Shown here piece after piece: positions 1 through 64,000 of a stretch of DNA of 64,000 bases (the first letter of the stretch is position 1; the number at the start of each line of letters is the position of its first letter). The notes under the pieces were generated by a model. It worked only from the letters and a program-made list of their open reading frames with translations. It had not been told where the DNA came from and did not search any database. The DNA lies in assembly GCA_015146655.1 (NCBI GenBank), contig VKHL01000083.1, forward strand, positions 60,360 to 124,359, given 5' to 3'. A program made the position numbers and the translations under genes. This stretch comes from Ochromonas danica. Its lineage: Eukaryota; Sar; Chrysophyceae; Chromulinales; Chromulinaceae.

Positions 1-3000
1 CCACATCTTCCTCGTAATTGATTATCAATACGACGACTATCATGACGTGTTGTACCAATGACATAGAGACCTCCTAAACGACGAACTGTCTCACGATCTT
101 CTTTATAGATGGATTCAAATAAACGACTGAGAGAAGCAATTGCCTTGCGAAGATCATTCATTGCACTACCACCTTCCGAGCTGGTGGTAGCAGTAGTAAT
201 AGTGGTATTACCCGAGGATACAGGGGTAGTAGAGGTAGAGGTAGAGGTAGCAGGGGGTAGACTTCCCTCAGCTGCCAAGGCAATGATCTCCTCCAGACTA
301 ACACGATCAAAGGATCCCTGCTGTTGTTGCTGGCTGCTACCACTACCACTACTACCACTGTTGCCACCATTAATACTACCACCTTCAACAGCATGGTCTC
401 TCCGTGTAACAATCTCTCCATAGATAGCAGCGATTGAACGTTGAAGTTGAAGTTCAATCTTGCGAGGGATAGTACAAGGCAGGGTGAGACCGAGATGACG
501 AGCCACGGCTTTTAAGGTGGGAAGCGCTACCACTTCTTCGTCTCCGTCTTCTTCCTCTTCCTCCTCAACCTCATTCTTGCCTTCCACCTGCGTCACTTCT
601 TCTTCTTCCTCTTGAAGTTGTTGTGATGGAGTTGCTGTTTCAGTAGATATGATAGAATCTTCTCCTTCTGCTTCCTCCTCTTCCTCGTCATCCTCATCAT
701 CGTCGTCACTGACATGGTCAACAATATCTACCTCATCGTCTTCTTCATTAATCTCCACTAGACCAGCTTGATAGAGAAGTAGATATTTGGCTAATGCCTT
801 AGCAGTGCCCTTGGCTGATCCACCTAAGATAATATCTGTACCACGACCTGCCAGATTGGTCGCCACTGTTACAGCACCTAGTCGACCTGCTTGAGAGATA
901 ATCTCTGCTTCTTTCTCGATCTTATCAGGACGAGCATTAAGTACCTGTGCCTTGACACCTACAATACAATCATGTCATCATTATCATCATTATCCATCAT
1001 GTGTTAACACATATAATACATAGCATATAGTCTACAGTGAGTTGGATATTGTGTGGATTAGCTTACCTAAGTCTTTCAATGCTTGTGCAAGATCTTCAGA
1101 AGCTTGTACAGAGACTGTACCAACTAGAATAGGACGACCTTTCTCATGATTTGTGATAATATTCCTTAACAGAGCTTTCATTTTGCCATCTTGATTACGG
1201 AAGACTGCATCAGGATAATCTCTTCGTACAACAGGTAAAGCCGTTGGAATAGGTAAAACCTTGAGGTTATAGATGTCTAGAAATTCCAAACAATCTGTCC
1301 AGGCTGTACCAGACATGCCAGAGAGACGTGGGAAGAGACGAAAGAGATTCTGATAGGTCACCTTAGCCACAACCTATTCAATCAATCATAACATGGCATA
1401 AAAGAACCAGATTGAAAGGGAAATTGATAGGGTAAAGTCAACGAAAATAAACATGACTATTCTACAAGACAGCATCATTCAATATGTATAACTCCCTCTC
1501 CAAGCGAAACATCGACCATTGCTATTGGCTTTAGTCAGGCTGTCGAAATGTCAAAACCCGCTAAAACCAACAGCAGTGGTTGGCAGCGTTTGCGAGAGTT
1601 TCACACGGCAATACCAAAGGCAGAGTATGACAGGCACCTCTCTGCCAGGGATATATGGCAATACAGCTACAGGTATAAGCATATTGTACTGTAGTGTTCT
1701 GTTATCCTACCTGTGTCTCAGAAGACAGTGGTAATCCTTCTTTAGCTTCAATAGCTTGTTGAATACCTTCCGAGAATCGTCTAGATTCTAATACACGACC
1801 TGTAAAAGAATCAACAATAGCAATTGTTTGTCCTTGTATAATATATTCCTTATCACGTTTGAAAAACTCTCTAGCTTTAATTGCATTAATAATAAAATAT
1901 GCCCAAGGATCTTGTAAATCAAATAATGATTTATTTAATATTTGTTCACATAGTTTATAACCAACAGGAGTAATTTCAATACGTTGATCTTTCTCATTTA
2001 CTTCATAATGTTGTCCAGTTACCTATTCTCTCATATCTACCATTAGTCTCTCTTATAATACAAGCAATACATGTATGTATATTACTTACCAAATTCTTTG
2101 CAATCTCTGAAGCCATGAGATACTTGTTATTCATGGCAGTTCCTTTCCTAGAGATAATCAATGGTGTCTTTGCTTCATCGATGAGGATACTATCTGCTTC
2201 ATCCACAATACAAAAGGCAAAAGGTCTTAATTGTACAATATTCTCTTGACTCATAGCCAGATTATCACGTAAATAGTCAAATCCAAGTTCTTGATTTGAC
2301 AGGTAAGTAATATCGGCACTATAAGCTTCTTTACGTTGACTTTCTTTCATAGAGGATTGAATAATACCCACAGTCAGTCCTAAGAATTTAAAGATTTGGC
2401 CCATGGTCTCTCCATCACGACGTGCAAGATAATCATTTGTTGTCACAATGAAGACACTCCCTTCCTGACTTAAGGCATGTAAAGTTGCAGGTAAGACTGC
2501 CACTAATGTTTTGCCCTCACCAGTGGCCATCTCAGCAAGACGTCCATCATGTAGTGCCATTCCTCCAATAAGCTATTCATATCAATAAAGAGTGAGTGAG
2601 ACAACACCCTAGACTATAAATCAATATTGTCATGGTACTAACCTGAACATCAAATGGTCTTAATTCCAATACTCTCCATGCAGCTTCACGTACAACAGCA
2701 AAGACTTCAACTAATAGATCATCTAAAGTCTCTCCTTGTGATAAACGTTTACGAAATTCGGTAGTTTTATAACGTAATTCATCATCGGAAAGACGTTCAT
2801 ACTCTTCTTCTAAGGCATTAATCTTCTCCACACTTTGTAAATAGACTGATAATTGCTTATCATTCTCTTGAATAAGACTTTCTGTTGGATCCCCTCCACC
2901 AACAATTTTACGGAAATTTTCTAATAAACCCATTTGTAAGACCTAATCCCCACATAGCCATAATCAATTATCATGCATTAGATAATCATCATTAGGACAT

Positions 3001-3262
3001 GTTAAAAGGATGGTAGAGGAGGTGGTAGACTTAATCTCACCTGATGATGGCCATGGCGTGGAAAAGCAGCAGTAGTAGTTGTAGTAGTGGAAGTTGTGCT
3101 GGAAGTTGTAGTGGGTGTGGTTGGAAAAGGTGTCCATACTTTTCTTATTGATTGAAAATGAGGCCATGTAAAAGGTTGAACCAGCTCATACTTCATCATG
3201 AAGGTCATCATCATCAACATGACCACTTGCTGATTAGAAAGGAAAAAGTTGAAGTTGATCAT
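1..3262 (-). CDS. secA: SecA preprotein translocase ATPase, nuclear gene, 3' part beyond window
   Basis: SecA is the ATPase that pushes unfolded proteins through the Sec channel, here most likely in the thylakoid. Exons on the minus strand are 3262-3041, 2942-2643, 2572-2090, 2022-1711, 1373-1067 and 958-1 (open at the edge); all junctions are GT-AG and in phase. Visible motifs are the Walker A ATGEGKT, the DEAD-type [23 protein letters not shown] and [10 protein letters not shown]. The SecA core starts at [10 protein letters not shown] in exon 2. Exon 1 adds about 74 residues, rich in Met, then Thr, ending near TTAAFPRHG, which could be a plastid-targeting leader but has only a weak hydrophobic core. 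Between AGRGTDI and GGLYVIGT lies a long acidic and Ser/Gly/Gln-rich stretch (about positions 150-790) that is unusually low in complexity. Six exons rule out bacterial contamination. Identification is very sure; the start is uncertain. Confidence 0.93.
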
Positions 3263-4322
3263 TCTTGTCTAATCTGTCTTCTTCAACTTTTCAATCCAGA
3301 TTGCAAGAATCACCCACAGATTAAAATCAAAGTATAGTTAATTTTCTTTTTTGGGGGGGAAAAGACAATATATTGCAATAGGGAGATAGGAGGTGGAAGA
3401 GGTATGAATAGCAAACAAGGACTCCCTAGTCTAGTTGTCAATTGCTTTTCCTTTTCGATCACCTGCAAGGTGACGATTGCCAACACTTGCATGACTCACT
3501 CACACACTCACACACACTGTGTGTGCACACGCATGGGTGTGATTGATGTGTTGTTTCCAACGCAAAACACCACTTGGACCTTGGAGATAAATAGTGGTTA
3601 AAAGTCCTAAAATAAGGCTTTTCATTTGGTTGAGGAGGAGGAGAGGAGGACAAACAACATGTGAACAACATCGTTGTCAAGAGATAGAGAGAAAGTAGTC
3701 GTAGTCTCCTTTCTATCACACTGCTGCTGTTGAATTGCATCATATGCGAGCTCTGGAGCTCTACTGAGAGGAGAAGATGATATAAATTGAGTCAAAGTAG
3801 TTGACCACAAGTATGATAATAACATATGATTGACTATCAGATCAAAAAATATTATCATTGTGGAGAAGTACATCTAAATCAACCCACTTCCAACAAATGT
3901 GTTTGAAATCGTATGTCTATCAGAACATCCAGCATCTATACAAGAGAAACACTCGTACATCTTAGTTAAGTTGCCTAATCACATCAATGGATTACCTACC
4001 TGTGGTAGTGCTTAGAGAAAATGTACCATGTATCATCTCATAGAATCCAACAAATGTATTTCATTATATAGTGGTTTATTCCTAACGCATGAACTACTTC
4101 TAGTATACTATGATTCGAATCATCCCTTGAATCAATCAAGTTTGACCCAAAATACTCTTCAGTTTGACTTGAACTAACTCCTTACCATATCAACCAATAA
4201 GACCACCAACGCTTTGACCTGTTTGAGACCTTTCCATCACATTCTAATCTCCTTGAGTCAATTGATATAAAAAACAGAAGTTATTAGATATACAAGAGAC
4301 TATCTATCTTTCTATATTGACC
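3263..4322. other. Intergenic, no gene seen
   Basis: This stretch separates the divergent SecA and membrane-protein genes. It holds a short CA/GT-rich tract near 3500-3540. The open frames here are short, have no recognisable features and show no convincing splice partners. Promoters for both flanking genes should lie inside, and an extra upstream SecA exon cannot be excluded. Confidence 0.5.
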
Positions 4323-5377
4323 ATGACAAGTCTTTCCTTTCAATTCATAGCATCCATGCATATTATTTTGGTTTTCTGGGTATGGATGGGTACCAGTCAG
4401 GAAACAGATCCAAGCAATGGTACTCCCTCAACCTTTCCAACCACTACCCCCACCAATTCTACTGAGTCTCATCACACTCATCACTCTGATGGGAACATGA
4501 TGACTTCTTACATGGCATCACTTTTCCTTGCTGTACCTACTATACTAGGATTATCAGCAGCAGCTTATCTTGTAAAGACTAATTTTTCTTTAAAGAGAAA
4601 TAATGAAGAAAAAGATGATGAACATGCTGTAGAAGATAAGATCTATACTGCTATGATGATGAATTCTTCTCATTCATTAAAGATGGGGATGACTAATCCG
4701 ATGCTTCTTAAAGCATCTCAACGACAACAGAATAATGACAAATTGACTAAGAAAGACCAAATCCATGAGAGAAGAAGTGATCAACAGAGACTATCTGGTG
4801 GTCAACAGATATCAGGTAGTAGTCAAGATCTGGAACAAGGTGTGGTAGAGACTAACAAGCAAACTGTTCAAACTTTTGGAGCAGTTGGAGCTTTATTAAC
4901 ATTTGGCTCCTGGTTGAATACTTCCTCTTCTTCTATTTCATTATCATCTTGTCATCTACCATTGAATCATACGATTGAAGGAGAAGAAGTTAAGATGAAT
5001 ATGATGGAAGACGAAGAAGGAGGAGGAGGAGGCCAGGATACCAAAGAGAAACCCAGATCCAAGCAAGTTAAGGTGAGTCTATTATTCTCAATAACCTCTG
5101 GATGACGCACTCGTCACATGTTTATTGTGTATTGTAGAGGGGATGGTGGTCGATCTTTGGTCTATCTCGATCAACTCGTGCAAGAAATCTTTGTTATGTG
5201 GATATCTTACGTGATGAAAGTATGAGTGATCGCTTTTTAGAGCTGACTGTAGCAACTCCCATGGAAGAAAGTGATGCTTATTTGATTAATCAAGATGCAC
5301 TGGTCACTGCCAGGAAGCAAAACATGGGGAGGTCTACTAGTGGTCATGAGGATATTCAGTTGAATCTTCGTATCTAA
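4323..5377 (+). CDS. Small type I-like membrane protein, unknown function
   Basis: I do not recognise this protein. Two exons, 4323-5072 and 5138-5377, join in phase across a 65-bp GT-AG intron and encode 329 residues. The first ATG in the frame is at 4323. Residues about 8-28 form a hydrophobic signal peptide or anchor (FQFIASMHIILVFWVW). A Thr/Ser/His-rich segment with possible N-glycosylation sites follows (SNGT, TNST), and then a clear membrane span at about 61-85 (ASLFLAVPTILGLSAAAYLV). The remaining 240 residues are hydrophilic, with an acidic Gly-rich patch and a basic KEKPRSKQVK stretch at the splice junction. The likely topology is a short lumenal or outer domain with a longer cytosolic tail. 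The gene model is fairly secure because coding phase and splice sites agree; the function is unknown. Confidence 0.7.
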
Positions 5378-5817
5378 TGCTCGTCCTGTTAATTGACTTC
5401 ATTAGCATGAAACTGCTCTTTGAAAACATGTCATACTTGCAAATAGTTTTTTATGTGATGAGATTTTGTCCGACACGGTGTTGTTAGGGAAGGGGTAGGG
5501 AAGATCAATTATTACTATTTCATTCATGTTTTACATGTTAACAGTTTACTTTAACTTGATAGAAGACCAATGAGAAATAGATTCCCTTAGTCACCTTCTT
5601 GTTAAATCTTGAAGTAACTCAAAAAAAACTCTTCAAACTACCTCATGCATCTGAACAGAATTTGCTCAGTGCAATTGCATGACAGGGAGAGAAAGTCGAC
5701 TTTCTCCAAAGTTCCCTTTTCTCCTCCCTCAAAGCACAACCTCACCCCCTACAACCAAACACAAGAAACTTCCACTTCATCACAGTCGTCTAGAATCTTT
5801 TGTTATTGATAGTCCCA
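5378..5817. other. Intergenic between membrane protein and pyrophosphatase
   Basis: No gene is seen. The region must contain the 3' end of the upstream gene and the promoter of the pyrophosphatase. It is AT-rich with no repeat of note. Confidence 0.5.
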
Positions 5818-6896
5818 ATGCTACTTCATTTATTTGTTGTTATTGTAGTGATTATGTTAGTAGCCCAAGTTCATGGTTTACGTTCTATTGGATTGACGGC
5901 TAGTCGTGGATCATGGAGGTAAGTGATAATAATATGACAAAAAAAACATGAAAACAAAAACAAAAGATCATCTATTTCAACTTCACATTTTTGATCTTCC
6001 TTTTTCAATATTAATTGACTGACCTCTCTCATTCCTTTTTAATCCTTTCTTTCCCTCTTTCTCTCTGTGTGTGTTTGTTTCATATTCTATAGAACTCTTC
6101 TTTCTCGTGCTGCTGTCTCAACTTCTACTTCTGGTGCTAGTCAAACACCTGAATTCCGTATTAACTTTGCTGATGAAGGTCATCCTATCTCTCCTTGGCA
6201 TGACATTCCTTTAAAGAATGGACATGATTTCAATGCTGTTATTGAAATCCCCAAGTTTACCAAGGCTAAGATGGAGGTTGCCACTAAGGAAGCACACAAT
6301 CCTATTGCCCAGGATATCAAGAAAGGTAAATACTTCTAACTTGAGAAAGATCATATTTTTTATTTTATTATTTTATGGGATTGTGATTCTTTGGTATTAT
6401 AGGCAAACTTCGTGATTACCATGGTCCTATCTTCTGGAATTACGGTTGCCTTCCTCAGACATGGGAAGATCCTAATGTCTTACATCCTGTTGTCAATGCT
6501 AAGGGTGATAATGATCCTCTCGATGTGGTAGAGATTGGCTCTGAGGCTTTGGCTTCTGGCACTGTTCATAAGGTGAAGGTTTTGGGTGTTTTGGCTATGA
6601 TCGATGATGGCGAGTTAGACTGGAAACTCATTGCTATCAAGTCTGACGATCCTTTAGCTAAGGAGTTACATGATATTCAAGATGTTGAAGCTAAGTTACC
6701 TGGTACTGTTTCTGGTATTCGCGAATGGTTCCGTTGGTATAAGACTCCTGATGGAAAGCCTCTCAATGGCTTTGGTTTTGAAGAGAAGGCCTTGCCTCGT
6801 GCTAAGGCTCTGGAAGTTATTGAGGAAACTCACCATTTCTGGCAGGCCTTAAGACAAGGCAAGACTGATAAGGGCAAGCTTTGGACAGGTCATTAA
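5818..6896 (+). CDS. Soluble inorganic pyrophosphatase (family I), probably targeted
   Basis: The enzyme hydrolyses pyrophosphate to phosphate, pulling forward reactions such as ATP sulfurylase and nucleic acid synthesis. Exons 5818-5918, 6093-6325 and 6403-6896 join in phase into 275 residues. The family signature GDNDPLDVVEIG (metal-binding Asp residues) is present. So are FWNYGCLPQTWEDP, GELDWKLIAI and the C-terminal EETHHFW segment typical of eukaryotic family I enzymes. Exon 1 encodes a hydrophobic leader (MLLHLFVVIVVIMLVAQVHG) followed by Ser/Thr/Arg-rich sequence, which looks like a signal peptide plus transit peptide for a complex plastid, although the residue after the likely cleavage site is Leu rather than Phe. 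The short first exon was found by hand from an ATG in phase with the splice site. Plastid location is inference; the enzyme call is very sure. Confidence 0.94.
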
Positions 6897-7424
6897 ATAA
6901 TTTCACCTAATAGTGAGTTCTCTGCACGCAAGCATTTTTCTCACTTTTTAATACTTGTACGTGCTGAGATGTAATATAGTGAAACGTACATAAGATCTCT
7001 TCCTTTCTATCTTTCCTTCTTATAGTTAGTAGAAGCACGTATCTGCAGAGTTGCGATGCGATGATGGTTGCAGCATTAGTACACTCATTAGGGTATTGCA
7101 TAATGAATAGCAATTAATCCAAGGGTTCTACATGAGAAGATTGGTTGGTTGTAACTCAAACTCGTGCAGAACCATTGTGTTAATTGCTACTCGTCATGCA
7201 ATATCCTTGTGTGTCAATATTAACATTCTGATTCATCGAAAAGTGACGTGAGCAGTCCATTGTTGATCGAATGTTTCATCTCAAAACCCTCACTTTCTGC
7301 TTTATAACTGCTCTTTCCATATTTGTTGCACCTCTGTCTCATCCCAATCTCCTTTTCATGGTGACCTTCTCCTCTCCAACCAGTCTTTTCTCTTCATGGT
7401 CAAATTCACTGCATAGCAAACGTC
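6897..7424. other. Intergenic upstream of dioxygenase/sulfotransferase copy 1
   Basis: No gene is seen in this 0.5-kb stretch, which should carry the promoter of the downstream gene. Its sequence is not shared with the upstream flank of copy 2 (21177 onward), so the duplication boundary lies close to the start codon. Confidence 0.5.
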
Positions 7425-9341
7425 ATGACAGCCTTTGAACCTCTTCCTATTGTCATCCCACCTGAAGGAGTGGTGGATATCAAAGATAAGGCTAAGCCTG
7501 TCTGCCAAACTCCTGGTCCTTATCCTCCTCTTGCCTATACTCGAGGCTTCTATGATATCTCTGCATGGAAAGCTAAACTGAAGGAGATCTTTGATACTCC
7601 TGTTTGGCATGAACATGATCATCATTCTCCTACAACAGTGAAGATGGCTCGTGCTGCTCATGATGCTTGGGGAGTGCATAAGATCATCTTCATCTTCTGT
7701 GATGACTTCTTGCAGAAAGTAGTCGAATTACCCAATTATCAGAAGTCAGAATGGAGAGAGTTGATCTTACCTATCTTTCATCAGATGGGAGTAGATGAAA
7801 ATCGTGTAGTACGTTGTCTATTAGCAAGAATGCCATCTGGTGTTTCTATTCCAGTCCATCATGACACAGGTACGGTACAGTGAGTTTAGACTTGGTTACC
7901 TCATGGTTGGTTTTGTTTTTCACTGACAAAGACTACTCTGACGATGATAATGATGATGATGATGATGTTAATTTCTGATCAAGGTTATTGGGTCAAGTAT
8001 ACTCATCGATGTCATGTCGCATTGGAAACAAGTGAACTAGTGGATTTCATGGTTGGACCTAATGAAAACAATATGGTGAAAGTGAGTTCACTTTTATTCC
8101 TTCAACCTGTTAAACTAACTTGGAACTATAACTCACGTAACTCTATATAAATATCCATTTATTGTTAGATGTCATTTGAAGAAGGGAGAATTGTTGAGCT
8201 GAATAATCAATCTAAACACAGTGTTATTAATCGTTTGCCTGAAGGACAATATCGCACTCATATCATCTTCGATTATCTCGATGAAAGCTATCCCTTCCCA
8301 TTACCTAAACGTCTAGCTATTCCTAATGGAGAGACAATCTTCCAAACTCGTCGTTCATTTGATACAGGGAGTGAAGTGAAGAATTATGTGGTACAAGATA
8401 CACAACCCAAGTACATCATTATTGGAGCTCAGGTGAGGATACTATATTCTATTAAGCATACATTAATTTACATCCCTAACTAGATCATTCTCTGATATTG
8501 TTGGAAACAGAGATGTGCTACAGTGTCATTGAATGAATACTTACATCAACATCCTCTCTTGGCCAAGGCGAAAATAGATGAAACGCATTATTTTGATTGG
8601 CGTTTTAATAACAATTTAGCTGAAGATGATGTAGAAGGTCATCGTAATTGCTATATGCAGTTCTATGAGAAGGCATTATTACAGAAACATCCCTCTATTA
8701 GCACAGGGGAGAGTACTCCTTCCTACCTCCTGCACAGTGATGTTGTCCTGCCCAGACTGAAGCGCTATGTTCCTTGGGTGAAGCTGATTGTGATGTTGCG
8801 CAATCCTGTTGACAGAGCCTACTCTCAGTATCAAATGGTGAGTGACATAGAAGGCAGTCCAGAGCAGTTGGCATTACGAGGTCACTCTGAGTATCGAGGA
8901 AGGTCATTCAGCGAAGTGATAGGGTCAGAGATCAAGGAAGTGGAAGAAGCAGGTATCACAGCGGAGAGCAGCTATGAGGAGTTCCGAGAGAAGCTGTTGT
9001 CGAAGAGGAAGGAGATCAAGCATGGAGGTCACTCTGTGATCATTCGAGGTCTGTATGCCCTGCAGCTGTCAGCCTATTTGTCTGAATGGCCAAAGGATCA
9101 ATTGAAGATCTTGTGTATGGAGAGCGATCTGAAGGGATCTGCCGAGCATGTGCAGGAGACGATGGATGGTGTGTTTGGTTATTTGGGTCTGCCTCCTTCT
9201 GAAGTGACAGACACGGCAGCAAAGAACAGTCGATCGTATGATAAGATGAATGTCGAAGATCGAGAACGTTTGGAATCTTTCTATCGTCCTTTCAATGAGA
9301 AGTTGTTCAAGGTGTTAGGCAGAGAGTTTCCATGGCATTGA
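7425..9341 (+). CDS. AspH-type 2-oxoglutarate oxygenase fused to sulfotransferase, copy 1
   Basis: Exons 7425-7869, 7984-8081, 8169-8432 and 8511-9341 join in phase into 545 residues. Residues about 60-220 fit the aspartyl/asparaginyl beta-hydroxylase fold: VHHDTG (iron ligand His145 or 146), HRCH (157-159 region), KHSVIN (second iron ligand His198) and YRTHIIFDYL (Arg210, expected to bind 2-oxoglutarate). Residues about 262-545 are a PAPS-dependent sulfotransferase with the 3'-phosphate motif LRNPVDRAYSQY (Arg366, Ser374). The 5'-phosphosulfate loop reads GAQRCATVSL, so the canonical Lys-Ser-Gly-Thr-Thr of copy 2 is lost, and this copy may be weak or inactive as a sulfotransferase. No signal peptide is evident. 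It is nearly identical to the inverted copy at 19322-21176 except in the middle. The fusion is directly visible; a substrate that is first hydroxylated and then sulfated is inference. Confidence 0.88.
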
Positions 9342-9565
9342 GTAGTGTGATAGTGGATAGAATGTGTGGTCAGGTTAACTTAAGAGGGTTGGACCGTAGA
9401 AAGTCCGTTTGTCCCATCGTTTTTCACTGGCCGTTAGGGCCATCAATGTTCACTCATCATCTTGTCGCTGAAAACTCTTTGAGTAAGAACTGAAAACACT
9501 TCATATCTTTCACATCTCCCCACACCCACACACACACTCTCTCTCTCTCCACCACACGTCATCCC

Positions 9566-12500
9566 ATGGCTTCCTCCTATGCCTCCATGAGGATGATGGA
9601 GTTGACTAGAATCAAATCTCATCATAGGAAATCTACTAGGAAAGATGTCTCCATGGATTCTGTCGAGAGAGCACAACAAGCTTTACAAGATCTACGTCAA
9701 CAACGATTATCCAAACTTGAAAAACGAGTCATTGAACGACAAGAAGCTATTGATTTGATGGAGAATCTACGTATGAAGACCATAGAACAAGTTAGAAAGC
9801 AAGAATCTATGCAAATCACTATGCAATATTTACAAAAGAAGTTCTCACAGCAATTCCTCTATCGTTTACATTGTTTGAGAATTCATCATAGACATCAACA
9901 ACTAGCAGCTATTAAAGGTGATATTCTACTTCAAAAGAGAGCATTAACGAAAATGTTCTGGTCATTGATTGTTACCTCACAACATCGTCTTCTGGGTGAG
10001 ATTAAAGGCAAGCAAGCACTTCTCATTCGATCTTTATCAATCCTTCGGAAGTATATAAAATGGCGTCGGAGAGAATTAGAAAACCGAATTAAGGCTATAG
10101 ATCATTTCAAGATTTTAACTTATAAACGACTTATGGATAGATTGAAATGGACAGGAGCTAGGCAGTATCGTGACCAATATCAGGCGCATTACACGAACAT
10201 ATATAGATCGCTTGGACAGGCATGGAAGACATGGAGATATGTCTATCATCAGATAGCTCGATATAATCATAAAACTGATGCAGCTGGTGAAATATGTATA
10301 ATTCGTAAGAATCGCAGAAAGTTGCGACAAGCATTGATACAATGGAGAACATGTACAACAATTAGTAGCATCAATCGCAGGGTTTTGCGACACTTTTGTA
10401 AACAAGCATTGCAGAGGTTTCTTTTGGCTTTACGATTAGAAGTATATCGTAGTGAAAGAAAGCGTAGTGGATTTAGGAAAAGTTGTAGATTTCGTGAAAG
10501 AAAAGATATACAGCGTTATTTGACCACTTGGATCTGTAGATCTCAATTGAAGCGGACTATTGCAGAAGCTGTATACCATCATTGTCATTTTGGTCGTGGA
10601 GCAAGGTTGAGGAAAAGAAAGTGGTTTTCTGTGTGGAAAGCGTATCATAATAGTCGTATTATTCGAAAAACACGGGAGTTTTCTATAGTGCAGAATCGAA
10701 AGATGGTAAAGGGTACAACTTATCGTAACAAAAAGACAGCTTATAGTTTTCCCTCCAACAAGAGTAATAGACAACTAAAGCTGATTGACGGGAAAGCATC
10801 GAAAAAGCGCTGCTCTCTTATAATAGTTTTGTCAGCTCTATTTCAGCGATTCGTTCGAGCCATTCAAAAGAGTCGATCAAGACGTATTCGGCTCTCTACG
10901 AAGCTCTCGCCTCAACAATTGTCGATCGTTCGAAAGAGGAAGCTATTTAGAATCTTTATTCAAAGGCTAGGAAAGGTCGCTAGAAGGTTCAGACACCATA
11001 AAAAACAACTGTCAGCTCGCAGTCGAAATCTTCTTATCCAAGCATTGACTCGATGGATATTTCGGATTCAACAAATTCGTGCTTTGTCCAAGAATCTTCA
11101 GTTGATTAAGAAGTACTATATTCGACAAAAGTGTTTGCAAAGAACATGGCCTCGTTGGTTGGCTTATCGAAGTTATTTGCGTGTGCAAAATGATAAATAT
11201 GAAATTGGAAGACAAACATTCAAGAGAAATATGTGTAAAAGAGCTTTGGGCTCATGGGTGAATTTTGTCGTGAAAGCAAAGGCCGAAGTGTCTCCAGTTC
11301 GAATAAGGAAAACTTCTTCTCGTTCCCTCTCAGAGCTCGGAATTAAAAGGAATAGTCATGCAATGATTAGGGCACCATCGAAGAGCCTTGTGCCTATTCA
11401 AGGATCTCTGCATTCTATACCAACTTTTAGTGATGATGGAGAGGATGAGGAAGTTCACAGTGTGCACTCCTCAGATAGTCTTCAATTAGCAGATCTCAAT
11501 CCTCCACGAAGAATAAACGAACGTCCACCAGTTTTGTCCAGTCGACTATCAAGGCAAAATGTTGTCGCGGCGCAGCAAAGTGTGTTTCTTCTACCCAAAG
11601 CACAATCAAAAGACAATGCCCAAATCCTGTCGAATCCAAATAAGTTGCGGTCTAGATTTGCTCGCCGCACTGTGCCTAGAGCATTAATGCAATGGAGAGA
11701 ACATGTGGCCTTCAAAAAGAATCTCTACGATGAACTTTACAAGCCAGCGGAGAGGTATTATCGATCAGTCCTTATTTCTCGATATTGGAAGAGACTGCTA
11801 CGAGCGAGATACTCCAAAAGAGAGGAAGATTCTTTCATCCGTAACTATCGAACAGAAAAACAAATCCCTTTGCTATTGCATTTGTACTTAAGACGCTTGA
11901 AGCACTGTGTGGAGGAGCGCTATAACATTAAAGCTGACTTTGAAAGAGCAGAATGGTTCGCTACAAAGCAGTATGGAAAGGAATTAATGAGGATTTGGCA
12001 CAACGTCGCAGACCGTTCAGCAACGATTAATCGGGGTTATGCAATGGCTCGAAGCTACCACAGCACGAAAATCAAGCGATCGCGTTTCTCATTGTTGAAA
12101 TGCTACTTACATAATTCAAAGGAAGCTGCAGAGAAGTCGAGTATAGCTAAACAGTATTTCAGGCTGGAGATGAAACGCAAAGCGCTTCAACAATGGCATC
12201 GCTTCAATCAAGGCCGAAAAATAATGGATAAGAGTCGTAAAACTGCCAAGAACTATTTGCAATGTAGGCTCTTGGTTGCCTTGAGAAAATTTGCCAGTCT
12301 TCATTTGATCAAGAAGAAAGAAATCATCCAGAAATGCAAAACTCTTCACTCTGTGAAATCTCGCAGAAAACTGTCTCGTGCGTTCTCTTTTCTCCACTAC
12401 TTCGCCCAAAGACGTTCGTCACGTGCCAAAATGTCAGCCAAAGCACGTTTGCTGCGTAATTCTCATCTCTTGAGAAAGTGTTTTGTGAGTGGCCTCAAAG

Positions 12501-15214
12501 TTTTCATACAAGAGGCCATTGGAGCGACGATGGCTCTTTTCGCAAAGTCCAGGAGTCACATGGTTCGAAGGTCTCTACGTTTGGCATTTCGCTGCTTGAA
12601 AGATCGCAGCAGAGATAGAAAGAATGAAAAGGCTAAGGTTCGCTCCGTCGCTTTGACATGTCGAGGGAAAAAGATGCTAAGAATTCGTTGGCTTCAGTAC
12701 TTTGTTCAAAACCTTCGCAAAAAGAGAAAGGAGAGCAAAGCTCGCGCAGATCATTATTGGTCAAGAAAACGATGTCAGCTCCTTTTCCGCAGATGGCTTT
12801 ACTTTGTTTTGTTGAGTAGAAAGAAGATATATCGATTATTGTCGAGTTTACAACTCTTTGCGAAGGATTTCACCAGAAATCTCACGTCAGACTTATCATT
12901 GAAATCCGCAAGCAAGATATCTGCAGTCAATTCCTTTAAGAAGTCAGTGGTAGCTCCCAAACAGGCAAAGGATAATAGAGATAATACATTGACTCTTCGC
13001 AATGAAATGACCCCAGTATCTCAATGGATGCGCAAGCAACGCCTCAAGAATATCGTTGCTGTAAATAAATGGATTACTCAACGAAATAAGCAACGACGTG
13101 GAATCCGTGGTTTGAAAACCCTTTTCAGATCTTTGGAAATGAAGAAAAAGGAGATGACTTTAGCTGATCGGACCTATTATTTAACTCATACTAGGCACTT
13201 CCTACTGCAGGCGCTGCCATCGTACATACAGGAACAACGTTCTATACGTGATCGATATCGAAGTTGCGATCGTCATTATATCTACCGATTGGCTAATCAA
13301 TCTGTGGCAACATTATCCGATTATGTTCGGAGATGCAGATTTGAAAAAGTTGCTGAACGAACATATCAAACTAATTGCTTGTCGTTTTATTATTTGTGGT
13401 GGCGGCAGTTAGTGTTAACGCCTGCAGCCTTTTCTCGACTTTATTCGATTACAGCGGAGCGCACAGATACTAGTCAAAACGATAATGCCAGCAAAAAGAA
13501 AGTTAAAGTTATGGGTAATCGACCAGGCACTATTCAAGCACTTATTTATGACAGCTGCGCTGAAAGGGAGAAGATCGTCAGAGATGGACGTGATGACACG
13601 AATAAGGATGAATATTTACCAATAGATGAAATGGGTCAGCTCTCCTTTCACTCTGCGCTTCGTTCGCTGATGAAAAAGGCAAAGATATCTATGATGAGCA
13701 GTGGTCGCTTGTCGCAGAGTCTAAAGATTGCCCAAGCAGCAACCCATCATTTTCGCAGAAATGTATCTTCATTCTTTAATCGATTGCAAGAGTTACGATT
13801 GCAAAGTCGAAGGCGGACCACTATACTGTCTTCTTCTATCCTGCCAATGGGTTTTGCTGCACAGCGAAACGAAAGGAGCGTAAAGATCGGCACTAAATCG
13901 GGTGAGAAGAAAAGAAAGCGAGTGCTTGACAGCGAGGTCATGCGTCTCACCTTGGTTAAAAACGCATACCAACAAATGAAAAACAATGTGATTGAACGCC
14001 ATCGATCTTCAGGGCAAATGCAGCAAGCTAATCAGAGCCATAATCTACGTCTCCTCCGGGATGCCTTTTATTTCTACCTAACTTATCATCGAGATCATAA
14101 ACACTCGACTCAAGTTCATCTTCTCCTATTACGACGTCACTTTGCACGAATGAGAAGCATTGCATCTGGACGCAGAAAAACACGGAATGTTCTGCGTCTC
14201 ATGATGCATAGTATCAGCCATAGCTCATTGTTCCACAGCTTCCGAGAATGGAAGATAGATACTTTAATCGAACGTAAGTGCGAGAAAGCACTTGAGCAGC
14301 ATAAGCGATCGGACTTGGAACAAGCTTTCGAGACATTCTTTCAGGGGCTTCGCTTGCACAAAAAGCGGAGAATCTTTCTTCAAAAGAGTCGTGAACATCT
14401 TCTTCAAGCCAGACAAAAACGATTCTTTGATAATTGCTTTGCGAGTTTGGATTTGCGATACAAGCAGCGAGATCAGATTCTTCAAGCTCAACGGTACTAT
14501 CTTGATACTGCTCGAAGAACAGTGTTATCAAATCTGCTATTTTTCAGGAGGAATCGCATTGCTATGCAGTGCTTTTCACGGAGAGCATTCAAGGCGTTCC
14601 GCTCTGCCATGCAAATTCAAATTGCGTGCAATCATTTCCATAAGACGCTTGAAAGCCGTTCAATCCATTCTTTGTTGAGGAATCAATTTGACTTGTTCGG
14701 CATACAACTGAGAAAACTGGTGGCACTGCGACAGATTTATCAAATAACACCCGCTGATAAACTTCGTTATGATGCCTACCATCGAGCTGCTACACTGGGC
14801 CGGGTGCTAGGGAGATTGAAGAAGGGCGTGGAGGCCCGTAGAACAGCTCAACTAGTGGGCAACTATTACGAAAACTACTCTTGGTATTATCTCCTCCGCA
14901 CTCATTTCCTCAAGCTCCAAAGACAATACTTTCGTCGCTTACGCCTACGTAAGAACAAATCACTGCTGGTGGAGTTGGAACGACTTCAGAAGCAGCGTCG
15001 GGTGATGCGCATTTGGGATGCCCTTCTTTCTCATCGTATTTTCCTCAACTATCAAAAGCAGAAGCTGTCTGTTCATGCTCAAAGCCATCGACTACGAGCA
15101 GCTTTGAAATGGTTACACAAGTTCAGTGAACGTCGTCAAGCAAAGAGACGCAGCTCCTTCCGCAAATCCTTGGTACATACTTTACCGAATGAGGAATCTC
15201 TAGTACCTCAGTAA
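9566..15214 (+). CDS. Giant Sfi1-like centrin-binding repeat protein
   Basis: A single uninterrupted frame of 1,882 residues begins at the ATG after a CT-rich leader. It is very rich in Arg and Lys and is made of many alpha-helical units of about 30-35 residues. Each unit has a conserved Trp preceded by small or aliphatic residues, for example AWKTWRYV, ALIQWRTC, ALTRWIFR, ALGSWVNF, ALMQWREH, LMRIWHNV, ALQQWHRF, SFREWKID and VMRIWDAL. This matches the Sfi1 repeat pattern, in which each repeat binds one centrin on a long helix at centrosomes, basal bodies or spindle poles. A less regular Ser-rich linker lies at about residues 570-690. Such proteins suit a flagellate with basal bodies and contractile centrin fibres. 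It is intronless in a neighbourhood of spliced genes. Family assignment rests on repeat pattern only; centrin binding is inferred. Confidence 0.8.
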   Translation: MASSYASMRMMELTRIKSHHRKSTRKDVSMDSVERAQQALQDLRQQRLSKLEKRVIERQEAIDLMENLRMKTIEQVRKQESMQITMQYLQKKFSQQFLYRLHCLRIHHRHQQLAAIKGDILLQKRALTKMFWSLIVTSQHRLLGEIKGKQALLIRSLSILRKYIKWRRRELENRIKAIDHFKILTYKRLMDRLKWTGARQYRDQYQAHYTNIYRSLGQAWKTWRYVYHQIARYNHKTDAAGEICIIRKNRRKLRQALIQWRTCTTISSINRRVLRHFCKQALQRFLLALRLEVYRSERKRSGFRKSCRFRERKDIQRYLTTWICRSQLKRTIAEAVYHHCHFGRGARLRKRKWFSVWKAYHNSRIIRKTREFSIVQNRKMVKGTTYRNKKTAYSFPSNKSNRQLKLIDGKASKKRCSLIIVLSALFQRFVRAIQKSRSRRIRLSTKLSPQQLSIVRKRKLFRIFIQRLGKVARRFRHHKKQLSARSRNLLIQALTRWIFRIQQIRALSKNLQLIKKYYIRQKCLQRTWPRWLAYRSYLRVQNDKYEIGRQTFKRNMCKRALGSWVNFVVKAKAEVSPVRIRKTSSRSLSELGIKRNSHAMIRAPSKSLVPIQGSLHSIPTFSDDGEDEEVHSVHSSDSLQLADLNPPRRINERPPVLSSRLSRQNVVAAQQSVFLLPKAQSKDNAQILSNPNKLRSRFARRTVPRALMQWREHVAFKKNLYDELYKPAERYYRSVLISRYWKRLLRARYSKREEDSFIRNYRTEKQIPLLLHLYLRRLKHCVEERYNIKADFERAEWFATKQYGKELMRIWHNVADRSATINRGYAMARSYHSTKIKRSRFSLLKCYLHNSKEAAEKSSIAKQYFRLEMKRKALQQWHRFNQGRKIMDKSRKTAKNYLQCRLLVALRKFASLHLIKKKEIIQKCKTLHSVKSRRKLSRAFSFLHYFAQRRSSRAKMSAKARLLRNSHLLRKCFVSGLKVFIQEAIGATMALFAKSRSHMVRRSLRLAFRCLKDRSRDRKNEKAKVRSVALTCRGKKMLRIRWLQYFVQNLRKKRKESKARADHYWSRKRCQLLFRRWLYFVLLSRKKIYRLLSSLQLFAKDFTRNLTSDLSLKSASKISAVNSFKKSVVAPKQAKDNRDNTLTLRNEMTPVSQWMRKQRLKNIVAVNKWITQRNKQRRGIRGLKTLFRSLEMKKKEMTLADRTYYLTHTRHFLLQALPSYIQEQRSIRDRYRSCDRHYIYRLANQSVATLSDYVRRCRFEKVAERTYQTNCLSFYYLWWRQLVLTPAAFSRLYSITAERTDTSQNDNASKKKVKVMGNRPGTIQALIYDSCAEREKIVRDGRDDTNKDEYLPIDEMGQLSFHSALRSLMKKAKISMMSSGRLSQSLKIAQAATHHFRRNVSSFFNRLQELRLQSRRRTTILSSSILPMGFAAQRNERSVKIGTKSGEKKRKRVLDSEVMRLTLVKNAYQQMKNNVIERHRSSGQMQQANQSHNLRLLRDAFYFYLTYHRDHKHSTQVHLLLLRRHFARMRSIASGRRKTRNVLRLMMHSISHSSLFHSFREWKIDTLIERKCEKALEQHKRSDLEQAFETFFQGLRLHKKRRIFLQKSREHLLQARQKRFFDNCFASLDLRYKQRDQILQAQRYYLDTARRTVLSNLLFFRRNRIAMQCFSRRAFKAFRSAMQIQIACNHFHKTLESRSIHSLLRNQFDLFGIQLRKLVALRQIYQITPADKLRYDAYHRAATLGRVLGRLKKGVEARRTAQLVGNYYENYSWYYLLRTHFLKLQRQYFRRLRLRKNKSLLVELERLQKQRRVMRIWDALLSHRIFLNYQKQKLSVHAQSHRLRAALKWLHKFSERRQAKRRSSFRKSLVHTLPNEESLVPQ

Positions 15215-16013
15215 AACCACTTGGTGTCCCAGTCACTATTGGGTACCAATTAGACATACTCTAATTTCATACTTTCACATAATGTTTGTCTTCAAATAAG
15301 AAATAGCTCTCACCTCAACAGAGATAGCAGATTTGCACTCAGTTGCAACACGGTCTGCTGCCCACATCATAATAGCCAATAGCCAAGCTGCTCATAACAA
15401 GGAGGAATTATAATCATACCCATTATACTGTTAAAGTAATGCACTACAAGATAGACTACATAGATAAACTACCAGTCACACCACATTTTACACTCTTGAA
15501 AGACTCTGCAGTCTGAATGAAATGAGATCTATCATTGTCAATCACCCTTACTGCATTACTGTCACCACTACTACTACTATCCTTCGATGGTCGAAATACT
15601 AGAATAAAGCAATCAATGCAACCAATAATAACTAGAATAGAATACCAACAAATGTTAACTGGTTTTCATTAGTGTGACTATGTGACTCTCTCTTTGACGC
15701 ATAGTTTATAATGGTTTAACATCAAGAATAGGATGATCTCCTTGTTGTTGCAACAAAACTCTTCACTGCTTTCCATCACATCACCTTGCTAACAGCTGAC
15801 ACCAGACTACTAGTTGATACTAGAATGCAATACTTGATTGGCAACCTGAGAAGAGACAAATCATTAAATTATCTTCTCTCTTTCTCAGAGCTGATGCTTT
15901 CAGCATACATCTCATAGACAGTTGGTATATTTTCAATGCTATTCAATCTCTTTCTTGTGTGGGCGAATCTAATTCTTTTGTTCTATTACCTTGTTGATCA
16001 TCTAGTAGCACAA
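15215..16013. other. Intergenic between Sfi1-like gene and tRNA
   Basis: No protein gene is seen. The 0.8 kb has no notable repeat and probably holds the 3' end of the Sfi1-like transcript. Confidence 0.5.
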
Positions 16014-16086
16014 GGTCGTGTGGTGTAGCGGTTATCACATTTCGTTAACACCGAAAAGGTCCCCGGTTCGATTCCGGGCATGATCA
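16014..16086 (+). tRNA. tRNA-Val, anticodon AAC
   Basis: The 73 bases fold as a complete cloverleaf without an intron. The acceptor stem GGTCGTG pairs with CATGATC through two G-T pairs, and A is the discriminator base. The D arm reads GTGTAGCGGTTATCAC. The anticodon stem TTTCG/CGAAA encloses the loop TTAACAC with anticodon AAC. The T arm CCCGG-TTCGATT-CCGGG contains an intact B box. CCA is not encoded, as expected for a eukaryotic nuclear tRNA gene. The internal A box (TGGTGTAGCGG) and B box would drive RNA polymerase III; a short T-run follows at about 16098. Confidence 0.95.
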
Positions 16087-16364
16087 TAGCTTTTGCTATT
16101 TTAACTTGTTGACCGAGACTATCATTACTTCGTTTTACTGCTCAGTTTGCACTCCACTGATGTTCCAACATAATTAATGTTTGTTTCTCTGGCAGTGTGA
16201 CAGTGTATTGTCTCAAGAATGAGGAAGGTATGAGATGAAGGCTATCATTAGACTACAGCTCTGTAACAACATTTCTTTCATAACTCATTCCATCTATCAA
16301 AATCATTTAATATCATATAAATACATCCAATTATTTTATTTTTTAAATTATTTAAATTATTTCA

Positions 16365-17347
16365 TTATTTACTAGCTGCGATCAGTTTCTCATAGGAGTC
16401 ATGGATCTTATCCAACACCTTCAACATCACCCCCACCTCTTGACGATTCATCTCAAACTTGACCACCTTCTTCTCTGTGCTGTCACTATTATCCTCTTTA
16501 CGACTTTGTACTGCAAGATCGAAATAGGCGACAGAAGCATTCACCTCAGAAGCAGACTTGGAGAGAACTTTCATATCTACTCGCCAAGAAACACTATCTA
16601 GACGATGATTATAAGTGACGTAGTTTAATAAGAAAGAGTGAATCTAAGATACAAGCATTGGATAGAGTATTAGCATTCAATGCAGTCATAGTTAGTGATT
16701 CAGGTGAGAAGATGTGAATTCAGTTTTCGTTTTCAGTTTGCGTTCTTAATGACCAAGAATTGAAACATCGGCAAAACCCATACAGAAGCACCTTGTGATA
16801 GACCACCGTATGTGCAACTACAGGTGTACATACAGTGGTCTGTCACAAGGTGCTTCTGTATAGGCATTGCCGATATCAATGAAGACTACTTTCAATTCTT
16901 GGCAATTAAGAACGTAAACTGAAAATGAAAACTGAAAATGAAAACTGAAAGTGGTGATTACCTTAAGATACTCTTTGTTCCAGAACTCTAGAAAGATAGT
17001 AGAATACTCTGTAGGGAAGTGACGATCTTCAAGGAAAGACTGAAGGATCTCTGGGGACCAATGATCTGTTCCCGCTTTTTTCACAATCTTTCACACAGAT
17101 AGAGAGAGAGAGAGACATGAATAATAGACAACAATAAGGTAAGACACTAGAAGACACTCACAGACTCAAATAAGCTGATTTCATTTTGTAGTTCTTCTAG
17201 AGTAAGTTCAGTTTGACTTTGTTGGAGGACAGAGAGGATGTCTTCATCATTGACATCTTCACCTGAATAAGGATAAAGCTTTGCTCGTAAAGCATTTAAT
17301 AATGTCTTAAATCCTCGTAAATCAACATTAACAGTTATTTCATCCAT
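16365..17347 (-). CDS. COMM domain protein, COMMD1-like
   Basis: COMMD proteins form the Commander complex, which helps retrieve membrane proteins from endosomes. Exons 17347-17162, 17087-16962 and 16643-16365 join in phase 0 into 196 residues, close to animal COMMD1 (190). The N-terminal helical part has LLNALRAKLYP, WSPEILQSFLEDR and FLEFWNKEYLK. The COMM domain has the invariant SWRVD motif at its start, then KFEMNRQEVGVMLKVLDKIH near the C terminus, as in the family. The protein lacks targeting signals. Intron 2 (16644-16961) is larger than its neighbours and contains an inverted pair of decayed retroelement fragments, described separately. The gene shares a 219-bp divergent promoter region with the next gene. 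COMMD1 rather than another COMMD is likely from the layout but not certain. Confidence 0.88.
16721..16948. mobile_element. Inverted pair of Copia-like reverse transcriptase fragments
   Basis: Two arms of about 100 bases face each other around a short centre near 16820. The minus-strand reading of the right arm gives VVFIDIGNAYTEAPCDRPLY, which resembles the start of the Ty1/Copia reverse transcriptase motif (D-x-x-N-A-Y/F). The plus-strand reading of the left arm gives the decayed relative GKTHTEAPCDRPPYVQL, with a gap where about 18 bases are missing. Both arms also share an AAAACTGAAAATG-type outer segment. The structure lies wholly in intron 2 of the COMMD1-like gene, so it is a retroelement relic carried in an intron. 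Assignment to Copia rests on one short motif. Confidence 0.55.
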
Positions 17348-17566
17348 TTTCTTTTCTTGAATACGATCGAACAAAGATTGGATTCCTCTCTTGTTCAGAC
17401 GTCAACTTAAGAAGAATACTATTATTACGGTCCCGCGCAACAGCTAAATCGCCAAAATTTGGCTCTCCCAGCGGAACAGTCTCTGTTCATTCCTCGCATC
17501 ACAATCATTTTGAAGAATCAAAGTCTATATTGAAGAATAGCAAGAATAGCTGATAAATAGTAAACT
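17348..17566. promoter_or_regulatory. Divergent promoter region, COMMD1-like and acidic protein
   Basis: Only 219 bases separate the two start codons, so both promoters must lie here. The region contains a CAACTTAAGAAG variant of the recurring TTAACTTAAG motif (about 17402) and a GC-rich patch (GGTCCCGCGC). The assignment is by position. Confidence 0.5.
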
Positions 17567-18448
17567 ATGGTAAAAGAAGTAGAAGAGGATAAGAGAGAGG
17601 TTGATCTACTTAAAACTGAAGATGATTCCAATAGTGAAATTTTTGAAAATGAAATAATGAAAGATACCATGAAGATGGTCATTCTCAGTGATAGCAGCAG
17701 TGATGAGAACAATCCCCTCCCCACTAGTCCCACTGCCTCTACCACTACCTCTACCACTACCTCTTCTTCTCTACTGCCCACAGATGTTCACGTTAATCCC
17801 TCCTCTTCTTCCTCCAATGAAGAAGACTCTTTTTTCAGTTCTCAAGTATTGAAAGATGCGATTTATGAATGGCAAGAACACAATCTTCAGTTCTTTCTCT
17901 CTCCTAATGACAATCCTAATGAGAATCATAAGAATCATCATCTCTATGAAGAAGATGCAGAATTAATAACTCATGCTATGCATCCTGCTACTGTCCAAGA
18001 TGAACAAGGTCATGGTCGTGATGATATGATCTTATGGAGAATAGGTGAACCTTGTGATCATACTGATAAACGATTCTTATCCACTGCGAAGACTATTAAT
18101 GGTTGTTGGGCTGCTATTTCATCACGTTATAATGATAAAATGAAATTAATGAAATTTCATGTTTCTAAAGAAGTCAAGAGATTAGACTTAACAAAGTTTA
18201 CTACTTCAACTACCACTACTAGTACTTCAACTACTACCAGTAGTACTTCAACTAGTAGTAGTGGTAGTAGTAGTCATGATGAACATAGAGAGGAGAAAGA
18301 AGTTGTTTTACAATCTCATCTTATCATACGCTATCTCAAGACTGTCTCTCTTGATTATGATGATCGAATTGAAGTTGAATTTAAACAAAGACATCATACA
18401 TTTTTAGAATATCAAGAATATCAAGTAACAGCTAGTAGTCTAACATAA
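17567..18448 (+). CDS. Acidic Ser/Thr-rich protein of unknown function
   Basis: I do not recognise this 293-residue intronless protein. The ATG at 17567 is the first in its frame. Residues 1-45 are acidic with possible phosphorylation patches (LSDSSSDENN). Residues 46-90 are low in complexity, with Thr and Ser runs. The folded part seems to be about 90-210, containing LKDAIYEWQEHNLQFFLS, AELITHAMHPATV and GCWAAISSRYNDKMKLMKFH. A second Thr/Ser run (TSTSTTTSSTST) interrupts it before a C-terminal segment, HLIIRYLKTVSLDYDDRIEV. There is no signal peptide or membrane span. The coding nature is supported by its length and by the non-repetitive segments flanking the triplet runs. It may be a regulatory or adaptor protein, but this is a guess. 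Confidence 0.65.
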   Translation: MVKEVEEDKREVDLLKTEDDSNSEIFENEIMKDTMKMVILSDSSSDENNPLPTSPTASTTTSTTTSSSLLPTDVHVNPSSSSSNEEDSFFSSQVLKDAIYEWQEHNLQFFLSPNDNPNENHKNHHLYEEDAELITHAMHPATVQDEQGHGRDDMILWRIGEPCDHTDKRFLSTAKTINGCWAAISSRYNDKMKLMKFHVSKEVKRLDLTKFTTSTTTTSTSTTTSSTSTSSSGSSSHDEHREEKEVVLQSHLIIRYLKTVSLDYDDRIEVEFKQRHHTFLEYQEYQVTASSLT

Positions 18449-19321
18449 CCAATGCTATCAATGATACTTGATGTTCATCATTATCGTCATCATGATAGTA
18501 ATTGTTATTATATATATTAATATTGTTATATTAATTGTTATAGTAGTGGTAATGAAAATGATAATGGATGATAGACTATCTCATACAAGTATTGATGGAA
18601 AAAGAGAAGAAATAGTGCATGAAAAATATGAATTATTCATTCTTCAACAGTCATCATAACTTTCTTTGGTTATTGTTGAGTGAGTGAGTGAGAGAGTGAG
18701 TGAGAGAGTGAGAGAGTGAGTGAGAGAGTGAGTGAAGAAGATGATGAGTTTAGTACATGAGATAGAAAGAAAAAACATGTCTCCAAACAGACAAACAGAA
18801 CAACGTATTGTTGTCTTTTCGTATGAAATGAATAGTAACTTTTCCTTAGCACCCTTGGCTAGTTTAGATATAGTCTAGTATATATACATATTGTCAATGA
18901 CTTTAAAGTTTTAAGCATTCTTAATAGTCCACCATGGTAATCACTAGCTACTGTGTTCTTCTGATAGTTTACAATTGTATTAGTAATGTACCCTTAACGA
19001 TCATAGATATGTTAAGATAGATGACGGTTAACATGGTTTATTCCATGTTAAGGGAACTACTACTCAGGGGCCGATTGTTTCCTGTTGAAAACTACTCGAT
19101 GTGTTGACTGCTTGTTGAGTATGATCCAATAACTATTGTTAAGGTGAATAAGATGATCGTAGCATTGTATGGTAGTTGATCAAGATGCTCACACAAAACT
19201 CATCAAAACAACAAGAGTGCGAGTGCAATATTAAAAGGCTAACTTACACCAAGTGAGCATTATGAAACCATTAGACTATTCCCATCTTATCACACTACAA
19301 ATCTACTGTACCACACACTAC
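18449..19321. other. Intergenic with a GAGT microsatellite
   Basis: No gene is seen. A (GAGT/GAGA)n tract of about 60 bases lies at 18676-18735. The left part is rich in AT with TTAT and ATA runs. Downstream is the 3' flank of dioxygenase/sulfotransferase copy 2, whose match to copy 1 ends about 10 bases past the stop codon. Confidence 0.6.
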
Positions 19322-21176
19322 TCAATGCCATGGAAACTCTCTGCCTAACACCTTGAACAACTTCTCATTGAAAGGACGATAGAAAGATTCCAAACGTTCT
19401 CGATCTTCGACATTCATCTTATCATACGATCGACTGTTCTTTGCTGCCGTGTCTGTCACTTCAGAAGGAGGCAGACCCAAATAACCAAACACACCATCCA
19501 TCGTCTCCTGCACATGCTCGGCAGATCCCTTCAGATCGCTCTCCATACACAAGATCTTCAATTGATCCTTTGGCCATTCAGACAAATAGGCTGACAGCTG
19601 CAGGGCATACAGACCTCGAATGATCACAGAGTGACCTCCATGCTTGATCTCCTTCCTCTTCGACAACAGCTTCTCTCGGAACTCCTCATAGCTGCTCTCC
19701 GCTGTGATACCTGCTTCTTCCACTTCCTTGATCTCTGACCCTATCACTTCGCTGAATGACCTTCCTCGATACTCAGAGTGACCTCGTAATGCCAACTGCT
19801 CTGGACTGCCTTCTATGTCACTCACCATTTGATACTGAGAGTAGGCTCTGTCAACAGGATTGCGCAACATCACAATCAGCTTCACCCAAGGAACATAGCG
19901 CTTCAGTCTGGGCAGGACAACATCACTGTGCAGGAGGTAGGAAGGAGTACTCTCCCCTGTGCTAATAGAGGGATGTTGTTGTAGTGCTTCTCGTTCATAG
20001 AATTGCAGGTAATAGTTACGATGACCTTCTACATCATCTTCAGCTAAATTGTTATTAAAACGCCAATCAAAATAATGTGTTTCTCTACGTTTCCCTTTCG
20101 CTAGAAGAGGATGTTGATGCAAGTATTCATACATCGATGTAGTACCAGATTTCTAAGATCATCAATAATACAAGCTATTATTATGTTGACACTATTATCT
20201 GATATCATGATGCACTATAACATACCTGAGCTCCAATAATGATGTACTTGGGTTGTGTATCTTGTACCACATAATTCTTCACTTCACTCCCTGTATCAAA
20301 TGAACGACGAGTTTGGAAGATTGTCTCTCCATTAGGAATAGCTAGACGTTTAGGTAATGGGAAGGGATAGCTTTCATCGAGATAATCGAAGATGATATGA
20401 GTGCGATATTGTCCTTCAGGCAGACGATTAACAACACTGTGTTTAGCATAGTTATTCAATTCAAGGATCTTTCCTTCTTCGAAACCCATCTAGTACATAT
20501 CATGTATTTATATGCGCTGATTAGGAAAGTGTAACTTAAGGTTAATGCTATTTGTTCATAGTAGACGTATACCTTGACCATACTGTCTTCATTAGGACCA
20601 ACCATGAAGTCAATAGCTTCCAGATTAGTCTCAATAGGAACATGACAACGATGTGTATATTGTACCCAATAACCTAGGAAGAAAGAAATCATCATGTCTA
20701 ATAGCTAAATTGTGCTATTATTGTCACTTACCTGTGTCATGATGGACTGGGACAGATACACCAGAAGGTAACCTTGCTAATAGACAACGTACTACACGAT
20801 TTTCATCTACTCCCATCTGATGAAAGATAGGTAAGATCAACTCTCTCCATTCTGACTTCTGATAATTGGGTAATTCGACTACTTTCTGCAAGAAGTCATC
20901 ACAGAAGATGAAGATGATCTTATGCACTCCCCAAGCATCATGAGCAGCACGAGCCATCTTCACTGTTGTAGGAGAATGATGATCATGTTCATGCCAAACA
21001 GGAGTATCAAAGATCTCCTTCAGTTTAGCTTTCCATGCAGAGATATCATAGAAGCCTCGAGTATAGGCAAGAGGAGGATAAGGACCAGGAGTTTGGCAGA
21101 CAGGCTTAGCCTTATCTTTGATATCCACCACTCCTTCAGGTGGGATGACAATAGGAAGAGGTTCAAAGGCTGTCAT
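19322..21176 (-). CDS. AspH-type 2-oxoglutarate oxygenase fused to sulfotransferase, copy 2
   Basis: Exons 21176-20732, 20673-20573, 20489-20226 and 20152-19322 have the same splice phases as copy 1 and give 546 residues, one more because exon 2 is 3 bases longer. The oxygenase half keeps VHHDTG, HRCH, KHSVVN and YRTHIIFDYL. The sulfotransferase half has a textbook PAPS loop, GAQKSGTTSMYEYL, and the motif LRNPVDRAYSQY, so this copy looks fully competent. The last 217 residues are identical to copy 1, and exon 1 differs at only two residues. Exon 2 and the ends of exons 3 and 4 facing it are clearly diverged. This fits partial gene conversion between inverted copies. No targeting signal is seen, suggesting a cytosolic enzyme. 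The closest known families are AspH (PF05118) and Sulfotransfer_1; the substrate is unknown. Confidence 0.9.
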
Positions 21177-21443
21177 AGAAAAAGCAATCAATGAAGAATG
21201 ATGGCGTTTTGATTGGTTTGTGTGTGAGTGGATTTGCTGTGTGTGACTTTTTCAAGTGATGAACTATAGTTAAAACTTCATTTATTAAGGTTGACCAGTT
21301 GTGTTAAACCTGTTCCATGTTCCACCTGTTGTCACAAGTCTATCTAGGCGAAACCTCAATAAATGAAGTTTTATCTTTAGTTTATCTATTAGAAAAGTCT
21401 TATATGGAGAAGTGAGGAGTTTGTTTTGGCAGTGGATGGATGG
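21177..21443. promoter_or_regulatory. Divergent promoter region, sulfotransferase copy 2 and Trm82
   Basis: The two genes are divergent with 267 bases between start codons. The segment holds an inverted repeat: ACTTCATTTATTAAGGTT near 21272 is mirrored by CCTCAATAAATGAAGTTTTA near 21352. This could be a binding site or a small fold-back relic. Promoter function is by position only. Confidence 0.45.
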
Positions 21444-22940
21444 ATGAGAATTGAGAAGAAAGAGAAGAGATCAAATATCAAATCATTCATCATGAAGCTT
21501 GCTACGATTTATGGAAGTAATCTCTTTCTTGTCATAAAAGACAGTATCCTTCAACTTCCTCTCCATAAAGAAGAAGAAGAAGAAGTAAAACAAGAAAAAC
21601 AAAATGAAACAACAAATGTTGTTACGATGAAAATCTTCCAAACTGATCTTAGTCAAGGCAGTCAAATCCTTTCCATTGCAATTAATGAGACAGGTTGTCA
21701 ACTCTATGCTATCTATGATAATAAACTAGTAATAGCTTGGGATATTCCTAGTCATACTATACTAGGTCATAAAATGATTAAAAAGCGTCCAACTTCTCTT
21801 CTCTATAGTACAATACCTAAACCAGCACTAATCTTAGCTGATAAATTTGGTGATTTATTAGCATTACGTTTACCTGATTTACAAAAGGAAATTTTATTAG
21901 GTGGACATACTGCTTCAGTTGTTACTGATCTTCTCATACTTAATAATGAATTTTTAATTAGTGCTGATCGTGATGAAAAAATACGTATTTCTACTTTCCC
22001 TGCTGTAGAAACAATTACAAGTTATGCATTAGGACATAAAAGTGTTGTTTCTTGTTTAAGTGGATTAGTCATGAATGATAATGTTTTGATTGTATCTAGT
22101 GGATGGGATCATCAAATCTGTCTTTGGAAAGTTACACCTGGTGCTATGAAACCTTTATTTCATTATGCTTGTACTTTTGCACCTGTTGAGAGTGGTAGTA
22201 ATGGTAATGGTAGTAGTAATAGTAATGAAGATGTATCACCTACTCTAGTAGCAGAAGAAGATGAAGAAGAAGTGTCAGAGCAACCAGTTGATCAACAAGC
22301 ACAAGCACAAGCACAGGCACAGGAGGAGACAGAGGCAGAGCCACAACAACAACAACAACAAGGTGAGGAGGATGACATGATCCCAGAGAAGAGATTTGTA
22401 GAATCAGATGCTGGTCACTATCCTTTCAAAGTGATTAGTCAGCTAGTCTCTGTCATTTCAGCATCATCTTCAACGTCATCTTCAACTCAACAGAAAGGTC
22501 TAGTAGCAGCAATCTTCCGTGAGGAATGCTTTGTTAAGCTATTATTAGTAGAAAAAGATGAATTAGTAGAAGTTGGTCAGATTGATCTCCCTGCTCCTCC
22601 TGCAGATATCCTATTCCTCTCTCAGCATGATGTGTTAGTTCTAGGACCAAAACCTAACAGTCTTATGGCTTATCATTTGGATATGAAACAGGAGGAGGAA
22701 GGAAAAGTAGTGATAGAGGTAGTGTCATGTACTGAGAGAATATTCTCTCCTACTGTATTAGAGAGAATCGAGAATGAATCAGCAGCAGATTTTACTCAAC
22801 GTCTTGTTGCTGAGGCAGTGGGATTTGAAGGTGATACTGGTAAGCTTTTATCCAAATTATTCTTATTTGTATAGTGCTTGTATCATTAAGTTAACGCTGG
22901 TGTGTTTGTATGTGTTATGTGTGTGTATGTGTTGTGTGTG

Positions 22941-22975
<35 letters not shown>

Positions 22976-23084
22976 TGTAGGTATGAGGAAGCATGCCTTG
23001 GATCGTCCATTCAACAAAGATGAGAATATCAACTTTAATAGTAAGAGAGGATCTAAACGATCTAAGAGACAAAAGACAAACTAA
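21444..23084 (+). CDS. Trm82/WDR4-like subunit of tRNA m7G46 methyltransferase
   Basis: Trm82/WDR4 is the WD40 partner of the Trm8/METTL1 enzyme that makes 7-methylguanosine at position 46 of tRNAs. Exons 21444-22839 and 22981-23084 join in phase into 499 residues. The diagnostic stretches are KRPTSLLYS, ADKFGDLLALRLPD, SADRDEKIRISTFP, ALGHKSVVSCLS and SSGWDHQICLWKV, all as in the Trm82 family. A Ser/Asn, Glu and Gln/Ala-rich insertion (about residues 245-305) interrupts the propeller. Exon 2 is short and ends in the basic tail KRGSKRSKRQKTN, probably a nuclear localisation signal. The 141-bp intron is largely TG repeat right up to its acceptor. An alternative start is the Met at 21492. The call is firm. 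Confidence 0.9.
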
Positions 23085-23454
23085 AGAGCCATCTAGTTGT
23101 TACAGACTGTTGATACAGTGATCTATACCCATTCTTCATAGATTATTGACTGCCCCATTGTGACGTAACCTACTGCTACTCTCTTATTAAGTTAATAGGC
23201 TTCCCTCTTATTAAGTTAATGAGTTGATTAGGGATAATGTACTAAACCACAACATTAGCACACCATATGACAGAAAGAAAGGTACTTGTGAAAGAGGAAC
23301 CTTATTAAGTTAAACATCTTAACAACACGATAATATACTAGAGGTGGTGAGGTAGTGAAAGGAGGTGTGTGTATATGAGAGAGTGAGAGAGAGAGAGAGA
23401 GAGACAGGGAAGGGTAGAACAAGGAGGATTAAGTCCTTTATTAATCTAAACGAT
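23085..23454. other. Convergent intergenic region with repeated TTAAGTTAA motif
   Basis: The 3' ends of Trm82 and ferredoxin 1 face each other here. Three copies of a TTATTAAGTTAA core lie at about 23186, 23211 and 23302, plus a GA-rich tract at 23377-23405. No gene is seen. Confidence 0.55.
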
Positions 23455-23898
23455 CTAAACTTGAGTTTTAAACTGTGCATTAAGCATTTCATCTTCAGGG
23501 ATAATACGAATCTTACAATCTCCCTGAGGAAATGTCATACATCCCAATGCATAACCTTTCGCTACCACTGACTCATCTAGTGTACCCGCTGTACGCTCTA
23601 CATTACCAGAGACTACTTGGCATGGACAGGTTAGACAGACGCCTAACTTACAATCATGAGGGAAGTCAATACCAGCATCAATGGCAGCATCTAGTACAGA
23701 GGTATCCTCTGCACAGTCCACGACTGTCTCTACCCCTTCTTTCTCTATGGTAACCTTATGTGTCTTAGCCGCTAAGACATGTGATGATACTGCTTGTCCT
23801 TGTCTTTGCATGAGCAGACCTGTAGGATGAAGGACGAAGGCAGTGGTAGTAATGGTCAATAAGACAACAACAGCAAGAAGAAAGAGCATGGATTGCAT
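23455..23898 (-). CDS. Plastid-type [2Fe-2S] ferredoxin 1
   Basis: Photosynthetic ferredoxin carries electrons from photosystem I to NADP reductase, nitrite and sulfite reductases and others. This intronless gene encodes 147 residues. The cluster ligands lie in CKLGVCLTC (C-x4-C-x2-C), and the fourth Cys is in GYALGCMTFP. The leader MQSMLFLLAVVVLLTITTTA is a strong signal peptide, followed by Phe (TTAFVLHP). That is the aromatic +1 rule for proteins crossing into complex red-derived plastids, with a Gln/Ser-rich transit segment before the mature start near HKVTIEKEGVE. The gene is convergent with Trm82 and divergent from the TPR gene. It differs strongly from ferredoxin 2 at 28170-28890, so the two are not a recent duplication. 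Confidence 0.95.
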   Translation of the reverse strand: MQSMLFLLAVVVLLTITTTAFVLHPTGLLMQRQGQAVSSHVLAAKTHKVTIEKEGVETVVDCAEDTSVLDAAIDAGIDFPHDCKLGVCLTCPCQVVSGNVERTAGTLDESVVAKGYALGCMTFPQGDCKIRIIPEDEMLNAQFKTQV

Positions 23899-24311
23899 AT
23901 TATCAACTAGAGAAGAAGCAAGGACAATTGAGCTTTGAGGTTATAGTAGAATTCAAGTGCAAAAGATGACAAGGTACACAGCAGATTGAGCAAGTGGAGT
24001 CAAGTTGATTTGTGCTTCTTTGCTCTGGTTGATCTGACGTGATCCTTGATGCTTGCCACAGACAGAGTGAGGGAGGTGAGAGGGGAGGTCGTTAACTTCA
24101 CATGCACATCTTCCCCTGCAGTGAGTGTGGTGGGTGATGAGTGATGAGACACAGATAGTCAGAATCTGGAGATTTAAAGAGATTAACGATGTGTATGTGT
24201 TTCAGATAGCCAGAATCTGGAGATCAGATGCAGAGATAAGGGGGTGAGGGCAGCAGAGAGAAGTGCCCCAGAGAGAAGTGGAGCAGGGGGGGGGATGAGA
24301 TCAAATTGGAC
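23899..24311. promoter_or_regulatory. Divergent promoter region, ferredoxin 1 and TPR gene
   Basis: This 413-bp stretch contains a direct repeat, CAGAATCTGGAGAT, at about 24161 and 24211, and an AGAGAAGTG pair just before the TPR start. No gene is seen; the promoter role is by position. Confidence 0.45.
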
Positions 24312-27300
24312 ATGACTATGACGATGATGGAGGATAATCAAGATAAGGATAAGATGGGTATGGGTAGTCAAGAAAAGACTCATGAAGAAGATCTTCATCA
24401 TCTTGCTTTAGAAATCTATACAAAACATCAACAACTCAATGAGAATCCATCCCTTCTTTCTATTGAATTACTTCAACTTTGTGAACATTTCTTTATAGTA
24501 AGTCAATTTAATTGGAATCAGAATCAAAAAAATGAAATGAAAACTGAAAGTAAAAAAGATACTATCCATGAAACTGAAAGATCTTCTTCTTCCTCTACTG
24601 TCTCTCCCTCTGTCTCTGTCTCAGTGTCAGTGTCAGCAGATCTTCTCTCAGTCCTTTATATCTATGCTGACCTCTTAGAAGACAATGAAGAGAGAAGGAA
24701 AGAAGCCTTAGTCATCTATGAAAAGATCCTCGTCCTTCAACAAGCTAACTCCTCCTCCTCCTCCTCCTCTAATAACAATAACAAGGAGTTAAATGAAGAA
24801 ACCTTACAAACTGTTCTTCGATTAGCTCATCTGAGTGATTCCTCAGAAGACATGACTCGTGCAGTACAATACTACCACCTAGCTTATCAATACTATCGTC
24901 CTCTTTTGATTCCTAAGGAAGGAGACCTTCCTGTGAAGTCTATTGGTGATGGCAAGGAGGGGGTAGAGGGGGTGGTGGCGGTGGTGGCGGTGGTGGAGGA
25001 GGAGGTGCAGAAGGCCATCTTCCTTGCCAATCTATATGCTAATCTTCTCTTCAATGCCCAGGCTTATGACAAAGCAGAAGAAGTCTATACTACACTATTA
25101 GATTACTATGAACAACAACAGCAAGAACAACAGCAACAAGTGGAACAAGATCAGCTGCAAGGGCAGCAACAGCAACAGCAGCAATCCATCCAAGAAGAGA
25201 CTGCTGCTCGATCATTTCGATCACAATCTAGTTCCACCTTTTCTTCTCTAGAAGATGCCAGATTGGATGGCTTAGTACCTCCTCCTCCTCCTCCTCCTCC
25301 TCCTTCTTCTTCTATCAAACCTAAAAAGACTAACAGCAGCAGCGTTGCTAATGATGTTGAATACAAACTTGGATTATGTCTGGAAAAGCAAGGGAAGCTG
25401 GAGGCTGCAGGTGAAAGATATGCTTCGTATCTTTCATTGGATATGTTAGACGAGGTGAATGTTGAAGAACTACCTATCCTCCTCCTCCCTCTTCCTCCCC
25501 ATCATACATTCTCTCATACAAATGATACTTCATTGAAATCAGAGGAAGAGTATGATGAGACAGGAGATGGACTTCGGTCACCTCAAAGTCCTCCTAAACT
25601 TAGTTCCAATTCTCAAGAATGTGAAGGAGTACTCGTAGGATTCCAACCTTTTGCTTATTCTCATCTTATCTCTGTGCTGGAGAAGCAAAAGCGCTATGGG
25701 GCAGCAGCTTTTGTACAATATAATCTTTGTCGCCTACGGAGAGACTCTCTACAAACTGCACTTCGAGATGATTATTTCAAGTATTCAATTACTCAAGAAG
25801 AAAGTGGAAGTGAAGATAGTGACAAAGCTGTTTTGAATAGCGAGAGAAAGGAAAGAATGAAGTCTCAGAAAAAGGAGAAAACACAATTGGCTTCAGCCTA
25901 CTATGCTCTGTCAATTCTATATATTAAGACTGCTGGGCGATCGATAGCCAAGGTAACTAAAGATGTTCCTGCTATTGGAGGGTCAAAAGAAGGTGGTTTT
26001 CATCATCCTCCTCCACCCCTTGAAGGAATTCCTCAGACTCTTCATCACGATTTATCCTCTGCTTCCATATTTTCTACAGACTCTCCCTTGCCGAAGCGTC
26101 CATCAGAGGCAAGTTTACCCGAAACAATTATTGCTGCTGATGAAAGTTCAGGACAGCAGCGTCAAGAGAGGCTGGTGACTATGGCTGAACGATATGCCCA
26201 ACTGTTCCTTCGACTTTCTCCATTTTCTCAAGTGGGACCGAAAGGAAGTTTAGCACAAGTGGATGAAATTTATATTGGAGATGAATCGAATGAAAATGAG
26301 GGACTGGAAAAGACAGAGGATGTGAAGAAGGCTATTCAGAATTTGGCGGGGACATTTCTCTCCTTTGGATATAGAACACCCGCAATGCCTCTGCTGGAGC
26401 TTGTCTATACACTTCTCCCTCCACTGGTGCCTACGGTCACTCTCTTAACTTCAGAAACACCAAATGAAGAGGAGAAAGCAGAGGAAGCTGATCGGGCAAC
26501 TCTGGATCTTCTACATAAAATGCTGGGACTTTACAAAGCTGAACATCAGAGCAACCAGGTTGAACAAACTTATCGACGCCTTATGACTGTTACTTCTCAC
26601 TTAATAGAAATGGAAATTGAGCGAAAGAAGAAGCAAGACCAAAGAGTCAAGGGAATTTCTTCTCTGAAAAACGAGCATGCAAATAGTGATAATCTTGCTG
26701 TTAGCGGCGACGCTTCTCCTTTGGGCAGCAATGGAACTTCAACTGTCGGCCTTGCCTTATGTTGTGGCAGGTATGAAGAGGTCGCACAGCACAGGTGTGA
26801 AATGCTTCACTTGCATCTCCACCTTGGCCATTATTTCTTCAATCAGAACCGTATGGTGCAGGCAGAGGAAGAGTATCGGCTTGCGCGTGACAATAATCTT
26901 CTCTATGCTCTCACGGCAAACCGTTTGCTAACTCTACCACCTTCTCCTACCGTGAATATTGAGGAGATGATCGAAGTGTTAAAACCTATATTACCCCTTT
27001 TGCTCTCGTCTCCTACTAATCAGCAACAATCACAGCAAAAGTCGCAGCAACCACAATCAAAGGATCAACCAGGAATCAAAGAAGAAAGACTCAAAACGGA
27101 ACAGAACCTGTATTTCATTAAGAGGTATATCTATTTGTTAGTTGAGAGTCTTTTCAATCTTGGAAGAGCTTTGCATCGACTAAATTCCACACAAGAAGCT
27201 AAAGAATGCTATTTACTCTCCTTCCGTGTTATTCCTTGCTATAAAAGGGCCCACGCTCAGCTTGCTGAAATGGTGAATCATGAGAATAAAACATCTTCTG

Positions 27301-27926
27301 TTGCACTGCCTCAGGAAGAGGAAAGTTTTTTCCTTCTCATTGAGCATCATTTGGCGACTGTTTATTTCAAAGAGGGAGACTATCTCTCTGCACTCCCACA
27401 CTATCGGGCTGTCTATGAAGCTAAACTCAAGCACTATGGAGCGCAAAGCCCAGCTATTTGTGGTGCTGCAAATGAAGTTGCATCACTGTATACTGTGACA
27501 CATCAATTTAACGAAGCCTGGACTTTATACCAGCAAACATACAATATTCGTCTAGCTGCTTATGGCCCACGTCATCCGGACAGTCTACTGTCCTTGCTCA
27601 ATCGAGCATACCTTAACCAGAAGCTACACCACTGGGAAGAAGCTAAACATGATTACCAACAGTGTTTGACTGATAGTATCCAACTGTTCGGCGCTGATCA
27701 TGCTTTTGTGCAGAAAGTGAAAGGCAAGGCAGGGACACTTGATTTTGAGCGGCAACTGGTCGAGGAGGAAGAAAAGAAAAGAAAGAATGAAGCAGAATCA
27801 TCTTCGCAAGCGGCGAGAAAAGGAAGTTTAAAACCTTCATCGACACCCACCCCGTCGGTCAGTGTGGATCTATCATCTCCCAGCACTTCCACGGCAGAAA
27901 CAACTCATTGCTGTGTCATATGCTAA
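24312..27926 (+). CDS. Large TPR protein with C-terminal CaaX-type cysteine motif
   Basis: One uninterrupted frame encodes 1,204 residues from the ATG at 24312. Helical repeats of the tetratricopeptide type run along it. The clearest lie at about 930-1150, in the style of kinesin light chain repeats: LATVYFKEGDYLSALPHYRAV, EVASLYTVTHQFNEAWTLY, IRLAAYGPRHPDSLLSLLNRA and HWEEAKHDYQQCL. The middle contains Gln-, Pro- and Ser-rich expansions (about residues 260-340). The protein ends in ...HCCVIC, and its last four residues, CVIC, fit a CaaX box with an additional adjacent Cys, so prenylation and membrane attachment are plausible. Function is not recognisable beyond protein-protein scaffolding. 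It is intronless despite its length. The CaaX reading depends on the last codon being correct. Confidence 0.8.
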   Translation: MTMTMMEDNQDKDKMGMGSQEKTHEEDLHHLALEIYTKHQQLNENPSLLSIELLQLCEHFFIVSQFNWNQNQKNEMKTESKKDTIHETERSSSSSTVSPSVSVSVSVSADLLSVLYIYADLLEDNEERRKEALVIYEKILVLQQANSSSSSSSNNNNKELNEETLQTVLRLAHLSDSSEDMTRAVQYYHLAYQYYRPLLIPKEGDLPVKSIGDGKEGVEGVVAVVAVVEEEVQKAIFLANLYANLLFNAQAYDKAEEVYTTLLDYYEQQQQEQQQQVEQDQLQGQQQQQQQSIQEETAARSFRSQSSSTFSSLEDARLDGLVPPPPPPPPPSSSIKPKKTNSSSVANDVEYKLGLCLEKQGKLEAAGERYASYLSLDMLDEVNVEELPILLLPLPPHHTFSHTNDTSLKSEEEYDETGDGLRSPQSPPKLSSNSQECEGVLVGFQPFAYSHLISVLEKQKRYGAAAFVQYNLCRLRRDSLQTALRDDYFKYSITQEESGSEDSDKAVLNSERKERMKSQKKEKTQLASAYYALSILYIKTAGRSIAKVTKDVPAIGGSKEGGFHHPPPPLEGIPQTLHHDLSSASIFSTDSPLPKRPSEASLPETIIAADESSGQQRQERLVTMAERYAQLFLRLSPFSQVGPKGSLAQVDEIYIGDESNENEGLEKTEDVKKAIQNLAGTFLSFGYRTPAMPLLELVYTLLPPLVPTVTLLTSETPNEEEKAEEADRATLDLLHKMLGLYKAEHQSNQVEQTYRRLMTVTSHLIEMEIERKKKQDQRVKGISSLKNEHANSDNLAVSGDASPLGSNGTSTVGLALCCGRYEEVAQHRCEMLHLHLHLGHYFFNQNRMVQAEEEYRLARDNNLLYALTANRLLTLPPSPTVNIEEMIEVLKPILPLLLSSPTNQQQSQQKSQQPQSKDQPGIKEERLKTEQNLYFIKRYIYLLVESLFNLGRALHRLNSTQEAKECYLLSFRVIPCYKRAHAQLAEMVNHENKTSSVALPQEEESFFLLIEHHLATVYFKEGDYLSALPHYRAVYEAKLKHYGAQSPAICGAANEVASLYTVTHQFNEAWTLYQQTYNIRLAAYGPRHPDSLLSLLNRAYLNQKLHHWEEAKHDYQQCLTDSIQLFGADHAFVQKVKGKAGTLDFERQLVEEEEKKRKNEAESSSQAARKGSLKPSSTPTPSVSVDLSSPSTSTAETTHCCVIC

Positions 27927-28169
27927 AGTTTGTCTGTCTATTAATCACCCATATAGAGATCACAATTGTAGAGATCCTCTACTGAGGCTTTGTTTATGCA
28001 TGTTAAACCTGTTTTGAGAAAAAGGAAGTAAGAAAGATAAGATCAAATTCCATCACACCGCGGCGATTTAGAATTAGAAGGAAAATAACATTATGCATAC
28101 AAAGAGGTGGGGAATAAGGCAGAAGAGAAGGGTCGTCAATCAGCAAACAAGTCTGAGCTTGCTAGCTCT

Positions 28170-28890
28170 TTAGAAGTTGAAGAATCCCTTCTTGGGTTGC
28201 TCTCTCTTGTTCTTGTCAACATACTTGAAATCATTATAGCTCTGCTCAAACTGACCGTATTGCAACTCGTAGCACTCGTCATACTTGTCGAGCTCTATGA
28301 CAGCACCATCAGCCTTGGGGTAGGCCTGGCAGACACAGAGATAGCCAGCATCAATCTGATTCTGACCAAGACCATGAATAGCTAATTGAACCTTATCCTT
28401 GCCTTCCTTGAACTATTAACAAAAAACCAAACAATCAAAAATACAATGGGTAAGATTAAAATATAAGAAAGCAGATATGATATTTGTAGTTGTAATCAAC
28501 TTCAACATAACCAACCCCCCTACCCTTCTTCCATCAGATTGTTTGATGCAAAAATATTGCACAAAATGAAAATATTATATGAATTTATTGACTTACCTTG
28601 CCAGCACATGAGATGCAAACACCATTACGGCAAGAATTAGGCAAATGCTTCCAAATCTTCTCAGCAGCTTCCAAGAGGTTAGTAGTCTCAGGCACAGTGA
28701 CAGTCTTCTCTTCTCCATTATAGATGAAGGTGACCTTATGAGACTTGCTAGGATCTAATTGATCAATAAGTTCCATAGGAACAGGTCTATCACGCAAAAG
28801 AGTTGCAGGTCTCATAGCAATCTTTGGATTAATCCAAGCAGCAACACTGGCAAGCATGCAAAGCACAACAACTAATGTCCTAGCAAACAT
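28170..28890 (-). CDS. Plastid-targeted [2Fe-2S] ferredoxin 2 with C-terminal extension
   Basis: Exons 28890-28597 and 28412-28170 join in phase into 178 residues. The leader MFARTLVVVLCMLASVAAW is a signal peptide with an aromatic residue just after the expected cleavage site, then an Arg/Pro-rich transit segment. The ferredoxin domain has ligands in CRNGVCISC (C-x4-C-x2-C), and the fourth ligand is Cys in GYLCVCQAYPKAD. Beyond the usual end it continues with an acidic/aromatic tail (ELDKYDECYELQYGQFEQSY) and a basic end, KKREQPKKGFF-like. This extension is longer than in ordinary PetF, so it may serve a special partner rather than bulk electron flow. The 184-bp intron interrupts the cluster loop right after SCAGK. 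The gene is convergent with the TPR gene, with 243 bases between stops. Confidence 0.93.
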
Positions 28891-30254
28891 CTTTTTTTTC
28901 TTTTATGATAATAAAATAACTAGTTAAGAGAAAGAAAGTTCCTATAGCAAAGGATATAACAAATGATTGTTGTTGTTGTTTTTGTTTGGATGATTGAATT
29001 CCAATTGATTCTGCTGAGGAAGGCAAGGGGGTTGAGCAAGGTTGACAAGATAGTATTCAAGGTTGGCCTGCCCACAGTCTGCAGTGCAACAAGTGCAACC
29101 CACCCCCACCCCTCCAAGCCTCAGATCGTGCAAAACTCACTTCTATCACACATCTAACTCTATAAATCAGGGTTCTAAATGCTATTCCCAACCCAACCAC
29201 CCATACAGTGCACAGAGTGCAGCTGCTGAGACTCTGCTGGCCACCACACAGTGCAGGTAGAGCAATGGGAAGTTAAACCCTCCCTTCTTTCTCCACCCAC
29301 CCCGCAACAGAAGGAAGTCTAAGTTGAAAGTTAAGTTGTAGTTGTGTTAGTTGTGTTCAATTTCGATTTGGCTTGATATTTTCGGATTTTCCAAATAAAT
29401 ATCGGGTACAGTATGACGGAGACGATAACAATCACTTGGTCCAAAAATGGATACTATCTAGACCTATTATCTGTTGTTTGATAATAATCACGTTGAAGAA
29501 ATATGAAAAGGAATTTTAGTAAACATTGTGTTGGAATTGATAAAATAGTAGTTTTGATGAGTTCCAATATCTTGAAAGATAAAACAACAACAACAAAGTA
29601 CTTCACAATTGTTATTTTGATCTCTTGGTCTGTTTGACATGGAAGACTACAAGAGAATGAACAGATCCACGGTCAGGGTTAGGGTTAGACAAGTAGATTC
29701 AAACAATATAGCTAGCTACTAGTCTAGACAAGAAGTAGTGAGGTTATAATCCAACAGGGCCTCTCCCTCTCACTGTGTAGGCTGTTCGAGAAGTCGATGT
29801 TATCTTCTTTGGTAAGCCCAAGACAGGCCCAGGTGATGTGCTCCCTCAAGAGCAGCAGGAGGAGAAGAAGAAGAAGAAGAAGGAGGAGGAGGAGATGAGT
29901 AGGTCTCTAAGCGTGATGCCTATGAAGAGCCCATGAAATAGGCCTAGTAATAGATATACAATAACAATATAAAGACTTGGTAACAACAGGAGGTCTTTAC
30001 TACTTAATTTACGATAATGAACTTATTACTGGAGGAACAAGTCTTGGACTAACTGCTGTATATGTTAAATTATTGTTAATTATTATTACTATTTCATTCT
30101 AAAACTTGTCATAAATCAGTAGTACTGCGACAGATTTTTGAAAGGATTAGTAACTATTCTTTATATTTGGTTTATGTGCTTATCCTTTATGATGGGTTTG
30201 TCCCCTGTCCACACAAATGACATTAAACGGAAGCGGTACACCTTAAAACTCACC
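28891..30254. other. Gene-poor region upstream of ferredoxin 2
   Basis: No intact gene is seen. Two short coding-like relics can be read on the plus strand. One at about 29778-29940 (AVREVDVIFFGKPKTGPGDV, then Gln, Lys and Glu runs, preceded by an AG) could be an exon or a decayed fragment. One at about 30000-30095 reads GGLYYLIYDNELITGG. A short interstitial TTAGGG-type telomere-like repeat (CAGGGTTAGGGTTAG) lies at about 29674. The part next to ferredoxin 2 should hold its promoter. Confidence 0.45.
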
Positions 30255-30805
30255 ATCTTGCAGTCCAAAATGTCTAAAATAACTGTAAAATGTGGTAAAA
30301 AGAAGATCCTCTTCCCACCTTCTATCGAAGAGACTAGAAGCATACCATGGCACAGTACTCTCTTCACAGGAAAGAAGAATTAACGGTGGACATTGGAAAG
30401 TGATGGCTTCTTCATTCATATAGTAGATGATATCGATCTTCCCAGCGGGTGGTGCAGGGACATCATCAATGAAATTACAAATATACCGCTCCATAGGAAT
30501 AGCATTGACAACTTGTTGTTGACTGTTACCACTACCTCCACTACCTCTATTACCACTAGATAGAGCTTCCCGGTTTTAGTGTTGAAATACCCTCTGCCAC
30601 CACTACTACCAACGCTACCCCTACTTCCACCACTACCTCTTCTTCCTTTCCGATGCAGCTCCACTGCTAGTATAGCCACTACTGCTCCTCCCACGAGAAC
30701 TCTGTCCTTTTCCAACACCTCCTCCTGTTCCACTTCTTCTTCGATGATCAGGAAAGGCTTGTAGGAAAGGAAAGCAAAAGAATTCAATTCCTTCAGGAAG
30801 ACTTC
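30255..30805 (-). pseudogene. Decayed inverted copy of part of the DENN gene
   Basis: The minus strand closely matches the DENND4-like gene starting 0.9 kb downstream. It carries PEGIEF, then SSGGRGYFNTKT, KLYL, MERYICNFIDDVPAPPAGKI, YYMNEEAITFQCPPL and PWYASSL in the parental order. Large pieces are missing between these islands. They correspond to parental positions of roughly 32245-32395, 32585-32680 and 32860-33265, and reading frames shift between islands. There is no start codon context and no intact domain. The copy has no parental introns to test, since the matched part is a single exon. It is a truncated, rearranged duplicate rather than a functional gene. Confidence 0.85.
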
Positions 30806-31672
30806 ATTAGGATAGAGATAAGTAATGATCATTGACATGTACAGCACTGGTAAGACTAAGATGCATGTTATCCAGCATCATAATGACAATAAAGATCACG
30901 AGACTGGACATGATAATAATGTCCAGCAAAACATCTTTCCAAATGATGAGGTATTAATAGGCAACAGCTGCAGTTAGAAGATGTTGAGGAGGGACAGAGT
31001 GGAAGGATTTTGATTATGACCTGAGCTCTCACTTCTTGTTGCCATTCTCAGAGGAAACGTTGAAGTTCCCTCATCATCTTCGTATCTTTTCATTCTCTTT
31101 CAGTTTCTGTCTTCAATTCACTTATGCAGTTCAGTGTTAACTTAAGGAGAAGACTGACTCAAGCAGGTGAATGAAGGTGAAGGAGATGATGCTATTTGGT
31201 GTGTTGAAATCATTTGATCACATTGGATTCAAGTCATGGAATGACTAACTATTGAACATCAGTCGACACAACATGAAATGGACATATTCTTTTCGGATAT
31301 CTTCATTCCAAGATTGAACGTCATCAATCATGGAACGAACACATCGGAAATGAAGATATCCAATTCATCTTGTGTCCATTGATGTTCAATAGCTACAGTA
31401 GTCATTCCATGACTTGAATACAATCTAACAATGCAATCAAAGGCCAGTCTAGGTCTGTATATAACAGTAGGTTAACTTCCCAGAAGACCGTTTATCCTTT
31501 TGTCTGTCTGTTTGGGTGTGTTGCTGGCTGGCTGTTGCGAGTGTTGTTGTTGTTTGTCATGACTTGGACAAAGGGAGTGAGGGTGACTCACTAATAGGAT
31601 CATTTACTTATCACGAAGGAGTCTTGTGGACTATTCTATCATTCTTCTATTCTCTATTAATAAAGAAGAGAA
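30806..31672. other. Intergenic upstream of the DENN gene
   Basis: No gene is seen. The region contains a TTAACTTAAG motif at 31137 and the large fold-back repeat at 31213-31441. The DENN promoter should lie between the repeat and 31672. Confidence 0.5.
31213..31441. repeat. Imperfect inverted repeat, arms about 100 bases
   Basis: The left arm begins TTTGATCACATTGGATTC and the right arm ends GAATACAATCTAACAATGC-AATCAAA. The arms share ATTCAAGTCATGGAATGACTA, CTATTGAACATCA and GGACACAA-ATGAA in mirrored order, with small insertions. The centre near 31330 is unpaired. The right arm read on the minus strand gives LYSSHGMTTVAIEHQWTQDE with no stop, so the arms may be fragments of a former coding element, as in the COMMD1 intron. 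A non-autonomous fold-back element is the alternative. Confidence 0.65.
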
Positions 31673-34600
31673 ATGGAAGATGTCTTCCATCGTAACTCAG
31701 CACGACGTGTTGCTGAGTATTTCGTTATGGTAGGCTTTAACTTTCCAGGACTCTTAGAACTATGTGATATCAACAATGAGCAACAACTACAACAGCAAGG
31801 AGGAGGAGAACAACAACAACAGGAAGAGGTAGAAGAGGAAGCTGAGCGGGCAGTGTCGCCTTTATTGCCAGACTATCCTTCTTCTCCTGCTCCGTTAAGG
31901 AGACAGACTGCTACCTCCTCAGCCACAGTCAACTCCACTCCTACACCTTCTAAAACACATGAGTTTGAATTCCATGGTGGATATGTGGATCTATTGACCA
32001 CTTCCTTTGAAGCCACTGTCATCATGCGCTATCCTGACTCACGCTGCCAACAACAAACTAATAACAACAACAATGCACAGAGACAAAGTTCAGGGTTAAA
32101 TGACTCCATCTACTCGATCAATAGTGTCGATCTACTAGACAATAATAACGCACAAGCTAGTAGTAGCAGTAGTGGTGGTCGAGGTAGTGGTCGAAAGGGT
32201 AATAGCTTTCCTGAAGGAATTGAATTCTTCTGCTTTCCTAAAGGACTAACCTTTCTACAACGACCATGTCCACCAGCTTTCCATTCCTTTGTTCATACCT
32301 CAGAGTATGGATCTAGACTCATCGGATGCTGTTTGACCATTTGTGAGGAGTTGACAGAGGAAGAGTATGAGATGGTCAATACCGTCTATGCTCATATGCA
32401 AGCCTTACCTGATCATCGAAGAAGAAGTGGAACAGGAGGTGGAGTAGGAGGAGAAGGACAGAGTTCTCGTGTGAGGAGTAGTAGTGGCTATACCAATGCA
32501 GGAGGAGGAAGAGGTGGTATTGGTACTGGTAGCAGTGGTGGCAGAGGGTATTTCAACACTAAAACCAGAAAGCTCTATCTACAAAAGGCTTTATGTGTCC
32601 TAAGCAATTGGCCCTTTGTGGATGCATTTCGTCGCTATCTCATCGCCTTATATCAAATGGTAGGAGGTAGTGGTAACAGTAGTAGAGGTAGTGGAGGTAG
32701 TGGTAGCAGTCAACAACAAGTTGTCAATGCTATTCCTATGGAGCGGTATATTTGTAATTTCATTGATGATGTTCCTGCACCACCCGCTGGGAAGATCGAT
32801 ATCATCTACTATATGAATGAAGAAGCCATCACTTTCCAATGTCCACCGTTAAATCTTCCTTCCAATTGGTTATCTTTCCCATTAACTCCTCTGTTTCAAT
32901 GTTTATCCATGCATAATCTATTATCCGTCTTTACTGCTTTATTAATTGAAAGACAGATTGTCTTAATCTCATCGCAGTTTAGTCTGTTAACCTATTGTGC
33001 GGAAGGATTAGTCTCGTTATTATATCCTATGACATGGTTACATCCATATATCCCTATCTTGCCATCTCGTCTATTAGGAGTGTTAGGGGCACCTTTTCCT
33101 TTCCTGGTAGGATTACATGATACTATCTATGAAGGAAATAAATCTTCCTTAGGCAGTGAGGTAGTTAAAGTATTCCTAGATCAGGATATTGTTGAAGTAG
33201 GCACATTAGGACCTTTACCTGCATTACCTGATCATCGGAAAGGAAAGCTTATGATAGCATTAGAAAGTGCTGTTCCGTGGTATGCTTCTAGTCTAGTCTC
33301 TTCGATAGAAGGTAGGAAGAGGATCTTCTTAGCGTTAAGAGAGAAGATTAAGAACTTTGACCTGCAACTAGCCACTACACTACCTAACGGAGGTAGTGGT
33401 GGAGGAGGTAGTATGGGGAGGGGAAGTGTGGCTACTTCTGTTTCTGCTGGTAGTGTTGGTGTTGGTGTTGGTAGGGTAAATATGGATGATAGTGGTAGTG
33501 CTACTGGTGAGGATGGTAGTGATAATACGGTTAGAGTTGGTCGACGATCTCATAGCACACCTACCATCTCCAATACTACTAGTGGAGCAGCAACAGGAGT
33601 AACAGGAGCAGGAGCAGGAGGGTCTGGTAATAGTCGAAAGAGTCTTGCTGGTAGTAGTGCAGCTAGTGTTGGTAGTAGTAGTGGAGGAGGAGGGCCAGTC
33701 TATTCCATCACTGCGGGAGGTCAAGCTGTGGTAGCATCTATCTATGGTCCTATCAACCGTGTGCATAACACTTACTCCTTCTTCTCTTCCTCTTCCCATG
33801 CTAACAATAGTGGGAAGACGTCTTCCTATGGTGGTAGTGGTAGCAATGGAACCTCCACCGACCCCACCACTCCCTCTACCTCTGCCACTACTTCTTCAGG
33901 TAAATGGGATGTGAATCGTATGACTGTCAAAGAAGAAGCGATACGAGAAGGCTTCTTGAAGTTCTTTGTCAACATGTTGAAGTACTATAAGCGCTACCTC
34001 ATCTACAAGGCTGAGGAGGAGGACCCGCTGAAGAAGTTCCGCTTCCAAGACTTCCTCACAGCACATAGTTCAGATTGGCATCCTTTGCTCAAGGCATTGA
34101 GTGATACCATGTGCTTCTCAAAGTTTATTGATGAGCGAGTTGTCTTAGCCAAGTTAGATCGAGGTAAGTCTGACAGACTGACTGTGTGTATCGTGCTCAC
34201 TTCCCTCCTCATTGCTAATGTAATGACTGTTATAATGTCATGATTGTGCTGTTAGATGTGGTCTTCTTCGATGAAGCTATTGATGCTAAACTCAATCGCT
34301 ACACTTTCCGCTGGCGAGACCTGGACACTCCCTTCCTCCTCAGTAATACTACCGGACATGTTAAGACCTACGTCACTCCCTCACCTTGCACTACCGACCT
34401 GGTAGGGAAGAGAGAAGGTAGTCCTTATTACCACAGCGACTGTCAAGGCTTTCTCTACCCACGCTTTCCTACTCTCTCGTAAGTTGACACTCCCTCCTCT
34501 TCCTACTACCACTACTACCTGCTAACAAACTACTGCTGTTGGCGATACTATTAGATGGGATCTCTTCATCCCACCTCGTAATCTTGCTGCTCAATTTGGT

Positions 34601-36190
34601 TCTATTGCAGATCAATTGATGGGATTGCTATCACGACTACGACTGAAGAGGAAGAAAGTCTCCTCCTCCTCTACTACTCTGCCCTCCTCCTCCACCTCCA
34701 ATGGTGGTAGTAGTAGTGGTAGTGGAGGAGGTAGTGACGAGGTAGTGCTGTCTGCCATGGGCTGCACGCTGTCATGCTACCTCATCATGGTCAGCCAGCT
34801 CATCTCCACCTCCATCGAGTCTCTGTTATCAGGTGGTAGCAAGGGTAACACCTACATCTCCACCAAGTTCGTCTTAGACAACTACTCGCTACCCACTGGA
34901 GAAGGGATGGGAGCAGGTATAGGAGCAGCAGCTGGAGGAGGAGGGCTAATTCGTCGCATGTCTATCACTGATTCATCCTCTGCAGCTGCTATTGCATCAG
35001 GGGTAGTAGCAGGAGGAGGTGGAGGGGGGAGTATACCTCGTCTACGTGTCAATAGTGCGGGTATTCTCAGTGCGATTGACAACAGTAACGAGACTGCTAG
35101 ACAACTGCTAGTCTCTGCTAACACTGCACTACAAGTGTGTTTCGAGGTATTGAATTCTCTCATTCAGGCTGAAGACAGTCCCGATGAGATAGTCTACCGC
35201 TGCCTGGCTGAAGCCTGTGCTGATCTTGGAGCTGCGGATCGTTTGCTAGATCTCGTCGTCTTCATGGATGCCCAGGGGCTAGTGCTGGACCATCAGCTCA
35301 GGCATGCACTAGTACGTGCTCTCATGAATGCTACCTCAGCTACTGCACACCATCTATCTCACAAGATGGTTCGATTACAACCTGCTGATGCTTGGACCTT
35401 TACTCAATGGTCGACATTACGTCGTGAGAATAGCACTATTATAATGGGTGGTGGGGGAGGAGGAGGTGGTGGTGGAGGAGGGGTACCTGATTCAGCTCAA
35501 AGTAATCTCTTGACGAAGGTATTATTCAATATCAGTGACAACAACACCTCCTACCTCTCCTCCGCTAGCCCTGCCATCTCCACACTACCCCCTCCTCCTG
35601 CTGCTACTACTACCACTGCTCCTCCTGCTGCTACACGGAGTGTTTCAAGTTCTATTGTACCCACCCCTCCATCTTTGGAGAGAGATTCATCTAGTGGTAG
35701 TGGGAAGAACAGTACCTCGGTAGTGACAACAACTACAGGAGGAGGAGGTAGAATGGGTAGAGACCGTTGGTCAAGCAATCCCTATGAAGGATGTGTACCC
35801 AATCTCTGCTGGTCCTTTCCCTCCCTCATTCTACAAGAAGACCTCTTCCTCTCCTCTCTACCTTCCTTTGCGGTCTCCAAACGACTCCATCGACTAGTCA
35901 AACACAGCGAACTACGACTAGCTCAGACCTTCCCTGGACTAGCCATTGACTTATCCAATCCTTTTGGTATGAAATGTGCTAACATCTATTGCTCTACCAA
36001 CGATCGGATAGAGAACCCCAATGATCGGATGGTCTTGACCATTGGAGAGATCTATCAAGGCTGGGCACGAAGGGTAGGCAATAATCAGATGAATAACTAT
36101 ACTACACTGTGCATCTATTGTGGCAAACCTTTTATTCCCAGGTTTGCTATTACCTTTCCACCTGGTTTAATGACTATACCTGGTAGTAGC

Positions 36191-36225
<35 letters not shown>

Positions 36226-36607
36226 AGGAGGAGGAGGAGTAGGTACCTTGTGGTGTGAGTTTCTCAGTCCTTGGACTTTGTACAAAGAGATTCTCAACCT
36301 GTTATTTGAAGAAGGATTAGCTACTTTGCTCAGCCCTGCCTTCCCTAGTCGATCGTATCAGTCAGCGGTAGTCTACTGGAACCTTCTCATTAAGTTCCGT
36401 TTGAGAGGACTACCCTTAGCTTTCTTGTGCTCCAGGGGTGGGATTATTGACTCCTTCCCTGCTCCTCCTCCACGCAAGGTCGAGGGGAGTAGTAGTACAC
36501 CACCTGGTGAGAGTAGTGGTGGAGGAGCAGGAGCAGGAGCAGGAGTAGGGAATGAGAAAGGTACTAACAATGGGAATAGTCGCAAGAAGAGTCTCATTCT
36601 CTTCTAA
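31673..36607 (+). CDS. DENN domain protein, DENND4-like
   Basis: DENN proteins are guanine nucleotide exchange factors for Rab GTPases. Exons 31673-34163, 34256-34478 and 34555-36607 join in phase into 1,588 residues. The upstream DENN part has VAEYFVMVGFNFPGLLE and GIEFFCFPKGLTFLQRPCPP with the following CCLTICEELTEEE. The central DENN part has ERQIVLISSQFSLLTYCAEG, YPMTWLHPYIPILPSRLLG and GAPFPFLVGLHD. Exon 2 contains the downstream part (FRWRDLDTPFLL). Exon 3 carries PPR-like helices (CLAEACADLGAADRLLDLVV, ALVRALM), as in DENND4, then two Cys pairs (NIYC..., CIYCGKPF) that could bind a metal. Long Gly/Ser/Asn/Ala runs from triplet expansions separate the domains. Part of exon 1 is duplicated as the pseudogene upstream. 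The Rab target is unknown. Confidence 0.87.
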
Positions 36608-37830
36608 CTCCCTCCTCCTTTTCTCTAAAAGACTACCACTTTTAACGCAAACACACAATGCTGTGAGAGTGCATGAGGGGAGGGTGTGGTAGTAGTTGTT
36701 GTCCTCTGTGTGTTGTTGTGTGTGGCCGTCTTCTATGAGATGAAATTAGTTAGTCAGTTTCTTTGTTGGTAGTGTAGATTGTCTTCTTTGTTGACCTCCC
36801 TACCACCAGACCTCTACCTCCTCCTATCAAGCCCGCAGCATGGACCTCTGCTATGGTAAGGCAGGGCGAGCTGTGCTGGTAAGGCACGGACCGCAGTGCT
36901 CGACTCTTCTCCTTCACTTTTTTTCTCTCTCTCTGTGCAGTGTGATGGTAGTAGTAGTTGTAGTAGTTGTTGGCAGTGGTAGTGTTTCTTTCCCCGTGTG
37001 TTTATATCAACAACAATACTAATTGTAAATTGTTTTATTGATTGATCATTGACACTATGAAGTCTTTGTCTTGTTATTTGAAAGAGACCTCTAACCAGAT
37101 GCAATCAATCTATTTGCTTGTAGAAGAAGGGAGGAAGGGGAAACACCACCACCAACCATCACGTCAACCATCAAGATACAGTCTATACAGCCTACATAGC
37201 TGTTGAGCTTGTGAGAGACCCACTGTATTGACTGGGAATGAGTGATCGATTCTACAGGGCACTGTTGCATGATATTGTAGGATAGGACTTAAGAACACGT
37301 GCCTCATTGCTCATTGTAGTTGGTTGTTGTTAGTCAGACAGGATGAAAGCAAGGGTCAATTCATTGATTGTGGCTGGGAGATCAATTGGCAATCAATCCT
37401 TGCCGTCATTGAAAGTCACCGGAAAGTTCCTTCACGATCTTTCAGTTTTGGAAGGGATCATGAAGTGTTGGTGGTTGATCGCGTTTTTCTACCTTTGCCA
37501 GCAGTTTCCGCAATTCTGATTCCAGAATTGCACTCCATAATATTGGATGGATATCAGTGCCAATGGATGGCCGGGCTAGCTAGTCTACAATACATGCTTC
37601 ATTCATTACTTGCTGCTATGAACCAATACACACACTAAACATTAAGTACGAAGTGCTTGCTAATTGATTCATTTTAGTAACCAGGTTACAACAACCAGCT
37701 ACAACATAAGTTCTTTTCGCTCTCCCCTTCCTCATGAAACGAGATAGATGACTTACCCTCCAGGCTACGACATCGCCCACCTTGCTTCACCAGACCTTTG
37801 GCATTCCATCTTCAACCTCTCCCCTTCGCT
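36608..37830. other. Convergent intergenic region, no clear gene
   Basis: The DENN and Sub2 genes end toward this 1.2-kb stretch. It holds GT-rich and GTAGTAGTTGT runs near 36680-36980. A 104-codon open frame at 37324-37638 has no recognisable feature and starts with a non-ATG codon, so I do not call it. Confidence 0.45.
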
Positions 37831-39916
37831 TTACATGTAAGCAGCCACGTCCAGATGATCAGGCATCTCGGGCACTTGGACAGCAAAGCGTTCCTGGATC
37901 TTCTTCAATTGCTCCTCATCTTCAGCGGTCGAAACGAAGGAGATAGCCAAACCTTTTGTACCGAATCTACCTGCTCTACCAACACGATGGAGATATTGAT
38001 CACCATCATCAGGGAAGTCGTAGTTAAACACAATGTTGACACGCTCAATGTCAATACCACGACCAAAGAGGTCAGTGGAGACCAAGATGCGCTTGTTGTA
38101 GTCTTTGAAGCTCTTGAAGCGAGCAATTCTCTCCTCCTGCTTCAAACCAGAGTGAATGCAGATGGAAGGGAAGTTGCACTCTTCCAACAGCTTTGACAAT
38201 TCCTCAGCACGAGAGACCTTGGAGACGAAAATGACCACCTGGTTGAAATCCAAGGCATCCAGCAAATCGCTCAGCTTACGGTTCTTCTCAGACTCCTGCA
38301 AGCGCACGAAGTACTGCTGGAGACCATGGAGAGTGAGCTTCGTCTCATCATCGACGAAGATCTCCATAGGATCCTGGCAGAATCGACGGCAAATTGGACG
38401 AATCTCCTTGTCCAAGGTTGCAGAGAACATCAAGACTTGCTTCTCATGAGGAGTAGCCTTGAAGATGGACTGGACGTCACGACGCATGGAGATTTCACTC
38501 AACATACGATCACATTCATCCAGGACAAAGTGCTTCACATGAGAAAGATCCAAAGCCTTGCGATTGACAAGATCCAAGACACGACCAGGAGTTCCGACAA
38601 CAATGTGAGGAACCTCAACCTTCAAGGCCTCCAAGTCAGTCTTTACATTGACTCCACCAAAGAAAACACGAGACTTGACATCTGGGAGATACTTGGAGAA
38701 GCGCTCATATTCCTTTTGAATCTGGAAGGCCAACTCGCGAGTGTGACACAGAACCACAACGTGAACTTCTCCCGAGACAGGCTGTAATTGATGCAAGGTC
38801 GCAAGGACAAAGACAGCGGTCTTGCCCATACCCGCTTTAGCTTGACAGATGACATCCATACCCAAAAGAGCTTGAGGGATGCATTCATGTTGGACTGAAG
38901 CAGAACACAAGAGAGGAGTGGATATCGCGTTAGACTTCAAGTTGTCTGGATGACTATCGAGCAAGGAGACACGATACAAGGGGGCAATGGACAATGGGCA
39001 AGAACGGCGTGGTAAATTGGAGTGGGAAAAGAAGATAGTAGGCGATGACGAAGGCTCCCGAGGGAAACAACGAACAAGAATGCCATTCGGTACTTCCAAC
39101 AACCATCATGACACGCATCACGAGAAGGAAGACAGACGACACAGTAGGCAATCGTCATCATCATCATCCAAAATAGCCAATAACTCCATCAAAGAGAGAA
39201 AGATTAATCACTACCAACGTTTTGGGTTAGTCAAGATCAACAATCTCTCTTATTCCCATGGTGAGTCTTGCTTGGATGATGATAATGACATGATGGTCCT
39301 CGATCAACCATTCGTTTTCAATCAACCATCAACACCATAAAGATGATGATGATGGTGACATCAATGGTATCACTCCCATGACATGAAGTAGGATAAGGAT
39401 AGAGATAGGGATAAGTGAAGGATTTTACCACTTCTCCTTCACACTGCTATTCCTTCTCATTTGTTATATCACCTTCCTCCTCCTTCCCTACTCTTTCATG
39501 GAGAAGAGTAGGCAAATGACATTTCACCCCACAATAAAGGGGAGGCATATAGGATGGGTGGGATTATAATGGATGGATAGAAGACCATCATATGCTATAT
39601 ACGATGAGGTGTATAGGTAGTAGGTAGCGGGAGGGCATGAGAGACTAACCTTCAGAGGGATGTTCAAATCCACAATCCACCACTGCACGAAGTAATTCAG
39701 GCTTCAAGATAAAATCTTTGAAATTCGAAGTATGAATACCAGCATAATGACCCCTAGAATAAGCGTAATTGACCAATATTTTTTTATTTCTTTTATTATT
39801 ATAATAATTTGAATTTATTAGGAATGACATTACTTGGTCACTTTGGTCTCCGTTTTATTTTCTTGTTGAACTTCTTCTTCTTCATAGTCAACGAATTCTT
39901 CTTCTGCTTCAGCCAT
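37831..39916 (-). CDS. DECD-box RNA helicase Sub2/UAP56 (DDX39B)
   Basis: Sub2/UAP56 acts in spliceosome assembly and recruits the TREX mRNA export complex in the nucleus. Exons 39916-39834, 39753-39650 and 38894-37831 join in phase into 416 residues (human UAP56 has 428). The acidic start [15 protein letters not shown] is typical, followed by [24 protein letters not shown] (Q-motif region) and VQHECIPQA. Motif I is [10 protein letters not shown]; motif II is the family-specific DECD (LDECDRML). [19 protein letters not shown] and [10 protein letters not shown] complete the core. Intron 2 is 755 bases, far longer than most introns here, and carries an ATG-initiated 117-codon frame on the opposite strand that looks spurious. 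Long introns in UAP56 genes sometimes mediate autoregulation, which is only a possibility here. Confidence 0.97.
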
Positions 39917-40293
39917 TTTTGATTTAATTAATTTTTTTTTTGGAAGGTTCCTAGAGGATGGGGAAGGTAATCGAACAATAGAATTCGATTATGCCCTGAC
40001 CGCTTCGCCCGGCAAGGGAAGGCTGAGAGGGCATGGCATCAAACTCACCTTCTCCTCTTAGCAAAGTCATGCTAACCAAATCTCGATTTTCATTTTGACC
40101 GGTTTTACCGCCTTTTGACTTTTGTCCCCGAGCAGATTCGAATCTGGAGTTTTACCACCCGATTTTACCACCTTTTGACTTTATCCATCGCATGACGCTT
40201 GTTGGTCAATGAGATCTTCCGTCTACCACCAGAAGGTTGGATGAATACAATCCATCCTCTTCCAAACTCTCTATGTATAGGTAATAAGAAGGA
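39917..40293. promoter_or_regulatory. Divergent promoter region with hairpin-forming and repeated elements
   Basis: It lies between the starts of Sub2 and the TOM1-like gene. TAATCGAA at about 39969 is mirrored by TTCGATTA after 8 bases. TGCCCT at about 39992 pairs with AGGGCA at about 40029. TTTTACCGCCTTTTGAC and TTTTACCACCTTTTGAC form a direct repeat (about 40105 and 40164). No cloverleaf can be drawn. These may be promoter elements or a structured RNA. Confidence 0.4.
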
Positions 40294-41744
40294 ATGGGAT
40301 TTATCTTTGAAGGTCTTCTAGAAGGAACCATTACTTTAGCAGTAATTTACCTTCTCCTAGGACTACATATCTGTCATCGTCTATTATGGGTTCAAAAACA
40401 TTCTTCAACTCAAGGCATGAATAGTCGAAAACTCTTTGTGATGACATTATTATTAACAGCTATAGTACGCTGTATGTCATTCACTTCTATGACTCTTCTT
40501 TCCTTAGGTTCCGTTGATTTTCAAATAGAAGCAGGAGGGATTAACAATGATGATGATGATGAGACCAAATCTGGTGATGAAGACTTCTTTAATAAAGCTA
40601 CCATAGCTCTCTTTGACTTCCCTGACTTCTACTATATTAGTGCCTTTGTCCTCCTATTAATTGTGTGGTCAGAAATGTACTTGAAGTCACGCAGGCACTG
40701 GATGTCAGCCAAACGCTTTCAATGCCTCTGGATGTGGTCATACTTCATCTTCAACATCATCATCTATACCGCTCAGATCACTCTCTATACCTTACTATTC
40801 CTTCCTAAGGTAGACCATGTCGTTGAGACGAATCTCATCTTCTTGACCTTATCCGCTTTTAATATTGGCATTCCATTGATCTGGTTGGCTTTCTTCTTCT
40901 ATATGACCATTCTGGTGAGTCCTCTTCTCTATTTTGAACCTCTCCTTCCCTTCCTTCCACCTATACCTATTAACTTACTGGGTTCCTCGTGTGTGTGTGT
41001 GCGGTGTGTGTGTCTGTGCTTCGGGAGTAGTTTGCTGGCTTTCCCTATGCCTCACCTGCTGCTACTAAGAGACTGAACACTCTTAGTGGCCTTGTCTTTA
41101 TGTGGACTACCACTCGATTAGCTTGGGGGGTAGTTGCTCTGTCAAGTGTTCTACAGCACTGGGTAACAGAAGTGCGACGCTCCAAGACCTTCTACACAAT
41201 CATCCTCATCTTGATCTTCCTTGTAGCTGAGGTCTTTCCTATCATCTTCAGTCTTCGTCATTCAACATTGCAAAGTCTGTCAGATACCAATGATAGTCGT
41301 GATGGCCGAGGTAGTGGCAGTGTGAATAGTGAAGGTAGCAACAGCACGCACCAGGGGATACGCTACAGTCAGATCGTACCTCATGGTAGCAGTAGTAGTG
41401 GTAGTGGTGGTTTGAGCAGTCATGATGTGATCAATCCTCTTCTCCCTCCTTCAGCGCCTATCGAGGAGCAGAAGCAACAGCAGCAACAGACGCGTGAGTC
41501 AAGTTGGGCGAGTGATGAGAGTGCCTTGTATCACCCAACACGCACCTCCTTCAGTGAAAGAGGACAGGATCGATTCTCTGCTTCCTATCTCAGTGCTCAT
41601 CAAGGCCTAAGCAGGTCAGGACAGGGAAGACCTCAAGAGAGAGGATCTGACCTGTCCAGTAGTCGGCAGCGGTCTTTGGCAGATGATAGTGGAGAGGGAG
41701 GGAAGACATGGCAGTCCTTCTGGTCGGGTATGCTAGGGGTTTAA
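40294..41744 (+). CDS. THH1/TOM1/TOM3-type seven-span membrane protein
   Basis: Exons 40294-40914 and 41031-41744 join in phase 0 into 444 residues. About seven hydrophobic segments are visible, including GTITLAVIYLLLGLHICHRL, FVMTLLLTAIVRCMSFTSM, YYISAFVLLLIVWSEMYLKS, WSYFIFNIIIYTAQITLYTL, IFLTLSAFNIGIPLIWLAFFF, LVFMWTTTRLAWGVVALSSV and TIILILIFLVAEVFPIIFSL. Segment spacing and the W-S-E-x-Y/F motif fit the THH1/TOM1/TOM3 domain family (PF06454), which includes plant proteins needed for tobamovirus replication and GPCR-like proteins of algae and amoebae. The C-terminal 140 residues are a hydrophilic Ser/Gly/Gln-rich tail, probably cytosolic. The intron ends in a TG-rich tract. Family is likely; role in this organism unknown. 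Confidence 0.78.
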
Positions 41745-42417
41745 CTTCCCTCTTTCCTATACACAGTCAGACCACTATACAGCAGTATGTGTGTATGTGT
41801 GAGAGAGAGAGGATAGTAATAAGCAAATCGTAGTGAGGATAGTGTTGAGATAATAGCATCAACATCTATTATCGTGTCTATAATGATGTACTATTACTAT
41901 AATATTTTAGCTATATAATATATATATAATTGTATGTTTTCAGTCTTAATGGTATGTTAAATACCAAGAGAAGTTAAGTTAGATGGCCTAGTTATCTTTC
42001 AAGAAGCTTATTCTTTATCTTCTTAAATATGCTCTTGAAGGAAGTGAAGAAAATATAAAGACTGCTTACTGTGTTAATAAATCCTAGATATAGTCTTGTC
42101 AATACTTTCTCCATCATCCCGTTAAGTAAAGTTAAAGTGTTTTACCCAATTCACCTCATTTTACCACTTTTGCCTACTTTGCGCTAGTTTTGCCCCTTGC
42201 GCGATATGGCAATAATAACTCCTCTCTGCTGCTGTTGGTCTTCTCAGTGATTCTCAAAGGGAAGAAGGATTGGATCTGCAACAGCCCAACAGCCCAACCC
42301 AACCCCCTTTCCTAACAATCAGATAGTCTAATCTGTGATAGAAGAAGACATTTACTAGACTTGGGAATTTCCTTGTTGTTGTTATTAGTTTAAAGTAAGA
42401 TAGGGAAAGAATAAAAT
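41745..42417. other. Intergenic, no gene seen
   Basis: This is an AT-rich stretch between tandem genes. It contains a TTTTACCACTTTTGCC segment near 42163 that resembles the TTTTACCRCCTTTTG repeats near 40105 and 40164. It should hold the promoter of the mucin-like gene and possibly an upstream exon encoding its signal peptide. Confidence 0.45.
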
Positions 42418-44981
42418 ATGCTTCTAAGAGTGAGAGAAGCTGAGGAGAAAGAGGTGAAGGTGAAGAAAGAGGAGGAGGAGAAGGAGAAGAAGGAAGGTGA
42501 TGGTAATGGTAATGGTAATGGTAATGGTGGTGATGAAGGAGGTACTCAGAATGCTGACCAAGAAGAAGAAGAGGAAGAGGAGGAGGATAGTGAAGGTACG
42601 GACACTGAAGATGAAGAGGAGGAGGAGGAGGAAGAGGATGAAGATGAGGATGAGGATGGAGAAGAGAGTGATGGTGATGGAGATGGAGATGGAGATCCTC
42701 CAGCCTCTAACCCTGAAGGAGGGACTGCTACTAACATCACGCTAGATAGCCAGACCCCCAGCCTGGCCCCTAGTCTGGCTCCTAGTACCCTCATGCCCAC
42801 TACAGCTACCCTCTCCCCCAGTACTCTGGCCCCTAGCACGAACTCCCCCAGTACTCTAGCCCCTAGCACGAACACTAACTCCCCTAGTCTGTCCCCTAAC
42901 ACTCAGACCCCTAAAACTCCAGAATCTGGCAATCTGGAACCCTCAACTACCTCTCCTACCTATTCCGCTACACGAAAACCACCAAAGCAGAAGAGGTCAA
43001 AACGTCCCACCTCCTTTCCTACTGGCTCTCCTTCTGCTACTAGTCTCTCTCCTAAGGATGAGACTAGTGGTAGTCAGCCAGTCCCTCCTCCTCCTCCTGC
43101 TACCACTACCCAGCCCATTGAATCTATTCCTAGTGAGCAACCTACACCATCCCCTTCTACAACTCAACCAATTTTGACCGATGCTCCTATTGCTTCTACC
43201 TCACCTTCTCCTTCTCCCAGTCTGCTACCTTCCCAAGCACCCTCCTCCTCCTCCCCTACCCTTCTACCTTCAGTGATGCCCACTGAAGGCTCTTCTTCTC
43301 CCTCTCTACCACCTACCCTAGTCCCGTCACAACCTCCTTCTCTCTACCCTTCTACCCTCTACCCCACCGAGACCCCCTCCTTGCTACCCACTGACAGTCT
43401 GCTACCTCCCTCCTTCCCTCCTTCCTTCTCTCCTACCCAGATCATACCCATTGCAGGAGGAGGAGGAACAGGGGGAGGGGCAGAGACGAGGCCTGACCCC
43501 GGCTACCCTATCAGTGGAGGAGGAGGAGGAGGAGGAGGGGTAGATGTCCTCTCATCTACCTATGGCTTCTTCGGTCTAGTCGCTGTAGGATTCTTCCTCT
43601 TACTAGCCTATCGCTATGGAAGAGAGTACTTTCTTCCTCGTAATACCTTCCAAGACACTTCCTATACTCGACTACCTCTAGGGGATAGCTTGGAGATGGT
43701 CAATCGTCGTGGAGGAGGAGGAGGTAGTGGTAGTAGTGGAGCAGCAGGAGGAGGAGATGATGACGGGGAGTGGGAGGATTGGACAGAGATCGAGGCCTCT
43801 CTAAATAAACCACTCCCTTCAAGTAGACCTGGTACTTCTTCAACTTCAACTTCAAGTCATGGAGGTAGGGGTCAACTAGGAGGGAACTACCACGACCTGC
43901 CAGAGGGCAATGACGATGATGATGACGAGGTAGTGGGGGTAGTGAGGAAACCTCTTGCTAAAGTTAAAGGAAGGCAGAAGTCTCCTACTCCTCCTCCTCC
44001 TCCTACTACCCTACCTGACAAGACAAGAAATGGTAGTGGTAGTCGAAGCAACAGCAAGAAGAGTAAGGAAGAGGGAGAAGAAGAGGATGATTCTCACAGA
44101 CGAGCAGGTAGTGGTAGCAGAGGAGGAGGTGGTGGTGGAGGAGGAAGAGGTAGGCGAGGTAGTGAGGAGAGGCAGGAGGCTATGGTAGACCCTCCTCTCC
44201 CTCCTCTGTCTTCCTCTCATCTACCCAGTGGATCCTCCTCCTCCACCACCACTGCTGACTCTCCTGCTACCACAGCAGCTAAGTTGTCACTACATCTAGC
44301 CAATAGTCCTCACAAGAAGAAACTACCTCCTCCTCCTCCTGCTGCTAGTAGTACTACCAGTGCAGTGACACCTACCTCTTCTTCTACAGTAACAACAGCA
44401 GGACAAGGACAAGGTAGTGGTAGTCGAGGGGTGATTCAACCTCCTCCTCCTTATCGACCTACTAATGATCACGACGACGAGGACATCTTTGAGGTAGGTA
44501 GCTGACTATAACACTACACTGTCTGTTGTCTGCCACATCACATAGTCTACCACATAGTCTACACTACATTACCTAACTTACCTCTCTCTCTCTCTCTCTG
44601 TACTTTGTATGTATGTGTGCTATGTGTGTGCTATGTGTGTGTGTCTGGTAGACTATTGGATTGAAACCTCGCGGTAGGACTGACAGCCACGACAACAACA
44701 ACAACAACAAGACCAACAAGAAGACCAATAAGACTTCTTCTTCTTCTTCCACTGTGGTGGTGAGTGATTTAACTTGTCGAGCTAACATCTAATTGACAGC
44801 TAACCATCACCTCCTCCTCCTCACTGTCTTGTAGGCCCCTCCTCCTCCTCCTGCTGCTGCTCCGGTAGTACCCAATTTACAAAGACGGCTTCAAAGTGAA
44901 GAAGAGGATGACGCCATCCCTGCTCCTATCTGGGGCGATGATGACCACGAGTTAGATGACCTTATTGGCGGGGATGACTAG
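42418..44981 (+). CDS. Mucin-like Pro/Thr/Ser-rich single-span membrane protein
   Basis: Exons 42418-44493, 44652-44759 and 44835-44981 join in phase into 776 residues. Residues 1-95 are highly acidic with Asn-Gly and Asp-Gly repeats. Residues 100-340 are a P/T/S-rich region with repeated units such as LAPSTNSPSTLAPST and PTxxPSLxPS, as in the PT-repeat cell-surface proteins common in diatoms and other stramenopiles. A Gly-rich linker precedes one membrane span (FFGLVAVGFFLLLAYRYG, about 382-400). The rest is a cytosolic-looking tail with acidic and Pro-rich runs ending in WGDDDHELDDLIGGDD. There is no signal peptide at the called Met, so a missing 5' exon is likely if the PTS region faces outward. 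A role in cell surface adhesion or covering is inference. Confidence 0.68.
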
Positions 44982-45062
44982 CACACCTCCTCCTCCTCCT
45001 TCCTCTAGTTTCTACCAACTTGTGTAAATACAGCAGTACGTAATAACAATTACCTATTCTTG

Positions 45063-45192
<130 letters not shown>

Positions 45193-45210
45193 GCACTAGT
45201 CCAGTCTAGT

Positions 45211-45705
45211 TTAGTCTGAAGTGTTAGTAGTGTTAGTGTGTAGTGGTAGAGGTAGAGGTAGTGTTTGTGTCTGTGGTTGAAGTTGATGCTGTCGTTGTTG
45301 AAGTTTCTGCTGCTGTTTGGCCTTGATGATGGCCTTGACCTCTCTCCGACTATGACGCCTACCCCCCGTAGCTTTACTACCACTACCTCCTCCTCTCTTA
45401 TTGTAGCTCTTCCTCTCTCCTCCTCCTCCTCCTTTAGCCTCCAGTCTCTGTAGAGTGGCAGAGAATCTCTCAGCCCATTCTGGAGCTAATTGCAGGAGAA
45501 AGTCATCCTCCTCCACTTCTTCTTCTTCTTCAGGAGGAGGAGGAGGGGTAGTAGTAGTAGCAGCAGGAGGAGGAGGAGGAGGAGGAGGGAGGGTAGTAGT
45601 AAGATAAGGTGGGACACTCCAATAATCTTCTTGATAGAAAGATTGTAATCTAGCAACATCTTGCCATCGTGATGGAAAAGGAAAAGGTGGTCTAATAGCT
45701 CTCAT
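45211..45705 (-). CDS. Small basic protein with Pro and Glu runs, unknown
   Basis: I do not recognise this 164-residue intronless protein. It starts MRAIRPPFPFPSRWQDVARL at the ATG at 45705, a well-formed, non-repetitive start (WQDVARLQSFYQEDYWSVPP). Pro/Ala/Thr and Glu runs follow, then LLQLAPEWAERFSATLQRLE, which looks helical. The tail is basic and Gln-rich (RRHSRREVKAIIKAKQQQ). The non-repetitive segments support coding, and the position just before a CA repeat and convergent with the mucin-like gene is plausible. The basic tail could bind RNA, for instance in a small ribonucleoprotein, but there is no domain to support it. An additional exon upstream is not excluded. Confidence 0.55.
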   Translation of the reverse strand: MRAIRPPFPFPSRWQDVARLQSFYQEDYWSVPPYLTTTLPPPPPPPPAATTTTPPPPPEEEEEVEEDDFLLQLAPEWAERFSATLQRLEAKGGGGGERKSYNKRGGGSGSKATGGRRHSRREVKAIIKAKQQQKLQQRQHQLQPQTQTLPLPLPLHTNTTNTSD

Positions 45706-46115
45706 AGTTTGCTTTTCTTCTCATAGCTATCCAACCCATACCTTGGGACTTGGGGCTAGATTGCTAATTATCCAGATATCCAGATATCCAAATATCCAAA
45801 TAGCTAAATCTCTAATTGGATAAATTGCTAAGTTTCCAAAAGTTCAGATCTCCAGATTTTCCTCCCAGAGTCCAAGGGGTCAACAACACAGCAGCAGAGG
45901 CAAGAGGTCAGTCACACTGCTACCACTAGACTACTACTACTACTACTACCACCCCACAGCTTCTTTTGGGAGTTGAATCAGAAGAACTTGAACAAGTCAA
46001 ATTGTCTTGACAAGACCACCACTATTACTATTACTATTACTACTTCCTCCTAGTCTCTACTCCTTTCTCTTTCTCCTTGCTACCTCTTCCTCTTCTCTCC
46101 TCCTCCTCCTGATTC
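45706..46115. promoter_or_regulatory. Divergent promoter region, small protein and ketoacyl synthase
   Basis: No gene is seen. A degenerate repeat of ATCCAGATATCCAAATA units lies at about 45770-45802, and CT/ACT-rich triplet runs precede the ketoacyl synthase start. Confidence 0.5.
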
Positions 46116-47522
46116 ATGGCAAGAAGAGTTGTTCTAACAGGTAGTGGATTAGTCACTCCTTTAGGATGTGGGAAAGGTCAAACTATCTTTCATCATCTCA
46201 TTCATGGTCAATCAGGCATTCATCCTCTCACTGCTACCGGTAGTACTGACCCATCTCTTCTTAACTTAACAACCCCCCCTTCTTCTCCTCTCAACGTCAC
46301 TCATATTGGAAAAGTCCCAAAAGGCGATCAAAAAGAAGAATATTCTGATTTACAACATCGAAATCGAAATGAAACCTCTTTATTTATACGTTATGCTTTA
46401 ACAGCAAGTCAATATGCTTTAGAAGATGCTAAGATTACTAATTTTAATGATTCTTCTTATGATCTAACACGTTGTGGTGTTGCTATTGGTAATGGTGGGA
46501 TTGGTGCCATTAACGAAATTACACAAACATTTACACAATTTACGCAACAATCTTATCGTAAAGTCTCTCCTTACTTTGTCCCCAAGATTTTAGTTAATAT
46601 GGCAGCAGGACATGTTAGTATAACATATGGTTTACAAGGACCTGTACACTGTGTTACCACAGCTTGTGCAGCTGGTTTACATTCTATAGGTGATGCTTAT
46701 CATTTTATTAAATTTGGTATGGCAGATCTTATGTTAGCAGGTGGAAGTGATGCTAGTATTGATCCATTAAGTCTAGCAGGTTTTAATCGTATGAAAGCAT
46801 TGTCTAACCCTCCTTCCTCCTCCTCCTCCTCCACCACCTCCTCCTCCACGGGGGATGCTGCTGACCATTATCTAGCATCACGTCCCTTTGATATTGATCG
46901 AAATGGATTTGTTATGGCAGAAGGTGCAGGTGTTGTAGTCTTAGAAGAGCTAGAACATGCTCTTCGTCGAGATGCTCCTATCATAGCTGAAGTAGTAGGA
47001 TATGGTCTATCTGGGGATGCTTATCATGCTACCTCTCCTTCGCCTGAAGGAAATGGTGCTCGATTAAGTATGCGTAATGCATTAAATAGTGCAGGTTTGA
47101 CTATGGCAGAGGTAGATTATGTTCATGCACATGCTACATCAACACCTGTAGGTGATGCTATTGAAATACGTGCTATTGGATCTTTATTAGAAGAAGCTAA
47201 TGCTAAAGGTGGAGGAGGAGGAGGAGGAGGAGATGGTCATCGATGCTATGTCTCCTCTACGAAAGGTCATATGGGTCATCTACTAGGAGCAGCAGGAGCA
47301 GTAGAACTAGCCGTTGCTGCTCTAGGCTTACAATCTTCTATCTTACCTGCTACCTTAAATCTTGTTAATATTGATCCAAACTGTTGTCATGATCTAGTAG
47401 AACATATTCCACAGAAAGCATTGGATTTCAAAGCAAAGCATGGAAGAGATGTTAACATTGTATTGAAAAACTCTTTTGGATTTGGTGGTACTAATGCTTC
47501 TATTGTGTTGAAGCGTTGGTAG
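46116..47522 (+). CDS. 3-oxoacyl-ACP synthase II, probably mitochondrial (OXSM/KAS type)
   Basis: The enzyme condenses malonyl-ACP with acyl-ACP in type II fatty acid synthesis; the mitochondrial pathway feeds lipoate synthesis. One intronless frame gives 468 residues, slightly longer than FabF (about 412). The catalytic triad is complete: Cys184 in TTACAAGLHS, His339 in HAHATSTPVGD and His388 in KGHMGHLLGAAG. NSFGFGGTNAS is the usual C-terminal loop. The start MARRVVLTGSGLVTPLG begins directly at the first strand, so neither a plastid signal peptide nor a clear transit peptide is present. The fold resembles mitochondrial OXSM enzymes more than plastid KASII, and RR at the N terminus may act as a minimal presequence. 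A Ser/Thr run (about 233-245) and an eight-Gly run (365-372) are triplet expansions in surface loops. Enzyme call firm, location uncertain. Confidence 0.93.
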   Translation: MARRVVLTGSGLVTPLGCGKGQTIFHHLIHGQSGIHPLTATGSTDPSLLNLTTPPSSPLNVTHIGKVPKGDQKEEYSDLQHRNRNETSLFIRYALTASQYALEDAKITNFNDSSYDLTRCGVAIGNGGIGAINEITQTFTQFTQQSYRKVSPYFVPKILVNMAAGHVSITYGLQGPVHCVTTACAAGLHSIGDAYHFIKFGMADLMLAGGSDASIDPLSLAGFNRMKALSNPPSSSSSSTTSSSTGDAADHYLASRPFDIDRNGFVMAEGAGVVVLEELEHALRRDAPIIAEVVGYGLSGDAYHATSPSPEGNGARLSMRNALNSAGLTMAEVDYVHAHATSTPVGDAIEIRAIGSLLEEANAKGGGGGGGGDGHRCYVSSTKGHMGHLLGAAGAVELAVAALGLQSSILPATLNLVNIDPNCCHDLVEHIPQKALDFKAKHGRDVNIVLKNSFGFGGTNASIVLKRW

Positions 47523-47891
47523 TAGTAGTTGCTCATGTCATTGTTGTAACTAGTATACTGACTGAGATGATGATGATGATGATAATAATGATGGTGATAA
47601 TGATAATGATATACGGGTTTAGAGGCCAGAATTCGGAGTTTTGGACAGTGTAATGAAGAGTTTCAATAGAACAATTAAACCGTTCTTTCAACCTAACCAA
47701 TAACACCTCTTCTTTCATCATTTATAAGCTACAACACCACCAACACTAACAAACAACAACAACAACCAGTGGACTAATATTGTTGCCACAGAGTGCTACA
47801 AGTAGTGATGCTTGACTACCACTCTCACAACCAATGTACTCTAATGGTTGTGAGAGTAGTGATACACTCTAAAGTAGTGATGCTCGACTAA

Positions 47892-47939
<48 letters not shown>

Positions 47940-48253
47940 AGGATTGTCATAACTAAATAGAAGATTACAATCAAACATAACATTCATCTTAAAGCCTACA
48001 ACACTATGAAGCAGTAGTGGTAGCAATAGTAGTAGTAGCAGTAGCACACTACAACTACTACCACTACTACTACCCAATGTACACATTCATACACTTATAC
48101 ACTTATAACAGATATAAACTACTACAGTAGCTAGCTACAGTATGTAGTTGCATAGTATAGTAGACTAGACAGTATCATAATATACTGTGACAAACACGTA
48201 CCCTGTACTGCATCTACCACTACCCACCCTCACACTATTACCTATCACCTCTT
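47523..48253. other. Convergent intergenic region with triplet microsatellites
   Basis: The ketoacyl synthase and the next minus-strand gene end here. It contains a (GAT)n tract of about 48 bases at 47891-47938, other GAT/AAC/ACT runs, and a short inverted repeat around GGTTGTGAGAGTAGTGAT (near 47843) facing ACTACCACTCTCACAACC (near 47815). No gene is seen. Confidence 0.6.
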
Positions 48254-49555
48254 TCAACCAGCATCTTGATCACTACCTACTATAGACTCTCTCACACGTT
48301 GATCACTACCTTGTTGTTGTTGTTGCTGGGATGACATAAGAAGCACTTTCCTCTTCCTCTCCTCCTTCTCTTCATAACAGTTAACTATATCATATTTAGC
48401 TAAAGTTAATTGTAAGTCATTCAATTCTCCTCCTTTCACTACCACTCCTTCACATTGAATATGATAAGATAACGTCTCTAAGGAGAGATGATCAATGGAA
48501 CAACAACTAGTAAAGCTACTTAACAATAATGTCAAGTAGTTGTTGTTATGAGGAGGAGGAGGAGGAGGAGGAGGAGGTAGTGTGAAGAAGACATTCTTTA
48601 GGTATGACTTCCACTGTATAGACCACCAAGATGGTAACAACAAGTGATGATGATAATGATCCATAGACCATAGATGACATTTCCAATCTAAGAAGAACAA
48701 GTATAGAGCAGCAGGACAGTGAGGCGAGGATGGACTAGAGGAGGAGGTAGTAGTAGTAGTATTAGTCTCTAGGGTAATGTCTTCTATATGGCAGAGCACC
48801 TCCCAGCGGGGTGGACCACTACCACTACCTCTACAACCTCCACTACCATTACTACCACTACCTCTACAACCTCCACTACCATTACTACCACTACCATTAC
48901 TACCACTACCTCTACAACCTCCACTACCACTGCCTCCACTACCATTACTACCACTAAGAAAGGCTTTCCAAGGCAAGTTAATCATCATAATGAAGTTAAC
49001 GAGAGTGATCTGGGTTGAAGATGATGACTGGATTAAGATATGTCCTATAGTGTAATGTAAGGTTAACATGTCTCTGGTAGGAGAGAGTGCTAGATACCAC
49101 GAGATCTTCTTAAGTTGAAGGCTAGTGACAACTAGGTCATCAATAGAGAACAATAGGGAAAGAGAGTCTATAGTGATGGAGGTAGATAAGAGACAGCTTA
49201 AGCAGGTCATGACTAGTACTACCACTGTACACAAGATACACTGTATAGCCTGCACTACCTCTTTCACTACATCATTCATATAGGAAAGAATAGGATAGGA
49301 TTGTTGTGTAGTAGTATGAATATGAATATGATGATGATAGTGCACAGTCACTACTCTAGGAGGATCTGGTAAGGAGGAGGAGGAGGAGGAGGAGGAGGAG
49401 GAGGAGGAGGTAAGAGAGATGTCAACAGAATATTCTGGAGGACAAGTTAACTTAAGAAAGAAAAGACTAGTATAGAATAAGATAGAACTCCATGATCTCT
49501 CCCAAAAGAGAGTTAAATTCTCAATGAATTCTTCCACTTTGGATCTTTTCATCAT
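48254..49555 (-). CDS. Unknown membrane-associated protein with Gly-Ser-Asn minisatellite
   Basis: I do not recognise this 433-residue intronless protein. The longest open frame begins upstream at a GTG; the first ATG is at 49555 (MMKRSKVEEFIENLTLFWER). A hydrophobic segment follows at once (SSILFYTSLFFLKLTC), then a Ser run. A strong hydrophobic stretch, VVQAIQCILCTVVVLVMTCL, is probably a membrane span. The middle alternates hydrophobic and polar residues (SLQLKKISWYLALSPTRDML, LHYTIGHILIQ), suggesting beta strands. A minisatellite encodes repeated GSNGSGGCRGSG units at about 48800-48960. The C-terminal half again shows strand-like segments with Trp (WEVLCHIEDITLE, FFLDWKCHLWSMD). The look resembles the start of bridge-like lipid transfer proteins, but that is only an impression. 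Confidence 0.5.
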   Translation of the reverse strand: MMKRSKVEEFIENLTLFWERSWSSILFYTSLFFLKLTCPPEYSVDISLTSSSSSSSSSSSSLPDPPRVVTVHYHHHIHIHTTTQQSYPILSYMNDVVKEVVQAIQCILCTVVVLVMTCLSCLLSTSITIDSLSLLFSIDDLVVTSLQLKKISWYLALSPTRDMLTLHYTIGHILIQSSSSTQITLVNFIMMINLPWKAFLSGSNGSGGSGSGGCRGSGSNGSGSNGSGGCRGSGSNGSGGCRGSGSGPPRWEVLCHIEDITLETNTTTTTSSSSPSSPHCPAALYLFFLDWKCHLWSMDHYHHHLLLPSWWSIQWKSYLKNVFFTLPPPPPPPPPHNNNYLTLLLSSFTSCCSIDHLSLETLSYHIQCEGVVVKGGELNDLQLTLAKYDIVNCYEEKEERKRKVLLMSSQQQQQQGSDQRVRESIVGSDQDAG

Positions 49556-49930
49556 TTGATTTCTTATCAACCAATCCAATCCTCTTCTTGTTATCTTGTC
49601 ATCAATAACAATAATAATAGTGATGCGTGGGAATTCGATCACTGTGCCGGCAAGCGTTAACTTAACACCCTGGACGTTAACTTAACGCCCACAATGATGA
49701 TTGAAGCGTGGTGGGAATGGAAAAACGGGCTTTTTGACTCTCTTGTTCGGATTTTCGTCTTTCTCCGAAAACCACCCATCAAGTGGTCTGTGGTCACCAA
49801 GCAGCGCCAAGCACCTGTCTCATACCATCTCATTAGCAGTGACATCCAGTCAGGTGAGATCGAAGCTTTTTAATCATTTATCAATCAGTTAGGTTGATCA
49901 ATTTTCTTTTCCTACTTGATCTGGATAGAA
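49556..49930. promoter_or_regulatory. Promoter and 5' leader intron of eL42, paired TTAACTTAA motif
   Basis: Two copies of GTTAACTTAACRCCC lie 20 bases apart at about 49657 and 49677, between the divergent unknown gene and the ribosomal protein gene. A leader intron (GTGAGATCG at 49854 to ATAG at 49928) ends three bases before the eL42 ATG. A leader intron just before the start codon is common in ribosomal protein genes. Confidence 0.65.
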
Positions 49931-50462
49931 ATGGTGAACGTTCCGAAGGAGAGAAAGACTTACTGCAAGGGCAAGAAGTGCCAGAAGCACACTGTCCACA
50001 AGGTCACCCAGTACAAGGCTGGCAAGGCCTCTAACTTCGCTCAGGTATTCTTCTTCTTCACATGATATCTAATGATATATATGAAAGGATGTTATTCTCA
50101 TCAAATGGAATTTCTTTTCTATAGGGTAAGCGAAGATACGACCATAAGCAGAAGGGTTTTGGTGGTCAGACTAAGCCTATCTTCCACAAGAAGGTAAGAA
50201 GATAGCCTTCGCATACTCTATTACCTTCTCCTATCAACTTGAAGCCTGTCGAAGGGACTTCAGCTATTTTCAGTTTGTATTCCTTACCCTCTCTCTCTTC
50301 CCTGTCTGTTTGTCCCTCCTGGGTACCCTATAGGCTAAGACCACCAAGAAGATCGTGCTTAGACTTGAGTGCAAAGAGTGCAAGACCAAGAAGCAGCTCT
50401 GCCTCAAGCGCACCAAGCACTTCGAGTTGGGTGAGAAGAAGAAGACCAGTGGTGGATACTAA
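49931..50462 (+). CDS. 60S ribosomal protein eL42 (L44e, RPL36A family)
   Basis: This is a component of the large cytosolic ribosomal subunit at the E site. Exons 49931-50044, 50125-50193 and 50334-50462 join in phase into 103 residues, the normal family length. [20 protein letters not shown] starts as in yeast and plants. [20 protein letters not shown] carries the conserved loop; its Pro in KPIF is the residue whose change to Gln gives cycloheximide resistance in yeasts, so this ribosome should be sensitive. Zinc ligands are C-x4-C near the start and C-x2-C in [10 protein letters not shown]. The end, [15 protein letters not shown], is shorter and differs from the usual GQVIQF-like tail. Both introns lie in the codon phases expected from an uninterrupted protein alignment. 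Confidence 0.97.
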
Positions 50463-50574
50463 ACGCTTAACTGTCCTTGACTTGACAGCTTGTACACTAG
50501 CCTTCTCTCCCTCTTAACCACCACTACCCTCCTTAAAAAATAACATGTCACAAAACTACCCCACTTTTTTCTTC

Positions 50575-50860
50575 TTACTTTCTGTTCTGATCTATCCCAC
50601 CCACCACCTCACTCAGTATTTGAATAAATCCCTGAGGCGTTGTTACCTTCGTTACCTTCATGCTTGTGATCACCAATACATCCACTAGACTGTCATCATT
50701 AACAGATTGAAGATCAAATATCCTTAAGTCTGACCTCGACTGAATAATGCTGTTGTCAATGATATCACTGCTACATGAGGAGAAGTTAGTAACAACCTTA
50801 TCCACTAAGTAACAGCCTTCTATCTCATAACCAGAACTTACTTGGTTTCAACTTCGACAT
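50575..50860 (-). CDS. Possible small two-exon protein, unknown
   Basis: A 19-base first exon (50860-50842, MSKLKP) and a second exon (50804-50575) join in phase through a 37-base GT-AG intron into 82 residues. The sequence is non-repetitive (VVTNFSSCSSDIIDNSIIQS, VDVLVITSMKVTKVTTPQGF) and unlike random translation. The stop is TAA, but the same place reads AGAAA-GTAAGA, a good 5' splice site, so the gene may continue toward the eL42 3' end. I recognise no family. It would overlap or abut the eL42 3' untranslated region. Transcript data would decide whether it is real. Confidence 0.35.
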
Positions 50861-51075
50861 ACTGTGCCAATTGTCTCATGAAAACATACTAGGTCCTATC
50901 AACCAGTGCATGCAAAGAAGTAATTGTCCTCTAAATAGCCCTGTTGTGCTGTCTCTTTAACCTCGAATTATGTAATTACCCAAATATTTCAAGTAATTTT
51001 CACAAATTGAGAGGTCTGGCGAGTGAATTGCAACAAAGCAACTCCTTTCTCCATTGCTATCAAATTGCGAAGAAA

Positions 51076-52479
51076 ATGCTGCAATGGAATAAAAGCAGTT
51101 GGGTTTTACTTTATTTTTTCTATTTTTGTTTATGTTATGGGCCTGGGAATGTCCTAGCCTACTTGAGGCAACCAAGTCGATCTGTTACTACTACCACACT
51201 ACATGCTGGTGGACAAGTTCCTGTAGTTCCTTATTATTTAGATAAAAATCGTAAAGATTATCAATGGATGGATATTTATAATGCACTTGGACGAGATCGT
51301 ATCCTCTTTGTTAGTCGATATTTGGATGACGAAGCATGCAATCAGGTGAGAGAGTCAGTCATCTTCTAATCCCTTTCACCACCACGAAGGTGTTTTTCAC
51401 AACAAATCTAATGAAAAACTGAAATAATCTTCGTATCTTTTCATTTCCTTAACTATCTCTCTCTCTCTTTCTCTCTTTCTCTCTGACTGTGTCGTCCTTG
51501 TGTTTTCTTCTGGTCATAATCGAATGGAACATACGTGATAGTTGGTTGCCTCCATGGTATGGCTGAATAGTCAATCATCCAAGGATCCTATCACACTCTA
51601 TCTTAATGTTCCTGGTGCAATGATTCGACCTACTATGGCGGTCTATGATGTCATGCAAAAGTTGACATGTCCTATTGTGACTATTAATGCTGGGTTGACT
51701 GTGGGAGTCAGTGCATTACTTTGTGCTGCGGGAACGAGTGGAAAGTAAGTCTGTTCTCTCGGTATCCTTGGGTAACATTTTATGCTCATGTAAACCATCT
51801 GACATGGATGCATGATCAGGCGATTTGCATTCCCAAATTCTCGTTTCCTCATGGCAAAGGCTGGCTTGGACGATCCTATTGAAGGTCAAGCGAGAGAAAT
51901 TGCCCTACAGATTCAAGAAGTATGGTTTCTTTGCAGGGTTATACAATTAGTTCTTATTATGTGTTGTATGCATAGGTGATGAAGGGTAATGAACGTGCTG
52001 TTCGAGAACTCGCTCGTTTGTGTGGTCAACCAGAGGAGAAAATGGCAAGAGATTTGAAAAGAGATTTCTATCTCACAGCAACAGAAGCAGCTGCTTATGG
52101 TGTTGTGGATCAAGTGCTGTTACCACCTCAACCAATGAAGTTGATGCGCTATCGCGGGGCAGATGATGATGTGGTGGGATTCGGCCATTTCGCGGAGGTG
52201 AGGCGTCTGATGACTGGTCCAGATGACGTTATTACTCCACCTCCCAAAGACTTGGATGAGATGGATGATTATGCTGCCAAAGAAATGACTAAAAAGGCAA
52301 AAAGTGGCCGTATCGATCCTCGTTCTTTGAAGAATGGCGGCGGCGCGAATCGCTTTGCCAACTCTCGTTGCAAACCACCTGGACTTAATAAACCCGTCGT
52401 CCCAAAGAATAACGATGAAGATAATGGTGGTGACGATAGCGACAAGAAGAAGAACATTTTTAAGAACTCCGGGTTTTAG
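51076..52479 (+). CDS. ClpR-like non-catalytic Clp protease subunit, plastid-targeted
   Basis: ClpP/ClpR subunits form the barrel of the plastid Clp protease. Exons 51076-51345, 51542-51744, 51820-51919 and 51976-52479 join in phase into 358 residues. The N terminus has a hydrophobic signal peptide (SSWVLLYFFYFCLCY...NVLAY) with an aromatic residue at the likely cleavage point, then a Ser/Thr transit region. The Clp fold is clear: YLNVPGAMIRPTMAVYDVMQ, GLTVGVSALLCAAGTSGKRF and GQAREIALQIQEV. The catalytic Ser of GQAASMGA is Gly145 here, and the catalytic His of MIHQP is Ala170, whereas the Asp-bearing KRDFYLTATEA remains. Two of three catalytic residues are therefore missing, as in ClpR. A hydrophilic C-terminal tail of about 100 residues (GGGANRF, DEDNGGDDSDKKK) extends beyond ordinary ClpP. 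Confidence 0.9.
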
Positions 52480-52761
52480 CACCTTGAGTCCAAGTCTTGT
52501 ATGTAATGATACTAAGCGAAGGCAATTAGTTCCTTAACGAAAACTTTTGTAGCTAACGTAAACACACGATTCGCAGCCCTCTCACGAATATAGTCATACT
52601 CATGACTAAAGAAACGATTGAGAGCTACATAATATATAGCACATTAGACCAACAAAGTATTCTCTTTCTATTCTGTTATTTGAATGGATATCATTCATTC
52701 ACTGTTGATGGGTAAAGAAGAAAATGAAACAAAAAAGGCAGGCTGTCAGGAGACTTGGTAA

Positions 52762-53407
52762 TTATTTTCGAGAATTTTTGGGTAATCGCCCTTCTACCCG
52801 CACAAAGATCTCTTCATTACCTGCAATAAGACAAAGACAGTGTATGTGAGAAGAAGAAGAACGCAAACAACTGTTCTATATATATATATAAATAAGAAAA
52901 GAACCAACCTTTCACTTCATTGTAATCCAGTAGAGAGAAAGGGTTGAGTAACAGACGATCTGATTCACTGAGATAGAGTGTTTGCTCTGCCATGGGAATA
53001 CCATATTCACTTTCAATGTAACTCTTCAACACTTCCACCGTTTGTCCTAATTTAAAAGCATTTTCTCCTTGACTACCATCAGGTAATTCAAAGACTACAT
53101 TAATTAATTTCTCTTGTACAACAGGACCTAAAGAAGTTAATGTTTTAGCTTCAGCTGCAAGAGAGAGATCTAAATCAAGACCTTTGAGAATAGAAGGTGG
53201 TTGAGAAGTAGATGATCGATGATGATGATCATCTTCATGTTGATCATAACAGATAGGAATTATATTAGCATTATTGTTATTTCCATTATATTCATCTTCA
53301 TAAGAGTATTTGTCACTATTATGGTTACTGTTGTTATTACTGTTATTGTTGTTGTTATCATCACTAGCAGCGTATTTGAAATCACTACTCTCTTTACTAC
53401 TACTCAT
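52762..53407 (-). CDS. Ubiquitin-like domain protein with Asn-rich N terminus
   Basis: Exons 53407-52909 and 52820-52762 join in phase into 185 residues. The N-terminal 65 residues are low in complexity, with Asn and Ser runs, then HEDDHHHRSSTSQPPSILKG. The rest forms a ubiquitin-like beta-grasp domain: LINVVFELPDGSQGENAFKL (strands 1-2), GQTVEVLKSYIESEYGIPMA (helix, in the place of ubiquitin TVENVKAKIQDKEGIP), QTLYLSESDRLLLNPFSLLD (loop equivalent to the I44 patch) and EEIFVRVEGRLP (last strand). There is no C-terminal Gly-Gly, so it is not a conjugated modifier; more likely it is an adaptor or a built-in UBL. The exact subfamily is unknown. It is divergent from the thioesterase gene, with 198 bases between starts. 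Confidence 0.75.
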
Positions 53408-53605
53408 CTCTTTGACAGATTGGTGGGGAAAGTGTTGTCAAGGTATATCTATCGGTTATTTTTCTTTCCTACTGTTATATCTCAGGAGGAGGTCTGAGAA
53501 GATTGATGAGAGAAGAGAGAGGAAGGAACAACACGAACTGAACAGTCATCAGAGAGAGGGTCTAGAGCCAGATTCTGAGATTCTGGGAATTAACTTAAGA
53601 AGAGA

Positions 53606-54658
53606 ATGAGAGCGTGTTGGAGCAGCAGCGATGAGAAGAACGAAATAATGCTCAAGAAGAGTTTACTCTTTCTAGCAACTACATCACTTTCTTACTCTAA
53701 CTTACAAAGTCGATCTTTTTCACACGGAATTAGTAAAATGCAAGTTGTTCGTCATGATAGTCTAGGTGGACGTGGAGTGACATGGATCCCTTCCTCTGGC
53801 AAGTATGATGGTGTTGTTGTTTGGATGCATGGCTTGGGTGATACTGCTGATGGATGGGCAGACGCTATGCCATCTCTTCAAACTAACAATATCAAGTATA
53901 TTCTCCCAACTGCCAAGAATCGACCCATCACTATCAATGGTAGATATCCCATGCCAGGTGAGAAACTAAACATTAATATCACCCCAATACCCTTGCTATC
54001 CATACTCAATACCCTTGCTATGGATCTTGCATTACTGCCCTCCTTCACCTACTCTGCCTTTTTCTGATACTCTTTAACTTAAGAAGGAGTCCCCTGCCCC
54101 TTTCTACCTCCCCTCTATCTCTACCACATGAGATGACTGACTGTGTATACTGTGTATCTACTACCCTCTCTAGGATGGAGTGATATCTATGGTTTAGATA
54201 ACACCTCACCAGAGGATGTTGAAGGATTTAACGAATCTTCCACTAGAATTAATCAAATAATTCAAAAAGAAATTGACCAGGGGGTTTCCCCTCAGCAAAT
54301 AGTCGTGGCAGGCTTCTCTCAAGGTGGTGCCTTGGCTTTCCATGTTGCCTTGCGGTCTAATCATGTCCTTGGAGGAGTGGTAGCCTTGAGTACTTGGGTA
54401 CCCTTTGCCAAGGACTATCCGGCCAAACTATCTGACAATGCCAGACAGTTAAAGATCTTACAAGTCCATGGAGATGAGGATCAAGTGGTCTCTTATCAAT
54501 GGGGACAACTCTCTCATAATTTGTTGAAGAGTGTGATCACTGAGGCAGCTGTCCCTCCGGCCTTTATCACTATTGAAGGCATGGGACACAGCTCTCATCC
54601 CAAGGAGTTGGCTGCGGTCAGTCGATTTATTAAATCTATTATTCCGCCTTCCAATTAA
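53606..54658 (+). CDS. Acyl-protein thioesterase / lysophospholipase (LYPLA type)
   Basis: The enzyme removes palmitate from cytosolic proteins such as small GTPases, or acyl chains from lysolipids. Exons 53606-53957 and 54174-54658 join in phase into 278 residues. The alpha/beta hydrolase core shows VVVWMHGLGDTADGW (oxyanion loop), AGFSQGGALAFH (nucleophile Ser), VHGDEDQVV (Asp) and GMGHSSHPKE (His), a complete triad in the order of APT1. The N terminus is about 50 residues longer than typical APT1 and contains KKSLLFLATTSLSYSNLQSR, which could be a mitochondrial or plastid leader; an internal Met (KMQVVRHDS) could serve as a cytosolic start. Intron 1 is 216 bases. A TTAACTTAAG motif lies 15 bases before the start codon. 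Confidence 0.93.
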
Positions 54659-55604
54659 GCCCCTCTTTTCTCCTCACTGGATGGGTAATACTACAGCAAT
54701 ACCATGATAGAGGTATTAGAAGTGTGTTGATCGCAGGGTTAGCTGGTGTGAGGTGTGTTGTCTAAAGCAAAGCTTACCTTCTTGAACTCGAACCATTTTA
54801 GGCACAGAGCACAAACACCAAATACGCGGACAGACGCCGCACACAGACATGGACATAGAACATGGACATAGAGCGAACAGTGGAATAGTGGTGTACCATG
54901 ATGAATTTGTTTGTGTAGCTAGTATCGCATGTCTTGACCTGGGCTTAAGAACGCAGTCTTCTCTGTGATGGCCACGATTAGCTGGACTAGATCTGCTTGG
55001 GTTCAAGCAGATGCATGCGATGTTTGTTTGAATGTTGATTGTTGATGAAGTGAGGAAGGGGGTGAAAGTGAATGCGGAAGTGAACTGAGACGAAGAATCA
55101 AAGTTGAACTAGAGGATGAAGGTAACTTCAATAGGAGAAATCCGGTAGATGCACTAATTATGGAAATGTTTGCGAAGTGAAAACCGTGGCGGTAAAATGT
55201 GAAGTTAATACCAGATGTTTAACTTAAGAAAGTCCTAACTTGTGGCTTGAACAGGCGATTAACTTAAAAGGAACCATTAATCTTTGCGGAGTGGGGGAGA
55301 GTGGCGGGTCGGAGGTGTGTGTGTGTTGTGTGTGTGCACATGCTGTGCTGAGAGCGCTTGAGAGAAATGGATGACATCACAATCAAAACAATTCACTTAC
55401 TGCTCTCCTTGGAAATAACTAATAACCTATCAATTAAATAAATTATACTCCTTTCCCTTCGTTCCTAATCTCCTCAAATAACAAGAAATCTATTAAGTAA
55501 AAATAATAATAATAAGAAGTCATGAATTTATAAAATAAAAAGAGAATCAGAATCAGAACATAAACAAACAAACGAATTAATTGAAGAAAGTCAATAAATT
55601 AAAT
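54659..55604. other. Intergenic upstream of armadillo gene
   Basis: No gene is seen in this 0.95 kb. It contains TTTAACTTAAG (about 55218) and ATTAACTTAAAAG (about 55259), a TG-rich tract near 55317-55340 and an AT-rich leader before the ATG. A TTTTACCGCCACGG sequence is present on the minus strand near 55185. Confidence 0.5.
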
Positions 55605-58154
55605 ATGACCCAATCAACAGCAACAACACCTACAAATCGCAAGTCCATGCGAGGTAATGGTCTAGTCAGTGAGATGGTGAAAGCTGTCGAACAAGTTGTT
55701 GAAAATCAACGACAATCTTGTCGTATCTTAGCTCATCGTCTTTCTATAGACAGACAATATTTCTTTTCTTCTAATAAACGTATCTCACTTTCAAAGGAAT
55801 TACTTCCTTTAGAAGTCGTTAGTCCTCATAAGAAAAAACCTCCTTCTATTATCACCTCTAAAGAAGGCGGAGGAGAAGGGGGTAGTAGTCGAGGAGGATT
55901 TAGCAGAGGAAAGAATGTCTCTTTCTATTCCTCTTCCATTGAAGAAGAAAGTAACGAACTTGAAGTCTATACCAGTTGGATTGAAGGAGGTGTCTTGCCT
56001 AAGAAGAAGAAGCACAAGAAGCGCTCCATGGGAAGTAATGACTTTCATAACTGTGAATACGATGATGATGAAGATGATGACGAGGAAGAGTTTATTGACT
56101 ATATGGCTTCCTTCCAACGAACTCGCTCGATTAGTAGTTTAAGCCATGAGAGCCATTTCTTTAGTAGTAATGATACTGAGAGATATCTGTCTGATATGCG
56201 TTATCATAAAGATCAAGAAGAAGAAGAAAACCTTGTCGTGGTGAGACATCATCAGATTTTCTTCCAAGATGATGACACGAAAACAGAGGAGAAAGAGGCG
56301 GAGACTGAGGAACAACAACTACCGCAGAAACTACTACTAGAAGAGGATGAGGAGAAAGTGGTTAATATGCAGTCCACCTCGACAAAACTGGATGACAGCC
56401 TGCCTGATTTAGATGACTGCTGCCATCCTATTGCTGCTGCTACTATTTCTTTTTCTGACTCCTTTTATGTTCGGCCAGCGCGCGGTGTTACTATGCGCAG
56501 CATGTGTGTTGAGGATCGCGTGGCTATTGCCATTGCTGGAGGTATTGATCCTCTGGTAAAGTTGTTGTCTGATACGAATAGCGGAGTGAGAGAACAAGCT
56601 GCGAGTGCCTTGAGAAATCTGTCGGTAGATGCTGAGAATCGTGAGAGAATAGGCCGAGCTGGAGCTATTGATGCTTTAGTGAAGCTCTTGTCCGATGAGA
56701 GTGCTGGCGTACGAGGAGCAGCAATCATTGCTTTGAGGAATCTGTCTCATAGTTCTACAAATCATGGATTAATAGCCAAAGCCAATGGCATTCCTCCTCT
56801 AGTCAAGGCTCTGTCGGATGCGAATGCCTTTTTGAAAGAGGCAGCCACGGGAATCATATGCAATCTCTCGTTACATGATGAAAGCAAAGAGTTGATTGCC
56901 ATTGCGGAAGGAATTCGTCCGTTGATCTGTTTGTTATCTGACAATAAAGATGATGTGCGTATTTCTGCTGCGGGTGCATTGAAGACTCTTGCTCTCAATG
57001 CTGAGAATCGCGTGGCTATTGCCGTTGCTGGTGGTGTTGATCCTTTAGTGAAGTTGTTGTCTGATGATGATAGTGGAGTTAGAGAACAAGCTGCGGGTGC
57101 CTTGAGAAATCTGTCAGTAGATGCTGAGAATCGTGTAACGATTGGCCGAGCAGGGGCTATTGATCCTTTGGTAAAGCTGTTATCCGATGAGGATGTAAGT
57201 GTACGAGAACCAGCTGCGGGGGCTGTTTGGAATCTTGCTGTGGACAATAACGAAAATCGGGCATTAATAGTGAGAGTGGGAGGAATCGAACCTTTAGTTG
57301 GTCTGCTATCGCATGGTAGTCTTGGGGTAAGAAATGCAGCAGCTGGTGCACTGAACAATCTCACGGTTAATGCCGAGAGTCAGATCTTAGTTGCCAGAGC
57401 TGGAGCTATTGAGCCTTTGGTGAGTTTGTTATCTGATAGGCATGGTGGTGTGAGACAAGCAGCTGCTGGGGCCTTGAGAAATCTTTCTGCCAACGCCGAG
57501 AATAAGGAACTAATCGCTGCAGCAGGTGGAATTGATTCTTTGATCAAGTTATTGGCTGATCGAAATGCTGGAGTGAGAAATACTGCCACGGCAGCATTAT
57601 GGAATCTGTCGTTAAATGCCGAGAACAAGGTGCTGATAGCGAAAGCGGGAGGGATTGATCCTTTGGTGAAGCGTTTGTTTGGTGATAATAACGAAGGGAC
57701 GAAAAGGTGTGCTGCTGGTTTATTGAGAACACTCTCAATCAATGCTGAGAATCGTGTCGCGATTGCCATTGCTGGGGGAGTTGATCCTCTGGTAAAGTTA
57801 CTGTTTGATGCGAATAGCGGAGTGAGAGAGCAAGCTGCGGGTGCCTTGAGAAATCTGTCAGTAGATGCTGAGAATCGTGTTATAATTGGCCGAGCAGGGG
57901 CTATCGATGCTTTAGTAAAACTCTTATCCGATGGGAGTGCTAGTGTACGAGAAGCAGCATTCATTACTTTAAGGAATCTGTCTCATAATTCCGAAAATCG
58001 TGTATCAATAGCCAAAGCGGGACATGTGAACACTTTCGTTCGGATCTTGTATAGTGGGGATGCAGTTGTAAGAGTTGTAGCGGCTCGAGCATCGCGTAAT
58101 CTACCTGATAGTGAGCGACATCTGAGCAGTTGCTGTATATGCTATGCTGGGTAG
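55605..58154 (+). CDS. Armadillo-repeat protein
   Basis: One intronless frame encodes 849 residues from the ATG at 55605. The first 300 residues are hydrophilic with acidic stretches (EYDDDEDDDEEEF). From about residue 300, some 13 armadillo repeats of 41-42 residues follow, with the pattern A-I-A-x-A-G-G-I-D-P-L-V-K-L-L-S-D-x-x-x-x-V-R-x-x-A-x-x-A-L-R-N-L-S. They are very similar to each other, such as DPLVKLLSD and GALRNLSVDAENR occurring three times, and at DNA level the block at about 56520-56780 recurs near 57755-58020. Such right-handed superhelices bind peptides or partner proteins, as in Vac8 and plant ARO/ARIA-type proteins. The end, SERHLSSCCICYAG, has three Cys but no CaaX box. Partner and pathway cannot be read. 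The strong internal similarity indicates recent repeat amplification. Confidence 0.9.
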   Translation: MTQSTATTPTNRKSMRGNGLVSEMVKAVEQVVENQRQSCRILAHRLSIDRQYFFSSNKRISLSKELLPLEVVSPHKKKPPSIITSKEGGGEGGSSRGGFSRGKNVSFYSSSIEEESNELEVYTSWIEGGVLPKKKKHKKRSMGSNDFHNCEYDDDEDDDEEEFIDYMASFQRTRSISSLSHESHFFSSNDTERYLSDMRYHKDQEEEENLVVVRHHQIFFQDDDTKTEEKEAETEEQQLPQKLLLEEDEEKVVNMQSTSTKLDDSLPDLDDCCHPIAAATISFSDSFYVRPARGVTMRSMCVEDRVAIAIAGGIDPLVKLLSDTNSGVREQAASALRNLSVDAENRERIGRAGAIDALVKLLSDESAGVRGAAIIALRNLSHSSTNHGLIAKANGIPPLVKALSDANAFLKEAATGIICNLSLHDESKELIAIAEGIRPLICLLSDNKDDVRISAAGALKTLALNAENRVAIAVAGGVDPLVKLLSDDDSGVREQAAGALRNLSVDAENRVTIGRAGAIDPLVKLLSDEDVSVREPAAGAVWNLAVDNNENRALIVRVGGIEPLVGLLSHGSLGVRNAAAGALNNLTVNAESQILVARAGAIEPLVSLLSDRHGGVRQAAAGALRNLSANAENKELIAAAGGIDSLIKLLADRNAGVRNTATAALWNLSLNAENKVLIAKAGGIDPLVKRLFGDNNEGTKRCAAGLLRTLSINAENRVAIAIAGGVDPLVKLLFDANSGVREQAAGALRNLSVDAENRVIIGRAGAIDALVKLLSDGSASVREAAFITLRNLSHNSENRVSIAKAGHVNTFVRILYSGDAVVRVVAARASRNLPDSERHLSSCCICYAG

Positions 58155-59467
58155 ATGATACGTGGGCAAAGTGGATGTTACGACGAAGAATAGACTCAAA
58201 TCTCCAATCTGTTGCAGAATCCTAATGTAGTGATCTGAAAGCTCTTCTGCCTTTTTGTTCTATTATGGTCTTGATGCAGCTCTTATTTTTGATGTTGACA
58301 ATATGAATTGGTGATTATTTCTTGTGTTGATTGTTGTTAATCAAACTCTTTCCTTTTTGTGTTGGATGGATTCCTGATAGTTGTGGGGCTCTTCCTATTT
58401 GTGAATTACATGCCAGTTATCGTTGATGTTGTTTTGTGTATTGGAGTTGTTCTCTGTGATTGCAACTGTTGATGTCGTTTCGACTCATGTCTGTGTCTTG
58501 CGGTAGTCGTTCATCAGCAGCACAAGATTATGCCAATTCCTCCACAATAATTATTATTCCTTTGGACTTTTCCAGGGCGCTCTCTACTGCTCTGCGATCG
58601 TTTTCCTTGCTCTTCTTGCTGTTACTTTTTGTCTGGCCCCGGGGATGAAATGAACCCAATTTGCATGGACTTTTCTATTCTTGTTTTTGCTATATGTCTC
58701 TCTAAGTTCATTCATCTCGGTGGATTCATTGCGTTAGAACAATCATAATGTGATTATGAAGAGCAACGTTGTTGCTTCATACTGCATGTAGGACCTTATA
58801 GTAATATGAAATCAAAATCATTGTGTATAGACTAAGCATTAATTGCTTTGCTTGTTTTCGTCTTCTTTCTTGTGGATTGATTTATTGATACTAACTAGAC
58901 TGGAAGCTGCCAATCATGAATAGATTCACTATTCTTATATGAAGATTACCACACCTTATTATCTTGGATCTCTTTCTTCTCACTTGGTCCTTCTCATCAC
59001 TTTTCTTCTCCGTGACAGAGGGACACTGTCAATGATAGGAGCAAGGTCACTGTTGCCTGCGAAGAAAAAGAACTAATTTAAATCTATTATTGGCTACAAA
59101 CTTTGCAAAAATGTGCTTCTGGGAGCCGCTTCCATATTTTCGAGACAGTTTGACCTCATCTGCTGGTTACGTTGATAGAGATGCAATAAGCGACTAAGCA
59201 CGGAAATTACTGATTAGCTCGCAATTGAGTGCTTTATATCCACGGTGGAATATTTTACTACCTCTACAGTGTTTCAGTTAACGTATTGGAATAGGTGCTG
59301 CTTGTTGTTGGTGTTATTTAGTATCTGTTTTGCTTAATTATACTTAAAGTGAATAAATAAAACATTGTCAAAGATTTAAATGAATTAATTAGATGAGATG
59401 ACTATTTAACCTTCGAAATACAATTCAAAATAACAAACGAAAATATGGTAAAAATAATATAGACTGC
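58155..59467. other. Intergenic, 1.3 kb, no gene seen
   Basis: This lies between the convergent armadillo gene and the small minus-strand gene. I find no open frame with coding character, no tRNA and no recognisable snRNA. A mirrored TAATGTGATTATG / CATAATC pair lies near 58746. The 3' untranslated regions of both genes lie within. Confidence 0.45.
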
Positions 59468-59737
59468 TCACTTTTCAGTATGATACTTTTTAAACTCCCT
59501 GGCTTGTTCTATGGACATTCCCAATTTCCCATTGGTATCATTATACAAGGAAACATTTATAGCAGCAACATGACCAGGATCAAAGCTTTGCAGTGCTTCT
59601 GCTTGGGTTATTCTGGCAGCAGTTTCAAACCCTACAGGCAAATTTTTCATATGATAATTTCCATAACAAGCTATATAATCAACTTGTTGACCTTCAGTAG
59701 AAGAATAAAAGGATGTGGAGTTTGTTTTCTCAGACAT
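59468..59737 (-). CDS. Small 89-residue protein, unknown
   Basis: I do not recognise this protein. The frame MSEKTNSTSFYSSTEGQQVD through REFKKYHTEK is non-repetitive and begins at the ATG at 59737; an upstream in-frame non-ATG extension adds only five residues. Segments such as PVGFETAARITQAEALQSFD and HVAAINVSLYNDTNGKLGMS look like a compact domain, with no signal peptide or membrane span. The balanced composition, unlike the triplet-rich neighbours, supports coding. It may be the last exon of a longer gene, but no convincing upstream donor/acceptor pair in phase was found in the 350 bases before it. Confidence 0.5.
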   Translation of the reverse strand: MSEKTNSTSFYSSTEGQQVDYIACYGNYHMKNLPVGFETAARITQAEALQSFDPGHVAAINVSLYNDTNGKLGMSIEQAREFKKYHTEK

Positions 59738-60089
59738 CTTGCAGATTTTCAATCAACAACACCAAACACCCTGCGAGAAGACTGCGATAGCTGATGAGAC
59801 GAATCGAATGATAGACCCTAATGATAGACCCTAATGATAGTCTATATAATGACCAGAGGTAATGTTCAACAGTGAAGCCAAAACTGTTGACTTTGTTCAC
59901 AATTTGATTCTTTCGAAAAATCTCACACTTTTGGACTTCCAAAACACATTTCCTGCTAGGCAAACAACAATTACCCAACAGTATGAAATACCTTAATTTA
60001 GTTAGTAAATTCATTTATTTCCGACAAATGTAACGGTCAGGTTAACTATTGCAGTGGATTGGCAAATAATAAATGAATTAGTAAGAAAG
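59738..60089. promoter_or_regulatory. Divergent promoter region with short tandem repeat
   Basis: The small minus-strand gene and the securin candidate diverge from here. A tandem ATGATAGACCCTA repeat (about 2.5 copies, near 59808-59842) lies about 90 bases from the minus-strand start. No gene is seen. Confidence 0.45.
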
Positions 60090-60841
60090 ATGTCCTCCTC
60101 TATCATCCACGACGAGAACACCTTCTTCAATTCCCACCTCACTACAGCTGGATCTACCTCACTCACAGCGAAGGGGACGAGAGGTTTGGACAACAAAGTC
60201 GCTATTCCCTCGAAAGCGTCCAAAGGAGTGCTCGGCCAGAAGAACAGCAGCCAGCAGACCACTCGCAAAGCACTTAGTTCGCTCTCTTCCAATGCTCTTA
60301 ACGCACGAAGAGCTACTCCTTCCTCTTCACTGACTAGTGGGGATGCCAAAGTCAAGGCCAAGGCTAAGACAGTCTCTTCCAACACAGTTGATCCCTTCGA
60401 CCCGGTAACGCACCTCCTCATACACCTCCTCGTGCACCTCCTCTCTCACTACCACTCACCACTACTTTGATTGTTCGGTCCAGGTTGACATGGTGTGTTC
60501 TGGTGTGGGGTCGTCACCATCTGTCAGGGATCCTTTGGATGAGGTCCAAGCTCGCACTGCCTCGAGATCTGCTAACCAATCCAAACCTTGCAAAGGTAAG
60601 CCATCCCTCTCCCCCTCCTCCAACTGTTCTCTAACGTTCTTCATGATATGATCGAAAGACGTTGCAATACCATTAAAGGACGAGGTGTTGCTGGGAGCCT
60701 GCTGGGACAATAGTTAGTGCTCTGCTGCTAATACTGTATCTGATTGACAAACTACTGTTAACTATTGTCCTTCTACATTACTCAATAGGTTTGGAGAATG
60801 ATGACTTGTTGTTTGTCATGGAAGAGGCAGATCTATGGTAA
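60090..60841 (+). CDS. Candidate securin / PATRONUS-like APC/C substrate
   Basis: Exons 60090-60404, 60484-60595 and 60789-60841 join in phase into 159 residues. The protein looks disordered and basic early on. Near the N terminus, SIIHDENTFFN contains a DEN motif, the KEN-like degron described in the plant securin PATRONUS. TTRKALSSLSSNALN matches both an APC/C destruction box (R-x-x-L, followed by hydrophobic and Asn) and the TRKAL stretch found in vertebrate securin. The end is acidic and hydrophobic (ENDDLLFVMEEADLW), comparable in style to a separase-binding segment. Securins evolve fast and are rarely found by similarity, so small size, degron order and charge layout are the main evidence. 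The spliced model is sound; the function is a hypothesis. Another short APC/C substrate is the main alternative. Confidence 0.55.
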
Positions 60842-61481
60842 TATGTTACTATTATATGTATTATGATTAAGTTCGTTGTATCATGTATATAATGTAAGAG
60901 CAAAGGAGGCGAAGAGTTCCAGGCCATACACCGCCATATGGCCTATCGCGCCATATGGCGGCGTATGGCCTGGAATGGCCTGGAATGGCCTGGAACTATA
61001 CGTAGAAGAGACAGAGTTTGTTACACAGATGAGGTTGTTATTGGCTCATTTATAGTATATATAGTATAGTCTAGAGTAGTTAAGTTATCCCAAAAACAAT
61101 AAACAAGACTTACTGATGATGTTGTTGTTACTGTTAGAATCAACCATTTCGGTTGTATGATGTTGTAACTAAATAGTATTTAACTATTTAGAGGATGTGA
61201 GTAGTCATTTAGTCATTCATCCCGTCTGTGTATCAGTCTGTGTTTGTGTTTTCATTGTATTGGTTGGTTCTTAGTAAGTGACTAGAATATGAATCAGCAC
61301 ATTGTGCTGTTGTCAACATGTTCTCTATAGTTTGATTGTATACCAGTTATGGTCAGTCACCTCTCAATAGATTACACCAATCTAATCTACTACATGGTAA
61401 TTTAGTACATGTTGACTACTTCCCACCCATTACAGGCATGATGCTAGTTACCATATCACTAACTTGATGCTAGCTAGCTAG
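60842..61481. other. Intergenic with palindrome, no gene seen
   Basis: The securin candidate and the next minus-strand gene end here. Apart from the GC-rich palindrome at 60916-60996, the stretch is AT-rich and shows only a short GCTA tandem (GCTAGCTAGCTAGC near 61471). Confidence 0.5.
60916..60996. repeat. Near-perfect palindrome followed by ATGGCCTGGA tandem repeats
   Basis: GTTCCAGGCCATACACCGCC plus ATATGG is mirrored by CCATATGGCGGCGTATGGCC plus TGGAA, with one mismatch, around the 9-base centre CCTATCGCG. The right arm continues as two more ATGGCCTGGA units, so the whole element starts GTTCCAGGCC and ends GGCCTGGAAC. It lies 75 bases downstream of a stop codon in AT-rich DNA. It would form a very stable hairpin in DNA or RNA. 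Confidence 0.9.
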
Positions 61482-62110
61482 CTAGCCCACTACCATTCTC
61501 TTCTTCCTTCTCCAACAACTGCAACACCACCACATTGTAAGCATGATCATGACTGTGACACTACTGACTACCACTGTCACTACCACTGTCACTACCATCA
61601 CCATTACTACTAGAACTGGATGGTCTAGTTGATCTCTCTTATTACCCAACACAGTCTCTTCCATTATTATCATCTTCTTGACTTCCTTCTCTAATGGCTT
61701 CACTATGTTGATGAGTAACCAAGAGACAATCTTCTTCATTGATTCTTCTGGATCATGTTTGTGAATGAAGTACAACAGATCAAATTCTTCACTGGTAGTA
61801 GTGGTAGTAGAAGGGGTAGAAGAGTCAGCACTACCAACGGCTTTCTTTGATGTAGCAGAGTGAACGATGATAGGTTCATTAGTGCAGCTGTTGGTGCTGC
61901 TACTACCGACGCCATTGTTCTCCTCTGAGGAGGAGGAGGAGATACAGGAGGAAGAGGAGGTAGTTGAAGGAGGAGAGGTAATATGCACAGCGGTAGATCT
62001 TGTTGTTGTAGTTGTAGACGTTGTAATCAAACGTTGTGCTTCTTTGCTCACGATCTTCATGCAATCAGATACCTTAAAATAACACCAACAACACCAATAT
62101 TAGTACAGAT

Positions 62111-62190
<80 letters not shown>

Positions 62191-62553
62191 TACCTGATTA
62201 ATATACATCTCAGCGATCACAAAGTTCATCTCCAAGTTCTTAATTCTCTGCATCAGTTGTCTGAAGATGTTATTCTCCTTAGCACTACTTCCTAAAGCTG
62301 CTGCAGAGGAAGCATCAGCTGTCATGGCTGGTTGTAGCTTAGCGACCATTTTAGCGTGAAAATCTGCAAAACGGATTTGCTCCATACATTGAGACAAGGA
62401 GAGAGTACCACTACCGTTACTACCACTACCACTCTGGTTGTTATTGCTGCTAGTAGTAGTAGTGGTAGTGGTAGTGGAGGTAGAGGTAGAAGAGGTAGTG
62501 GCAAGGTCTGCCATCTCTATCAACCTCACATTGTCTTCAGTGTTACCTACCAT
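61482..62553 (-). CDS. SUN/SUCO-like C-terminal protein with tail membrane anchor
   Basis: Two exons, 62553-62194 (first in-frame ATG, but the frame stays open to 62646) and 62072-61482, join in phase. Exon 1 has acidic and Thr/Ser/Asn runs, then KENNIFRQLMQRIKNLEMNF, which resembles the coiled segment after the SUN domain in SUCO/SLP1 proteins (N-I-F...R-I-K-x-L-E...Y-I), continuing YINQVSDCMKIVSKEAQRL across the intron. Exon 2 holds Ser/Thr runs, a helical segment (EEFDLLYFIHKHDPEESMKK) and a C-terminal span of repeated VVMVMVVTVVVTVVV character, ending in WWCCSCWRRKKRM. SLP1-type proteins act in the endoplasmic reticulum. The SUN domain itself is not found upstream, so either a 5' part is missing or the protein is a truncated relative. 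Family is tentative. Confidence 0.5.
62110..62190. repeat. (CA)n microsatellite abutting a splice donor
   Basis: About 80 bases of CA repeat fill most of the intron of the SUN-like gene. Read on the coding strand, the donor GTAATG runs directly into (TG)n, so the repeat begins within a few bases of the splice site. Confidence 0.95.
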
Positions 62554-63173
62554 CTCCTCCTCTTGTTCTAACGGTTCAATATCAGAAGCAGAGGTAGTAG
62601 TAGTGGCGGTAGTAGCATCAGTCAGAGATGTAGTAAAACAGAACAATCAGTTGCCCAATCGCCACCGAGCAAGACTTAAAATTACCATTATTAACTAATG
62701 TCATTTGTTTTGCCAAGTGCTTTGAGTTCGTGAAGAAAAGGATGAAAAAGATTGAACTTCGTTGAATTTAACTTTAGAAGGCTATGCAGCCGTTGGATTG
62801 CCGGGATTTCCCGAAACGGCTGCTCTGCTGGTGGGTGATGAGCGAAGAGCGAGCGGGTGATAACACTGATCTGCGCCTTAGTCACTTAACTTAACAAAAT
62901 TGGCCCGGTACTTGATGTTACTCAAGACTTTGTAAGCCTTCACGGTGACTACTACTATCAATAGAAGTGAACTACTCTAAGAATCACACACAGAGAAAGA
63001 AGGTTCCAGAAGCTGGTCTAAACACTACTCTCGTCACACTACACAAGCTAACATATTGTTGTCTTGCGTGTGAATTGGATGTGTTCTCACGGAAGCACAC
63101 AAAAGCCAACAGAAACGGTGTTGCACTTTGTTGGGCACCAACAACCATCAAAGAGAAATTTCTGAACAGAAGC
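62554..63173. other. Region between SUN-like gene and right-edge gene
   Basis: It may include an unresolved first exon of the SUN-like gene, for instance ATGACATTAGTTAATAATG near 62698, which has a possible donor. It contains CTTAACTTAAC at about 62885 and an imperfect inverted repeat GCAGCCGTT/AACGGCTGC (62788-62823). The frame of the right-edge gene stays open upstream of its first ATG into this region. Confidence 0.4.
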
Positions 63174-64000
63174 ATGATGTTATCAACGGCATGCGCTAGC
63201 CCTGTGACTGCGAAAAAGTTAATTGTTGATTATGAAGGAACAATCTATGAATATACTTGGCAGGAAAGCTTGAACCCACTTACCTTTGACACTATCCTCG
63301 GTCAGCGACCTTTGATTAATTGCTGGTTAGAGGACAGAACGACCAAGGTCTGGATTCGAGTGCCTAGAATTGAAGTTTTAAGATTATTAATACAAGAAAA
63401 CGGCGATGTTGAAGACCTTGTGTTTAAATTGCGCTTTCAATTCAGCAGCAAATCCCCAAATACGACTCCTCAGTTGACTCCAACCAAGAAGGAGATTAAT
63501 ATAGAGGACACCCCCAAAGAGACTACAACAAGCGATTTGGAATCTGCATGGGCTCTTTCTGTAGCTGAAAATATTATTGAACCCTTTACTCGAATGACTG
63601 TGTCTGAAATGAAAGTTGACGAGATGGTTGTGATTCAGCAGGAGTCTGGCCAACTGTTTGGTCCACGACTATGTCTTCATGCTGAATCATTGTTACAATC
63701 AATCCGAGCAGATGCTGAGAAAGGAATCAATCCATTCGATGTGGTCGTTACAGCTGAATTTCAAAATAATCAATGGCAAGAAGTGAAGCTAACCAGACGA
63801 GTATGGATGAAATGTCTCTTGAGAGGAAATCCCAAAGAGACAATCTTCTTGGACTTCTTAACTGCTGGGTTTGAAAACGTGTTAAATCGTGACAAAAGTC
63901 TCAAAGCACTACATGGCAATAAAGACCTTTGGCTGCGTCTGAAGTGTTTTCATTATGATTTGATGCATTTCAATGAGGAAGCTAGTAGTCGTTTGCAAGG
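63174..64000 (+). CDS. Unknown protein, partial at right edge
   Basis: The frame from the ATG at 63174 runs open for 275 codons to the window end without a stop; upstream in-frame codons are also open, so an earlier start or exon is possible. I do not recognise the family. The sequence is well balanced and not repetitive: KLIVDYEGTIYEYTWQESLN, WLEDRTTKVWIRVPRIEVLR, SAWALSVAENIIEPFTRMTV, NPFDVVVTAEFQNNQWQEVK and KDLWLRLKCFHYDLMHFNEE. A Thr/Pro/Lys-rich linker at about residues 105-120 divides two parts. Each part has a W-containing strand followed by a basic helix (VWIRVPRIEVLRLL, VWMKCLL), which suggests a duplicated module. There is no signal peptide or membrane span. Coding is convincing, function unknown. 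Confidence 0.7.
   Translation, partial: MMLSTACASPVTAKKLIVDYEGTIYEYTWQESLNPLTFDTILGQRPLINCWLEDRTTKVWIRVPRIEVLRLLIQENGDVEDLVFKLRFQFSSKSPNTTPQLTPTKKEINIEDTPKETTTSDLESAWALSVAENIIEPFTRMTVSEMKVDEMVVIQQESGQLFGPRLCLHAESLLQSIRADAEKGINPFDVVVTAEFQNNQWQEVKLTRRVWMKCLLRGNPKETIFLDFLTAGFENVLNRDKSLKALHGNKDLWLRLKCFHYDLMHFNEEASSRLQ

Follow-up and report, generated by a model that had tools for sequence, protein, structure and literature searches.

Two copies of a predicted oxygenase-sulfotransferase fusion gene of a stramenopile family in Ochromonas danica, one with an unusual PAPS loop

Described relatives and structure of the locus

Both domains joined at this locus are already known, and databases already list them on single proteins. 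Human AspH, of the PF05118 family, has the iron motif HXG...H with H679 and H725 as ligands, and its R735, R688 and H690 contact a co-substrate analogue, while halogenases carry the motif HXA/G...H (accessible portions of PMC8252765). A sulfotransferase review defines the PAPS loop by a lysine or an arginine and reports that Mt Stf0 naturally displays arginine and alanine in this loop (accessible portions of PMC11625862). The fusion described here differs from AspH by carrying a sulfotransferase and by lacking the TPR part. The free proline hydroxylases (proline 3-hydroxylase 1e5r, cis-4-hydroxylase 4p7w/4p7x) are 14-16% identical to it over the aligned part and, unlike the fusion, have no sulfotransferase. 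In comparison with heparan sulfate 3-O-sulfotransferases and NDST1, the fusion has no obvious membrane anchor and is joined to an oxygenase, whereas the bacterial sulfotransferase 3rnl (Alicyclobacillus) is a 311-residue chain without an oxygenase domain. A limited search of the open-access literature, covering titles and the openings of abstracts, returned no description of the fusion among the papers listed. Word searches with oxygenase names in the available text of three algal sulfotransferase papers (PMC4659905, PMC7291590 and PMC11468063) and of a paper on oomycete domain fusions (PMC2705460) found no mention of it either.

The window, i.e. the whole stretch of 64,000 nucleotides that was analysed, belongs to a 31-Mb genome assembled in 337 contigs. 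It contains two copies of the fusion gene in inverted orientation, whose coordinates are collected in Table 1. The splice model of copy 1 was picked by eye for its best donors from 12 open splice-site combinations. The EukProt gene model P0001 equals copy 1 over all 545 residues and possibly originates from the same assembly, so that it is not independent. Pfam assigns Asp_Arg_Hydrox (PF05118) to residues 120-217 (25.2 bits, cut-off 22.6) and Sulfotransfer_1 (PF00685) to residues 261-506 (26.8 bits, cut-off 22), Sulfotransfer_3 remaining under its cut-off (23.8 bits against 27). The preliminary description, made from the letters of the window, had given the limits of copy 1 exactly, from the ATG to the end of the stop codon. 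The AspH-like and sulfotransferase motifs that it named are present in the spliced translation, and its proposal of an oxygenase fused to a sulfotransferase in one polypeptide is borne out by the two consecutive Pfam domains. The inverted second copy and the altered PAPS loop of copy 1 had escaped it. The model of copy 2 is one of three open models. In a genome search in which only the best candidates were scored, no third fusion gene was found, the next match being located on another contig (C10; residues 259-379, 40% identity).

Table 1. Coordinates of the two fusion genes and of other features of the window
Feature	Coordinates	Strand	Content	Basis
Pyrophosphatase frame	6387-6896	+	neighbouring frame; inorganic pyrophosphatase, PF00719, 126.7 bits
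Copy 1, gene	7425-9341	+	four exons, ATG at 7425, stop ends at 9341; 545 residues
Copy 1, exon 1	7425-7869	+	N-terminal part and start of oxygenase domain, final residues HHDT	P0001 identical
Copy 1, exon 2	7984-8081	+	GYWVKYTHRCH region, with R157 and H159	gene model
Copy 1, exon 3	8169-8432	+	H198 and R210; oxygenase domain ends, linker follows, PAPS loop begins (GAQ)	gene model, alignment
Copy 1, exon 4	8511-9341	+	sulfotransferase domain, unusual PAPS loop RCATV, intact 3'-phosphate motif LRNPVDRAYSQY	gene model, Pfam, alignment
Long basic frame	9494-15214	+	single open frame, 1906 codons, very basic, recurring W-containing segments
Copy 2, gene	21176-19322	-	inverted paralogue, introns placed as in copy 1; 546 residues
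Copy 2, exon 1	20732-21176	-	first 134 codons DNA-identical to copy 1
Copy 2, exon 2	20573-20673	-		selected by donor site from three open models
Copy 2, exon 3	20226-20489	-		gene model
Copy 2, exon 4	19322-20152	-	sulfotransferase domain, loop KSGTT	Sulfotransfer_1, 29.9 bits (cut-off 22)
Inverted repeat, first arm	30369-30553		185 nt, 97% complementary to second arm
Inverted repeat, second arm	32679-32863		in DENN-domain frame
Direct repeats	56474-58081	+	about 123 nt apart, inside armadillo-repeat protein frame

Divergence of the two copies and the PAPS loop of copy 1

The coding sequences of the two copies form a mosaic. Codons 1-134, 205-269 and 329-545 (416 codons) show zero differences, and all 66 changed codons (34 synonymous and 32 other, including one indel) are confined to codons 135-204 and 270-328. 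One diverged patch is thus found in each active-site region, around introns. Synonymous and non-synonymous divergence was computed by Nei-Gojobori counting with Jukes-Cantor correction, dS being near saturation: dS is 1.31 and dN 0.14 in the oxygenase patch, and dS is 1.12 and dN 0.16 in the sulfotransferase patch (dN/dS about 0.14), values which in the latter patch indicate purifying selection rather than free decay. The introns of the two copies align at 47-52%, and the similarity ends at the ATG on one side and 8 bases past the stop codon on the other. The association of identical coding blocks with diverged patches, introns and flanks suggests that the gene was duplicated long ago and that gene conversion recently homogenised the coding blocks, an assembly error being the less likely cause of the mosaic. 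The pair constitutes a natural experiment, mostly letter-identical and differing in the two active-site regions, with a built-in control for each activity.

A protein search with copy 1 returned 232 homologues at E <= 0.001, the best 120 of which were listed; an alignment of 79 proteins was drawn from these 120, and the counts given below relate copy 1 to the 78 others. The PAPS loop of copy 1 reads GAQRCATVS, whereas K, G and T occupy the matching places in the other 119 of the 120 homologues among the matches listed. In the alignment, the changes are K270R, G272A and T274V, and the family pattern K-x-G-T-T, replaced by RCATV in copy 1, is displayed by copy 2 and by all 78 homologues. A lysine or arginine is found at the defining position in both copies (R270 in copy 1, K in copy 2). 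The half as a whole scores with PF00685 and is predicted to adopt a fold of the 3-OST/NDST class. The active-site match with 3-OST-3 is incomplete, since R166 and K215, needed in that enzyme, align to T274 and S337 of the fusion family; in copy 1 the lysine, the glycine and the second threonine of the loop are missing as well. One protein outside the alignment, P0174, listed with PF05118 only, has no K-x-G-T loop by pattern.

From these substitutions, the sulfotransferase activity of copy 1 appears doubtful. Mt Stf0 works with an arginine loop (accessible portions of PMC11625862) and loss of the activity is therefore not certain; by analogy, copy 1 may still use PAPS. A fully bifunctional copy 1, whose loop would be unusual but working, is nevertheless considered somewhat unlikely. 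It would agree with the arginine and alanine of Stf0, with the intact frame and the low dN/dS of the patch, and with the retention of E293, H295, D298, R366 and S374, the catalytic glutamate E293 and the 3'-phosphate serine S374 being present in all 78 homologues. It has to accommodate three loop residues that break positions identical in 78/78, an aspartate (D292) where 78/78 have R or K, and two residues, N277 and I291, found in none of the 78.

The nearest relatives (P0002, P0028 and P0260) were used to polarise the differences between the copies, which was possible at 17 of the 31 substituted sites and not at the other 14. At the polarised sites, the oxygenase patch records 1 change in copy 1 against 8 in copy 2, and the sulfotransferase patch 7 changes in copy 1 against 1 in copy 2 (Fisher p = 0.0034 for the patch-by-copy asymmetry, a test picked after the data had been seen). 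When P0002 is the sole reference, it agrees with copy 1 at 9 of the 17 oxygenase-patch sites and with copy 2 at 3 of them, the corresponding figures for the 15 sites of the sulfotransferase patch being 3 and 10 (p = 0.017 for both patches compared). Residues absent from the 78 others are distributed likewise: the sulfotransferase patch contains 6 in copy 1 and 0 in copy 2, the oxygenase patch 1 in copy 1 and 3 in copy 2 (V142, L190 and Y195). As none of these three is a named metal or co-substrate ligand, and as V142 also occurs in P0002, copy 2 probably retains both activities. A tentative extension, to which a low probability is given, is that the labour was split after the duplication, copy 1 keeping the ancestral oxygenase patch together with a derived PAPS loop and copy 2 the reverse, while gene conversion kept the rest identical. 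The copies may then work together, possibly in a mixed complex on a shared scaffold, controlling the ratio in which hydroxylated and hydroxylated-sulfated products are made.

Iron site, spread and proposed function of the fusion family

In the oxygenase half, H145, D147 and H198 of copy 1 are identical in 78/78 aligned homologues, as are R157, H159, R210 and H212. Position 146 is variable (H in 77 homologues, Y in 1) and the motif is therefore H-x-D. The H145-x-D147...H198 triad is kept in both window copies. H-x-D-x-G occurs in 107 of the 120 homologues of the fusion search among the matches listed, the remaining 13 being proteins of 336-405 aa, too short for both halves. The triad and the 2-oxoglutarate-binding arginine R210 characterise Fe(II)/2OG oxygenases at the level of sequence, and the double-stranded beta-helix fold of these enzymes is predicted as well. 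Judged by sequence, the fusion family thus displays an ordinary carboxylate triad (HxD...H) and not the HXG...H of human-type AspH, so that the two-His site without carboxylate proposed in the preliminary description has to be abandoned. Two points count against the explanation favoured below, namely the modest PF05118 match of copy 1 and a structure comparison in which several 2OG oxygenase families are tied. A profile alignment pairs HHD of the fusion with HSD of a PF05118 exon of the same genome, at a weak probability of only 2.5%. Other PF05118 genes of this genome comprise two neighbouring matches (G000:C156:50406-53256) and one on a further contig (C248:2482-2820); the latter has the score and frame length of one of the former, and they are possibly duplicates or a repeated assembly. 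The oxygenase half as sole query gave 177 matches; among the best 120 of these, 117 were new, of which 76 are under 250 aa, fragments and true single-domain proteins being counted together.

PF05118 and a sulfotransferase domain occur together in 83 of the 120 homologues among the matches listed (hand count from a precomputed Pfam column), the remaining ones often being partial proteins. The named homologues listed are nearly all stramenopiles. They include brown algae (Ectocarpus, Pylaiella), further taxa (Tribonema, Chrysoparadoxa, Phaeothamnion, Ochromonadaceae, Triparma, Phaeomonas, Chrysophaeum), diatoms (Ditylum and the label Psemu1, which we take to be a Pseudo-nitzschia), oomycetes (Phytophthora, Pythium, Plasmopara, Peronospora, Aphanomyces, Saprolegnia, Achlya) and the thraustochytrid Hondaea. 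The preliminary description had pointed to stramenopiles and haptophytes as places where the fusion might recur: it does so in many stramenopile groups, and no haptophyte was seen among the named rows of the matches listed, most rows being nameless. Within the same limits, the only named rows outside stramenopiles are the dinoflagellate Durusdinium and an Alphaproteobacteria MAG. A tree was built from 45 chosen rows, and good support was obtained for 26 of its 42 inner branches. The named sequences fall in it largely into the known stramenopile groups, and the fusion is therefore old and was probably inherited mostly by descent. The window copies and P0002 adjoin a group containing Ochromonadaceae sp. 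CCMP2298 (fork support 93/85, under the starred level), a position which makes a chrysophyte, or an organism near the chrysophytes, the probable source. The MAG protein (P0085) is a fusion protein from an assembly whose longest contig is 1.95 Mb, and a metagenome protein, P0074, is 51% identical to it. These two are the only candidate bacterial relatives among the matches listed, and either bacterial members or transfer are possible. Pattern scans of genome contigs (6 and 41 stretches) and viral contigs (20) for a bacterial neighbourhood offering a clue to the substrate confirmed none.

Our favoured explanation, held with moderate confidence, is that of an ancient, soluble, bifunctional hydroxylase/sulfotransferase of stramenopiles, both sites being kept in copy 2, and copy 1 probably being a hydroxylase whose sulfotransferase activity is weak, altered or absent. 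Individual residues are assigned their roles by comparison with relatives. The N-terminal half would bind iron on H145, D147 and H198 as a double-stranded beta-helix Fe(II)/2-oxoglutarate oxygenase, would hold 2-oxoglutarate by R210, R157 and H159, and would most likely hydroxylate a C-H bond. The C-terminal half would act as a PAPS sulfotransferase of the heparan-sulfate 3-O/N type, with the family loop lysine 270, E293 and S374, and in the family would most likely sulfate the new hydroxyl or a neighbouring one. Hydroxylation followed by sulfation, already put forward in the preliminary description, appears a sensible inference for a fusion kept over many stramenopile groups, although it is doubtful for the sulfotransferase of copy 1. 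A crude hydropathy scan of 131 fusions, i.e. those of 175 homologues among the matches listed that passed a motif and length filter, detected a TM-like N-terminal segment in a single one. The absence of any evident membrane segment argues for a putative cytosolic substrate, small and polar or amino-acid-like, rather than for a Golgi glycan. Given its retention in oomycetes, diatoms, brown algae and chrysophytes alike, the fusion is expected to yield a metabolite or a modification shared by the whole group.

The halves could alternatively be fused for co-regulation or assembly and act on different substrates, or on separate sites of one larger acceptor, for instance a glycan or a protein. The closest relatives of the sulfotransferase half are indeed the glycan enzymes 3-OST and NDST. 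Such glycan sulfotransferases, however, reside in the Golgi membrane, unlike nearly all of the scanned fusions, and the order of the two domains has persisted across deep stramenopile splits, which favours coupled steps; we regard separate substrates as unlikely.

A very improbable reading makes the oxygenase half of the proposed hydroxylase/sulfotransferase a halogenase for chlorosulfolipids, in line with the chlorination role raised in the preliminary description. Ochromonas danica is known for chlorosulfolipids, and the gene groups near a chrysophyte sequence in the tree. It is also present in oomycetes and a thraustochytrid, from which we know of no chlorosulfolipids. The structural argument is lost, and a halogenase site without carboxylate was rejected, since D147 occupies in copy 1 and in 78/78 homologues the place of the Gly/Ala of the halogenase motif HXA/G...H (accessible portions of PMC8252765). 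A literature search on halogenase and chlorosulfolipid genes, at the level of listed entries, found no paper naming the enzyme. That two separate genes were misjoined or that the locus is an assembly artefact is hardly credible: the long identical blocks could cast doubt on the assembly, but introns and flanks differ between the copies, exon 3 runs in a single frame from the last part of one domain into the first part of the other, and the homologues with both domains include the transcriptome-derived (mmetsp) P0086 and P0132, with P0103 covering both halves.

As for the long basic frame listed in Table 1, its 1878-residue part starting at 9578 has no Pfam match at E 0.001; its W-containing segments appear to us reminiscent of Sfi1-type repeats.
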